45,043 nucleotides of DNA, from the NCBI GenBank assembly GCA_015486055.1, contig WFSJ01000015.1:1-45043 (forward strand), read 5' to 3'. Below are positions 1-45,043 of the stretch, piece by piece. Source of the stretch: Acidobacteriota bacterium (GTDB lineage: Bacteria; Acidobacteriota; Aminicenantia; S016-38). The position numbers were made by a program, and so were the translations under genes. The first letter of the stretch is position 1. The number at the start of each line of letters is the position of its first letter. The notes below the pieces were generated by a model. It did not search any database, was not told the DNA's origin, and saw only the letters and a program-made list of their open reading frames with translations.

Positions 1-132
1 ATGCCAGGCGATAACCTCAACATAGAGGTTCAGCTTATAACCCCCATTGCCATGGAGAAGGGGCTCAGGTTTGCAATAAGGGAAGGAGGAAGAACAGTAG
101 GGGCAGGAACAGTAACAGAAATTCTGGAGTAA
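1..132 (+). CDS. tuf: Elongation factor Tu, C-terminal end (partial)
   Basis: The window opens inside a gene. The first 43 codons read in frame to a TAA and match the last part of EF-Tu domain 3, including the conserved MPGDN and [14 protein letters not shown] segments. EF-Tu is the GTPase that delivers aminoacyl-tRNA to the ribosome. The ATG at base 1 is the internal Met of MPGDN, not a start codon, so the 5' part lies outside the window. The neighbours (rpmG, tRNA-Trp, secE, nusG) are the classic tufB context, which supports the call. Confidence 0.96.
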
Positions 133-135
133 AAA

Positions 136-297
136 ATGGCAAAAGAGGTGAGGGTTATAGTTACACTTCAATGTACAGAATGTAAGAGCAGGAATTACAC
201 CACCGTAAAGAATAGAAGGAATACGCCGGATAGACTACAACTTAGGAAATATTGTCCATTTTGCGGTAAACATACTATTCACAAGGAGATAAAATAA
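136..297 (+). CDS. rpmG: 50S ribosomal protein L33
   Basis: This 53-residue protein is structural in the large ribosomal subunit. It begins [16 protein letters not shown] and ends [16 protein letters not shown], the standard L33 pattern. Two CxxC pairs (Cys14/17 and Cys40/43) mark it as the zinc-binding form of L33. The start lies 3 nt after the tuf stop, with the tail of tuf (ctggag) acting as a weak ribosome site. It is the usual gene between tuf and tRNA-Trp/secE. Confidence 0.96.
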
Positions 298-299
298 GC

Positions 300-376
300 A
301 GGCCAGTAGCTCAATTTGGTAGAGCACCGGTCTCCAAAATCGGTGGCTGGGGGTTCAAGTCCCTCCTGGCCTGCCA
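300..376 (+). tRNA. trnW: tRNA-Trp (anticodon CCA)
   Basis: A full cloverleaf can be folded. The acceptor arms aggccag/ctggcct are fully paired, the D stem is gctc/gagc, and the anticodon stem ccggt/atcgg encloses the loop ctCCAaa. The T arm contains gttcaagtc. The 3' CCA is encoded at 374-376 after a G discriminator base. The CCA anticodon reads UGG (Trp). It sits 2 nt after rpmG and 11 nt before secE, so it is probably cut out of the tuf-secE-nusG transcript by RNase P and 3' nucleases. Confidence 0.96.
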
Positions 377-387
377 TATTTTTAAAG

Positions 388-654
388 ATGAAAAAGATTG
401 ATAGGACAAGAAGAAATCCAAAAGCTAATGCCAGTTTTGCAGATAAGGTAGTAACTTTTCCCAGAAGGTCTGGGGAATTTCTCAGAGATGTAAGGGCTGA
501 GATTAAAAAAGTTACATGGCCTTCAATGAAAGAAGTTGTCGGGAATACCATTGTTGTGCTTATATCTGTCATATTTTTCTCAATTTACCTTTATATATGG
601 GATGTAATTTTCGCCTGGCTAATAGAGACAATAAGAGTGAGTTTCGGAGGCTAA
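388..654 (+). CDS. secE: Preprotein translocase subunit SecE
   Basis: SecE clamps the SecY channel in the inner membrane. This 88-residue form has the conserved amphipathic stretch FLRDVRAEIKKVTWPSMKEV (about residues 32-51), followed by one membrane helix (about 53-82), as in the short SecE of most bacteria. I chose the ATG at 388, which gives the conventional length. The reading frame stays open upstream to 316, but that extension would lie inside tRNA-Trp. The ribosome site is weak (taaag). nusG follows after 6 nt. Confidence 0.93.
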   Translation: MKKIDRTRRNPKANASFADKVVTFPRRSGEFLRDVRAEIKKVTWPSMKEVVGNTIVVLISVIFFSIYLYIWDVIFAWLIETIRVSFGG

Positions 655-660
655 CAGGGA

Positions 661-1200
661 ATGAAGTGGTATGTAATCCACACATATACTGGCTTTGAAG
701 AAGTTGTTGCAAAACAGATAAGGCAGAGGGTGGAAAAGGAAGGTTTAGAGGAAAAGCTGGGGGGAATAATAATCCCTAAGGAAACCGTTATAGAAATAAA
801 GAATGGAAAGAAGTTAATAAGTTCGAAGAATCCTTATCCTGGGTATGTTTTCATTCAACTTGATCTTCAGGATAAGGAAAATGGAGATAAACTTTGGTTC
901 ACGGTCAGGACAACTCCCAGGGTAACAGGTTTTCTCGGGACGAGAACGAGTCCCAAGCCTGTCTCCGACGAGGAAGTGGAAAGGATTAAGGAAAGGATGG
1001 TAGAAAGTAAGGATAAGCCGAAACACAAACAGACTTTCCAGAAGGGAGATGCTATAAAGATAATAGATGGGCCCTTCTATAATTTTACAGGAGTTGTGGA
1101 AGAAATTGACCCCAACAAACAGATGTTAAAAGTAATGGTTACAATTTTTGGGAGGCAAACCCCTGTGGAGTTAAATTTCTCCCAGGTGGAAAAGCTTTAA
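661..1200 (+). CDS. nusG: Transcription termination/antitermination protein NusG
   Basis: NusG binds the RNA polymerase clamp and couples elongation to Rho or the ribosome. The 179-residue protein starts [14 protein letters not shown], the conserved NGN-domain opening. It carries the PGYVFI and [12 protein letters not shown] segments and ends in a KOW domain ([21 protein letters not shown], about 122-142). Length and domain order are normal. It lies between secE and rplK as in most bacteria. Confidence 0.97.
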
Positions 1201-1210
1201 GGAGGAACAA

Positions 1211-1660
1211 ATGGCTATAGCAAAGAAAAGGAAGAAGAAGATCAAGGTCACCTTCAGGCTTCAGATCCCTGCTGGTCAGGCAACTCCATCCCCTCCTGTG
1301 GGTCCGGCTCTGGGTCAGCATGGGGTAGCCATAATGGAGTTTGTAAAGCAGTTTAACGATGCCACTGGGAGGATGGAACCAGGTATGATAATCCCTGTTG
1401 AAATAACAGTTTATGAGGATAGGAGTTTTGACTTTATACTAAAAACACCCCCTGCTTCTTATCTCATAAAGAAGACGATCGGCATAGTAAAGGGTTCAGG
1501 AGAACCGAACAAAACTAAAGTCGGGAAATTGACAAGGAAACAGGTGGAGGAAATCGCAAAAATAAAGCTACCTGACCTTAACTGTTACACTTTAAAGGAA
1601 GCGGTTAAAATGGTTGAGGGCACTGCAAAAAATATGGGAGTAGAGGTGGAAAATGATTAA
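1211..1660 (+). CDS. rplK: 50S ribosomal protein L11
   Basis: L11 is part of the GTPase-associated centre and binds 23S rRNA. The 149 residues carry the proline-rich N-terminal signature ([21 protein letters not shown]) and the rRNA-binding C-terminal domain. A clear ggagg lies 6 nt before the ATG. The 3' end overlaps rplA by 8 nt, suggesting coupled translation. The N-terminus has an extra run of lysines ([12 protein letters not shown]), slightly longer than typical. Confidence 0.97.
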
Positions 1661-2348
1661 GAGAGGGAAAAAATACATTGAGGCAAAAAGAAAGGTAGAA
1701 AACAGGGCTTATAGTCTTGATGAGGCAGTTTCCATTGTCAAGGAAAACGATTACACAAAATTTACGGGTTCAGTTGAAATTTCAATGAAGCTCGGGGTGG
1801 ACCCAAAAAAAGCAGATCAGATGGTAAGAGGAACACTTATTCTTCCTCATGGGACAGGGAAAACAAAAAGAGTTCTTGTAATTGCTTCAGGAGAAAAGAT
1901 AAAGGAAGCCGAAGAAGCAGGGGCAGATTATGCAGGGGGCGAAGATATTGTTAAGAAGATAATGGAGGAAAAATGGATGGATTTCGATGCTGTTGTCGCC
2001 ACTCCTGATATGATGCGTCATATTGGAAAGCTTGGGAAAATTCTGGGACCCAGGGGGCTAATGCCTTCTCCTAAGGCAGGAACTGTTACCTTTGATGTGG
2101 CTAAAACTGTTAAGGAGATAAAAAAGGGAAAGGTTGAGTTTAAAGTGGATAAAACTGGTAATATTCATCTAATGGTAGGGAAAACAGACTTTTCAGAAGA
2201 GTATCTAAAGGAAAATATAAAAACACTACTTGACGCCGTAGTAAAAGCAAAACCTCCAGCTGCTAAGGGTAAATATCTAAAATCAGTTTATCTTAGCACT
2301 ACCATGGGGCCATCAATAAAGCTGAATCCCAATGAATTCGTAAGATAG
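1653..2348 (+). CDS. rplA: 50S ribosomal protein L1
   Basis: L1 forms the mobile L1 stalk at the ribosomal E site and commonly represses its own operon. The 231-residue sequence has normal length and the conserved central segment ([24 protein letters not shown], around residues 121-144) and C-terminal [13 protein letters not shown]. The ATG is inside the end of rplK, preceded by gtagaggtgg. No separate L1-binding leader is visible, because rplK and rplA overlap. Confidence 0.97.
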
Positions 2349-2357
2349 GGGGAAAAA

Positions 2358-2879
2358 ATGAGAAAAGAGGAAAAGATAGAAAAAGCGAGAGCCCTGAGGG
2401 AAATTTTCCAGAGTAACAGATATTTCATCTTTTTTGATTTTACAGGGATAAATGTTGCTCAGATAAGTAATCTGAGAAGAGGTCTCAGGGAAAATGGTTC
2501 AAGTATCAGGGTGATTAAAAATAGGGTAGCAATGAAAGCGATTAAGGGAACTCCTGTAGAGGAAGGTAAAGAATGGTTTCAGGGTCCTACAGCCATTGCC
2601 TTTGCTAAGGATGATGTAGGAAGGACAATAAGAGAATTGGTGAACTTTTCAAAGGAGACCCCGCTCAAATTTAAAGGTTTCATTCTTGAAGGGAAGAAAA
2701 TGGAAGCCGACATGGCTGAAGAACTCGGCGCTCTTCCTACGAGGGAAGAACTCCTCTCTAAATTTGCATCAGGAATGGCTGCACCTTTAATTCAGTTTGG
2801 AAGGGCTTTATCTATGCCTATTGTATTGATGGGCAATGCCATTAATGAAATTAAGAGAAAAAAAGAAAAAGGAGAATAA
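2358..2879 (+). CDS. rplJ: 50S ribosomal protein L10
   Basis: L10 anchors L7/L12 dimers on the ribosomal stalk. The 173 residues show the conserved N-terminal fold (FFDFTGINVAQISNLRRGLR) and IKNRVAMKAI. The C-terminal helix, which binds the L12 N-termini, ends lysine-rich. The gene starts 9 nt after rplA with gggggaaaaa upstream. The short spacer leaves no room for the long L10 leader of enterobacteria, so control by an L10-L12 leader structure is unlikely at this position. Confidence 0.96.
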   Translation: MRKEEKIEKARALREIFQSNRYFIFFDFTGINVAQISNLRRGLRENGSSIRVIKNRVAMKAIKGTPVEEGKEWFQGPTAIAFAKDDVGRTIRELVNFSKETPLKFKGFILEGKKMEADMAEELGALPTREELLSKFASGMAAPLIQFGRALSMPIVLMGNAINEIKRKKEKGE

Positions 2880-2893
2880 ATAGGAGGTAAGAA

Positions 2894-3280
2894 ATGGCAG
2901 AGATAACAAAGGAAGATTTTTTTAAGCATCTGGACAACCTTACAGTTTTGGAACTTGTAGAATACCTTAAGGAATTTGAGAATCGTTATGGGATAAATCC
3001 CATGGAGATGGCAACTGCTCCTGTTGCCGCTGCAGCTCCTGGGGCTGCACAGGCAGAGGCTGAGGAAAAGACAGAGTTTGATGTAGTCCTCAAGGAGATC
3101 GGTTCCCAGAAAATTAAGGTTATCAAGGTTGTTCGGGAGTTAACCAATCTCGGGCTTAAGGAGGCGAAAGCCTTAGTTGAATCAGCTCCAACTACGGTAA
3201 AAGAGGGTCTTCCCAAGGAAGAAGCCGAAGGAATCAAGGCGAAATTTGAGGAAGTTGGAGCCAGTGTGGAGATAAAATAG
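2894..3280 (+). CDS. rplL: 50S ribosomal protein L7/L12
   Basis: The flexible stalk protein that recruits translational GTPases. The 128 residues comprise an N-terminal dimerisation domain, an Ala/Pro-rich hinge ([15 protein letters not shown], about 44-58) and the globular C-terminal domain (EKTEFDVVL... [19 protein letters not shown]). A strong aggagg precedes the ATG. It is 19 nt upstream of rpoB, so the standard rplJL-rpoBC transcript is expected. Confidence 0.97.
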
Positions 3281-3299
3281 GAGGATTGAAGGGTAAAAT

Positions 3300-6200
3300 A
3301 TGAAGGAACTTTATAGAGAGCGGAAAAGCTTTTCCAAGATAAAGGTTTTCCTGGACATACCTGACCTGGTAGAAGTTCAGAAAAAGTCTTATTCTCAATT
3401 TCTACAGATGGAACTTCTCCCCGAAGAAAGAAAAGACGCTGGTATACAAGCAGCATTCAAATCTATTTTCCCCCTTTCTGACCAGAAAGGGAATGTAAAA
3501 ATATTCTTTGACAGTTATACAATTGGAGATTGGAATTGCAGTTGTGGCAAACTTAAAGGAGTTGAGTATTCAAGAGCTGTATGCAAAAAATGTGGGGCCT
3601 TCTTTCCACCTGGAACAAAACCCGGTCCTGACGCCGTTTGTCCATCCTGTGGGGCAAAAGGGACAGCAGAGATAAGGGTATGTCCACACTGCGGTGATAC
3701 AGTAAAACTTAGGGTTCTACACTCGCCTGAAGTATGCAAAGAAAAGGGATACACCTATAGTGCTCCTTTGAATGTCAAGTTTAAGATAGCAATCTATGAA
3801 AAGGAGAGAGGAAAAAGGGAAAAGAGAGTCAAGGAAATCAAAGAAGGAGAGGTGTACTTCGGAGAGGTTCCGCTTATGACAGAAAATGGAACCTTCGTTA
3901 TAAACGGCACCGAGAGAGTCATAGTTAGCCAACTCCAGCGCTCATCAGGGGTATACTTTGTTGAGAGAAAGAAGGAAAGAGGAATAATAACGGCAGAGAT
4001 AGTACCTGATAGGGGAGAAAGAGTGGAAATAAAATACGACACCAAGGGAATACTTTATTCGTTTATTTCAAAGAAGAGGATCCCTGTCACAACCTTTCTA
4101 AGAGCTTTAGGTCTCAGCAAAACATCCGACATAATAAAGAAGTTTTATACAATTTACACGGTTAACTTCAAGGATGGGAAACTATATTGGAAGCTCAGCG
4201 GGAATCTTATAGGTAAAAAGCTCGGAGAGGATTTCTACGATAAGGATAATGAACTTATAGCCCCTAAAGGCTCTGTCCTTAGCTCCAACATGATAGAAAA
4301 AGCACTCAAGCACGGGATAAAGGAAGTTTACCTGTCAGATGAGGAATTTGAAGGGGCCTTTCTCTCCGAGAATATAAGTGTTGGAAGTGAGGAAGAGGGT
4401 AAGGAAGGAAAAATCAATGCGAATTCTGAGATTGACGAGGGAATTTACACTCTCCTTAAAAACAGAAAGAAGTCATTTGAGGTTTTCTTCCCTTATAAGG
4501 ACGAGATGGACCATCTTGTTTCCACAACCCTGAGCAAAGATAAGACCTTTGATAGGCTCAGCGCTTACATAGAGTTATTCAGGAGACTTCGTCCAGGAGA
4601 AGCCCCAAGTAAAGAAAGCTCAAGGGCTTATTTTCGTTCCTTATTCCTTGATCCTCAGAGATTTCATTTTCAGAAGGTTGGAAAATACAAGGTGAATATA
4701 AGACTTGGGGTTAATTCCCCACTTGATGATCCTCTTTTGAGCCTTGATGATTATGTTTCAATAATAAAATATCTACTAAAGCTACGTCAGAGAAAAGGCC
4801 GCTGGGATTCTACTTATTACCTTGACGATATAGACAGTCTCGCCAATAGGAGGGTGAGACCGGTAGGAGAACAGGTTGAGAATGCATTCAGGATGGGGCT
4901 CAAAAGGATGGAAAGAACTGTTGTGGATAAACTCACAACATTTCCGGATCCGCTTCAGATAACGCCTTCTGATGTTATAACCCCTCGTCCAGCGATGGCA
5001 TATCTTATGGATTATTTTACAACATCGCAGCTTTCCCAATTTATGGACCAGACCAACCCATTGAGCGAAATAACCCATAAGAGAAGACTTTCTGCCCTTG
5101 GGCCAGGGGGTCTTAAGCGAAAAACTTCTGGCTTTGAAGTGAGAGATGTCCATTCCTCTCATTATGGAAGAATATGTCCCATTGAAACCCCAGAAGGCCA
5201 GAATATAGGCCTTATAGTCTCTCTTACAACCTATGCAAGAGTGAACGAATATGGATTTATAGAGACTCCTTATAGAAAAGTGGAAAATGCAAGAATTGTC
5301 AATTATTATGAGATTACTTATCCAGGGAATTCTGATTTCAAAATAGGACAAAGGGTAAGGGAAGAAGAACTTACCTCTGTGGTTGAAGAACTTAAGGCCA
5401 AGGGAAAAACTCCTCCGATGTTCAAACCATATCTTTTTTACCTTACTGTATGGGAGGAGAGGAAATACAACATAGCTCAGGCAAATGTGGAAATAGGCGA
5501 GGGGGGGGAGCTTCTTAACGAATATGTCAGTGGAAGAAGATTTGGGGAATTCAAGATAATAAAAAGGGAAGATGTGGATTTCGTTGATCTTGCTCCTGTC
5601 CAGATTGTCTCTGTTGCTGCTTCTCTTATACCATTTCTTGAGCACGACGATGCCAACCGTGCCCTTATGGGCTCAAATATGCAACGTCAAGCTGTTCCTC
5701 TTATAAGGCCAGCAGCCCCTATAGTGGGAACAGGAATGGAAAAAATTGTCGGTAGAGATTCGGGAGCAATCATGTTAGCTAAAAGGAGTGGGATTGTTGA
5801 ACATGTAGACGGGGAGAGAATAGTAGTAAGAGTTACAGGTAAAGAGGTTGGAAAGCATGAGATAGGAGCAGATCTTTACACCCTACGGAAATATGAGAGG
5901 TCTAATTCAAAGACCACAATAAACCAAAAACCAATAGTTAAGAGGGGACAATTCGTCAGGAGAGGGCAGGTAATAGCGGATGGACCTGCCACTCACCAAG
6001 GTGAGCTTGCCCTTGGAAGGAATGTGCTTGTTGCTTTTATGTCTTGGAGAGGATACAACTACGAGGATGCGATAATAATAAGCGAGAGACTTGTAAAGGA
6101 AGATGTTTATACATCGGTTCACATAGAAGAATTTTCAATAGAAGCCAGGGATACAAAACTTGGAGCAGAAGAATTCACAAGGGAAATTCCCGGAGTTTCG

Positions 6201-7595
6201 GAATCCCGCCTCAAGAATCTGGACCCTTCGGGAATCATAAGAATCGGAACTGAAGTTAGGCCAGGAGATATCCTTGTTGGGAAGGTGGCACCAAAAGAGG
6301 AAACCCAGCTCAGCCCTGAGGAGAAGCTCATAATAGCTATATTCGGAGAGAAAGCCCTTGACAAAAAAGATGAGTCCTTGAAATGTCCTCCTGGAACAGA
6401 GGGTGTTGTAATAAATGTTAAGTTATTCACAAGAAGAGGTGGAGAAAAGGACGAGAGGGCCAAGATAATAGAGGAAGAAGAGATAAAGAGGCTCAAGAAA
6501 AATCTCAATGATGAGATTAAAATTCTTCAGCTTGAGAAAGAAAGAAGGGTGAAGGAAATAATAAAAGGGGAGGAAATTCAAGCAAATCTTATTGATGCGT
6601 CCACAGGGAAAACTCTTCTTGAAAGGGGAACAAAACTTGAAGGAGAAATACTAGAGAAGCTCCCCTTCTATTACATAAATAAGCTTAAACTCAAGTCAAA
6701 TCCAGAAAGAGACAAGATAATAAACCTCATAGAGGAAAAAGCAGAAAGACAGGTGATCGGACTTAAAGAAATTCTGGAGAAGAAAATAAGATTAATAAAG
6801 GCAGGCGAAGATCTTCCCGCAGGGGTAAGGAAAGTAGCAAAAGTATATATAGCATCAAAAAAGAAAATTCAGATCGGTGATAAAATGTCGGGTAGACATG
6901 GAAATAAAGGTGTAGTTTCAGTTATACTTCCTGAAGAAGATATGCCGTTTCTTCCTGATGGGAGCCCTGTGGATGTTGTGCTTAATCCTCTTGGAGTGCC
7001 TTCAAGGATGAATGTCGGACAAATTCTTGAGACCCATCTGGGCTGGGCAGCTAAAACTCTTGGGATTTATGTATCTACTCCTGTTTTTGACGGTGCTTCA
7101 GAGGATGAAATAAGAGATATGTTAAGGGAGGCAGGACTTCCAGAAGATGGCAAAGTACAGCTCAGAGATGGAAGAACAGGGGAAAATTTCATGGAGAAGG
7201 CAACGGTAGGGATGATGTACATGATGAAGCTTAACCATCTTGTTGATGATAAAATACACGCTCGTTCTACTGGTCCCTATGCTCTTGTTACACGCCAGCC
7301 CTTAGGGGGAAAAGCGAGATTCGGTGGCCAGAGACTCGGGGAAATGGAAGTTTGGGCCCTTGAAGCCTATGGTGCAGCTTTTGCTCTTCATGAGATGCTT
7401 ACAGCTAAATCTGATGATGTGAATGGAAGAGAAAAGCTTTACGAAGGAATAATAAATGGCACTCTTATGTTTACCCCAGGTCTTCCCTCATCTGTTAATG
7501 TGATCGTAAGAGAACTTCAGTCCCTAGGCGTGGATGTGGACCTTCTTTCCTTAGGGAAAAGGAGAAGGAGAAGAAGATTGAACATAAAGTTTTAA
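3300..7595 (+). CDS. rpoB: RNA polymerase beta subunit with a zinc-ribbon-like insertion
   Basis: The 1431-residue beta subunit of RNA polymerase. The rifampicin region is intact (SQFMDQTNPLSEITHKRRL, then SALGPGGL), with Asp, His and Ser at the usual resistance positions, so the sequence looks rifampicin-sensitive. The catalytic-domain segment GDKMSGRHGNKGVVS and the C-terminal GGQRLGEMEVWALEAYGA are conserved. A charged Glu/Lys-rich stretch before GDKMSGRHG matches the flap-side insertion seen in many Gram-negatives. The oddity is an N-terminal insert at residues about 78-138 with eight cysteines (80, 82, 95, 98, 114, 117, 128, 131). It is placed before the universal GYTYSAPL segment, where the E. 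coli and Bacillus proteins have only a short link. The C-terminus ends in an arginine run. Confidence 0.97.
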   Translation: MKELYRERKSFSKIKVFLDIPDLVEVQKKSYSQFLQMELLPEERKDAGIQAAFKSIFPLSDQKGNVKIFFDSYTIGDWNCSCGKLKGVEYSRAVCKKCGAFFPPGTKPGPDAVCPSCGAKGTAEIRVCPHCGDTVKLRVLHSPEVCKEKGYTYSAPLNVKFKIAIYEKERGKREKRVKEIKEGEVYFGEVPLMTENGTFVINGTERVIVSQLQRSSGVYFVERKKERGIITAEIVPDRGERVEIKYDTKGILYSFISKKRIPVTTFLRALGLSKTSDIIKKFYTIYTVNFKDGKLYWKLSGNLIGKKLGEDFYDKDNELIAPKGSVLSSNMIEKALKHGIKEVYLSDEEFEGAFLSENISVGSEEEGKEGKINANSEIDEGIYTLLKNRKKSFEVFFPYKDEMDHLVSTTLSKDKTFDRLSAYIELFRRLRPGEAPSKESSRAYFRSLFLDPQRFHFQKVGKYKVNIRLGVNSPLDDPLLSLDDYVSIIKYLLKLRQRKGRWDSTYYLDDIDSLANRRVRPVGEQVENAFRMGLKRMERTVVDKLTTFPDPLQITPSDVITPRPAMAYLMDYFTTSQLSQFMDQTNPLSEITHKRRLSALGPGGLKRKTSGFEVRDVHSSHYGRICPIETPEGQNIGLIVSLTTYARVNEYGFIETPYRKVENARIVNYYEITYPGNSDFKIGQRVREEELTSVVEELKAKGKTPPMFKPYLFYLTVWEERKYNIAQANVEIGEGGELLNEYVSGRRFGEFKIIKREDVDFVDLAPVQIVSVAASLIPFLEHDDANRALMGSNMQRQAVPLIRPAAPIVGTGMEKIVGRDSGAIMLAKRSGIVEHVDGERIVVRVTGKEVGKHEIGADLYTLRKYERSNSKTTINQKPIVKRGQFVRRGQVIADGPATHQGELALGRNVLVAFMSWRGYNYEDAIIISERLVKEDVYTSVHIEEFSIEARDTKLGAEEFTREIPGVSESRLKNLDPSGIIRIGTEVRPGDILVGKVAPKEETQLSPEEKLIIAIFGEKALDKKDESLKCPPGTEGVVINVKLFTRRGGEKDERAKIIEEEEIKRLKKNLNDEIKILQLEKERRVKEIIKGEEIQANLIDASTGKTLLERGTKLEGEILEKLPFYYINKLKLKSNPERDKIINLIEEKAERQVIGLKEILEKKIRLIKAGEDLPAGVRKVAKVYIASKKKIQIGDKMSGRHGNKGVVSVILPEEDMPFLPDGSPVDVVLNPLGVPSRMNVGQILETHLGWAAKTLGIYVSTPVFDGASEDEIRDMLREAGLPEDGKVQLRDGRTGENFMEKATVGMMYMMKLNHLVDDKIHARSTGPYALVTRQPLGGKARFGGQRLGEMEVWALEAYGAAFALHEMLTAKSDDVNGREKLYEGIINGTLMFTPGLPSSVNVIVRELQSLGVDVDLLSLGKRRRRRRLNIKF

Positions 7596-7608
7596 AGGGA
7601 GGAAGGAT

Positions 7609-10600
7609 ATGAAGAAGGGCTTACAGCTCAGAGAAATGACAATAATGGATTTTGATGCTATGAGAGTGAGGTTGGCATCTCCTGAAGATATAAGGAACTG
7701 GTCCTATGGTGAGGTAAAGAAACCAGAGACAATAAATTACAGGACTCATAAGCCCGAGAGGGATGGGCTTTTCTGTGCAAGAATTTTCGGACCGATTCAG
7801 GACTACCAGTGTCTGTGTGGAAAATACAAGAAGAAAAAGGATAAGGGAACTATATGTGAGAAGTGCGGCGTTGAGGTCACAGTTAAGGAAGTGAGAAGGG
7901 AGAGAATTGGCCATATAGAACTTGCGTCTCCTGTTGCTCACATCTGGTATTATAAAGGACCTCCAAGTAGAATAGGCCTTATCCTTGGTATCCCAGGCAA
8001 GGAAATAGAAAGAATCGTTGTCTATGATAAATATGTAGTTCTTGATCCCGGAGACCCAAAGAAGACAGGGTTAAAATACAGACAAACACTCACAGAAGAA
8101 GAAGTTGAAAAACTCACTGAGTCTGGGGTTGATCCAGGTTCTTATAGATTAGGAATAGGAGCCGAGGCTTTGAAACAGCTTCTTTCCGAGGTGAATGTTG
8201 AAGAAGAGGCAGAAGAATTGAGGGAACTCATGCAGCGGGAAAAGAACCAGCAGAAACTCAAGAAGATATCCAAGAGGCTTGCTCTCATTAAGGGATTCAA
8301 AGAGAGTGGGGTAAGACCAGAATGGATGGTTATGGATGTTATTCCTGTGCTTCCTCCTGACCTTAGGCCCCTTGTGAAACTTGATGGGGGCAGATTTGGG
8401 AATGCGGACCTAAACGAACTCTACAAAAGAGTAATAAACAGGAACAACAGGCTCAAGAGAATGATAGATGCGAATTCTCCTGAACTAATTCTCAGAAATG
8501 AAAAAAGGCTTCTTCAACAGTCAGTTGATGCTCTTTTTGATAACTCAAAACTTGCGAGACCACAGACAAACCAGCACAGGAAACCCTTTAAGTCCTTGAG
8601 CGATAATCTAAGGGGAAAACAGGGAAGATTTCGTCAGAACCTACTGGGTAAAAGAGTTGACTTCTCGGGAAGATCAGTAATAGTTGTTGGTCCTGAACTT
8701 AAAATTCACCAGACAGGACTCCCTAAGAAAATGGCCCTTGAGCTTTTCAAGCCTTTTATAGCTCATAAGCTCGAGAAAGATGGCCTTGTGACAACTGTGA
8801 AAGTTGCAGAGGAATGGATAGAACAGGAAAGACCCGAGGTCTGGGATGCTCTTGATGAGGTTGTAAGAGAGCATCCTGTGCTTTTGAATAGGGCACCTAC
8901 CTTACATAGATTGGGCATTCAAGCCTTTGAACCGATTCTTATAGAAGGGAAAGCTATAAGGATTCATCCTCTCGTATGTCCTGCCTTTAATGCTGATTTT
9001 GATGGGGACCAGATGGCAGTTCATATCCCAATATCAATGGAGGCCCAGGCGGAATCACTTCTTCTTATGCTGTCTTCGAGGAATATTTTATCACCTGCCA
9101 ATGGGAAACCTCTTGCGACTCCTACTCAGGATATGGTTCTCGGGATAGCTTACCTTACCCTTGAAAAAGTGAATGCACAGGGAACAGGGAAAAGCTTTAA
9201 TTCAATGGATGAAGTTCTTCTTGCATACAGTCTGGGTAAAGTCCACCTTAATGCTGTAATAGAGCTTAGATACTCAGGGGAATTTCTTGACCTTACAGCC
9301 AATGTCGAGGATGCGCAGGATGTTCTAAATACAAGGCTACAGAAACTCAAAAATCAGCTGATTTCAACAACTGTTGGGAGGGTAATCTTCAATGATGCTA
9401 TGCCTTCAGAGCTTCCCTTCGTGAACGGATTTTTGAAAAAGAAAGGCATAGCGAATCTTATATACTACGCTTATCTACGCTTTGGCCTTGACTTTACAGT
9501 TGATCTTCTTGATAGATTAAAGGCTGTAGGTTTCAAATACGCAACAGTGAGCGGTATTTCTATAGGCATAGAGGACATAATTGTTCCGAAGGAAAAGGAG
9601 AAACTGGTTTCAAAGGCGCTGAAGGAAGTCATGAGGATAGACAATCAATATATGGAAGGGACTATAACAAAAGGGGAAAGGCTAAATAAGCTATCTGACA
9701 CATGGCACGAGGTTACAGAAAGAATAAGGAACAGAATGTTTGAGGCTATGGGAGAGGAAAGCAGGAAAGGGAAGATAAATCCTCTATATCTTATGTCTGA
9801 GACAGGTGCAAGGGGAAGTAAGGATCAGATAAGTCAGCTTGCAGGAATAAGGGGTCTTATGGCAAAGCCATCAGGGGAAGTAATTGAAACACCAATCACG
9901 AGCAATTTTAGAGAGGGACTTTCAGTTGCGCAGTACTTTATATCAACTCATGGAGCGAGGAAGGGACTTGCTGATACAGCTTTGAAAACTTCCAAATCGG
10001 GCTATCTTACCAGAAGAGTTGTTGATGTTGCCCAGGATATCACCATAACAACAGAAGATTGCGGAACAATAAATGGGATTGAGCTAACCGATATAGAAGA
10101 GAACGGAAAGATAATAGAGCCATTAGAAGACCGGATTCTGGGAAGGATATCCATGGAGGAAATAAAGGACCCTGAGACAGGGGAAATACTGGTAAAAGAG
10201 GGTGAGGAAATAGATGAGGCTAAAGCCAGGAGAATAGTTAATGCTGGGATAGAAAGAGTGCGGGTAAGAACAGTTCTGACCTGTGAGGCTGAAGATGGAA
10301 TATGTCAGAAATGTTATGGAAGAAATATGGCTACGAGCAAAATGGTAGAACTCGGCGAAGCGGTAGGAATAATAGCTGCTCAATCTATAGGGGAACCGGG
10401 AACTCAATTGACCATGAGGACCTTTCATACAGGTGGTATAGCTAAGAAAGGCGAGGGACAGAATACTCATGTTGCAAAGATAGACGGAATAGTCAAATTC
10501 CAGGACCTCAAGACTGTTGTAGACCCTGATGGAAATCCCATTGTTGTAACTAGGCTTGGAAAGATAATACTCCTTGACTATAAAGGCAGAGAAAGGGTGC

Positions 10601-11754
10601 ACTACAACATAGTTCATGGTTCTAGGCTGTTTGTTAAAGATGGTCAGAAGTTGGAGAAGGGTCAGATATTAGCGGAGTGGGATCCTTACGCATCCTCCAT
10701 AATTTCCGAAGTTGAAGGGTATGTGAAATTCGTGGATATAAAGGAAGGGGACACATTAATTGAAGAGAGGGATGAAGTCACAGGCCTTGTAGAAAAAATG
10801 GTAGTTCTCCCCCTTGATGAAACAAAGAGAAGAGAACTTGAACCTCAGATTCAGATAACAGATGAGAAAGGAAAGGTTCTTAAGACATATCTCATACCTG
10901 TAGATTCTCATTTAATGGTAAAAGAAGGAGAAAAGGTTTATCCTGGTAATATCTTAGTAAAGAAACTCAAAGATATAGCTACAACAAAGGATATAACAGA
11001 AGGTCTTCCGAGGGCAGAAGAGCTTTTTGAGGCAAGGCATCCAAAAAATCCAGCAATAATTTCTGAAGTAGATGGGATTGTAAAATTTGAGGAGAAAAAG
11101 AGCAAGGGAGCTTTAAGAGTGATAAAGGTGGTTTCAGAAGCCAGTGGAAAGGAAATGTCCTATAAAATTCCAAAGGGCGTTCACATAATAGTTCACGATG
11201 GTGATAAGGTAAGGGCAGGGGATCCTATTATTGAAGGGCATGTGGACCCAAGGGATATACTCAGTGTTCTTGGAGAAAAGGAACTTGCCCAGTATCTATT
11301 GAAAGAGGTGCAGAAGGTTTACAGACCCCAGGGGGTTAAGATTCACGATAAACACATTGAGGTAATCATAAGACAGATGCTTCGTTGGATAGTTATAGAG
11401 GATGTCGGGGATACTGATTTTATAGTGGGGCAAATAGTTGATAAGTATCAATTCCGAAAGGTTAATGAAGGAATGCTTGCAAAGGGGAAGAAACCTGCAA
11501 GGGGTAAACCCCATCTTCTTGGAATATCGAGGGCAGCACTAAATTCTCCGAGCTTCATCTCCGCTGCCTCCTTTCAGGAAACATCAAAGGTCCTCGCAGA
11601 TGCAGCGATCCAGGGTAAGGTAGATTACCTTAAGGGGATAAAGGAAAATGTAATTCTCGGAAGGATAGTCCCTGCAGGTACAGGTTTTCAGTTCTACAAG
11701 TCTCTTAGCGGTGAAGAAAAAAAGGAGAAAAAAGAGATGGAGGTTAAAACTTAA
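7609..11754 (+). CDS. rpoC: RNA polymerase beta' subunit
   Basis: The 1381-residue beta' subunit holding the catalytic magnesium loop. Visible landmarks are: the N-terminal zinc ribbon (CLCGKYKKK...GTICEKCGVEV, about residues 67-90); the clamp and lid segment RFRQNLLGKRVDFSGRSVI; the active-site NADFDGDQMAVH; the bridge helix/trigger loop region with GEPGTQLTMRTFHTGG; and the second zinc site (TTEDCGT..., TCEAEDGICQKCYGRN). It starts 13 nt after rpoB behind gggaggaagg. No convincing hairpin terminator follows the stop. Confidence 0.97.
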   Translation: MKKGLQLREMTIMDFDAMRVRLASPEDIRNWSYGEVKKPETINYRTHKPERDGLFCARIFGPIQDYQCLCGKYKKKKDKGTICEKCGVEVTVKEVRRERIGHIELASPVAHIWYYKGPPSRIGLILGIPGKEIERIVVYDKYVVLDPGDPKKTGLKYRQTLTEEEVEKLTESGVDPGSYRLGIGAEALKQLLSEVNVEEEAEELRELMQREKNQQKLKKISKRLALIKGFKESGVRPEWMVMDVIPVLPPDLRPLVKLDGGRFGNADLNELYKRVINRNNRLKRMIDANSPELILRNEKRLLQQSVDALFDNSKLARPQTNQHRKPFKSLSDNLRGKQGRFRQNLLGKRVDFSGRSVIVVGPELKIHQTGLPKKMALELFKPFIAHKLEKDGLVTTVKVAEEWIEQERPEVWDALDEVVREHPVLLNRAPTLHRLGIQAFEPILIEGKAIRIHPLVCPAFNADFDGDQMAVHIPISMEAQAESLLLMLSSRNILSPANGKPLATPTQDMVLGIAYLTLEKVNAQGTGKSFNSMDEVLLAYSLGKVHLNAVIELRYSGEFLDLTANVEDAQDVLNTRLQKLKNQLISTTVGRVIFNDAMPSELPFVNGFLKKKGIANLIYYAYLRFGLDFTVDLLDRLKAVGFKYATVSGISIGIEDIIVPKEKEKLVSKALKEVMRIDNQYMEGTITKGERLNKLSDTWHEVTERIRNRMFEAMGEESRKGKINPLYLMSETGARGSKDQISQLAGIRGLMAKPSGEVIETPITSNFREGLSVAQYFISTHGARKGLADTALKTSKSGYLTRRVVDVAQDITITTEDCGTINGIELTDIEENGKIIEPLEDRILGRISMEEIKDPETGEILVKEGEEIDEAKARRIVNAGIERVRVRTVLTCEAEDGICQKCYGRNMATSKMVELGEAVGIIAAQSIGEPGTQLTMRTFHTGGIAKKGEGQNTHVAKIDGIVKFQDLKTVVDPDGNPIVVTRLGKIILLDYKGRERVHYNIVHGSRLFVKDGQKLEKGQILAEWDPYASSIISEVEGYVKFVDIKEGDTLIEERDEVTGLVEKMVVLPLDETKRRELEPQIQITDEKGKVLKTYLIPVDSHLMVKEGEKVYPGNILVKKLKDIATTKDITEGLPRAEELFEARHPKNPAIISEVDGIVKFEEKKSKGALRVIKVVSEASGKEMSYKIPKGVHIIVHDGDKVRAGDPIIEGHVDPRDILSVLGEKELAQYLLKEVQKVYRPQGVKIHDKHIEVIIRQMLRWIVIEDVGDTDFIVGQIVDKYQFRKVNEGMLAKGKKPARGKPHLLGISRAALNSPSFISAASFQETSKVLADAAIQGKVDYLKGIKENVILGRIVPAGTGFQFYKSLSGEEKKEKKEMEVKT

Positions 11755-12263
11755 AAGATACTTGTAATTTTCTTATTGCTTCTTTTCCTATTGGGATTTC
11801 ATAGGGCCTCTGATAGAAGAAGGCTATTTTCCAAATTTTAAGTGTTTGAGGAAAAAAGGAGCTGGGGCAAGATTTTACAAAAGTGCTTAAGGAGGCAGAA
11901 ATTCCCGATTACATTCATAGGATAGAGAATAGGGCGAATATCTCATCCAAGCTTCCCATGATTAAAGATTTTAGAGCATTCATGCTTATGGAAGATTGTA
12001 GACAATGTTGGAGAAAGGACATTATTTAGCAGACTTTTTGTATGTTCTGGATGGGGATGGTTTATGAGGCTTTCATAATAAGTGCTTTGGTAAAAGATAA
12101 AATTTCCTTCTCCCTTCTTGTTCTCTGGGTGCTTTTTGCTGCTTTTGTAGTTCCTTCAAGGACCATTCTTAAAATAAAGAAGTTTTTTAAAGATAGCGGT
12201 GAGATTCTCTCTGGACAGTGCTTAAGGACAGACGATAGGAATAAGAATTTCCCGAAAGTTTGA
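11755..12263 (+). pseudogene. Broken gene, probable alkaline phosphatase/phosphodiesterase superfamily remnant
   Basis: No intact gene occupies this stretch, but protein-like pieces appear in different frames. In one frame 11804-11890 reads GPLIEEGYFPNFKCLRKKGAGARF before a stop. This resembles the early segment of type I phosphodiesterase/alkaline phosphatase superfamily proteins, where 'PLIEEGxLPNFxxLxxxGA' follows the first metal-binding Asp. A second frame (11850-12029) reads LGQDFTKVLKEAEIPDYIHRIENRANI and onward to a TAG. After that stop the same frame continues 12030-12263 with a hydrophobic segment. Frameshifts plus an in-frame stop point to decay. The catalytic Asp/Thr region and the C-terminal His/Asp ligands are not visible. 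The family assignment rests on one short segment. The rest of this roughly 550-nt gap holds only the candidate promoter of the next gene. Confidence 0.5.
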
Positions 12264-12288
12264 AATGAGTAATATTTGATAGTAAAAT
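12260..12288 (+). promoter_or_regulatory. Candidate sigma-70 promoter for the DsbC-like gene
   Basis: TTGAAA (12260-12265) and TAAAAT (12283-12288) are separated by 17 nt. The predicted transcription start falls about 7 nt later, on the gggagg ribosome site just before the ATG at 12303. This would give a very short leader. It is a match by eye only. Confidence 0.4.
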
Positions 12289-12302
12289 TTAACGGGAGGT
12301 AA

Positions 12303-13082
12303 ATGATGAAGAGAAATTTGATAAGTTTTATAGTTGTTTTAGTCCTTTTTATTCCTGTGCTTGCTAAAACTGCCAAGAAAGGAGTTTGCTCAGGGATTAC
12401 CATTGCTACTGTAAAAAAGCATATTCCCAATTTTCCTGAGGCCAGAATCTATTCTAAAAAGGAAGTGGAAGGTTTATGTGAACTTATGGTTGAAGCAAAT
12501 GGGAGATATTATCCTCTCTATATAGGGAAGAATTTTGTCCTCATTGGAAACCTGTTTAGGGAGGGGAAGAATCTTACAAGGGAGTCATTTAATACTGTAA
12601 GGAATAAGGAATTAGCAAATCTTAAGAAGAACTTCAAAACAATGGTTCCTGAAGTGGAGAAATTGGTAGTTATGAAGTATAAACCTTCTAAGTCTGCAAG
12701 AAGAATTCTTTATATGTTTACTGACCCTGTTTGTCCTTACTGTGCAAGAGCGGAGAAGCAGATCAAGCAGATAGCAAAAGAAAACGATGTTTATTTAAAG
12801 GTGTTATTCTTTCCCGTTCACAGACCAAGGGGTTGGGATCTCGCCTCAGTTGCTGTATGCAAGGGATTTGGTCTTGATACATATCTTGCCAAGGATTGGG
12901 AGAAGAAAGTCAACCCTTCAAAAGAAAAATGTTCAAAGGGTGAGGATATCCTCAAAGCTACAGATATTCTTGTAAGGAAACTCCAAATAACAGGAGTTCC
13001 TACCTTTATCCTTGATAATGGAGATAGAGTTTCAGGAGCTAATATGGAAGCCCTTAAGAAAATGTTGTCATCTGCGAAATAA
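12303..13082 (+). CDS. Exported DsbC/DsbG-like thiol:disulfide protein
   Basis: The 259 residues begin with a signal peptide (MMKRNLISFIVVLVLFIPVLA, cleavage likely after VLA), so the protein acts in the periplasm. An N-terminal half of the DsbC dimerisation type (IPNFPEARIYSKKEVEGLCELMVEANGRYYPLYI... GNLFREGKNLT) leads to a thioredoxin fold. That fold has the redox pair CPYC at 144-147 and the cis-proline segment TGVPTFIL near the end. Three further cysteines are present (two in the mature chain before or after the fold, one in CKGFG). DsbC-type proteins isomerise wrong disulfides. A DsbG-like or other reductase role is equally possible. The start is ambiguous between ATG 12303 and ATG 12306, both behind gggaggt. 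No DsbD partner is in the window. Confidence 0.88.
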   Translation: MMKRNLISFIVVLVLFIPVLAKTAKKGVCSGITIATVKKHIPNFPEARIYSKKEVEGLCELMVEANGRYYPLYIGKNFVLIGNLFREGKNLTRESFNTVRNKELANLKKNFKTMVPEVEKLVVMKYKPSKSARRILYMFTDPVCPYCARAEKQIKQIAKENDVYLKVLFFPVHRPRGWDLASVAVCKGFGLDTYLAKDWEKKVNPSKEKCSKGEDILKATDILVRKLQITGVPTFILDNGDRVSGANMEALKKMLSSAK

Positions 13083-13125
13083 ATTTACCCTTGACCCTGA
13101 GCTTAGTTTTTCTTAATCTCTTCCC

Positions 13126-14280
13126 ATGAAGCTTTATTTTCAATGCACTATGGGAATTGCAGGGGATATGACTGTTGCCTCCCTTGGGCAGCTTACAGGG
13201 ACAACGAAGGATGAGTTCAGAGAAAAGTTAAGACAATGGAATTTTCCTGTAGAGCTGAGCTTAATAAGTAAGAAAAATTCCGGAATTTCAGGTCTCTACC
13301 TTTCACTTAAGATTAATGATAGACTGAGCGAAACATATTTTCAGGATGTGGAGGAAATAATCTCTGAGGTAAACGAGAAAGATGAGGTAAAAAAATTGGC
13401 CCTCAGGACTTTCAAATTGCTTTTCAAGGCAGAGGGAAAAGCTCACGGTAGTTCCTATGATAAGGTTCATCTTCACGAGGCAGGTTCCTGGGATGCTATA
13501 TTTGATATATTTACAGCTTCCTGGCTGATCCATAAGATTTTCCCATCGGAAGTCCTTCATTCACCCGTGAATATAGGAAGGGGGAATGTAAAAACTTCTC
13601 ACGGATTGCTCCCTGTTCCAGCCCCAGCTGTTGCTGAACTTCTGAGGGGAAGGGAAATTTTCTCAGAGGGCCCTGAAGCAGAACTTACCACTCCTACAGG
13701 GGCGGCAATTTTGAAAAGCTTTGCAAAGGAGGGAAATATTCCCTCTGGTAGAGTTGTTTCGGTTGGATATGGACTTGGAACAAAGGAATTTCCTGGCTAC
13801 CCTAATTTTTTAAGGGCTTTCCTCATAGATGAAGGAAGAGAATTCAAGAGAATAGTGGAGATAGAGACAGAAGTGGATGATTCTACAGGAGAATTGCTGG
13901 GGAACCTGTGGGATGAACTTCGGGGGAATATCCTTGACATGTTCTTTGTCCCTGTTTTTATGAAGAAAGGAAGGCCCGGGACACTGATAAGGATCATTGC
14001 AAGACCTGAAAGGCTTGAAAATATATCAAGGGTAATATTTTCATCAACAACTACAATAGGGTTAAGATATAGCTTTAAGGATAGGATAGAACTTGAGAGG
14101 AAAACAGAGGAAGTTGAGATTCTCGGTAGAAAAGCCAAAGTCAAGATTGCCCACTTTCAAGGGGAACCTCTTAATATGCTTCCGGAATTTTCCTCTTGCA
14201 AGAAACTTGCTAAGGAGCTTAAAATATCAGTTAAGGAAGCTTGTCAGATGATAATGTCTCAATGGAGAAAAACTAAATGA
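13126..14280 (+). CDS. larC: LarC-family protein (nickel-pincer cofactor / DUF111)
   Basis: The 384-residue protein matches the LarC family. The N-terminus YFQCTMGIAGDM corresponds to the family's 'YFDCxxGIAGDM'. HLHEAGSWDAIFDI, LLPVPAPAVAELL, ELTTPTGAAIL and ETEVDDSTGELLGNL are further family segments. In lactobacilli LarC inserts nickel into the pincer cofactor of lactate racemase using CTP; here no larA, larB or larE is present in the window. In some lactobacilli the protein needs a ribosomal frameshift, but here it is one continuous frame. The ATG lacks a visible ribosome site (tctcttccc). A TTGACC at 13091 with a poor -10 at about 13112-13117 would give an almost leaderless mRNA. The stop overlaps metG by 4 nt. 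Confidence 0.9.
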   Translation: MKLYFQCTMGIAGDMTVASLGQLTGTTKDEFREKLRQWNFPVELSLISKKNSGISGLYLSLKINDRLSETYFQDVEEIISEVNEKDEVKKLALRTFKLLFKAEGKAHGSSYDKVHLHEAGSWDAIFDIFTASWLIHKIFPSEVLHSPVNIGRGNVKTSHGLLPVPAPAVAELLRGREIFSEGPEAELTTPTGAAILKSFAKEGNIPSGRVVSVGYGLGTKEFPGYPNFLRAFLIDEGREFKRIVEIETEVDDSTGELLGNLWDELRGNILDMFFVPVFMKKGRPGTLIRIIARPERLENISRVIFSSTTTIGLRYSFKDRIELERKTEEVEILGRKAKVKIAHFQGEPLNMLPEFSSCKKLAKELKISVKEACQMIMSQWRKTK

Positions 14281-16130
14281 AGTTCTATCTTACAACTCCT
14301 ATATATTATGTGAATGGGAAACCCCATCTTGGCCATGCTTATACCACTGTAATTGGGGATGTTATTGCAAGATACAAGAAGATGAAGGGTTATGATGTTT
14401 TTTATCTTACAGGAACGGATGAGCATGGAGGAAAAATAGAAAAGGCAGCAAGGAGAATGGGGAAATCGCCCAAATCTCTTGCCGATGAGATGGTGATCTA
14501 TTTCAAGGATTTATGGAGAGACTTAAACATAGAATATGATTTCTTTATAAGGACGACCATGGATTTTCATGAAAAGAAGGTGGCAGAAATTTTTGAGGCA
14601 TTGAGATCAAAAGGTTATATATACAAGGGCAGTTACAGTGGATGGTACTGCTACAATTGTGAAAACTTTGTCCCTGACGATGCTCCTGAGGAAGACGGAG
14701 TAAAAATATGCCCAGACTGCGGGAGCAAGACAGAGTTCATAACAGAGGAAAACTATTTCTTTAAGCTCTCAGAGTTTCAAAAACCCCTTCTCAATTTCTA
14801 CAGAAAAAATCCTGACTTTGTCCAGCCAAAGTTCATGATGAACAAAGTTGTAAGCTTTGTCGAGGCTGGAATGAAAGACCTGAGCATAACGAGAACGAGT
14901 GTAGGATGGGGGATAAATGTTCCATCTGACCCTTCTCATATTATCTATGTTTGGTTCGATGCGCTTTTTAACTATATAACTGGACTCAGGGGAGAATTTG
15001 AGCATTATTGGCCAGTTGATCTTCATATAATTGGAAAGGACATAATAATATTCCATGCAGTTTATTGGCCAGCCTTTCTGATGGCTGCTGGATTTGAGTT
15101 GCCAAAGAAAATCCTTTCCCATGGATGGTGGCTCGTTAACAAAAAGAAGATGTCAAAGCACACAGGAAATGTCCTTGCGCCCCAAATACTTATAGATAAC
15201 TTCGGGGCTGATGCTCTAAGGTATTTTCTTCTAAGAGAAACGACAATAGGTCTGGATGGCAATTTTTCCCATGAATCCTTTATAGAAAGGTATAATGCTG
15301 ACCTTGCCAATGAACTTGGAAATATAGTTTCGAGGACTATTACAATGGCTCTTAAGTACTTTGGTGGGGTCCTTCCAGCACCAGGTCCTGAAGAGGATAA
15401 AGATGTGGAAATGAGAAAGAACTGGCTTGAAACAGAAGCAGAGGTAAAGGAAGCCTATGATAATTATGAATTCTCTAAAGGCTTAACATTTCTGTGGGAT
15501 TATCTCCGTTCTATAAACAAGTATTTAGTGAAGACTGAACCGTGGAAAACTGGGAGGAAGAATCCTAAAAGGACATCAAGGGTACTGCTTACTGCCCTGA
15601 GAGCTATATTTTGCTCTTCAAAATTCGTATATCCTGTGATGCCGTCTTCAACAGGAAAGATAATAAAGGCTATAGATGGAGAGAACTTGGATTTTTCATG
15701 GGATAGGTATAAAGAAGGGCGAAAAATAAAGTCCATTGAGAAGCTTTTTCCAAGGATTGGGAAGGAAGAATTCTTCAAGGAGGAAACAAAAATGGAGGAA
15801 GAAAAAAACTATGTAAATATTGAAGATTTCAGAAAAATGGGCCTCAAGGTGGGAAAAATCATTGAGGTGAGCGAAATAGAGAATGCTGATAAGCTTTACT
15901 TGTTGAAGGTTGATATGGGAGATCATCAAAGACAACTCGTTGCAGGTTTGAAGCAGTACTATAGTCCTGAGGAGCTCATCGGAAGAAAGATAGTTGTGGT
16001 TTCGAACCTAAAACCTGTTAAACTAAGGGGTTACGAATCTCAGGGCATGCTTCTTGCCGCTGATATTAAAGGTAAACCTTATCTTCTTGACGTTCCAGGG
16101 GAAGTTCCTCCTGGCTCTATAGTGAGATGA
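14277..16130 (+). CDS. metG: Methionyl-tRNA synthetase with C-terminal tRNA-binding domain
   Basis: Charges tRNA-Met. The 617 residues contain the class I signature as HLGH (PHLGHAYTTV, about residues 17-26) and the second motif KKMSKHTGN (about 293-301), with His where Ser is common. A zinc knuckle (CYNCENF... CPDCGS) lies around 124-148, and the DALFNYITGL substrate region is present. The C-terminal about 110 residues form the OB-fold tRNA-binding (Arc1p/EMAP-like) domain, with VGKIIEVSEIENADKLYLLKVD. The ATGA overlaps at both ends link it to larC and to the YchF-like gene. Confidence 0.96.
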   Translation: MKFYLTTPIYYVNGKPHLGHAYTTVIGDVIARYKKMKGYDVFYLTGTDEHGGKIEKAARRMGKSPKSLADEMVIYFKDLWRDLNIEYDFFIRTTMDFHEKKVAEIFEALRSKGYIYKGSYSGWYCYNCENFVPDDAPEEDGVKICPDCGSKTEFITEENYFFKLSEFQKPLLNFYRKNPDFVQPKFMMNKVVSFVEAGMKDLSITRTSVGWGINVPSDPSHIIYVWFDALFNYITGLRGEFEHYWPVDLHIIGKDIIIFHAVYWPAFLMAAGFELPKKILSHGWWLVNKKKMSKHTGNVLAPQILIDNFGADALRYFLLRETTIGLDGNFSHESFIERYNADLANELGNIVSRTITMALKYFGGVLPAPGPEEDKDVEMRKNWLETEAEVKEAYDNYEFSKGLTFLWDYLRSINKYLVKTEPWKTGRKNPKRTSRVLLTALRAIFCSSKFVYPVMPSSTGKIIKAIDGENLDFSWDRYKEGRKIKSIEKLFPRIGKEEFFKEETKMEEEKNYVNIEDFRKMGLKVGKIIEVSEIENADKLYLLKVDMGDHQRQLVAGLKQYYSPEELIGRKIVVVSNLKPVKLRGYESQGMLLAADIKGKPYLLDVPGEVPPGSIVR

Positions 16131-17098
16131 AGTTTGTAATATTTGGAAAAAGTCAGAGCGGAAGAACTACATTTTTTAATCTCCTCACAGGCCTTGGGGA
16201 GAAAAAAAAGCGTCTTGCTATGGTTCGGGTTCCTGACCATCGGCTAAATGTCTTAGCAGAGGTGTGTAACTCAAAGAAAAGAACGCCTATAAATCTTGCT
16301 TTTGTTGACCCTTTGCCCATGGAGGAGACAAGCGAACTCCGTTCAGGAGATGCTGTTCTACATATTGTAAGATCAACCGACCCTGTAAAGGAAGTAGAAA
16401 AAATGGAGGAAGAATTTATATCAACCGATCTTGAGAGCATTTCCTTAAAGCTTGAGAAACTGGGGAAAGAATATTTAAGGAGAAAGGATAAAGAAGCTGA
16501 AAAGGGAATAGAATTTTTTCGCAAGGTGAAAGGGGTTCTTGAAAATGGAAAACCCCTCAGGGAGGAGATGGAAGAGGAAGGATACTTAAAGGGTCTTGGG
16601 CTTCTTTCTCTGAAGCCAATAATTCATGTGATAAATTGCAAATTTGAGGAAATAGAGAAATGGGAGAAGGAGGCAAAAAGAATAAGGGGAAGAATGAAGG
16701 GAGGATTTGCAATAGATGCAAGAACAGAACTTGAGCTCCTTTCCCTTTCCGATGGTGAGAGAAAAGAACTGATGGAGGAGTTCGGGATAAATGAGTTAAA
16801 GAGCGAAAAATTTTTATCAAAGGCTTTTGAAATTCTTGAACTTGTTGTTTTCTACACTCCAGGAGAAAAAGAAACAAGGGCTTGGGAAGTAAGAAAAGGC
16901 ACAAGAGCCATAGATGCAGCAGGAAAAATTCATTCAGATATAGCACAGGGATTTATAAAAGCAGAGGTTGGGAAGTTAGACGAATTTGTAGAGGCAAAAG
17001 GATGGTCAGGATTGAGGGAAAAAGGAAAACTACATTTGGAAGGGAAAGATTATATTGTCCAAGATGGAGATGTAATATACTTCAGGTTTAATAAATGA
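16127..17098 (+). CDS. YchF-like protein with a degenerate nucleotide-binding domain and C-terminal TGS domain
   Basis: The C-terminal 130 residues are plainly YchF/Ola1: FYTPGEKETRAWEVRKGTRA, then AAGKIHSDIAQGFIKAEV, and a closing TGS domain LEGKDYIVQDGDVIYFRFNK. The N-terminal half is not a normal G domain. The P-loop reads GKSQSGRTT, with Arg in place of the invariant Lys. The switch II region (DIAGLVxGASxGEGLGN in YchF) is reduced to DPLPMEETSELRSGD. The NxxE base-recognition motif is replaced by NCKFEE. At 323 residues it is about 40 shorter than E. coli YchF (363). It may be a paralogue that keeps ribosome or partner binding but not nucleotide hydrolysis; a standard ychF may lie elsewhere in the genome. 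It is locked between metG and tgt by 4-nt overlaps. Confidence 0.85.
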   Translation: MKFVIFGKSQSGRTTFFNLLTGLGEKKKRLAMVRVPDHRLNVLAEVCNSKKRTPINLAFVDPLPMEETSELRSGDAVLHIVRSTDPVKEVEKMEEEFISTDLESISLKLEKLGKEYLRRKDKEAEKGIEFFRKVKGVLENGKPLREEMEEEGYLKGLGLLSLKPIIHVINCKFEEIEKWEKEAKRIRGRMKGGFAIDARTELELLSLSDGERKELMEEFGINELKSEKFLSKAFEILELVVFYTPGEKETRAWEVRKGTRAIDAAGKIHSDIAQGFIKAEVGKLDEFVEAKGWSGLREKGKLHLEGKDYIVQDGDVIYFRFNK

Positions 17099-18189
17099 AA
17101 TTTGAGGTTTTGTGGAAGGATAAAAATACAAAAGCAAGGGTGGGGGTGCTTCATACAAGGGCAGGTCCTGTTATTACCCCTGCCTTTATGCCTGTAGGTT
17201 CAGAGGGGGCCGTAAAGGGTATTTTTCCTTCTCAGTTGTGGGAAATGGGTTATAAACTGCTCCTTTCAAATCTTTATCATCTCTATTTAAAGCCAGGCAT
17301 AGATGTGATAGAAAAATCAGGGGGAGTTGCAAAATTTATGGGATGGCCTGGAGCAGTCCTTACAGATTCAGGGGGATATCAAATATTCAGCCTTTCAGGG
17401 AGGATAGAAGTGAAAGAGGAGGGTATAGGCTTTTTGTCACCAATTGATGGGAGCAATCATTTCCTCACCCCCGAGGATGTCCTTGAATTTCAGCTCAGGA
17501 TCAAAGTTAATATAGCGATGGTGCTTGACCACTTCGTTTCCAACAAGTGCTCAAGGAATGAGGTAGAGAACGCAACAGCAAGGACTCTCAGATGGGCTGA
17601 GAGAGCCGCAAGAAAAAGGGGAAAATATAAAGATGAATCTGGAGTTTTCGGTATTGTTCAGGGTGGAATTTACCAGGATCTGAGATTAAAATCAGCCGAG
17701 GAACTTGTTTCAATGGGTTTTGATGGATATGCAATAGGGGGCTTAAGCGTGGGTGAAAAAGAAGAAGAGATGTTCAGGACAATAGAGCTCGTAGAAAATA
17801 TCCTTCCTGAGGGGAAACCGAGATATTTGATGGGAGTCGGGGAACCCTATCAGATGGTAAAAGCTATATCCCTTGGGGTAGATCTCTTTGACTGTGTTCT
17901 TCCTACAAGGAACGGAAGGAGAGGACAGATATTTAGTTCCTATGGGAAACTCAATGTAAAAAGGGCTGATTTTAAGGAGAATTTTGAACTTCCCTGTCCT
18001 GAAATTCCCTTTTCAAAAGCGCTTTTGAGACATCTTTACTCCACATCACACATAAATTCTTCTCTTTATAATACCTATATAAACCTGAAATTCTTTCTTG
18101 ACATAATGAATAAAATTCGTAAATATATTAAGGATAATTCCCTTGAGAGTTTTTTGAGGGAGATGAAAAAAGTTTGGAGGAATAAATGA
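17095..18189 (+). CDS. tgt: tRNA-guanine transglycosylase (Tgt) lacking the zinc site
   Basis: Tgt swaps guanine 34 for preQ1 in GUN-anticodon tRNAs on the path to queuosine. The catalytic core is intact in 364 residues: TDSGGYQIFSL (general acid/base Asp), IAMVLDHF, FGIVQGG, GGLSVGE, and the nucleophile segment VDLFDCVLPTRNGR. The C-terminal zinc subdomain is altered. Where the family has CxCxxC about 30 residues after RNG and a later IHN histidine, this protein has one Cys (ELPCPEIPFSKALLRHL) and TYIN. At most one of four ligands remains. The order tgt-yajC-secD-secF is the widespread arrangement, so orthology is not in doubt. Confidence 0.93.
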   Translation: MKFEVLWKDKNTKARVGVLHTRAGPVITPAFMPVGSEGAVKGIFPSQLWEMGYKLLLSNLYHLYLKPGIDVIEKSGGVAKFMGWPGAVLTDSGGYQIFSLSGRIEVKEEGIGFLSPIDGSNHFLTPEDVLEFQLRIKVNIAMVLDHFVSNKCSRNEVENATARTLRWAERAARKRGKYKDESGVFGIVQGGIYQDLRLKSAEELVSMGFDGYAIGGLSVGEKEEEMFRTIELVENILPEGKPRYLMGVGEPYQMVKAISLGVDLFDCVLPTRNGRRGQIFSSYGKLNVKRADFKENFELPCPEIPFSKALLRHLYSTSHINSSLYNTYINLKFFLDIMNKIRKYIKDNSLESFLREMKKVWRNK

Positions 18190-18497
18190 TAAGTGCACTT
18201 TATGCTCAGGCGGCAGGACAAACAACGAAGCCAGGGGGTTCCTTTATGGGCTCCCTGATAATGATAGCCCTGATATTTATAGTTTTCTACCTTCTTCTTA
18301 TTCTGCCAGCAAAGAAGAGGCAGAAGAAACATCAGGAGCTGGTGAATTCTATAGAAGTTGGGGATGGGGTAGTAACAGCAGGTGGGATAGTTGGGAAAGT
18401 CACTACTGTTTATGAGGATAGGATAGAAGTTGATTCCAAGGGTACAAAATTTGAAGTTATAAAGAACTATGTAACCAATGTAACAAAGAAGAGGTAA
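18186..18497 (+). CDS. yajC: Sec translocon accessory protein YajC
   Basis: A small 103-residue membrane protein that associates with SecDF. One membrane helix (about residues 22-41, SLIMIALIFIVFYLLLILPA) is followed by KKRQKKHQELVNSIEVGDGVVTAGGIVGKV, the family signature. Its ATG overlaps the tgt stop by 4 nt and secD follows after 2 nt. This is the canonical tgt-yajC-secD-secF string. Confidence 0.95.
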   Translation: MISALYAQAAGQTTKPGGSFMGSLIMIALIFIVFYLLLILPAKKRQKKHQELVNSIEVGDGVVTAGGIVGKVTTVYEDRIEVDSKGTKFEVIKNYVTNVTKKR

Positions 18498-18499
18498 AG

Positions 18500-20038
18500 A
18501 TGAAAAGAAAGATAGAGTGGAAATTTGCCATTATCTTTTTTGTTATTGCCTTTTCCATCTATTTTATGGTTCCCCCTTCAAAGAAGGTAAAACTTGGTCT
18601 TGACCTTAAAGGTGGAATGCACCTTGTTCTTCAAGTGGTTACAGATGATGCAGTTAAGATGGAAAGGGACCAGGAAATTTTGAGGCTTAAATCCCTGCTT
18701 GAAGATGAAGGGATAAAGGTTGGAAGGATTTACGGGAAAGGCATTAATAACATATCCATTGAGGGTATACCTGATACAAGAGAAAGAGATTTTAATGCTG
18801 TTGTTAGGAGTAATTTCAAGGACTGGAATTATTCCAGTGTAGTTGAGGGTAAAGCAGATCTTGCTATGAGGGCCAAGGAAATCTCCAATATAAGGGAGAC
18901 CTCGGTGGAGGAATCTCTTGAGACAATAAGAAGGAGGGTTGACGAGTTCGGGATTGCTGAACCTGTAATCCAAAGGCAAGGGTTGCACGGGGATAAAATA
19001 GTTGTTGAGCTTCCAGGTGTGGACAACCCGAGGAGGGTTAGGTCCCTTATAAAGAATACAGCGCTTCTCGAACTGAAACTCGTAAAAGATGGTCCTTTTC
19101 CAACGAGGGCAGATGCCCTTAAGAAATATGGAGGAAAACTTCCAGAAAACCTTCAGATTCTTCCCAGCAAGGAAGGGGGATATCTTGTGGTGGATAAAAT
19201 TGCATCTGTTACAGGTAGAGATTTGAAGACTGCGAGAAGGTGTGTAGATACATATAATCTTCCTGCAGTTTGTTTCCAGCTAAATGCTGAAGGGGCAAGA
19301 AAATTTGAAAAAGTTACAAGCCAGAACATAGGTCGTCAGCTTGCTATTGTCCTCGACAATGTGATAGAAAGTGCCCCCAACATAAAAGCAACAATATTTG
19401 ATAATGGAATAATAGAAGGCAATTTTACAGCAGATCAGGCGCACGATCTTGCCCTCATTTTAAGAACAGGTTCACTTCCAGCATCAATAAAGATAGTTGA
19501 GGAGAGAACTATTGGTCCATCACTTGGAGCAGATTCCATAAGAAAAGGTCTCAAGGCCTCGATCCTCGCCCTTCTTCTTGTCATGATTTTTATGATTCTC
19601 TATTACAATCTTGCAGGGATAAATGCCACCATAGCTCTCAGTTTGAATATGATAATAATCTTCGGCACATTGGCTTTATTCAGGGCAGCCCTTACACTTC
19701 CGGGAATAGCCGGGATAGTTCTTACCATAGGAATGTCAGTTGATGCCAATGTTCTCATATTTGAAAGGATAAGGGAAGAAATTCGCAATGGAAAGTCTCC
19801 AATTGCCGCAATTGATGTGGGGTTTTCAAGGGCATTCACCACAATCCTCGATGCCAACCTGACGACCATCATTGCCTCAATTTTCCTCTATAACTTTGGA
19901 ACAGGTCCAATAAGGGGGTTTGCCGTCACGCTTATCGTAGGAATTATAGCTTCCATATTCACTGCAGTGTTCGTTTCCAAGGCAATATTTGAACTCATGT
20001 ATTTTGGAAAGAAAAAGGTAGAGAAAATAAGCATATAG
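18500..20038 (+). CDS. secD: Protein translocase subunit SecD
   Basis: SecD with SecF uses the proton gradient to pull exported proteins across the inner membrane. The 512 residues start with one membrane helix, then LGLDLKGGMHLVLQV. A large periplasmic part includes ETIRRRVDEFGIAEP and GRQLAIVLDNVIESAP. Five C-terminal helices carry the RND-like segments (GLKASILALLLVMIFMILYY; GMSVDANVLIFERIREE). It is shorter than E. coli SecD (615) but normal for non-proteobacterial forms. Confidence 0.96.
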   Translation: MKRKIEWKFAIIFFVIAFSIYFMVPPSKKVKLGLDLKGGMHLVLQVVTDDAVKMERDQEILRLKSLLEDEGIKVGRIYGKGINNISIEGIPDTRERDFNAVVRSNFKDWNYSSVVEGKADLAMRAKEISNIRETSVEESLETIRRRVDEFGIAEPVIQRQGLHGDKIVVELPGVDNPRRVRSLIKNTALLELKLVKDGPFPTRADALKKYGGKLPENLQILPSKEGGYLVVDKIASVTGRDLKTARRCVDTYNLPAVCFQLNAEGARKFEKVTSQNIGRQLAIVLDNVIESAPNIKATIFDNGIIEGNFTADQAHDLALILRTGSLPASIKIVEERTIGPSLGADSIRKGLKASILALLLVMIFMILYYNLAGINATIALSLNMIIIFGTLALFRAALTLPGIAGIVLTIGMSVDANVLIFERIREEIRNGKSPIAAIDVGFSRAFTTILDANLTTIIASIFLYNFGTGPIRGFAVTLIVGIIASIFTAVFVSKAIFELMYFGKKKVEKISI

Positions 20039-20048
20039 GAGAAGGAAA

Positions 20049-21194
20049 ATGGTATTATTCAAAAATCCAAGAATAAACTTTCTGAAGGCAAAATATCTTG
20101 CTTTCCTTGTCTCAGGATCGATAATAATAGCAGGGCTGATATTTATAAACAAGAACGGCCTGAATTTTGGAATTGACTTCAAGGGCGGAACCCTTCTTCA
20201 GGCAAAGTTCTCTCATCCTATTAAAATAGGAAATTTGAGGAAAGCGTTGAGAAAAGAGGGATTTTCCTCAGCAGTGATTCAATCAGTTGAAAATTCCGGT
20301 GATGAATACATAATCAGAATTGAAAAAATGGGCAAGGGTGAGGAGGAAGAACATCTCAAGATTGCAAATAAAGTCATGCAGGTTATTATGACCCCTGAAG
20401 AGAGACAGATAGCTAAGAGTAAGCAGAACTTAAATGCTCTATCGGAAGGTGAAATAAGAGATATACTGGGGAAGGCGTTTCCGCAAGAAAAAGCTGCGGA
20501 GTGGTCGAAGAAAATCGGAGAGGTTAAGAAGGAAGAGAAGATAATAAAGAGCTTTGAAGAGCTTTCCGAGGCAGGACTTCCCAGAGCCCCTCTTGATTAT
20601 CTCAAGGATAAAACTTTCTTGGGGAGTATCTCTTTGATGAGGGTTGAATATGTTGGACCTCAGGTTGGGAAGATTTTAAGGCATAAGGCTACTCTTGCCA
20701 CTATCTGGGCACTTTTGGGGATGTTGGTTTACATCGCATTCAGATTTAAATTCCTTTATGGGGTTTCAGCAATCCTTACTCTTGGGCATGATGTTCTTGT
20801 AACCCTCGCATTTATATACTTTCTAAAAATAGTATTCAATCTCCAAATAGTTGCGGCCATTCTAACGATTGTAGGGTATTCTATAAATGACACCATAGTT
20901 ATTTTCGATAGGGTAAGAGAGAATATGCCCGCATTCAGAAAAAAGAAGGAAACAGGCTTCGACGGGCTTTTAAATTCCAGCATAAATCAGACTCTATCTA
21001 GAACAATACTTACTTCTGGAACAACATTGCTTGCTCTTCTTGCTCTTTACATATTCGGGGGGGAAGTTATAAGGGGATTTGCTTTGACAATGCTCATAGG
21101 CGTAGTAGTTGGAACCTATTCCTCGATATATCAATCCTGTGCTTATCTCAGCATTTGGAACAAATTCTACGGGCTCAAAGGACTCTTAAAGTAG
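20049..21194 (+). CDS. secF: Protein translocase subunit SecF
   Basis: Partner of SecD, 381 residues. It shows NFGIDFKGGTLLQAKF, VEYVGPQVG, YSINDTIVIFDRVREN and LSRTILTSGTTLLALLAL. It is about 60 residues longer than E. coli SecF (323). The extra length is a charged segment in the first periplasmic domain, roughly residues 95-190 (MTPEERQIAKSK through LDYLKDKTFLGS). Its start lies 10 nt after secD behind taggagaagg. After the stop no hairpin is visible before the tonB promoter. Confidence 0.95.
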   Translation: MVLFKNPRINFLKAKYLAFLVSGSIIIAGLIFINKNGLNFGIDFKGGTLLQAKFSHPIKIGNLRKALRKEGFSSAVIQSVENSGDEYIIRIEKMGKGEEEEHLKIANKVMQVIMTPEERQIAKSKQNLNALSEGEIRDILGKAFPQEKAAEWSKKIGEVKKEEKIIKSFEELSEAGLPRAPLDYLKDKTFLGSISLMRVEYVGPQVGKILRHKATLATIWALLGMLVYIAFRFKFLYGVSAILTLGHDVLVTLAFIYFLKIVFNLQIVAAILTIVGYSINDTIVIFDRVRENMPAFRKKKETGFDGLLNSSINQTLSRTILTSGTTLLALLALYIFGGEVIRGFALTMLIGVVVGTYSSIYQSCAYLSIWNKFYGLKGLLK

Positions 21195-21226
21195 GATAAA
21201 ATTGGCTAAAAAAAATAGAAATTTTG

Positions 21227-21255
21227 TTGTTTTGGTGGGGAAAATGTGCTATACT
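21227..21255 (+). promoter_or_regulatory. Sigma-70 promoter of tonB-exbB-exbD
   Basis: TTGTTT (21227-21232), a 17-nt spacer, and TATACT (21250-21255). A TG at 21247-21248 makes an extended -10 (TGCTATACT). The predicted start is near 21262, on the aggagg ribosome site, so the leader would be about 10 nt. This is the first likely promoter after the larC-secF string. Confidence 0.65.
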
Positions 21256-21271
21256 AAAAAAGGAGGTAGAT

Positions 21272-22027
21272 ATGTTTACAGAATGGATGATTTCATCAAC
21301 TCCTAAAAAAGATAAAGGGAAAACAGGGCTAATGAGTTTTCTGTCAGTGGTTTTCCACATTATAGTTATCTCAGCTCTGGTTATAATACCCATTCTTTCA
21401 AAAGCCAATCTTCCAAAATACGCTGTAAATGCTGCTTTCTTAGCTCCACCTCCACCTCCACCTCCACCTCCACCTCCAAAGGGAGGGAAGAAAGTGAACA
21501 AGAAACTTCAGGAGAAGCTGAAGCAGCTTAAGAAAGAGCAGCAGAAGCAGCCACAAACCCAGGCCCTTGTTGCCCCTCTTAACATTCCAGAAGAGGAACC
21601 AGAAGAAGCAGATACGGGTTTGCTTCAAGGTCTCCAAGGGATTGGAGAGGGAGTAGAAGGCGGAGTAGAAGGCGGAATTGAGGGAGGAGTTAAAGAGGGA
21701 AGCCTTGTTGATGTTGTAGGAGGAGAAGTAGGTGGAGATCTGGAAAATGCTAAGGTGATTGTTCAGCCGCCCAAAATAATAAAGAGAGTAATTCCAGAAT
21801 ATCCAGAACTTGCAAAGAAAATAAGGGTTCAAGGTATTGTTATACTTCAGTGCATAACAGATATTTATGGAAATGTTGTTAGAATAAAGGTTCTTTCTTC
21901 ACCTCACCCACTTCTTACTAAGGCAGCAATAGATGCCGTAAGGCAGTGGAAGTTTGAGCCGATGGTGATTAATGGGATTCCAAAACCCGTGAAATTTAGC
22001 CTTACTGTCCATTTTAATTTAAAATAA
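21272..22027 (+). CDS. tonB: Energy transducer TonB
   Basis: TonB carries proton-motive energy from ExbBD to outer-membrane receptors. The 251-residue protein has a cytoplasmic start and one membrane helix with the SxxxH motif (SVVFH). A linker holds eleven consecutive prolines, then a Gly/Glu repeat region (GVEGGVEGGIEGG). The C-terminal TonB domain reads RVIPEYPELAKKIRVQGIVIL and then AIDAVRQWKFEPMVINGIPK. I chose ATG 21272 because aggaggtagat precedes it and the promoter lies directly upstream. The frame is open to 21224, but that would run through the promoter. exbB and exbD follow. Confidence 0.94.
   Translation: MFTEWMISSTPKKDKGKTGLMSFLSVVFHIIVISALVIIPILSKANLPKYAVNAAFLAPPPPPPPPPPPKGGKKVNKKLQEKLKQLKKEQQKQPQTQALVAPLNIPEEEPEEADTGLLQGLQGIGEGVEGGVEGGIEGGVKEGSLVDVVGGEVGGDLENAKVIVQPPKIIKRVIPEYPELAKKIRVQGIVILQCITDIYGNVVRIKVLSSPHPLLTKAAIDAVRQWKFEPMVINGIPKPVKFSLTVHFNLK
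21446..21478 (+). repeat. CCACCT hexanucleotide tandem repeat inside tonB
   Basis: Five and a half perfect copies of CCACCT encode the eleven-proline run of the TonB linker. The repeat keeps frame whichever number of units is present, so slippage would change linker length by two prolines per unit without breaking the gene. Confidence 0.95.
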
Positions 22028-22050
22028 AATAAGGAAAAGGGAGGTATAGA

Positions 22051-22728
22051 ATGCAATTAACACCTGCAGAACTGTGGGCAACCATGGGATTAATAGCAAA
22101 AGGGGTTGTAATAACCCTCATAATCCTTTCCATCTGGTCCTTGGCCGTCGGGGTGGAGAGGTTCATTTATTACAGCATAGTAAAGAAGCAGAGTAAGGAA
22201 CTGGCTCCAAAACTTGCCAGACTTTTGAAAGAGGAGAAAGTTGACGAAGCAATAACTCTTTCTACCAGGAGCAAATTTCGCCGTAGCCACCTTGGTAAGG
22301 TTGTTTCAGCTGGCCTTCAAGAATACCAACATCAGAGTGAGCTTGGTGTTTCAATAGAGGCGAGGATTGAAGCTTCTCAGAGAGCGATAGAAAGGGCAAC
22401 GGTAAAGGTTAACAAAGAGCTAAAGAGAGGATTAAATGCGCTTGCCACAATAGCTTCCACCTCTCCGTTCATCGGTCTGTTTGGAACCGTTTTCGGAATA
22501 ATCAATGCTTTCCACAGTATGGCTATTACAGGGGCCGGTGGGATAGGGACAGTGGCCGCAGGGATCGCAGAAGCTCTTGTTACTACAGGAACAGGAATCT
22601 TTGTTGCTGTGCCTGCAGTCTGGTTTTACAACTTCTATCTTTCCCAGGTTGATATTCTCACCGCTGAAATGGCCAATGCCGGGTCGGAGATAATTGATTA
22701 TTTCTCAAGGGAAATGAAGGAAGCATAA
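22051..22728 (+). CDS. exbB: ExbB/TolQ-family proton channel protein
   Basis: The 225 residues have three membrane helices in the ExbB/TolQ/MotA pattern. The conserved segments are TSPFIGLFGTVFGIINAFHSM (about 146-166) and AEALVTTGTGIFVAVPAVWFYN (about 183-204). With ExbD it forms the inner-membrane proton channel that drives TonB. The neighbouring tonB argues for ExbB over TolQ. aagggaggt precedes the ATG. Confidence 0.93.
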   Translation: MQLTPAELWATMGLIAKGVVITLIILSIWSLAVGVERFIYYSIVKKQSKELAPKLARLLKEEKVDEAITLSTRSKFRRSHLGKVVSAGLQEYQHQSELGVSIEARIEASQRAIERATVKVNKELKRGLNALATIASTSPFIGLFGTVFGIINAFHSMAITGAGGIGTVAAGIAEALVTTGTGIFVAVPAVWFYNFYLSQVDILTAEMANAGSEIIDYFSREMKEA

Positions 22729-22740
22729 AGAGGAAATGAT

Positions 22741-23178
22741 ATGGGCACAGAAGTTGGAGCTGGAGTTAAATCTGAACCCAATGTTGTTCCTTTCTGCGAT
22801 GTCCTTTTAGTCCTGCTGATAATCTTCATGATAATTACCCCAATGGTTGCTTCAGGGGTTGTGGTCAGATTGCCTGAGGCCCTGAATACGACAAATCAAC
22901 CTGAACCTTCCAATATGATATATGTTGGTATTGCAATTGATCAGGTAACAAAAAAACCCAGGTATTACATATCCAACAGGGGAAGAATAGAGGAAGTAAA
23001 AATTCTTGATGACCTTGGCCCTAAACTCTCAGAGGATCTGGGATCCATGCCCAATAAGGTTGTTTATCTAAAGGCAGATAAGGAAATTACCTTTGATATC
23101 ATTTCCGATGTTCTTGTTGAGATGAGAAGTGAAGGAATCGAAGTTTTAGGAATCCTCGCGGAAAAGGCAACGGAATAG
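22741..23178 (+). CDS. exbD: ExbD/TolR-family proton channel protein
   Basis: The 145 residues have one membrane helix with the proton-carrying Asp20 in NVVPFCDVLLVLLIIFMIITPM, and a periplasmic domain (VYLKADKEITFDIISDVLVEMRSEGIE). It starts 12 nt after exbB. A lone ExbD next to ExbB and TonB is the minimal Ton motor. It ends 2 nt before the convergent lipid-kinase gene, with no visible terminator between them. Confidence 0.93.
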   Translation: MGTEVGAGVKSEPNVVPFCDVLLVLLIIFMIITPMVASGVVVRLPEALNTTNQPEPSNMIYVGIAIDQVTKKPRYYISNRGRIEEVKILDDLGPKLSEDLGSMPNKVVYLKADKEITFDIISDVLVEMRSEGIEVLGILAEKATE

Positions 23179-23180
23179 AT

Positions 23181-24026
23181 TTACCTTAGAACATTTATGG
23201 CCCTCTTTTTTACCTGAAGAGAAATTGTGGAAAGAAGGGGGCCGCTTTCTCCATCATTATGAGAAAGTTGTGGAGGTTCAAGAAAGATTAATGTTTCTTT
23301 TCTTTTAATTTTCTTGTAAAGACTTAATCTTTCTATTCCCCCTGTAAATAATCTTGGAAAATTTGTTAAGGCATAACTCAAAGGAGGCTTCCTCAGAAAA
23401 ACTATATCAATTAACCCATCTCCTGGCTTGGCCCCGGGTGCTATCCTTGCTTCCCCTCCATATTGGGGGAAATTTGCCAGGGCAATTAGAAAGGCTCTCC
23501 CCTCCTGATCTTCAAATCTGTAGGAAAATTCCTTGAAGCCTATGTAACCCTTCAGACCAGCGATGATATATGGAGAGATACCTCTATTTTTGGAATTTTC
23601 AAACTCATGAGCAATATACCCGTCAAATCCTACTCCCGCAACATTTATAAAATACATTTTCTCATTTATGATTCCGAGGTCTAACCTAAGTTTTTTTGGA
23701 TTGAGGAGCTTTGTGGCAGCTTTTTCAAGGTTTAAAGGGGTTTTAAGGTTCCTTGCCAACCCGTTGCCTGACCCATAGGGCAAAAGCCCGAGGTAAGCAT
23801 GACTCTTGTATAGGTAGGGAAGAATACTATTTACGGTTCCATCACCCCCTGCTGCAAAAACTATTTCTGGAGATAATCTTTCCAGTTCCTCATTAGTTTC
23901 CCTTTTCCCTTTTGTCTTAAGAATTTTTATCTCATATCTTTTAGATAATATCTTTGGTATTGTTTCCCTCAGTTTTTTCCTTGTTCCCGCTTCCGGGTTC
24001 AATAAAAGCACCGCATTTTCTTTCAC
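23181..24026 (-). CDS. Diacylglycerol/lipid kinase family protein (YegS/DgkB-like)
   Basis: The 281-residue protein belongs to the DAGK catalytic family. It opens with NPEAGTRKKL and has the nucleotide-binding GGDGTVNSIL (about residues 59-68), then LLPYGSGNGLARNL and VGFDGYIAHEF, and ends with PLLSTISLQVKKRAINVL. Such enzymes phosphorylate diacylglycerol or related lipids; the substrate cannot be told. The start codon is GTG at 24026, preceded on its strand by aggaaaa. It diverges from the murG-murJ gene with only 35 nt between starts, and converges on exbD. Confidence 0.88.
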   Translation of the reverse strand: MKENAVLLLNPEAGTRKKLRETIPKILSKRYEIKILKTKGKRETNEELERLSPEIVFAAGGDGTVNSILPYLYKSHAYLGLLPYGSGNGLARNLKTPLNLEKAATKLLNPKKLRLDLGIINEKMYFINVAGVGFDGYIAHEFENSKNRGISPYIIAGLKGYIGFKEFSYRFEDQEGRAFLIALANFPQYGGEARIAPGAKPGDGLIDIVFLRKPPLSYALTNFPRLFTGGIERLSLYKKIKRKETLIFLEPPQLSHNDGESGPLLSTISLQVKKRAINVLR

Positions 24027-24061
24027 TTTTCCTATTATAACCTATTTGGTAAGATTAGTTC

Positions 24062-27000
24062 ATGAAGATTGCTTTAAGTGGGGGAGGAACAGGAGGACAT
24101 GTTTATCCTCTTCTTGCTATAGCAGAAATGCTAAGGGGTGAATTTTTCTATTTTGGAACAAGAAAAGGTGCTGAGGCAAAAATTGTTGAAGGGATGGATT
24201 TTATCCCTATCCCTGCAGTTCCTTTTCCCACCTCAAAAAAGGACATACTGGGATTTTTGAAATTCTTATTTGTTCTTCCGATCGGATTTTTTCTGGCCTA
24301 TAAGAAGTTGAGAAAGATCAGGCCTGTGGTGCTTATATCCAGCGGAGGATATGTTTCAGTCCCTGTTGTCCTTGCTTCAAGGCTTCTTTCAATTCCCATA
24401 TTGGTGCATGAGCAAAACCTCATTCCCGGCAGGGCTAACAGAATTTTGTCTTCATTTGCGGATGTGCTCGGAGTAAGCTTTCCGGATACTAAAAAATTTC
24501 TCAAGGGGAGGGTTTATTTTACAGGGTATCCCTTAAGAACCAAGATAAAGAAGATAGAGAAGGAGAAGGCAAGGAAAAAACTCGGATTGCGAAAAGGTGC
24601 ATTTGTAATCCTTGTTACGGGAGGAAGCAGAGGGGCAAGGTCAATAAACAGAGCTGTAGCAAAGCTTTCTCCCAAACTTCTAAAGGAAGGTTACTGGATA
24701 ATTCATTCAACGGGAATAGGAAGTGAAGGCTATAATGCTTATGAAGACACGAAGAAGATACTTTCCGAGGTAGGAACCGAGGGGGATGAGAGATATTTCC
24801 TGAAAGAGTATATCCATGAGATGGAGATAGCCTATTCTGCTGCTGACCTTGTTATATCCAGGGCAGGGGCCGGGACAGTAGAAGAAATAAAAAGGGTGAA
24901 GATCCCGGCAATTCTTGTTCCTAAAATAGGTCTTCCTGGAGAGCATCAGCTATCTAATGCAATTTTCCTTAACAGAGCAGGGGTTGCTGAAATAGCCTTT
25001 GAGGATTATATTGCAGGCCTTTCTACTGAGGTCCTCTTCCAGCATATAAAAAGATTGAAAGAAAAGATAGAAGAGGTAAAAGCCAATTTCTCAAAACTTT
25101 CGGAGGAGAAGCCTGAGATCGGGATTAAGGATTTATTTAAAAACGTTGTTTCAGGAAGGAGGACTAAGAGGAAGAGCTTTTATCTTGTGTGGAGAGGGGA
25201 AAAATATCCCCTTATTTTTTCCAGAAATACAATTTCATCTTCCCTTTTTTCCACAGTTAGGATAAAAGATTTTAGGGGGAAAATAATATTCAGGGTTAAA
25301 GATGGAAAAGGTATATTGGAAGGATATGGAGAAATAGGCAGAAGAGCCAGAATAAACCTCCAGGGTCAGGAGCTGGAATTTGTGGAAGAGGAGGAAGAGA
25401 TAAGGGAAGAAATTCAGAGAAGCTTTAAAGGAAGGTTTGCATCCTCAGCATTTGGCATTCTGATTTCAAGAAGTTTCGGGTTCCTAAGGGAGATATTTAT
25501 AGGGGGATATTTTGGGGCGAGTCTCCAGACCGACATTTTCGCAGTTGCCCTTATGGTTGCGAATTTCTTCAGAAGGGTTGTTGGGGAAAACACTATGGAT
25601 AATGCTTTTCTCCCCACATTTCTCAGGGTTAAACATAGAGGGGGAAATCACTGGAAGCTCGCCTATTCTGTGCTTTCCTTTTTTCTTATTTCCTCTCTTT
25701 CTCTTGTAATCCTTCTCGAAATTACAATTCCCTCCTGGTTCAGGTACATTGCCCCAGGATTTGTTAAGAAAGGAGTTCTTTCTCAAGGGATGGCTCTTAC
25801 AAGGTTAATGCTTCCCTTCCTAATTATTGTTTCTATAGCAGGATGGGGCTCTTCCCTTCTTAAAGCATCTGACAGATTCGCCCATGCCGAGGGCTCAGCA
25901 TCATTTTATAGTCTCGGGATAATTTTCTCAGTCGTTTTTCTCTCATGGAAATTTGGGATTTTTTCCCTTGGGATAGGCGTTCTCGTTGGGGGTGTTCTTC
26001 AGGTCATTTATCTCCTTTTCCTTCTTTCGTCTTCAGAGACTAAAGAAAGATTAGGAAACAGCGGGAAGTTCTCATTTTCCTTTCAGGGAGCTCTGTGGAT
26101 TATTGTTCTTCTTAGCCTCCCAATTCTTTTGGATGTTTCGTTTTCCAAGCTTTCGGATGTGGTTGATAAGATCCTTGCCACGCCTCTTGAAAATGGTGCT
26201 GTTGCAGCTCTTTATTTTGCTGCAATAGTATTCAGGCTTCCAGTAAATGTTATAGGAAATTCAATAAACAATGTTGTGCTTAAGGATTTCTCCTCTAAGC
26301 TTGCATCCAGGCAGAAGGAAGAAACTTTAGGGGTACTTTACAGGGGATTTGAACTTCAGTTCCTGACCCTCCTTCCTGCTACTTTATTCACCTTAGTATT
26401 TGCAAGTCCCATAATTGAGATCCTCTTCAAGAGAGGCGCTTTTGATATGAAAGCTGTTTCGGTAACCTCTGCGTGTCTTGGTTTTTACTCTCTTTCAATA
26501 ATTGCTTGGGGACTAAGCTCCATGGCAGGAAAGATATTCTCTGCCAGACTTGAAACTCATATATCAATGTTTACCAATGCCTCAGCTATAATATTGAATG
26601 TTATTCTCAGCATAATTCTGGTTAGAACTTCCCTGAGTTTTAAAGGCCTTGCATTGGCAACTTCAATTTCTCTTTATTTTGCAGCAATCCTTAGATTTTT
26701 TATACTTTCTTTTAGGATGAAAAGGGATAAGATGGAAATAAAATGGAGAAGGATAGGGAAGTCCTTCTTGAAGTGGTTTACAGCTTCCTTGATAAGCGTG
26801 GGTAGTGGCTATGCATTTTTCAGCTTGCTCCGAGGTATAAGGATAATCTCCCACTTTTTCTCTCTACTTTTGGTCCTTACCCTTTCTTTCACCTTAGCGG
26901 TTGTTTTCTTCGTTCTATTTTACTTCATGACGAAATCATCTGTGAGGAAGAGAAAAAGGGAGACAGTTTCTCCGCTTCTTCTTCCCCCCGAGCAGATGCT

Positions 27001-27631
27001 TGATGCCCTGAGAAGAGAGCCCGAGCCTTACAGGGAAGAGATGGAGCTAAGAACAGAGGCCCTTCTTCGCTCTCCGAACTGGAAGATGAGAAATATTGGG
27101 GTTAAATTAGTTGAAGTATTTGGATATGAAAGATTTAGAGATGTTCTTGAGAAATTTTTGAGGGAGGAAAAAGTTGGCTTTTTAAGGAGGAATTCTGCAA
27201 GGGCGCTTTCCAAACTTTCACCGAGTGAAAAGAGCCTAAAAGCCTTGATTGATGCGTGCAAAGATAATTATTACGAGGTAAGGGCGGAGGCTGCAAGAGG
27301 CATAGGGATTTATGGAATTTCTTCGGAGGATGTAAAGGTGGTGCTTTACAGATTGCTTGAGGATGGAAGATTTGAAGTTAGGATGAGAGCCATTCTTTCT
27401 TTGGCGAGTCTTTTTGGAAAGGAGATTTTCCCAAGGATAAGGAGATTTTATTCTCGGGGAAACTATAAGTTGAGACTTGCCTGCACCGAAGCCATTTGTA
27501 AACTTCTTGAAAGGGGGATGATAACGAAGGAGGAAGCGGAAGAGGAGGGGAAAAAGATAATAGATATAAGTGAGGGTTTTAGTGTCTTGTTTCCTATAAA
27601 GGAAAAGATAGCCGAGTTTAGAGGCAAATAA
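24062..27631 (+). CDS. MurG-MurJ fusion protein with C-terminal HEAT repeats
   Basis: One uninterrupted 1189-codon frame. Residues 1 to about 360 are MurG, the transferase that adds GlcNAc to lipid I: GGGTGGHVYP (7-16), HEQN (116-119), RAGAGTVEEI (from 267) and QLSNA (296-300). Residues about 362-452 are a small, probably beta-rich domain that I cannot assign, ending in an acidic run. Residues about 455-950 are MurJ/MviN, the lipid II flippase: SRSFGFLREIFIGGYFGA, TDIFAVALMVANFFRR and many membrane helices. The second of two closely spaced arginines important in E. coli MurJ is Gly here. Residues about 970-1180 are HEAT-type alpha repeats (YYEVRAEAARGIG; RFEVRMRAILSLASLF). The stop overlaps mraY by one base. 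Fused MurG and MurJ would make lipid II and flip it in one polypeptide. The HEAT tail may dock divisome or elongasome partners; this is inference. Confidence 0.92.
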   Translation: MKIALSGGGTGGHVYPLLAIAEMLRGEFFYFGTRKGAEAKIVEGMDFIPIPAVPFPTSKKDILGFLKFLFVLPIGFFLAYKKLRKIRPVVLISSGGYVSVPVVLASRLLSIPILVHEQNLIPGRANRILSSFADVLGVSFPDTKKFLKGRVYFTGYPLRTKIKKIEKEKARKKLGLRKGAFVILVTGGSRGARSINRAVAKLSPKLLKEGYWIIHSTGIGSEGYNAYEDTKKILSEVGTEGDERYFLKEYIHEMEIAYSAADLVISRAGAGTVEEIKRVKIPAILVPKIGLPGEHQLSNAIFLNRAGVAEIAFEDYIAGLSTEVLFQHIKRLKEKIEEVKANFSKLSEEKPEIGIKDLFKNVVSGRRTKRKSFYLVWRGEKYPLIFSRNTISSSLFSTVRIKDFRGKIIFRVKDGKGILEGYGEIGRRARINLQGQELEFVEEEEEIREEIQRSFKGRFASSAFGILISRSFGFLREIFIGGYFGASLQTDIFAVALMVANFFRRVVGENTMDNAFLPTFLRVKHRGGNHWKLAYSVLSFFLISSLSLVILLEITIPSWFRYIAPGFVKKGVLSQGMALTRLMLPFLIIVSIAGWGSSLLKASDRFAHAEGSASFYSLGIIFSVVFLSWKFGIFSLGIGVLVGGVLQVIYLLFLLSSSETKERLGNSGKFSFSFQGALWIIVLLSLPILLDVSFSKLSDVVDKILATPLENGAVAALYFAAIVFRLPVNVIGNSINNVVLKDFSSKLASRQKEETLGVLYRGFELQFLTLLPATLFTLVFASPIIEILFKRGAFDMKAVSVTSACLGFYSLSIIAWGLSSMAGKIFSARLETHISMFTNASAIILNVILSIILVRTSLSFKGLALATSISLYFAAILRFFILSFRMKRDKMEIKWRRIGKSFLKWFTASLISVGSGYAFFSLLRGIRIISHFFSLLLVLTLSFTLAVVFFVLFYFMTKSSVRKRKRETVSPLLLPPEQMLDALRREPEPYREEMELRTEALLRSPNWKMRNIGVKLVEVFGYERFRDVLEKFLREEKVGFLRRNSARALSKLSPSEKSLKALIDACKDNYYEVRAEAARGIGIYGISSEDVKVVLYRLLEDGRFEVRMRAILSLASLFGKEIFPRIRRFYSRGNYKLRLACTEAICKLLERGMITKEEAEEEGKKIIDISEGFSVLFPIKEKIAEFRGK

Positions 27632-28722
27632 TGTTCTATTATTTAGGGAAAATTTTTCTTGGACAATTCCCGGCCTCAAGGCTCCTCGTCTATGTTAGTT
27701 CAAGGACTATTTTTGCAGGTCTGACTGCTTTGCTTCTGACCCTGATCCTTGGGGGTCCGATAATAAGACACCTTTATCATAGGGGGATAAGGGATTATCC
27801 AAGGAGTTACATGGATTATGGAAAAACAAAGAGGGGAACACCTACAATGGGAGGCTTCATAATTCTTCTTTTTACCGGTGTTTCAGCCCTGTTGTGGTGC
27901 GATCTTTCCAATAAATTTGTCGAAATTCTTTTTTTGGCTCTCTTGTGGTTTTCCTTTTTAGGAGGTCTTGATGATGTAATTAAGCTGAGGGTTGGAGGGG
28001 GACTGAGCAGATGGCCCAAGCTTTTTGCCCAGTTTACTTTTGGTTTTGTAATTTCCTTAATCATATTCAGACCTGAGATATCCCCTCTTCCCCAGGATAT
28101 AGCTCTTGGTTTTTACATTCCATTTGTGAAAAATCCCCTCCTCGTTCTTCCCCCTGTGATTTACACTCTTTTTATAATAATTTATTATGCTTTTGTGACG
28201 AATTCAGTCAACGTAACCGATGGACTTGATGGTCTTGCAATAGTCCCTTCAATAATGACGATTTCGGTTTTCGGTGTTTTTGCTTATGTTATGGGAAATG
28301 TAAAGATAGCCTCCTACCTTCTTTTTCCTTATGTTCCGGGAACCCATGAAATCCTGATTTTTTCAGCAGCGCTTATCGGCTCAGCTATAGGCTTTTTATG
28401 GTTTAATTCTTTTCCTGCTGAGGTTTTCCTTGGGGACACGGGTTCTCTGCTTATCGGAGGGTTTATAGCAACTCAGGCAGTTCTTCTCAAACAGGAGGTC
28501 CTTTTCCTCTTTGCAGGAGGAGTTTTTGTCCTGGAAATTTTCTCCACCTTCATCCAGGATTATATAGGGATAAAGCTTTTGGGAAAGAGAATATTATATA
28601 GAGCACCGCTTCACCATACTTTCCAGCATTTAGGGTGGGGGGAGACAAAGATCGTCATAAGACTCTGGATAATCTCCTTTATTCTTTCGCTGGTAGCCCT
28701 TTCCTCCCTGAAGATAAGATGA
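27631..28722 (+). CDS. mraY: Phospho-N-acetylmuramoyl-pentapeptide transferase MraY
   Basis: MraY makes lipid I from UDP-MurNAc-pentapeptide and undecaprenyl phosphate in the inner membrane. The 363 residues contain the family motifs KRGTPTMGG, the DDxxK pair Asp114-Asp115, NVTDGLDG (194-201), GDTGSL (268-273) and the LHHTFQHLGWGE histidine region (His328-329), with about ten membrane helices. Its ATG shares the last A of the murG-murJ stop (TAATG), so translation is probably coupled. Confidence 0.97.
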   Translation: MFYYLGKIFLGQFPASRLLVYVSSRTIFAGLTALLLTLILGGPIIRHLYHRGIRDYPRSYMDYGKTKRGTPTMGGFIILLFTGVSALLWCDLSNKFVEILFLALLWFSFLGGLDDVIKLRVGGGLSRWPKLFAQFTFGFVISLIIFRPEISPLPQDIALGFYIPFVKNPLLVLPPVIYTLFIIIYYAFVTNSVNVTDGLDGLAIVPSIMTISVFGVFAYVMGNVKIASYLLFPYVPGTHEILIFSAALIGSAIGFLWFNSFPAEVFLGDTGSLLIGGFIATQAVLLKQEVLFLFAGGVFVLEIFSTFIQDYIGIKLLGKRILYRAPLHHTFQHLGWGETKIVIRLWIISFILSLVALSSLKIR

Positions 28723-29453
28723 TAAGAAGGATAGTTGATATAGAAGAGCTAAAAAGCGCAATTGAAATTCAGAAGAGGGCTTGGGAGTTTGAGTCATTGG
28801 AGGATGTTATTCCGCTGCCAATTTATGTCCTTTCGGCCCAATTTGGAGGGTTAGTTCTCGGTGCCTTTTATGATGATAAAATGGTAGCTTTTTCGCTTGC
28901 TTTTCCGCTTCTTGAAGGAAGAGAAATTGTGCTTCACAGCCATATGACTGCGGTTCTGCCCGAATTCCAGGGCAAGGGAATAGGATACAGGCTTAAAATT
29001 TTTCAAAGAGAAGAGGCGAAAAAGATGGGCTACAAAAAGATTACATGGACTTTTGATCCTCTTCAGGCAAAAAATGCTCATTTTAATATAAACAAGCTCG
29101 GTGCAAGAATTTTCAAATATTTCAGTGATTTTTATGGACCCATAAGTTCAAAGACTTCTAAGGGATTTCCCACTCACAGATTTCTTGTGGAATGGGGATT
29201 GGAAGGGAATTTCAGAAAGAATGAAAAAGAACCAAGCTTTATTCTCTTTGAGGATGGCCCAGGAGATATAAAGTTAAAGAAGGAGAAGGTAATAGGAGTA
29301 AGGATCCCAACTGATATAAATTCTCTTCCTTATGGGAAGGCGATGAAATGGTTTACTGCTGTTGATCAAGCCTTTAAGTTCCTTATCCCTGAGTATGAAA
29401 TATTCAGTTTCGGTAGAGGTGATATTTGTTATTACAAAATGAGAAGAAAATAG
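28719..29453 (+). CDS. GNAT-family acyltransferase (D-amino-acid succinyltransferase type?)
   Basis: The 244 residues carry a GNAT fold: the acyl-CoA loop is seen in VLPEFQGKGIGYRLK (about residues 85-99), followed by GYKKITWTFDPLQAKNAHFNINKLGA. This second segment is typical of the COG3375-like group often encoded beside OSBS/NSAR enzymes. In Geobacillus kaustophilus a GNAT succinyltransferase works with an N-succinylamino-acid racemase to convert D- to L-amino acids. The gene after this one is of that racemase family, which supports a shared pathway, though the substrate is inferred. ATG 28719 overlaps the mraY stop by 4 nt; the frame is open further upstream inside mraY. Confidence 0.8.
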   Translation: MIRRIVDIEELKSAIEIQKRAWEFESLEDVIPLPIYVLSAQFGGLVLGAFYDDKMVAFSLAFPLLEGREIVLHSHMTAVLPEFQGKGIGYRLKIFQREEAKKMGYKKITWTFDPLQAKNAHFNINKLGARIFKYFSDFYGPISSKTSKGFPTHRFLVEWGLEGNFRKNEKEPSFILFEDGPGDIKLKKEKVIGVRIPTDINSLPYGKAMKWFTAVDQAFKFLIPEYEIFSFGRGDICYYKMRRK

Positions 29454-30526
29454 AGGGGTTTCTAACAAAACTTCCTCTTGTGCATGCTTTCAAGACAAGT
29501 TTCGGCAAGGAAAGCGAGAGAAAAATTCTCATTGTGAAAGCCACGAAAGGCGAGTATTCAGGATGGGGAGAGATAACGGCAGGAGAACTTCCACTTTATA
29601 ATGAGGAGACAATTTCTTCGGCCATTCTCGCTTTGAAAGAATTCCTTTTTCCCCTTGCATTAAAATGCGGACTTAAGCCTAAGTGTTTTGAAGAACAAGC
29701 TGAAAGATTTAAAGGGAATAGGATGGCAAAGGCGGGAATTTCCCTTGCTTTATGGGATCTTAAGGGTAAAATAGAAGGGAAACCTCTTTGGAAATTGTAT
29801 GGGGGTCAGAGAAAAGAAATCCCTGTAGGGGTAAGCATAGGAATTCAAAGGACCGTAGATGAGCTTGTAGAAAGAATTTCCCATTTTTGGGGCGAGGGTT
29901 ATCTGAGAATTAAGATAAAGATAGCTCCTGAATGGGATAGGGAAGTTATCAGGATTATAAGGGAGAATTTTCCCCATTTACCTCTTGGTGTGGATGCGAA
30001 TTCGGCCTATAATAAGGACGATTTTGAACTTCTGAAATCCCTTGATGAATTCAAGCTACTTTTCCTTGAGCAACCATTATACAATAATGATCTCTATTTT
30101 CACTCTCTTCTCAGGAAGAAGATAAATAATCCTGTAGCCCTTGATGAGAGCATAACTTCAGCAAGGAAACTTGAGGAGGCCTATTTTATGGGTTCCCTAT
30201 CCATAGCTAACATAAAGGTTGGAAGAATCGGCGGAGTGAGAGAAGTCCTAAAAGCTTCTAAGTTTGGCAATGATAAAAGCCTCCCCTTTTTTTGTGGGGG
30301 GATGCTTGAAAGTGGGGTTGGAAGGGCGCACAATCTTCATCTCGCTTCCCTTCCCCCTTTTGTTCTTCCTGCTGACCTTTCTGAGACAAAAAGGTATTTT
30401 CACGATGATGTGACACCTGAATTTACATTTTCCTCTCCTGGATACATTTCAGTCCCTCAGGGAGATGGAATAGGGGTGGAGGTTTTTGAGGGAAAGGTAA
30501 GAGAAAAAGTGATATTAAGTTTTTAG
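29426..30526 (+). CDS. menC: o-Succinylbenzoate synthase / N-succinylamino acid racemase (enolase superfamily)
   Basis: The 366-residue protein is an MLE-type enolase-superfamily enzyme. The N-terminal capping domain has LPLVHAFKTSFGKE. The barrel has the catalytic KxK (LRIKIKI), metal ligands in VDANSAY, LEQPLY and ALDESI, and the opposing Lys in NIKVGRIGG. FCGGMLESGVGRAHNLHLASLP closes the active site. OSBS makes o-succinylbenzoate for menaquinone, and NSAR racemises N-succinyl amino acids; many members do both. No other men genes are in the window, and the GNAT partner favours an NSAR role. The only reasonable start is TTG 29426, 28 nt inside the GNAT gene, preceded by gaggtga. It converges on waaF with a 12-nt overlap. 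Confidence 0.85.
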   Translation: MLLQNEKKIEGFLTKLPLVHAFKTSFGKESERKILIVKATKGEYSGWGEITAGELPLYNEETISSAILALKEFLFPLALKCGLKPKCFEEQAERFKGNRMAKAGISLALWDLKGKIEGKPLWKLYGGQRKEIPVGVSIGIQRTVDELVERISHFWGEGYLRIKIKIAPEWDREVIRIIRENFPHLPLGVDANSAYNKDDFELLKSLDEFKLLFLEQPLYNNDLYFHSLLRKKINNPVALDESITSARKLEEAYFMGSLSIANIKVGRIGGVREVLKASKFGNDKSLPFFCGGMLESGVGRAHNLHLASLPPFVLPADLSETKRYFHDDVTPEFTFSSPGYISVPQGDGIGVEVFEGKVREKVILSF

Positions 30527-31417
30527 GGCGTCAAGAATCTTTTTCCTCACTTCTTCCACTTTTATCTGGTTCATACATATATGTTTTTTTTCAGGACAGG
30601 TTTTCCTATGGCAGGGTCCACAGGGAGGATTTTTGTAAATATATGAGTTTTTCTGTCCCCATGGGGCTGTAAGTTTTGGGTCGGTAGGCCCGAATATGGG
30701 AAGGACTTTTGTGCCAACTGCTGCAGCAATGTGTATTGGTCCTGTGTCGTTTCCAACAACAAGCCTTGCTCTTGAAAGTATAGCTGGTAATTCTCCAAGA
30801 GAAGGAATTGAATATTCCATTTTTCCTGAAGCTCTTTTCAGTAGCTCCTCCTCAAATTTCGCACCTACATAGAGCACGGAAAAGTTATCCTTGACTAAGG
30901 ATTCTCCCAGCTTCCTGAACTTTTTTTCACCCCATCTTTTAGCCTGCTTTGAAGCGCCGGGAAGAATTATCACATCGTATTCCTTTTCCTCTTGAGAAAT
31001 CCTCAGTTTCATTTCCTCATGGAACTCTCCCACTAGATACCTGGCGAGATAATTGTATTGGAGAACCTGATGAAGATTTTTCCTCGGCGGGATTCTATCC
31101 GTAAGAAGGAAGCTTCTTATGTCTGTGGAATATCCTATCCTCCTCTTAATTCCACAGAGGAAAAAATGAAAGGCCGAGGAAAAGGAATTGGTGAAAAGAA
31201 GTCCTATTTCTATCCTTGGGCATTTCTTAAAGAGGCCTTTGTAAGGTATTATTTTCTTGTAGAATTCCTGCCCCCGGAAGATTTCCTGAAGCCACTTTTT
31301 TCCCAGAAGGATTAGAGAATAATTCTTGCTCAGGGCCTTAAGGGCAGGGATAGTCATTATACAATCCCCTAACCAGTTTGGCATCCTTACGATTATTTCC
31401 TTCTTTGTTTCTTCCAT
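30515..31417 (-). CDS. waaF: ADP-heptose:LPS heptosyltransferase (glycosyltransferase family 9)
   Basis: Transfers heptose to the LPS inner core at the cytoplasmic face of the inner membrane. The 300 residues start with RMPNWLGDCIMTIPAL, the GT9 opening, and contain LPGASKQAKRWGEKKF and the ADP-heptose-binding segment VVGNDTGPIHIAAAVGTKVLPIFGPTDP. They end with the heptosyltransferase II-like cluster PCGPCHRKTCPEKKHICM. The ATG (31415-31417) interlocks with the waaA ATG on the other strand. agggaa lies upstream on its own strand. Confidence 0.9.
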   Translation of the reverse strand: MEETKKEIIVRMPNWLGDCIMTIPALKALSKNYSLILLGKKWLQEIFRGQEFYKKIIPYKGLFKKCPRIEIGLLFTNSFSSAFHFFLCGIKRRIGYSTDIRSFLLTDRIPPRKNLHQVLQYNYLARYLVGEFHEEMKLRISQEEKEYDVIILPGASKQAKRWGEKKFRKLGESLVKDNFSVLYVGAKFEEELLKRASGKMEYSIPSLGELPAILSRARLVVGNDTGPIHIAAAVGTKVLPIFGPTDPKLTAPWGQKNSYIYKNPPCGPCHRKTCPEKKHICMNQIKVEEVRKKILDALKT

Positions 31418-32630
31418 GCTAAAATTCCCTGTGTTTTTCAGAATTTTTTCCTACTTGATTTTTCCCTTTGCCCTAATATTTTACCTTTTAAAGAGCAAAA
31501 TAAAAGGGAAGAGGATGATTGTGGGCAAAAGGCTTCATCCTCCTGCGATTGCAAAAAAGGAGAGGAAGAGGCTTTGGCTCCATGGGGTTTCAGTTGGGGA
31601 GGTTGTTTCCCTTTATCCTCTTGCTAACCTTTTAGAAGAAAAGGGAATTGAGGTTCTCGTATCAACAACGACTTCAACCGGTATGGAAATTGCCAGAAAG
31701 AAGCTCGCGAAATTTTATTTGTTTCATTTTCCCTTTGACCTACCATTCGTTGTCAGGAAGTTCCTGAGAGTGATAGACCCCAACGGAATAGTTATAGCTG
31801 AAACAGAACTGTGGCCAAATTTTATAAATGAATCCTGGAGGATGGGAATTCCGATCTTTCTTGTAAATGGAAGAGTTTCTGAGGGAAGCCTTAGAGGATA
31901 TAGAAAACTGAGACCCTTTATGAAAAATCTCCTTGGAAAGTTCAATCTAATTTGCGTTCAAAGTGAAGACTACAGGGAGAAGTTTATAGATATTGGAGCG
32001 GCTCCCTCTAAAGTCGTGGTTACTGGTAATATGAAGGCTGATTTTGAAATAGGACTTTCCTCTGCAGAATTTCCAATTGATGAACCATACATGGTGGTAG
32101 GCAGCACAATGAGCAGGGAAGAGGATAGATTCGTTCTTGAGGCTTACAAAGATGCCAAGCTGAGAGAAAAACTTGTTATAGCTCCGAGGCACCCTGAAAG
32201 AACGTGGGAAACATTTGAGGAAACTGCAAAATTTGGATTTAAGGTTCAGAAGAAAAGCAAGGTTGAGAAAGAATGGGATGTGCTTGTTCTTGATACCATG
32301 GGGGAACTTCCGCATTTTTATTCTAAGGCCGAGCTTTCTATAATAGGTGGTAGCATTGGAGAATTTGGAGGGCATAATCTCCTTGAACCTGCCTATTTTG
32401 GTTCCCCTATTGCATTTGGGCCTCACATGGAAAACTTCAGGGACCTTTCAGAGGAATTCCTGAGGGAAGAGGCGGCCATAATTTTTAAGACAAAGGAAGA
32501 GCTTTCGAATATTATGAGAATTGCAGTAGATGGAAAGCTTGCGGAAAAAGGGAAAAAGGGAAGGGAAGTGCTTAACAAATTGAAGGGAGCTACAAAGAAA
32601 AATGCAGAACTCATCCTCGCTAAGATTTGA
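31416..32630 (+). CDS. waaA: 3-deoxy-D-manno-octulosonic acid (Kdo) transferase
   Basis: Adds Kdo to the lipid A precursor at the inner membrane. The 404 residues from ATG 31416 begin with a membrane anchor (FRIFSYLIFPFALIFYLL). WLHGVSVGEVVSLYPL, VSTTTSTGMEIARKK, AETELWPNFI, NGRVSEGSLRGYRKL and GGSIGEFGGHNLLEPAYFGSPI are all Kdo-transferase signatures. The frame is open upstream to 31326, but the anchor argues for 31416. No ribosome site is visible on this strand (pyrimidine-rich upstream, because it is waaF coding). lpxK overlaps its end by 29 nt. Confidence 0.93.
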   Translation: MLKFPVFFRIFSYLIFPFALIFYLLKSKIKGKRMIVGKRLHPPAIAKKERKRLWLHGVSVGEVVSLYPLANLLEEKGIEVLVSTTTSTGMEIARKKLAKFYLFHFPFDLPFVVRKFLRVIDPNGIVIAETELWPNFINESWRMGIPIFLVNGRVSEGSLRGYRKLRPFMKNLLGKFNLICVQSEDYREKFIDIGAAPSKVVVTGNMKADFEIGLSSAEFPIDEPYMVVGSTMSREEDRFVLEAYKDAKLREKLVIAPRHPERTWETFEETAKFGFKVQKKSKVEKEWDVLVLDTMGELPHFYSKAELSIIGGSIGEFGGHNLLEPAYFGSPIAFGPHMENFRDLSEEFLREEAAIIFKTKEELSNIMRIAVDGKLAEKGKKGREVLNKLKGATKKNAELILAKI

Positions 32631-33552
32631 ATTGGCTTCCCCGCTTCTTTTTTTCTACAGGTGGCTCAATTATTTCAGGAGGGAATTTGTAAAGGGAAAA
32701 CTATCGCCAATCCCATCTGTATCAATAGGAAATTTGGCCTTTGGAGGGACAGGAAAAACCCCGGTAACAATAGCAGTTGCAGAGCATTTCTTGAGAAAAG
32801 GCATGAGAGTCGGTGTGGCAACGAGAGGTTATGGTGTGAAAATTAAGGGTATAAGAACTTATACTCCCAGGGAGGAGATAGATCCATGGGAAGCAGGAGA
32901 TGAGGCTGCCGTTTTAAGAGAAAATTTGAAGGACGCATGGATTTTTGCTGGAAAAAAAAGGGAAATCTCAGCAGAATTGGCAAAGGCAGAGGGTCTTGAC
33001 ATCCTCATTCTTGATGATGCTTTCCAATACCTTTCCTTAAGGAAAATTGAGGTTGTTCTTCACTCATCAAAAATTCCATTTTTTTATTTAAGGGAGTCTA
33101 AAGCTGCTCTTAAATATGCTGATATCCTGCTTTTTCCTGAAGGTGAGGAAGGAGAACGCCTTCCAGTAAGTTTTAGTTACAGGCTTTTTCCGGAAAATAT
33201 TCCAGATTCCAAAGTTTATCTTGTTTGTGGCATCGCAAGGCCTGAAACATTTTTCTCCCTTTTTGACCCTTCTAAGATCGAAGGGATGAAAACCTTCCCT
33301 GACCATTGGAGACATAAAAAAGAGGATCTTGATAATATATACAGAATGGCGGCTGAGACTCTTATCGTAACCACTGAGAAGGATTTCGTTAAGTTGAAAA
33401 AGCTTCCAAACTTTAGAGGTGGAATTCTTCCAATAAAATGGAAAGCGAAAATACAAGAATTTTTTTTTGATATACTTGAGAAAATCCTTGAAAAAGTTCC
33501 TTTACGAACTAAAATAAAAGAGAAGGGGAATGAATTTAATAAATTTAGGTAG
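32602..33552 (+). CDS. lpxK: Tetraacyldisaccharide 4'-kinase LpxK
   Basis: Phosphorylates the lipid A disaccharide at the inner membrane. The 316 residues have SIGNLAFGGTGKTPVTIAVA (P-loop, about residues 41-60), TRGYGVK, GDEAAVL, and DDAFQYLSL where most relatives have DDGFQHxxL. VTTEKDFVKL is near the C-terminus. The Gly-to-Ala and His-to-Tyr changes are unusual but leave the aspartates. It overlaps waaA by 29 nt, and rph begins 5 nt after its stop. Confidence 0.92.
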   Translation: MQNSSSLRFELASPLLFFYRWLNYFRREFVKGKLSPIPSVSIGNLAFGGTGKTPVTIAVAEHFLRKGMRVGVATRGYGVKIKGIRTYTPREEIDPWEAGDEAAVLRENLKDAWIFAGKKREISAELAKAEGLDILILDDAFQYLSLRKIEVVLHSSKIPFFYLRESKAALKYADILLFPEGEEGERLPVSFSYRLFPENIPDSKVYLVCGIARPETFFSLFDPSKIEGMKTFPDHWRHKKEDLDNIYRMAAETLIVTTEKDFVKLKKLPNFRGGILPIKWKAKIQEFFFDILEKILEKVPLRTKIKEKGNEFNKFR

Positions 33553-33557
33553 AAGTC

Positions 33558-34274
33558 ATGAGAAAAAATAGGGCTTGGGACCAACTTAGGAATATTGAGA
33601 TAATTCCAAATTATTTAAAATATGCAGAGGGCTCGGCTTTAGTAAGATGGGGAAATAATATAATCCTTGCTGCAGCGTCAGTAGATGATAGGGTTCCTCC
33701 TTTTCTTAAGGGCGCTGGGAAGGGCTGGATAACTGCCGAATATTCAATGTTTCCCAGATCAACGGATAAGAGAAGATTAAGGGAAGGAGTCGGAACAAAA
33801 GTCTCGGGAAGGAGCCATGAAATTCAAAGGATGATAGGAAGAGATCTCAGAGCCGTTACAGATCTTAATATGCTTGGCGAGAAAACAATCACGCTGGATT
33901 GCGAGGTTATTCAAGCAGATGGGGGCACAAGAATTGCCAGCATTCTTGGTGGGGTAGTTTCAATTTTCCTTGCTTTCAAAAAAATGGTGTACGAGAATCA
34001 GTTGTTTGACAATCCATTGAGAGAGCTCATAGGAGGCGTAAGCTTGGGAATAGTGAAAGGAGGGAAAATCCTTGTGGACCTTGATTACGAGGAGGATTCT
34101 AAGGCTCTTCTCGACCTCAACATAGTAGCCAGCGAAAAAGGGGAGGTAGTTGAGGTGCAGGGTGCAGGAGAAGGCGGAACTTTTTCAAAAGAGAAGCTTT
34201 TGGAGCTTGTAGATATTGGAATAAAAAAATCCCTTGACATAATAAAAATAGAAAAGGAGATTCTGGGAATTTGA
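33558..34274 (+). CDS. rph: Ribonuclease PH
   Basis: A phosphorolytic 3' exoribonuclease that trims tRNA 3' ends. At 238 residues it equals the E. coli length. Conserved segments include GKGWITAEYSMFPRST, VSGRSHEIQRMIGRDLRAV, the phosphate-binding and catalytic region DCEVIQADGGTRIASI, and QGAGEGGTFSKEKLLELVDIG. The gene lies in an LPS cluster with no obvious functional link. Its stop overlaps the TTG start of the next gene (TTGA). Confidence 0.95.
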   Translation: MRKNRAWDQLRNIEIIPNYLKYAEGSALVRWGNNIILAAASVDDRVPPFLKGAGKGWITAEYSMFPRSTDKRRLREGVGTKVSGRSHEIQRMIGRDLRAVTDLNMLGEKTITLDCEVIQADGGTRIASILGGVVSIFLAFKKMVYENQLFDNPLRELIGGVSLGIVKGGKILVDLDYEEDSKALLDLNIVASEKGEVVEVQGAGEGGTFSKEKLLELVDIGIKKSLDIIKIEKEILGI

Positions 34275-35299
34275 GGAGAATTTTAGCGATATTAATTTTG
34301 ATTTTTCCAATAACAGCGTCTGATTTTAGTCTTCCTGTTCTTGACCCCTTCGGACTCATGCCTGCCGTTGCGCTGACGAATTTTTCTCAGGAGTCAGGAC
34401 TTTTCTATAATCCTTCCCTTTCCTTTTTTAATCCTCCTGTTATTCAATATTCCCAGGGAAAATTTTCCATGGACAGTTCCTCGCTGTTTTATTCCCTGAA
34501 AGAGCTGAAAGGATTGAAAGATGAAGATAGGATATTTTCATTCCTGAGCAAAATTGATAACCAGGTGTTTTCCTTTGCTATGGAAACGAGAAATTTTTTG
34601 TTAACTGGTAAAGGCGGCGGCTTTGGGTATGTTTATTACAGAAGCATGATCGCACATAGTGAGAGAGGAAAGAGCTTCTCTCAGGAAAATCCCTTAGATA
34701 TGGAGGTTAAATATTTAATCAGGGACAGGAGAGTTATCTTTTTTAACAAGTCTTTTGTGCTAAAAAATAAAAGGATTATTATGGGCACCACCACAAAATA
34801 TGTTTTCTACAAGGACTTTGAGATTTCCCTTCCTGTGGATTCCAAGGAAAACCTTAAAGGAGATGAGTTTTCCATGCTTTCAATGGGAAAGAAACCTGTG
34901 GCAGATGGAAAGGAAATGTCCGTAGATGTTGGTGTTACTGGTTTTCTTACCTCAAGGGCACTCCTGGGACTTTCCTTTCTTGATGTTCCCATAGGTAAGG
35001 GGAAAACATTTTCTCCTGAGTTTATCATTGGTGCTCTGAGCTATTCTCTCACACCGAGTTTCTCCGTTTCTACGGGAGCTGATTTAAGGGATTACAAGGG
35101 GGATTATTCTCTTTCTGTCATTAAGTCTTTTAAAATTTTGACTCTTGGGGGTGGCTACAGGAAGTGGAATGGGAAAAATTATTATTCTCTCCTAAGCGAT
35201 ATTAGGTATCATCATTTTGGTGGGAAAATAGGATTTAATTTTGAAAGCGGAGGTAAAAGTGAATTTATCTTTTCTCTTGCCCTCTCAGATGCTTTTTGA
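34271..35299 (+). CDS. Predicted outer-membrane beta-barrel protein
   Basis: Not assigned to a named family. The 342 residues begin with a signal peptide (MRRILAILILIFPITA, cleavage before SDFSLP). They then show LMPAVALTNFSQESGLFYNPSLSFF, a pattern like the 'N-terminal hatch plus NPA' start of PorV/FadL-like barrels. The rest alternates short amphipathic strands with Gly/Ser turns and ends SLALSDAF, with the terminal Phe typical of barrels handled by the Bam machine. The start is TTG 34271, overlapping the rph stop by 4 nt, preceded by ctgggaat. It precedes pilB and its promoter, so it may end the LPS string. Its function is unknown. Confidence 0.7.
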   Translation: MRRILAILILIFPITASDFSLPVLDPFGLMPAVALTNFSQESGLFYNPSLSFFNPPVIQYSQGKFSMDSSSLFYSLKELKGLKDEDRIFSFLSKIDNQVFSFAMETRNFLLTGKGGGFGYVYYRSMIAHSERGKSFSQENPLDMEVKYLIRDRRVIFFNKSFVLKNKRIIMGTTTKYVFYKDFEISLPVDSKENLKGDEFSMLSMGKKPVADGKEMSVDVGVTGFLTSRALLGLSFLDVPIGKGKTFSPEFIIGALSYSLTPSFSVSTGADLRDYKGDYSLSVIKSFKILTLGGGYRKWNGKNYYSLLSDIRYHHFGGKIGFNFESGGKSEFIFSLALSDAF

Positions 35300-35305
35300 T
35301 ATAAT
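35277..35305 (+). promoter_or_regulatory. Sigma-70 promoter of the pil operon
   Basis: TTGCCC (35277-35282), 17 nt, and a perfect TATAAT (35300-35305), straddling the end of the barrel gene. The predicted start is near 35312, on the aaggaga ribosome site, giving a leader of about 10 nt before the pilB ATG at 35323. Confidence 0.65.
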
Positions 35306-35322
35306 GAAGAAAGGAGATATAG

Positions 35323-37074
35323 ATGGCCAGTAAATTGGGTGAGCTTTTAATAAAGGAAGGGATTATTACTCCTTCGCAGCTTGAAGAAGCCCTTGAATAT
35401 CAGAAATTGCATGGAGGGAGGTTGGGTTCAATCATTATAAAGTTGGGATTTGCTGTAGAGGAACAGGTAACTTCAATTCTATCCCGTCAGTATGGTTATC
35501 CTTATATTAATCTTTCAAAATTTGAACTCTCCAATAAAGTTAGGGATTGGATACCTCCTGAAATGGCAAGGAAGTATTTAGTGGTTCCAATAGATAGAGC
35601 AGGAGCAACTCTGACTGTTGCTATGGCTGATCCAACGAATCTTTATGCAATAGAAGAGCTTAGGTTTCTTACGGGATTAAACATTCAGCCTGCCGTTGCA
35701 TCGGAATCCTCCATCCTTGATGCAATAGATAAGCTTTACGGCTCAGAGCATGAAATTCAGGTGAAGGAAGAGATGGAAACTATAATGGGTGAAAACGAAG
35801 AATTTGAAGGGTTATTTGAAGCTGGTGAAGGAGATGTAGAAATGGTGGAGGAAGAGGAGGAACAAGATGTCACAACCCTGAGCAAGGAAGCAGAAGAGGC
35901 TCCCATTGTGAAATTAATAAATTTGATTTTAACAGATGCCATAAAGAGAGGGGCATCCGATGTTCATCTGGAACCTTACGAAAAGGAATTTAGGGTTAGA
36001 TACAGGGTAGATGGGATTCTTCATAAAATAATGACTCCTCCTTTGAAGTTTAAGGATGCTTTGATTTCAAGGGTGAAGATTCTTTCCCACTTGAATATCG
36101 CAGAGAAAAGACTTCCACAGGACGGAAGAATAAAGATGAAGGTTAAAAAAGAAAAGGGAGGGAAGAAAGAAGTTGATATGAGGGTTTCAATACTTCCCAC
36201 CATATTTGGGGAAAAGGTCGTCATAAGAATACTTGACAGGGAACAGCTAAAGCTTGATCTTACCAAACTTGGATTTGAAGAGGGGAGCCTCAAGAAATTT
36301 CAGAAGGCTATTAAAAGGCCATGGGGAATGATACTTGTAACAGGCCCTACAGGATCAGGGAAAACAAACACCCTTTATTCTGCCCTTTCAAATCTTAATA
36401 CCCCTGAAGTTAATATAATGACAGCTGAGGATCCTGTGGAATTTAATCTTTATGGGATAAATCAGGTCCATATAAGAGAGGATATAGGGTTAACTTTTGC
36501 TTCTGCTTTGAGATCTTTTCTGAGGCAGGATCCAAATATAATATTGGTGGGGGAAATAAGGGATTTTGAGACTGCTGAGATAGCGATTAAAGCAGCTCTT
36601 ACGGGCCACCTTGTTCTTTCAACCCTTCATACAAACGATGCTGCGAGTGCTGTTTCTAGGCTTATAAATATGGGTATAGAACCTTTCCTTGTGGCAACCT
36701 CTGTAATTTCCATTGTTGCCCAGAGACTTGTAAGGAGATTGCATGATAAATGTAAAGAGGAGGCAGAAATTCAACCTCAGGTTCTTATAGAGCTTGGCTT
36801 TACCCCTGAGGAAGCAAAAAAAATAACGGTTTACAAAACCGGAGGCTGCAATGAATGTAATAATACTGGGTATAAAGGAAGAATTGGTCTGTTTGAGGTT
36901 CTTGAAGTCACTGATGAAATTCAGGAACTGATTCTATCAGGAGCTTCCTCTGCTGAAATAAGAAGGAAAGCAATAGAACAAGGTATGGTAACTCTGAGAA
37001 GAAGCGGTCTTGAGAAAATAAAACAGGGAATAACCTCCATAGAAGAGGTTGTGAGAGAAACAGTGAAATATTAG
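35323..37074 (+). CDS. pilB: Type IV pilus assembly ATPase PilB
   Basis: The cytoplasmic motor that extends the pilus. The 583 residues have an N-terminal MshEN domain (KLGELLIKEGIITPSQLEEAL, then LGFAVEEQVTSILSRQYGYP), an acidic linker (about 150-190), and the GspE/PilB ATPase with Walker A GPTGSGKT (341-348), DPNIILVGEIRDFETAE and LSTLHTNDAA. The zinc module has CNEC near the C-terminus. Its first half reads HDKC where relatives have CxxC, so the site may be C3H. pilT follows after 8 nt. Confidence 0.95.
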   Translation: MASKLGELLIKEGIITPSQLEEALEYQKLHGGRLGSIIIKLGFAVEEQVTSILSRQYGYPYINLSKFELSNKVRDWIPPEMARKYLVVPIDRAGATLTVAMADPTNLYAIEELRFLTGLNIQPAVASESSILDAIDKLYGSEHEIQVKEEMETIMGENEEFEGLFEAGEGDVEMVEEEEEQDVTTLSKEAEEAPIVKLINLILTDAIKRGASDVHLEPYEKEFRVRYRVDGILHKIMTPPLKFKDALISRVKILSHLNIAEKRLPQDGRIKMKVKKEKGGKKEVDMRVSILPTIFGEKVVIRILDREQLKLDLTKLGFEEGSLKKFQKAIKRPWGMILVTGPTGSGKTNTLYSALSNLNTPEVNIMTAEDPVEFNLYGINQVHIREDIGLTFASALRSFLRQDPNIILVGEIRDFETAEIAIKAALTGHLVLSTLHTNDAASAVSRLINMGIEPFLVATSVISIVAQRLVRRLHDKCKEEAEIQPQVLIELGFTPEEAKKITVYKTGGCNECNNTGYKGRIGLFEVLEVTDEIQELILSGASSAEIRRKAIEQGMVTLRRSGLEKIKQGITSIEEVVRETVKY

Positions 37075-37082
37075 GAGGAGAA

Positions 37083-38225
37083 ATGTCTTTAACTCTTGTG
37101 GATCTTTTGAAGATGATGATAGACCAGGACGGAACTGACCTCCATATAACTACAGGAGCTCCCCCTACAATAAGGGTTAATGGAGCCCTGATAAGGTTAA
37201 ATTTCCCCCCGCTTTCACCGGCGGAGACAAAGAGGGTAATATATGCGATATTGACTGATTCTCAAAAGCACAGGTTTGAGGAAAACCTTGAGATAGATTT
37301 TTCCTTTGGAGTGAAAGGATTGGCAAGGTTCAGGGCCAATGTTTTTATGCAAAGAGGAGCTGTGGCTGGTGCTTTCAGGAGAATACCCTTTGAGATAAGG
37401 GATTTTGATGAGCTTGGTATACCCTCTGTAGCGAAAAAATTCTGTGAAAAGCCCAGGGGCCTTATTCTTGTGACAGGGCCAACAGGTTCCGGGAAATCTA
37501 CTACCCTTGCGACTATGATAGATAGGGTAAACAGGGAAAGGCCGGTTCACATAATTACTATAGAAGATCCCATAGAATATTTACATTCTCACAAGAAAGC
37601 TCTTATAAATCAGAGGGAAATACATACAGATACTCAGTCATTTAACAATGCCCTTAGATCTGTGCTCAGGGAGGACCCTGATGTTGTGCTGATAGGTGAA
37701 ATGAGGGATCTTGAAACCGTAGAGGCAGCTTTGAGAATAGCTGAAACAGGCCATCTTACCTTTGCCACACTTCATACAAATTCAGCGGCCCAGACTATAA
37801 CAAGGATAGTTGACATTTTTCCTCCCCATCATCAGACGCAGGTAAGGACGCAACTTTCAATGATACTTGAGGGAATAGTGACTCAGGCCCTTCTTCCAAG
37901 GGCAGATGGCAGGGGAAGAATACTATCAACAGAGGTGTTGGTTCCGACACCGGCAATAAGAAACCTTATAAGAGAAGACAAGATACATCAGGTATATTCA
38001 TCCATGCAGACAGGGCAGGAGGCAACAGGGATGCACACATTTAATCAATCTCTTGCAGCCCTCTACTTCAAAAGACTTATAACTCTTGAGACTGCTATGT
38101 CCTCTTCCTCGTATCCAGAGGAGCTTAATGACCTTGTAAGAAGAGGTCCAGCGGCGGTTAAGCATATCTACACCCCGCCTCTTACTGCGGGGATAATAAG
38201 ACCGAGGACAGGAATTAATTTGTAG
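37083..38225 (+). CDS. pilT: Pilus retraction ATPase PilT
   Basis: Drives pilus retraction and twitching. The 380 residues hold the PAS-like N-terminal domain (DGTDLHITTGAPPTIRVNG), Walker A GPTGSGKS (132-139), the Asp box (TIEDPIEYLH), Walker B EDPDVVLIGEMRDLETVEAAL, the His box TFATLHTNSAAQTI, and the retraction motif AIRNLIRE in the C-terminal part. Length is slightly above the E. coli/Pseudomonas forms, with a C-terminal tail rich in Pro. taggagg sits right before the ATG. Confidence 0.96.
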   Translation: MSLTLVDLLKMMIDQDGTDLHITTGAPPTIRVNGALIRLNFPPLSPAETKRVIYAILTDSQKHRFEENLEIDFSFGVKGLARFRANVFMQRGAVAGAFRRIPFEIRDFDELGIPSVAKKFCEKPRGLILVTGPTGSGKSTTLATMIDRVNRERPVHIITIEDPIEYLHSHKKALINQREIHTDTQSFNNALRSVLREDPDVVLIGEMRDLETVEAALRIAETGHLTFATLHTNSAAQTITRIVDIFPPHHQTQVRTQLSMILEGIVTQALLPRADGRGRILSTEVLVPTPAIRNLIREDKIHQVYSSMQTGQEATGMHTFNQSLAALYFKRLITLETAMSSSSYPEELNDLVRRGPAAVKHIYTPPLTAGIIRPRTGINL

Positions 38226-38235
38226 GAGGGAAGAA

Positions 38236-39435
38236 ATGGCTGTTTTTGTTTTTAAGGGCGTAAACAGGATGGGACAGCTGGTAGGTGGAGAGAGAGTTGG
38301 CCCAAGTGAGACTGATGTGAGAAGAGCCCTTCTCAGAGAGGGCATTCAGGTTTCTTCCTTAAAGAAAAAAGGATTTCAGATTGCCATTCCAAGGTTCAGA
38401 AAAGCAGCGAGCCTGAAAGAGCTCGCCATCTTTACGAGACAGCTCTCGGTTATGGTAAATGCAGGTCTTGCTATAGATCAAGCTCTTAATGCCCTTGCAG
38501 CTCAGCAGAAAAACAAGAGGTTTAGAAAAGTACTTGAAAAAGTGAATGAAGATGTCAGGGGAGGAAGTTCCCTTAGTAATGCATTTGCCAAGCATCCAGA
38601 GGTTTTTGATTCTCTTTATGTAAACATGGTGGCAGCAGGCGAGACAGGAGGCACTCTTGATATAATTCTTCAAAGGCTTGCCCAGTATTTGGAGAAGATG
38701 AAGGGGCTTGTTACAAAAGTAAAGTCGGCCCTTGCATATCCAATAGCTGTTTTAACCTTTGCCCTTCTTATAACAGGTTTTATCCTGTGGAAGGTTATTC
38801 CAACCTTTGCTACTCTGTATAAGGACCTCGGAGCAGAGCTTCCAATATTGACACAGGCAGTTATCTCATCGAGTCACATCCTTGTGAATCAATTTTATCT
38901 TATACTCTTAAGTCTGTTCGGATTATGGTTCCTTTACAAGATGTATGTATCCAGTCCTGGAGGGAGAAAAACCATAGATACCGTGAAGCTAAAAATCTGG
39001 ATAATAGGACCTATAGTTTTGAAGGGAAGTGTGGCAAAAGTGATGAGGACATTGGCAACTCTTGTTACTTCGGGTGTTGACATTCTCCTTGCCCTTGAGA
39101 TATCGGCAAAGACTGCCGGTAATGTTGTTATAGAGGAAATTCTTTTGGGAGCCAGGGACCTTGTTGCAGCAGGGAGAAGCCTGAGTGAACCATTAAAGGA
39201 GAGTAAATATTTTCCCACAATGGTAGGTCAAATGGTTGAGGCTGGCGAGGCAACAGGAGCCCTTGATACTATGCTCAGTAAAATAGCTGATTTTTACGAC
39301 GAAGAAGTTGATGCAGCAGTCACAGCTCTGGTATCAATTCTTGAGCCTGTTATGATCGTAATTCTTGGAGGATTAATCGGAACAATTGTGGTTTCAATGT
39401 ATCTTCCGATTTTCAACCTTCTTAGCCAATTTTAA
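38236..39435 (+). CDS. pilC: Type IV pilus inner-membrane platform protein PilC
   Basis: The platform that PilB and PilT act on. The 399 residues contain two repeats of the T2SS-F domain (LAIFTRQLSVMVNAGLAIDQAL at about 59 and VMRTLATLVTSGVDILLALE at about 267), each followed by EAGEATGALD-type segments and membrane helices (AYPIAVLTFALLITGFILW; VMIVILGGLIGTIVVSMYLP). Normal length. Its stop shares the A of the next ATG (TAATG). Confidence 0.95.
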   Translation: MAVFVFKGVNRMGQLVGGERVGPSETDVRRALLREGIQVSSLKKKGFQIAIPRFRKAASLKELAIFTRQLSVMVNAGLAIDQALNALAAQQKNKRFRKVLEKVNEDVRGGSSLSNAFAKHPEVFDSLYVNMVAAGETGGTLDIILQRLAQYLEKMKGLVTKVKSALAYPIAVLTFALLITGFILWKVIPTFATLYKDLGAELPILTQAVISSSHILVNQFYLILLSLFGLWFLYKMYVSSPGGRKTIDTVKLKIWIIGPIVLKGSVAKVMRTLATLVTSGVDILLALEISAKTAGNVVIEEILLGARDLVAAGRSLSEPLKESKYFPTMVGQMVEAGEATGALDTMLSKIADFYDEEVDAAVTALVSILEPVMIVILGGLIGTIVVSMYLPIFNLLSQF

Positions 39436-40724
39436 TGCCTCGCAGGGTGTTGAGGCTAATTGAGCTGAGGCTCATACTCGGCTTTTCTCTTTTACTCTCT
39501 CTTTTTCTTATTCAGCTTACAATTTTACCTCTTTTCCCCATTTCCTTTTTTTATTACTTTCTTGCACTTTTGTTTCTTCTCTCTGTTGTTTATTTAATTC
39601 TCTACAAATTTGGAATAGAAGAGAAAACTCAGGTAATTATTCAAATCTTTGGAGATTGGGGTATACTTACCTATCTTGTCATACGGACTGGTGGTTACGA
39701 AAGCTCTTTGTATTTTCTGTTTTTGTTTCTTATTCTTGAGTCCTTTTTTTTCCTTGAAAAAGAAGGTGTTATATTCTCAGCCTTCTCTCCATTTTTCTCC
39801 TATCTCCTTCTTTCTTTTTCGAGTTTCTATTTCAAATATCCCAATCCAAAATTTAACTATCAGTTTTTTACTACAAATCTTCTTCTCTATGGAGTCGGAT
39901 TTCCACTCATAGGGTATTTTATGATTTCCTCCAAGGAAAGGCTCAGAAGCCTCACAAGAAGAATGAGTTCTAAAGAAAGCATGATATCCTTTTTTAAGAA
40001 GATTGACAAACTTCTATCCTCTAAGACAGGGAATTGTTTCCTCCTGATTGAAGGAGATAAAATACTGGGAAAGAGTGAAAACTGCTCAAAATTTCCTATT
40101 GATAATCTCATTGATGAAGAAGGAGAGATGAGAATTCGTGACAGAGTTTACAATGTAACAAAGACGGCTCTCAACGGTGAATATATGATTGTTATCTCAG
40201 ATATTACTCATCAGGATATGAAAATAAGAAGGGAAGGGATGGGAGAAGCGGCTTCAATCCTTTCCCATGAGATAAAGAATCCTCTTTCCTCAATACTTGG
40301 AGCGATTCAAATGTATGAAATTTCTCATGGAGAGAAAAAGGACAAAATTATAGAGATTGTAAGGGAAAGTGCAGAAAGGATAAAATCCATGCTAAGGCAA
40401 TGGGATAAAATTAATCTTGCAGGGGGGATTAATGTAAGCAGTGTTATTGAATACTTAAAAGAGATCCTGGGGGAAGAGGGAGCTGAATTTAAAGAAGAGA
40501 AGAGAAGTGGGGAAATTATTTTAATGAGGAATCCTCCCCTTGAGGAAAGGGAAATATCAATGCTCTTGAACCCAAAACTCCACACCTTGGAGACAGGAAA
40601 GGGGCTAATGATTTTAGAATTTATGAGGATTATTTCCCTTCTCAATGCTAAATTATTTGTTGAGCCATGGGGAGTTAAAATATTATTGGGAAAAGATGGA
40701 AAGGATACTGATAATAGAGGATGA
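39435..40724 (+). CDS. pilS: PilS-like sensor histidine kinase with reduced ATP-binding domain
   Basis: The 429 residues have about six N-terminal membrane helices (to about residue 165), then a cytoplasmic PAS-like segment (about 180-255). A HisKA domain follows, with the H-box SHEIKNPLSSILGAIQMY (phospho-His278), as in PilS of Pseudomonas. After it only about 90 residues remain. The N-box (NLLxNA) and G1 (DxGxG) cannot be found. A weak remnant of the G2 end is seen in LETGKGLMILEFMRIISLLNAKLFVEPWGVKILL. There is no frameshift in the raw sequence that would restore a full domain. It may be catalytically weak or dead, or act only as phosphatase/scaffold. It overlaps pilR by 29 nt. Confidence 0.85.
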   Translation: MPRRVLRLIELRLILGFSLLLSLFLIQLTILPLFPISFFYYFLALLFLLSVVYLILYKFGIEEKTQVIIQIFGDWGILTYLVIRTGGYESSLYFLFLFLILESFFFLEKEGVIFSAFSPFFSYLLLSFSSFYFKYPNPKFNYQFFTTNLLLYGVGFPLIGYFMISSKERLRSLTRRMSSKESMISFFKKIDKLLSSKTGNCFLLIEGDKILGKSENCSKFPIDNLIDEEGEMRIRDRVYNVTKTALNGEYMIVISDITHQDMKIRREGMGEAASILSHEIKNPLSSILGAIQMYEISHGEKKDKIIEIVRESAERIKSMLRQWDKINLAGGINVSSVIEYLKEILGEEGAEFKEEKRSGEIILMRNPPLEEREISMLLNPKLHTLETGKGLMILEFMRIISLLNAKLFVEPWGVKILLGKDGKDTDNRG

Positions 40725-42030
40725 ACTGAACTTTTTGGAAATTTTGTCCATGTATTTCAGTGAAAAGGGCTATGAAGTTGTAACTGCAACTACAGGGGAG
40801 GAAGCTGTTGAAAAATTTAACGGAGCTGACCTTGTAATAAGTGACATAAAACTTCCGGGGGAAATAGATGGAATTGGAGTTCTTGAAAGGATAAAGAAAA
40901 CCCTTCCCGATATTCCTGTGATCCTTATCACTGCCTATGCTTCTGTTAAGGGGGCGGTCAATGCCCTTAAACTTGGTGCCGTGGATTACATAATAAAGCC
41001 CTTTGACCTTGAAGAACTTGAGATTGTTGTAAAGAAAGCTCTCCAATCTTATGAATTAAAGAAGGAAGTTGAGGAATTGAGGAGAGAACTTGAGAGTGTA
41101 TATAAAGAGCAGGAATTTGTAGCTAAAAGTCCTTGTATGGAAAAGGTAATTGATTTAGTCAAAAGGGTAGCTCCTAAGAATGTGAATGTTTTAATAATAG
41201 GTGAGAGCGGAACAGGAAAGAATCTCCTTGCAAGGATAATGCATAATCTAAGCCCCAGGAGAAAGAGAAACTTCGTTTCAATAAATTGTGCTGCTATTCC
41301 TGAGACACTTCTTGAGAGCGAACTATTTGGATACGAAAAGGGTTCCTTCACAGGTGCGTATTCTAAAAAAAGGGGTCTTTTCGAGATAGCTCAGGGAGGA
41401 ACCTTATTCCTTGATGAGATCTCAAATATGAGTCCCATGATGCAGGTAAAGCTTCTGAATGCTCTCCAGGAAAGGAAAATAAGAAGAGTTGGAGGGGAAA
41501 GAGAAATAGATGTGGATGTAAGAATAATAACTGCCACAAATAGGAATATAGAGGAGGCAGTAAAAAAAGGGGAGTTCAGGGAAGATCTTTTTTACCGATT
41601 GGATGTTGTAAGGATAGAAATTCCTCCGCTCAGGGAAAGGAAGAGCGACATTCCACTTCTTGCTCAGCATTTTGTTGAAATTTACGGGGAAAAATTCGGG
41701 AAGGAAGTAAAAGGGATAGATAAGGAAGCAATGGAAACTCTTGAAAATTATCCATGGCCCGGAAATGTAAGAGAGCTTGAAAATGTAATAGAAAGGGCGG
41801 TGGCTTTAGAGGATGGCAAATATATAAATTTAAATTCTCTTCCAGAAAGGGTGACGGAAAATGTTGAATTAGATGAGGAATTTAATCTTGAAAAATATAT
41901 TGAGAAAGAAATGAAAAAATACCTAAGGTCAGCTTACAAAAAGGTGGGGGGAGATAAGAAAAAGGCTGCTGAGATTCTCGGGATTTCTTACAGGTCGTTC
42001 AGGTATTATTGGAATAAGCTTGGACTTTGA
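40696..42030 (+). CDS. pilR: Sigma-54-dependent response regulator PilR
   Basis: An NtrC-family activator of 444 residues. The receiver domain has the complete set Asp9, Asp50 (phosphoacceptor), Thr79 and Lys101. The AAA+ domain has Walker A GESGTGK (169-175), the sigma-54 contact loop GSFTGA (216-221; Ser replaces the usual Ala) and GGTLFLDEI. The C-terminal Fis-type helix-turn-helix is KKAAEILGISYRSFRYYWNKLGL, so it is competent to bind DNA. ATG 40696 follows gggaaaag; the frame is open to 40645 but the receiver fold begins at MERILIIEDE. It is followed at once by two palindromes and a sigma-54 promoter, a self-contained pilin control circuit. Confidence 0.94.
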   Translation: MERILIIEDELNFLEILSMYFSEKGYEVVTATTGEEAVEKFNGADLVISDIKLPGEIDGIGVLERIKKTLPDIPVILITAYASVKGAVNALKLGAVDYIIKPFDLEELEIVVKKALQSYELKKEVEELRRELESVYKEQEFVAKSPCMEKVIDLVKRVAPKNVNVLIIGESGTGKNLLARIMHNLSPRRKRNFVSINCAAIPETLLESELFGYEKGSFTGAYSKKRGLFEIAQGGTLFLDEISNMSPMMQVKLLNALQERKIRRVGGEREIDVDVRIITATNRNIEEAVKKGEFREDLFYRLDVVRIEIPPLRERKSDIPLLAQHFVEIYGEKFGKEVKGIDKEAMETLENYPWPGNVRELENVIERAVALEDGKYINLNSLPERVTENVELDEEFNLEKYIEKEMKKYLRSAYKKVGGDKKKAAEILGISYRSFRYYWNKLGL

Positions 42031-42065
42031 CAAAGATTGTCAAAATTTTCTGACAAAAATTGTCA
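42026..42065 (+). promoter_or_regulatory. Twin palindromic upstream activator sites (probable PilR operators)
   Basis: Two palindromes share the core TGACAA-N3-TTGTCA: TGACAAAGATTGTCA (42028-42042; arms extend to 42026-42044) and TGACAAAAATTGTCA (42051-42065). Their centres are 23 bp apart, about two helical turns. The first begins in the pilR stop codon. They lie about 70-95 bp before the predicted pilA start, where enhancer sites of NtrC-type activators sit. PilR of Pseudomonas is described as recognising TGTC-containing sites; assignment here is inference. Confidence 0.7.
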
Positions 42066-42102
42066 ATTAAATTTTTAACGCTTTAATAATGGTAAGAACT
42101 TC

Positions 42103-42118
42103 TGGCAGGAAATTTGCT
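42103..42118 (+). promoter_or_regulatory. Sigma-54 promoter of pilA
   Basis: TGGCAGG-AAAT-TTGCT matches the -24/-12 consensus TGGCACG-N4-TTGCW with exact GG-GC spacing. The transcription start is predicted near 42129. The -12 element overlaps an extended sigma-70 -10 (TGCTATAAT, 42115-42123) that lacks a good -35. PilR, encoded just upstream, has the sigma-54 contact motif. Confidence 0.8.
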
Positions 42119-42152
42119 ATAATAAAGTTGAAAATAAAAAAGGAGGTAAAAA

Positions 42153-42614
42153 ATGAGAAGAGAAAAAGGTTTCACACTGATTGAACTGCTCATTGTTGTA
42201 GCTATTATCGGAATACTTGCAGCTATTCTTGTTCCTAATGCTCTTATGGCAATTCAGAAATCAAGGCAGAAGTCCACAATGGAGGATATGAGGACAATCG
42301 TGACAGGTATTGAATCCTATGCTACAGATTGGGATAAACCACCTGGAGCAACTGATATAACCTCATTGAGGTCTTTTCTTACGACCTTCCACATCAAGAG
42401 GATGAAGACTACAGATGGCTGGGGTTATCCTTTCCAGTATTCAACTTATGGTTCTGCTGCTGACAACTATTCGCTAATTTCCTATGGAAAGAACAAGGTA
42501 TCGGGAGGAAATGTGGATTGTCCCACAATGTACGATCCACCAACTAAGTTGTCCGATTTTAATAATGACATCATATTTTCTGATGGTGTCCTTACCTGCG
42601 GTCCAAAGAGATAA
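42153..42614 (+). CDS. pilA: Type IV pilin / pseudopilin
   Basis: The 153 residues have a short leader MRREKG followed by FTLIELLIVVAIIGILAAI, the prepilin peptidase site with Phe1 and Glu5 and the pilin helix. The globular part resembles GspG-like short pilins. It has two cysteines (NVDCPTMY and VLTCGPKR) that could close a C-terminal disulfide loop. A strong aggaggt precedes the ATG. Its own sigma-54 promoter and the pilSR neighbours make it the likely major pilin rather than a secretion pseudopilin. No prepilin peptidase gene (pilD) is in the window. Confidence 0.92.
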   Translation: MRREKGFTLIELLIVVAIIGILAAILVPNALMAIQKSRQKSTMEDMRTIVTGIESYATDWDKPPGATDITSLRSFLTTFHIKRMKTTDGWGYPFQYSTYGSAADNYSLISYGKNKVSGGNVDCPTMYDPPTKLSDFNNDIIFSDGVLTCGPKR

Positions 42615-42627
42615 TCCTTGAGAAGAT

Positions 42628-42675
42628 GCCGGGGGAGAATTCCCCCGGCTGCATTCTAATTGGTTGTTTTATTCC
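42628..42675 (+). terminator. Hairpin after pilA, probable terminator or attenuator
   Basis: A perfect 9-bp GC-rich stem gccggggga / tcccccggc with a 4-nt loop (42628-42649). T-rich sequence follows after a short gap (ttctaattggttgttttatt, then a T run near 42677). The delayed U-tract suggests partial termination or 3'-end protection of pilin mRNA rather than a complete stop. Confidence 0.65.
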
Positions 42676-44081
42676 TTTTTTTCCTTTTATTCTTTCCTCC
42701 TGAAGTAAATCCTTTAAGTTTAGTTTTTATATTAGTCTTTCTTCTTTTTTTCTTTGTAAAGAAAGAAGTAAATGCAGGGGATGGTTATATTTTATTCCTC
42801 ATTTTTCTTTTTTCTTCAATATTCTTTTATCCTTCAATGCTTTCTTTATATTATATTTTTCTATTTGCCGTTTCAGCTTCTCTCATTTATTTCCCAATTT
42901 ACAAGGGAAAAAATCTTATTATCCCTTTATGGGCAATTTCTCTCTATGGTGTATATCAGCTTATAAACTGGCCTGAGCTTACTAACTATATAAGTAATTA
43001 TAATATCAGGAGCCTTGCAGAAGGTGTAATTACCCAGTTCAGGGTATTTTCAAGGTTTTCCCTTCCCACAACCTTCGGTGCTGTTCTTGGCATGAGTCTT
43101 CCTATTGTTTTTGAGGATTCCAAGAAGAGGAAATCAAGCTTAACTCTATTTTTTATAATGATTTCTCTTGTATTTTTAACAAGATCCATGGGAGCGATTC
43201 TTGTTGGGGCTATCTCCCTTGGCGTTTATTTTTTTAAAACAGGGAAGAAGAAGGAGGCAATATCAGTTCTGATAGTTTTTGTAGCCCTTCTTTCAGGGGT
43301 CATTTTTCTGAGAGGGCCTCAGCTTAAAAAACATCCATCATGGACGCTGAGAGCGAAACACTGGGAAAAAGCTGCTCTCTCTTTTGAGAAAAGACCGATA
43401 ACAGGAATAGGGTGGGGAAGGTTCCCATATTTTGCGAAGAGATTTCTAAGAAAAGGAGACCCTGAATCCCTTTATGTTCATAATTCTTTCCTTCAATTTA
43501 TAACAGAGGGTGGGATAATTCCCCTAATAGGGATATTTCTTCTTTTGAGTGATTTTAGAGTAAAGAGAAAGTTGAGCCCTGAAATTCTCCCATCTCTTGC
43601 TGGTTGGATGATATACAATTTAATTGACATAGGTTTTTATTTCCCATCAATTGCTCTTTTAGGTGGATATTTTCTCTCTGGACTGGTGGAAAAAAGAGAG
43701 AAGAGGAAAAGGATAAAACTGGCAATTCCCTTAATTATTCTTCTTTCTGGGCTTCCTTTCCTTGAAAGAAAATTCTTAGAGGATTTAAAGTGGGCTAATT
43801 TCACAGGGGAAACCATTACAATTTCAAAGTTCAAATCAAGGTTCTTTTCATTTGACGACGAGGCTCAATTAGCTCTTTATAGAATGGACAAAAACCCTGA
43901 ACATCTTAAAAGGTCCGTGGAAATTTATCCAGATAATCCATTGCCGTATTACCTGCTTTCAATTCATTATGCAGGGAGGAAATCTTTAGTTGAGGCGCAA
44001 TTGATGGCAGGGATTTATGCAAGGCTTTATCCGTCTGGTCCATCAATTGAAGATTTTATAGTAAGGAAAAAAGGAAGATGA
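42660..44081 (+). CDS. O-antigen ligase/polymerase-like membrane protein (Wzy_C family) with C-terminal tail
   Basis: The 473 residues have about ten to twelve membrane helices. The Wzy_C signature region runs around residues 235-300: RAKHWEKAALSFEKRPITGIGWGRFP, then a periplasmic loop ending YVHNSFLQFITEGGIIPLIGIFLLL. Members of this family include WaaL ligase, Wzy polymerase and the pilin O-oligosaccharyltransferases (PilO/TfpO, PglL). The C-terminal part after the last helix (about 390-473) looks like a short helical repeat (YPDNPLPYYLLSIHYAGRKSLVEAQLMAG). The start is uncertain: the reading begins at TTG 42660, inside the T-rich trailer of the pilA hairpin and with no ribosome site. It overlaps the next gene by 4 nt. 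Confidence 0.8.
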   Translation: MVVLFLFFLLFFPPEVNPLSLVFILVFLLFFFVKKEVNAGDGYILFLIFLFSSIFFYPSMLSLYYIFLFAVSASLIYFPIYKGKNLIIPLWAISLYGVYQLINWPELTNYISNYNIRSLAEGVITQFRVFSRFSLPTTFGAVLGMSLPIVFEDSKKRKSSLTLFFIMISLVFLTRSMGAILVGAISLGVYFFKTGKKKEAISVLIVFVALLSGVIFLRGPQLKKHPSWTLRAKHWEKAALSFEKRPITGIGWGRFPYFAKRFLRKGDPESLYVHNSFLQFITEGGIIPLIGIFLLLSDFRVKRKLSPEILPSLAGWMIYNLIDIGFYFPSIALLGGYFLSGLVEKREKRKRIKLAIPLIILLSGLPFLERKFLEDLKWANFTGETITISKFKSRFFSFDDEAQLALYRMDKNPEHLKRSVEIYPDNPLPYYLLSIHYAGRKSLVEAQLMAGIYARLYPSGPSIEDFIVRKKGR

Positions 44082-45043
44082 AAACAAGAACCTGGCTTTC
44101 CTTTTTAGCCCTGCCATTTTTAATTTCTCCTGAGTTTTATCCATTCTACCTTTTTTTTCTCCTTCCTTTTTCTTGGGTGAAAAAAAGGGGTGATGGGATA
44201 ATAGTACTGCTTCTTGTTTCGTCGGTTCTAACGCTTCCCTTGGCCTCGGACCCTTCCCGAGCCCTGTTTTTTTTCGCATCCTCTGTCCTAATATTCCTTT
44301 TGTTCAGAGGATTGAACCCTGAGAAACCAGAAAAATTCCTGAGCCTCATTGTATTTGTCATCTCCCTTTCTGCCATATTTGATGGCATTTTTAAAGGAGG
44401 AAGGGCCTTTACATTTCTCCATGACCCAAATCTTGCTGCTGTTTTAATGGGTGCTTCTTTACCTGTGCTCACTCCTCCCCTTTCTGTCCTTGCAATAATA
44501 GGGATTGCTTTTACAAGATCAAGAGCTGGGTTTTTAATAGCTTTTCTTGCCCTTTTTATCATCTTCAAAAAAAGGGAAAAGCTCTTATTTCTCCTTCTCG
44601 TGTTGGCTTTACTTCTTGTGCCCAACCCTCTTTCATCCTATTTAAGAAATATGACAAAGGACCCCTTTGCATTTTCAAGGGTTAAAATATGGGAAAAATC
44701 CCTGAAAATTCTTGAGGATAACCCTCTCGGTGTAGGGGCGATGAACTACGAATCATGGGCAGATGCTTACAGAATACCTGTTGGAGGATTTCCTTCCAGA
44801 TATTTTAAAAAGGCCATTCAGGCTCATAATCAATATCTTCAATTTACTGTGGAACTTGGACCCTTTGGGATAATAGCTTCGTTCCTTCTCCTGATTTTCG
44901 CCTTAAAAACGAAGGGGAAAAAGAAATGGGTTTTTCTTCTCCTTCTTACAGGAGCTTTCTTCCACAGTTTTCAACTTGTTCCTTTCTTCTGGCTTCCCAT
45001 AGCAATTCTTTCTGAACCAGAAAGAAAATATAAGGAGAAATAC
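44078..45043 (+). CDS. Second Wzy_C/O-antigen ligase-like membrane protein (partial, runs off window)
   Basis: An open frame of 322 codons with no stop before the window end. It starts at ATG 44078 (gaaggaag upstream), overlapping the previous stop as ATGA. It has repeated membrane helices and the same layout as its neighbour: FSRVKIWEKSLKILEDNPLGVGAMNYESW, then KAIQAHNQYLQFTVELGPFGIIASFLLL. This is the HNxxLQxxxExG pattern of Wzy_C proteins. It is a clear homologue of the preceding gene but too divergent to be a recent duplicate. The same families are possible: ligase, polymerase or pilin glycosyltransferase. The 3' end is missing. Confidence 0.82.
   Translation, partial: MKTRTWLSFLALPFLISPEFYPFYLFFLLPFSWVKKRGDGIIVLLLVSSVLTLPLASDPSRALFFFASSVLIFLLFRGLNPEKPEKFLSLIVFVISLSAIFDGIFKGGRAFTFLHDPNLAAVLMGASLPVLTPPLSVLAIIGIAFTRSRAGFLIAFLALFIIFKKREKLLFLLLVLALLLVPNPLSSYLRNMTKDPFAFSRVKIWEKSLKILEDNPLGVGAMNYESWADAYRIPVGGFPSRYFKKAIQAHNQYLQFTVELGPFGIIASFLLLIFALKTKGKKKWVFLLLLTGAFFHSFQLVPFFWLPIAILSEPERKYKEKY

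Follow-up and report, generated by a model that had tools for sequence, protein, structure and literature searches.

In E. coli, the lipid II-forming glycosyltransferase MurG (1f0k) and the lipid II flippase MurJ (6cc4, 7wag) are separate proteins. A MurJ carrying an additional cytoplasmic domain occurs in mycobacteria, where MviN has a pseudokinase tail that recruits FhaA. In that case the extra domain is a pseudokinase rather than MurG and HEAT repeats, and the chain contains no catalytic partner. Several enzymes of peptidoglycan synthesis have been reported as fusions, namely MurE-MurF in Bordetella, MurB-MurC, MurG-MurC, MurC-Ddl, MraY-MurG and FtsW-MurG (PMC6420597, PMC4929429). In the accessible text of these papers, the fusions resemble the protein described here in that adjacent wall-synthesis genes are joined in one chain, some of them for consecutive steps. 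However, none of those described in this text pairs the lipid II-forming enzyme with a flippase, and neither a HEAT module nor permuted domain orders are mentioned there. The first-pass annotation of the present locus knew of no characterised MurG-MurJ fusion. Our full-text search of open-licence papers agreed with this and found neither a MurG-MurJ fusion nor a MurG-HEAT protein, other MurG fusions having been published. Cell-wall research has yet to settle whether MurG hands lipid II directly to the flippase or lipid II diffuses between them.

We analysed a stretch of 45,043 nucleotides (the window). It constitutes contig 15 of an Acidobacteriota genome of 1.86 Mb from an uncultured lineage; the genome is 98.9% complete and consists of 60 contigs. 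Positions 24062-27631 of the forward strand form a single ORF of 1189 aa that has no internal stop. The features of this locus are as follows.

24062..25141, + strand: MurG domain (residues 1-360), a GT28 glycosyltransferase predicted to make lipid II; identified by Pfam/NCBIfam, invariant site residues and an AF2 model
25142..25426, + strand: linker (residues 361-455), partly strand-forming, with no in-frame ATG
25427..26956, + strand: MurJ domain (residues 456-965), 14 transmembrane helices, the sole MurJ match of the genome
26225..26236, + strand: codons 722-725 (IVFR), in which Ile722 occupies the E. coli R270 site and Arg725 the E273 site in an ungapped alignment to E. coli MurJ
26957..27628, + strand: MurG-associated HEAT module (residues 966-1189), Pfam HEAT_2
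27631..28722, + strand: mraY (lipid I synthase), TIGR00445 261 bits; its ATG shares one base with the stop of the fusion

The two MurG domains of Pfam were found at residues 3-134 (Glyco_transf_28, E 3e-29, 102 bits against a cut-off of 26.2) and 182-346 (Glyco_tran_28_C, E 7e-27, 95 bits against a cut-off of 22). The Pfam match of MurJ covers residues 483-921 (E 2e-71), and Pfam and NCBIfam together place MurJ at 462-960. HEAT_2 (PF13646) matches residues 997-1081 (E 7e-15, 55.5 bits against a gathering cut-off of 27.7), with HEAT repeats extending overall over about 997-1115. For MurJ, the NCBIfam model TIGR01695 gave 270.2 bits, which exceeds its equivalog cut-off of 235.55. The MurG model TIGR01133 gave 237 bits and did not reach its equivalog cut-off of 250.25, being slightly below it. 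Because 110 of 396 genomes of the phylum are without any match above 250.25, this cut-off is strict for the phylum. The first-pass annotation had read MurG, linker, MurJ and HEAT repeats as one uninterrupted frame, and this is confirmed by the ORF, by the Pfam and NCBIfam matches and by 33 full-length fusions. The motifs that it named (GGTGGH, HEQN, RAGAGT, SRSFGFLRE and FFRR) are all present in the fusion protein. Its one-base overlap with mraY is also correct, since the last base of the TAA stop (27631) is the first base of the mraY ATG.

To find the same domain order in other genomes had been proposed as a check, and the order recurred in further genomes of the window's family (f1) and in family f12. 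Full-length fusions of MurG, MurJ and HEAT were found in 33 separate genomes (6 in f1, 19 in f12, 5 in f9 and 3 in f24, a family of another class), and several further f12 fusions, additional to these 19, end at contig edges. The order MurG-linker-MurJ-HEAT is that of f1 and f12 (25 genomes), while MurJ-MurG-HEAT is that of f9 and part of f24 (8 genomes). The fused frames range from 1073 to 1328 aa, and mraY is the next gene at every fused locus examined. Frames of 1034-1195 aa in family f6 were considered as FtsW-MurG fusions, but this was rejected, as Pfam finds MurG only.

The same full-length protein, with 67% identity, is encoded by JAMOUL010000358.1, a same-genus MAG deposited as Candidatus Aminicenantes. 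Across MurG, linker, MurJ and HEAT, the differences between the two genes by codon position were 0.58-0.66 for third positions and 0.12-0.28 for second positions. Each of the four parts thus differs mainly at third positions, which shows that the junctions are translated and constrained at the protein level. An assembly or sequencing error at the junctions had been considered as a possible cause of the fusion, and the fragmentation of the genome into 60 contigs would favour it. However, sequence constraint continues through the junctions, and the same architecture is present in 25 f1 and f12 genomes and, permuted, in 8 more. The probability of an artefact is thus negligible. Separate murG and murJ genes in the relatives at this locus had also been considered. 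They were not found within f1 and f12, and more distant relatives have MurG-HEAT without MurJ.

Seven f12 genomes of genus g49 (G123, G126, G129, G131, G132, G133 and G135), up to 93% complete, have neither the fusion nor a true mraY, and most of them retain two SEDS genes (FtsW/RodA). Their joint absence supports the linkage of the fusion and mraY, although part of it may be one locus lost in assembly. In these genomes, either assembly has missed one locus or lipid II is made in an altered way.

The HEAT profile was searched in genomes of this phylum only. The module was found in 48 genomes of the 396-genome sample, and apart from a few fragments in short frames all matches lie either in frames of 660-820 aa or in the fusions of 1073-1328 aa. 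The shorter frames belong to families f15, f24, f27, f35, f37, f40, f43, f44, f65 and f79. They represent the same MurG and HEAT family with mraY next, but MurJ is outside the chain. MurG lies upstream of HEAT in 20/20 opened loci, followed by mraY where the contig reaches that far, and a free-standing copy of the module was not recognised in this sample. Within the window's class, strong matches to the profile are fusion tails only. The tails of f1/f12 and of f9 form one family (hhalign 99.7%). Our alignments showed the conserved motifs GF.RRN, D.Y(Y/F)E.R and N..R and a conserved end of the S.(G/E)F-P.F type, and the window tail has them in the same frame as MurG.

These sequence comparisons indicate that the HEAT module is a specific module that goes with MurG and with the neighbourhood of mraY. 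The first-pass annotation was right about a HEAT tail at the C-terminus. The tail is not, however, a general docking add-on or a tail of MurJ: it is found in MurG frames beside mraY, and MurJ came between MurG and HEAT. Since the module occurs in MurG frames and no free copy was recognised in the sample, the original state was most likely a MurG-HEAT protein next to mraY, to which MurJ was added afterwards. A HEAT module dedicated to MurG is apparently undescribed. MurG-HEAT proteins of 660-820 aa just upstream of mraY (L079-L098) are widespread in other Acidobacteriota families, and they too are apparently undescribed.

In the MurG+HEAT tree, f1 and f12 fell together (96/95) and were grouped with the unfused MurG-HEAT families f37, f40, f43 and f65 (91/93), whereas f9 and both the fused and the unfused kinds of f24 were grouped with f15 (98/99). 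Earlier trees lacking the MurG-HEAT relatives had suggested one ancestral fusion that was later permuted. This was ruled out by the MurG+HEAT tree, in which a single origin of all fused forms was rejected (AU test, p = 5e-8; the tested group was chosen by architecture, independently of the tree). A single event for f9 and fused f24 was not rejected (p = 0.061). MurJ thus joined the unit of MurG-HEAT and mraY on at least two occasions, and in two orders.

A single clan (100/99) is formed by MurJ from the fused lineages together with MurJ from the unfused operon of f24. In the f24 genus g125, murG-HEAT follows murJ and overlaps it by 31-37 nt in a different frame, its ATG being inside murJ; the sister genus g63 has murJ and murG-HEAT as one fused frame. 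A frame change inside an overlap of the g125 type would give the fusion in one step. A third gene order of the same set was seen in the f37 genome G219, where a divergent murJ (L080:9133-10761) follows murG-HEAT and mraY.

The MurG part is strictly conserved at its site. H13, E117/N119, R159, S189, R267, E275, Q296 and N299 are invariant in 43/43 aligned family members, as are the catalytic and UDP-GlcNAc-binding residues as a whole (His of GGTGGH, HEQN, GGS, RxGA, TVxE, Q and N). The fusion shares with E. coli MurG and MurJ their folds, the MurG site residues and MurJ R18, R24, D39 and R52. In all six f1 sequences R18, R24, D39, R52, R53 and E57 of MurJ are kept. The window MurJ differs from that of E. 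coli in having Ile and Arg for R270 and E273. R270 is essential in E. coli MurJ (PMC4790310), and so is its counterpart R255 in T. africanus MurJ (PMC6465408, PMC9973255). This site is Ile in f1, mostly non-Arg in f12, and Arg in f9 and f24. The E273 site, three residues further on, is Arg in f1 and in 14/19 f12 sequences. The simplest reading of this pattern is that the essential arginine has shifted by about one helical turn in f1 and f12, and the lineage would then show the shift of an arginine thought essential for MurJ. Some g49 fusions (among L026, L027, L028, L030, L032 and L050) have a MurJ without R18, R52 or E57 and an intact MurG, which suggests a changing or decaying flippase in that genus.

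It may therefore be asked whether the MurJ domain flips lipid II at all, or whether it anchors MurG in the membrane or senses lipid II for it while another transporter does the flipping. The loss of R270 in f1 and nearly all f12, and the further losses in g49, are consistent with such a role. However, f1 retains the other six residues and has an arginine three positions past the R270 site, and its MurJ part shows strong protein-level conservation (74% identity between two g1 genomes). Profile searches also found only one MurJ match, along with one MurG match, in the window genome and no match to Amj, so we regard a MurJ domain without flippase activity as very unlikely.

In the AF2 model of the window protein (mean pLDDT 83.5, pTM 0.57), MurG is well formed, MurJ has 14 helices and the HEAT repeats make a solenoid; the linker is of low confidence. 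The model of the f9 protein has pLDDT 85.4 and pTM 0.64. Foldseek matched the MurJ part to MurJ 7waw (TM 0.88 by target) and the MurG part to MurG 3s2u (TM 0.82 by target). A structure prediction had been suggested for a MurG-MurJ interface, but only the individual domains were modelled well; their relative placement was not supported, and neither the window nor the f9 model supports a domain interface. The MurJ loops follow the positive-inside pattern, with 32 K/R inside and 12 outside. MurJ of E. coli has an even number of helices and both ends inside (PMC4790310). Because the helix number is even and the pattern positive-inside, MurG and HEAT are both placed on the cytoplasmic side in either order.

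The linker is poorly conserved (49% identical between the window and G002) and its length varies: it measures about 95 aa in the genus of the window and about 160 aa in f12, whereas in the sister genus g2 it is in effect absent, with about 12 aa. The f12 linkers (L016, L012, L013, L021 and L030) contain a conserved domain of about 110 aa that looks FHA-like by eye; the one Pfam match in favour of this is weak (a T3SS FHA-type domain, E 0.17). Comparison of the f1 with the f12 linkers by hhalign gave a probability of only 21%, and AF2 confidence was low.

A fused DNA frame could still give separate proteins by internal initiation or by proteolysis in the linker. The low-confidence prediction of the linker would fit this, as would one candidate internal start for MurJ in the window (AGGAG, 9 nt, GTG at codon 441 of P0001). 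However, the GTG site is not conserved in G002, no such site occurs in the other f1 or f9 junctions, and the window junction has no in-frame ATG. The internal start was rejected, and we consider the production of separate proteins highly improbable.

We consider it fairly likely that the protein is a bifunctional lipid II synthase-flippase that brings three consecutive lipid-linked steps into one assembly. The single chain, the recurrent architecture, the intact MurG site, the MurJ fold with most of its cavity charges, the mraY neighbour and the repeated fusion of MurJ are observed; from these we infer both activities, the HEAT partner and the direct hand-over. MraY would make lipid I, to which the cytoplasmic MurG domain would add GlcNAc to give lipid II. 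In the adjacent membrane, MurJ as part of the same chain would pick up and flip that lipid II. On the cytoplasmic side, the HEAT module, long associated with MurG, most likely binds MraY and/or MurG, given its history with MurG and mraY. A single chain implies that MurG and MurJ are co-localised, and lipid II could plausibly be handed over directly within it. Because the join was made at least twice and in two orders, the formation and flipping of lipid II are probably carried out by one physical unit. In E. coli, where the enzymes are separate, lipid I and lipid II are passed along rising affinity, and MurJ takes all lipid II (PMC9046198). Tethering would thus shorten a hand-over that already exists.

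The fusion might instead only set stoichiometry and co-localisation, with the domains acting like their free counterparts and lipid II diffusing between them in the membrane. Permuted orders and a linker of about 12 to 160 aa argue against one fixed geometry between active site and cavity, so that seemingly none is needed, and the AF2 models contain no firm interface. Some of the known fused peptidoglycan enzymes in the accessible text of PMC6420597 also pair non-consecutive steps. However, the fusion of this pair on at least two occasions and its lasting place next to mraY speak for a coupling of consecutive steps, and we think a role in stoichiometry and co-localisation alone unlikely. A stronger form of the synthase-flippase reading is a true lipid II conveyor, which would lead from the active site to the flippase cavity in one chain. 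The cavity of f1 and f12 would have been rebuilt, by the shift of its essential arginine, because its substrate comes from the tethered MurG and not from the bulk membrane, and HEAT would clamp MraY so that lipid I becomes flipped lipid II in one complex. We put this forward as a tentative possibility.

A covalent pair, joined at least twice independently, in both orders and beside mraY, is strong natural evidence that these steps form a unit. The single-chain protein also offers a test object for channelling, MurG-MurJ geometry and antibiotic access.

The neighbourhood of the fusion contains further genes of envelope interest. A YegS/BmrU-type lipid kinase (23181-24026, - strand) is divergent from the fusion and conserved in G002, and is possibly tied to lipid carrier supply. 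Lipid A/LPS genes (heptosyltransferase, Kdo transferase and LpxK) are found nearby at 30515-33552, so the host of the fusion is probably diderm. A GNAT acetyltransferase-like ORF of uncertain start codon (28635-29453, + strand) shares about 88 nt with the end of mraY.
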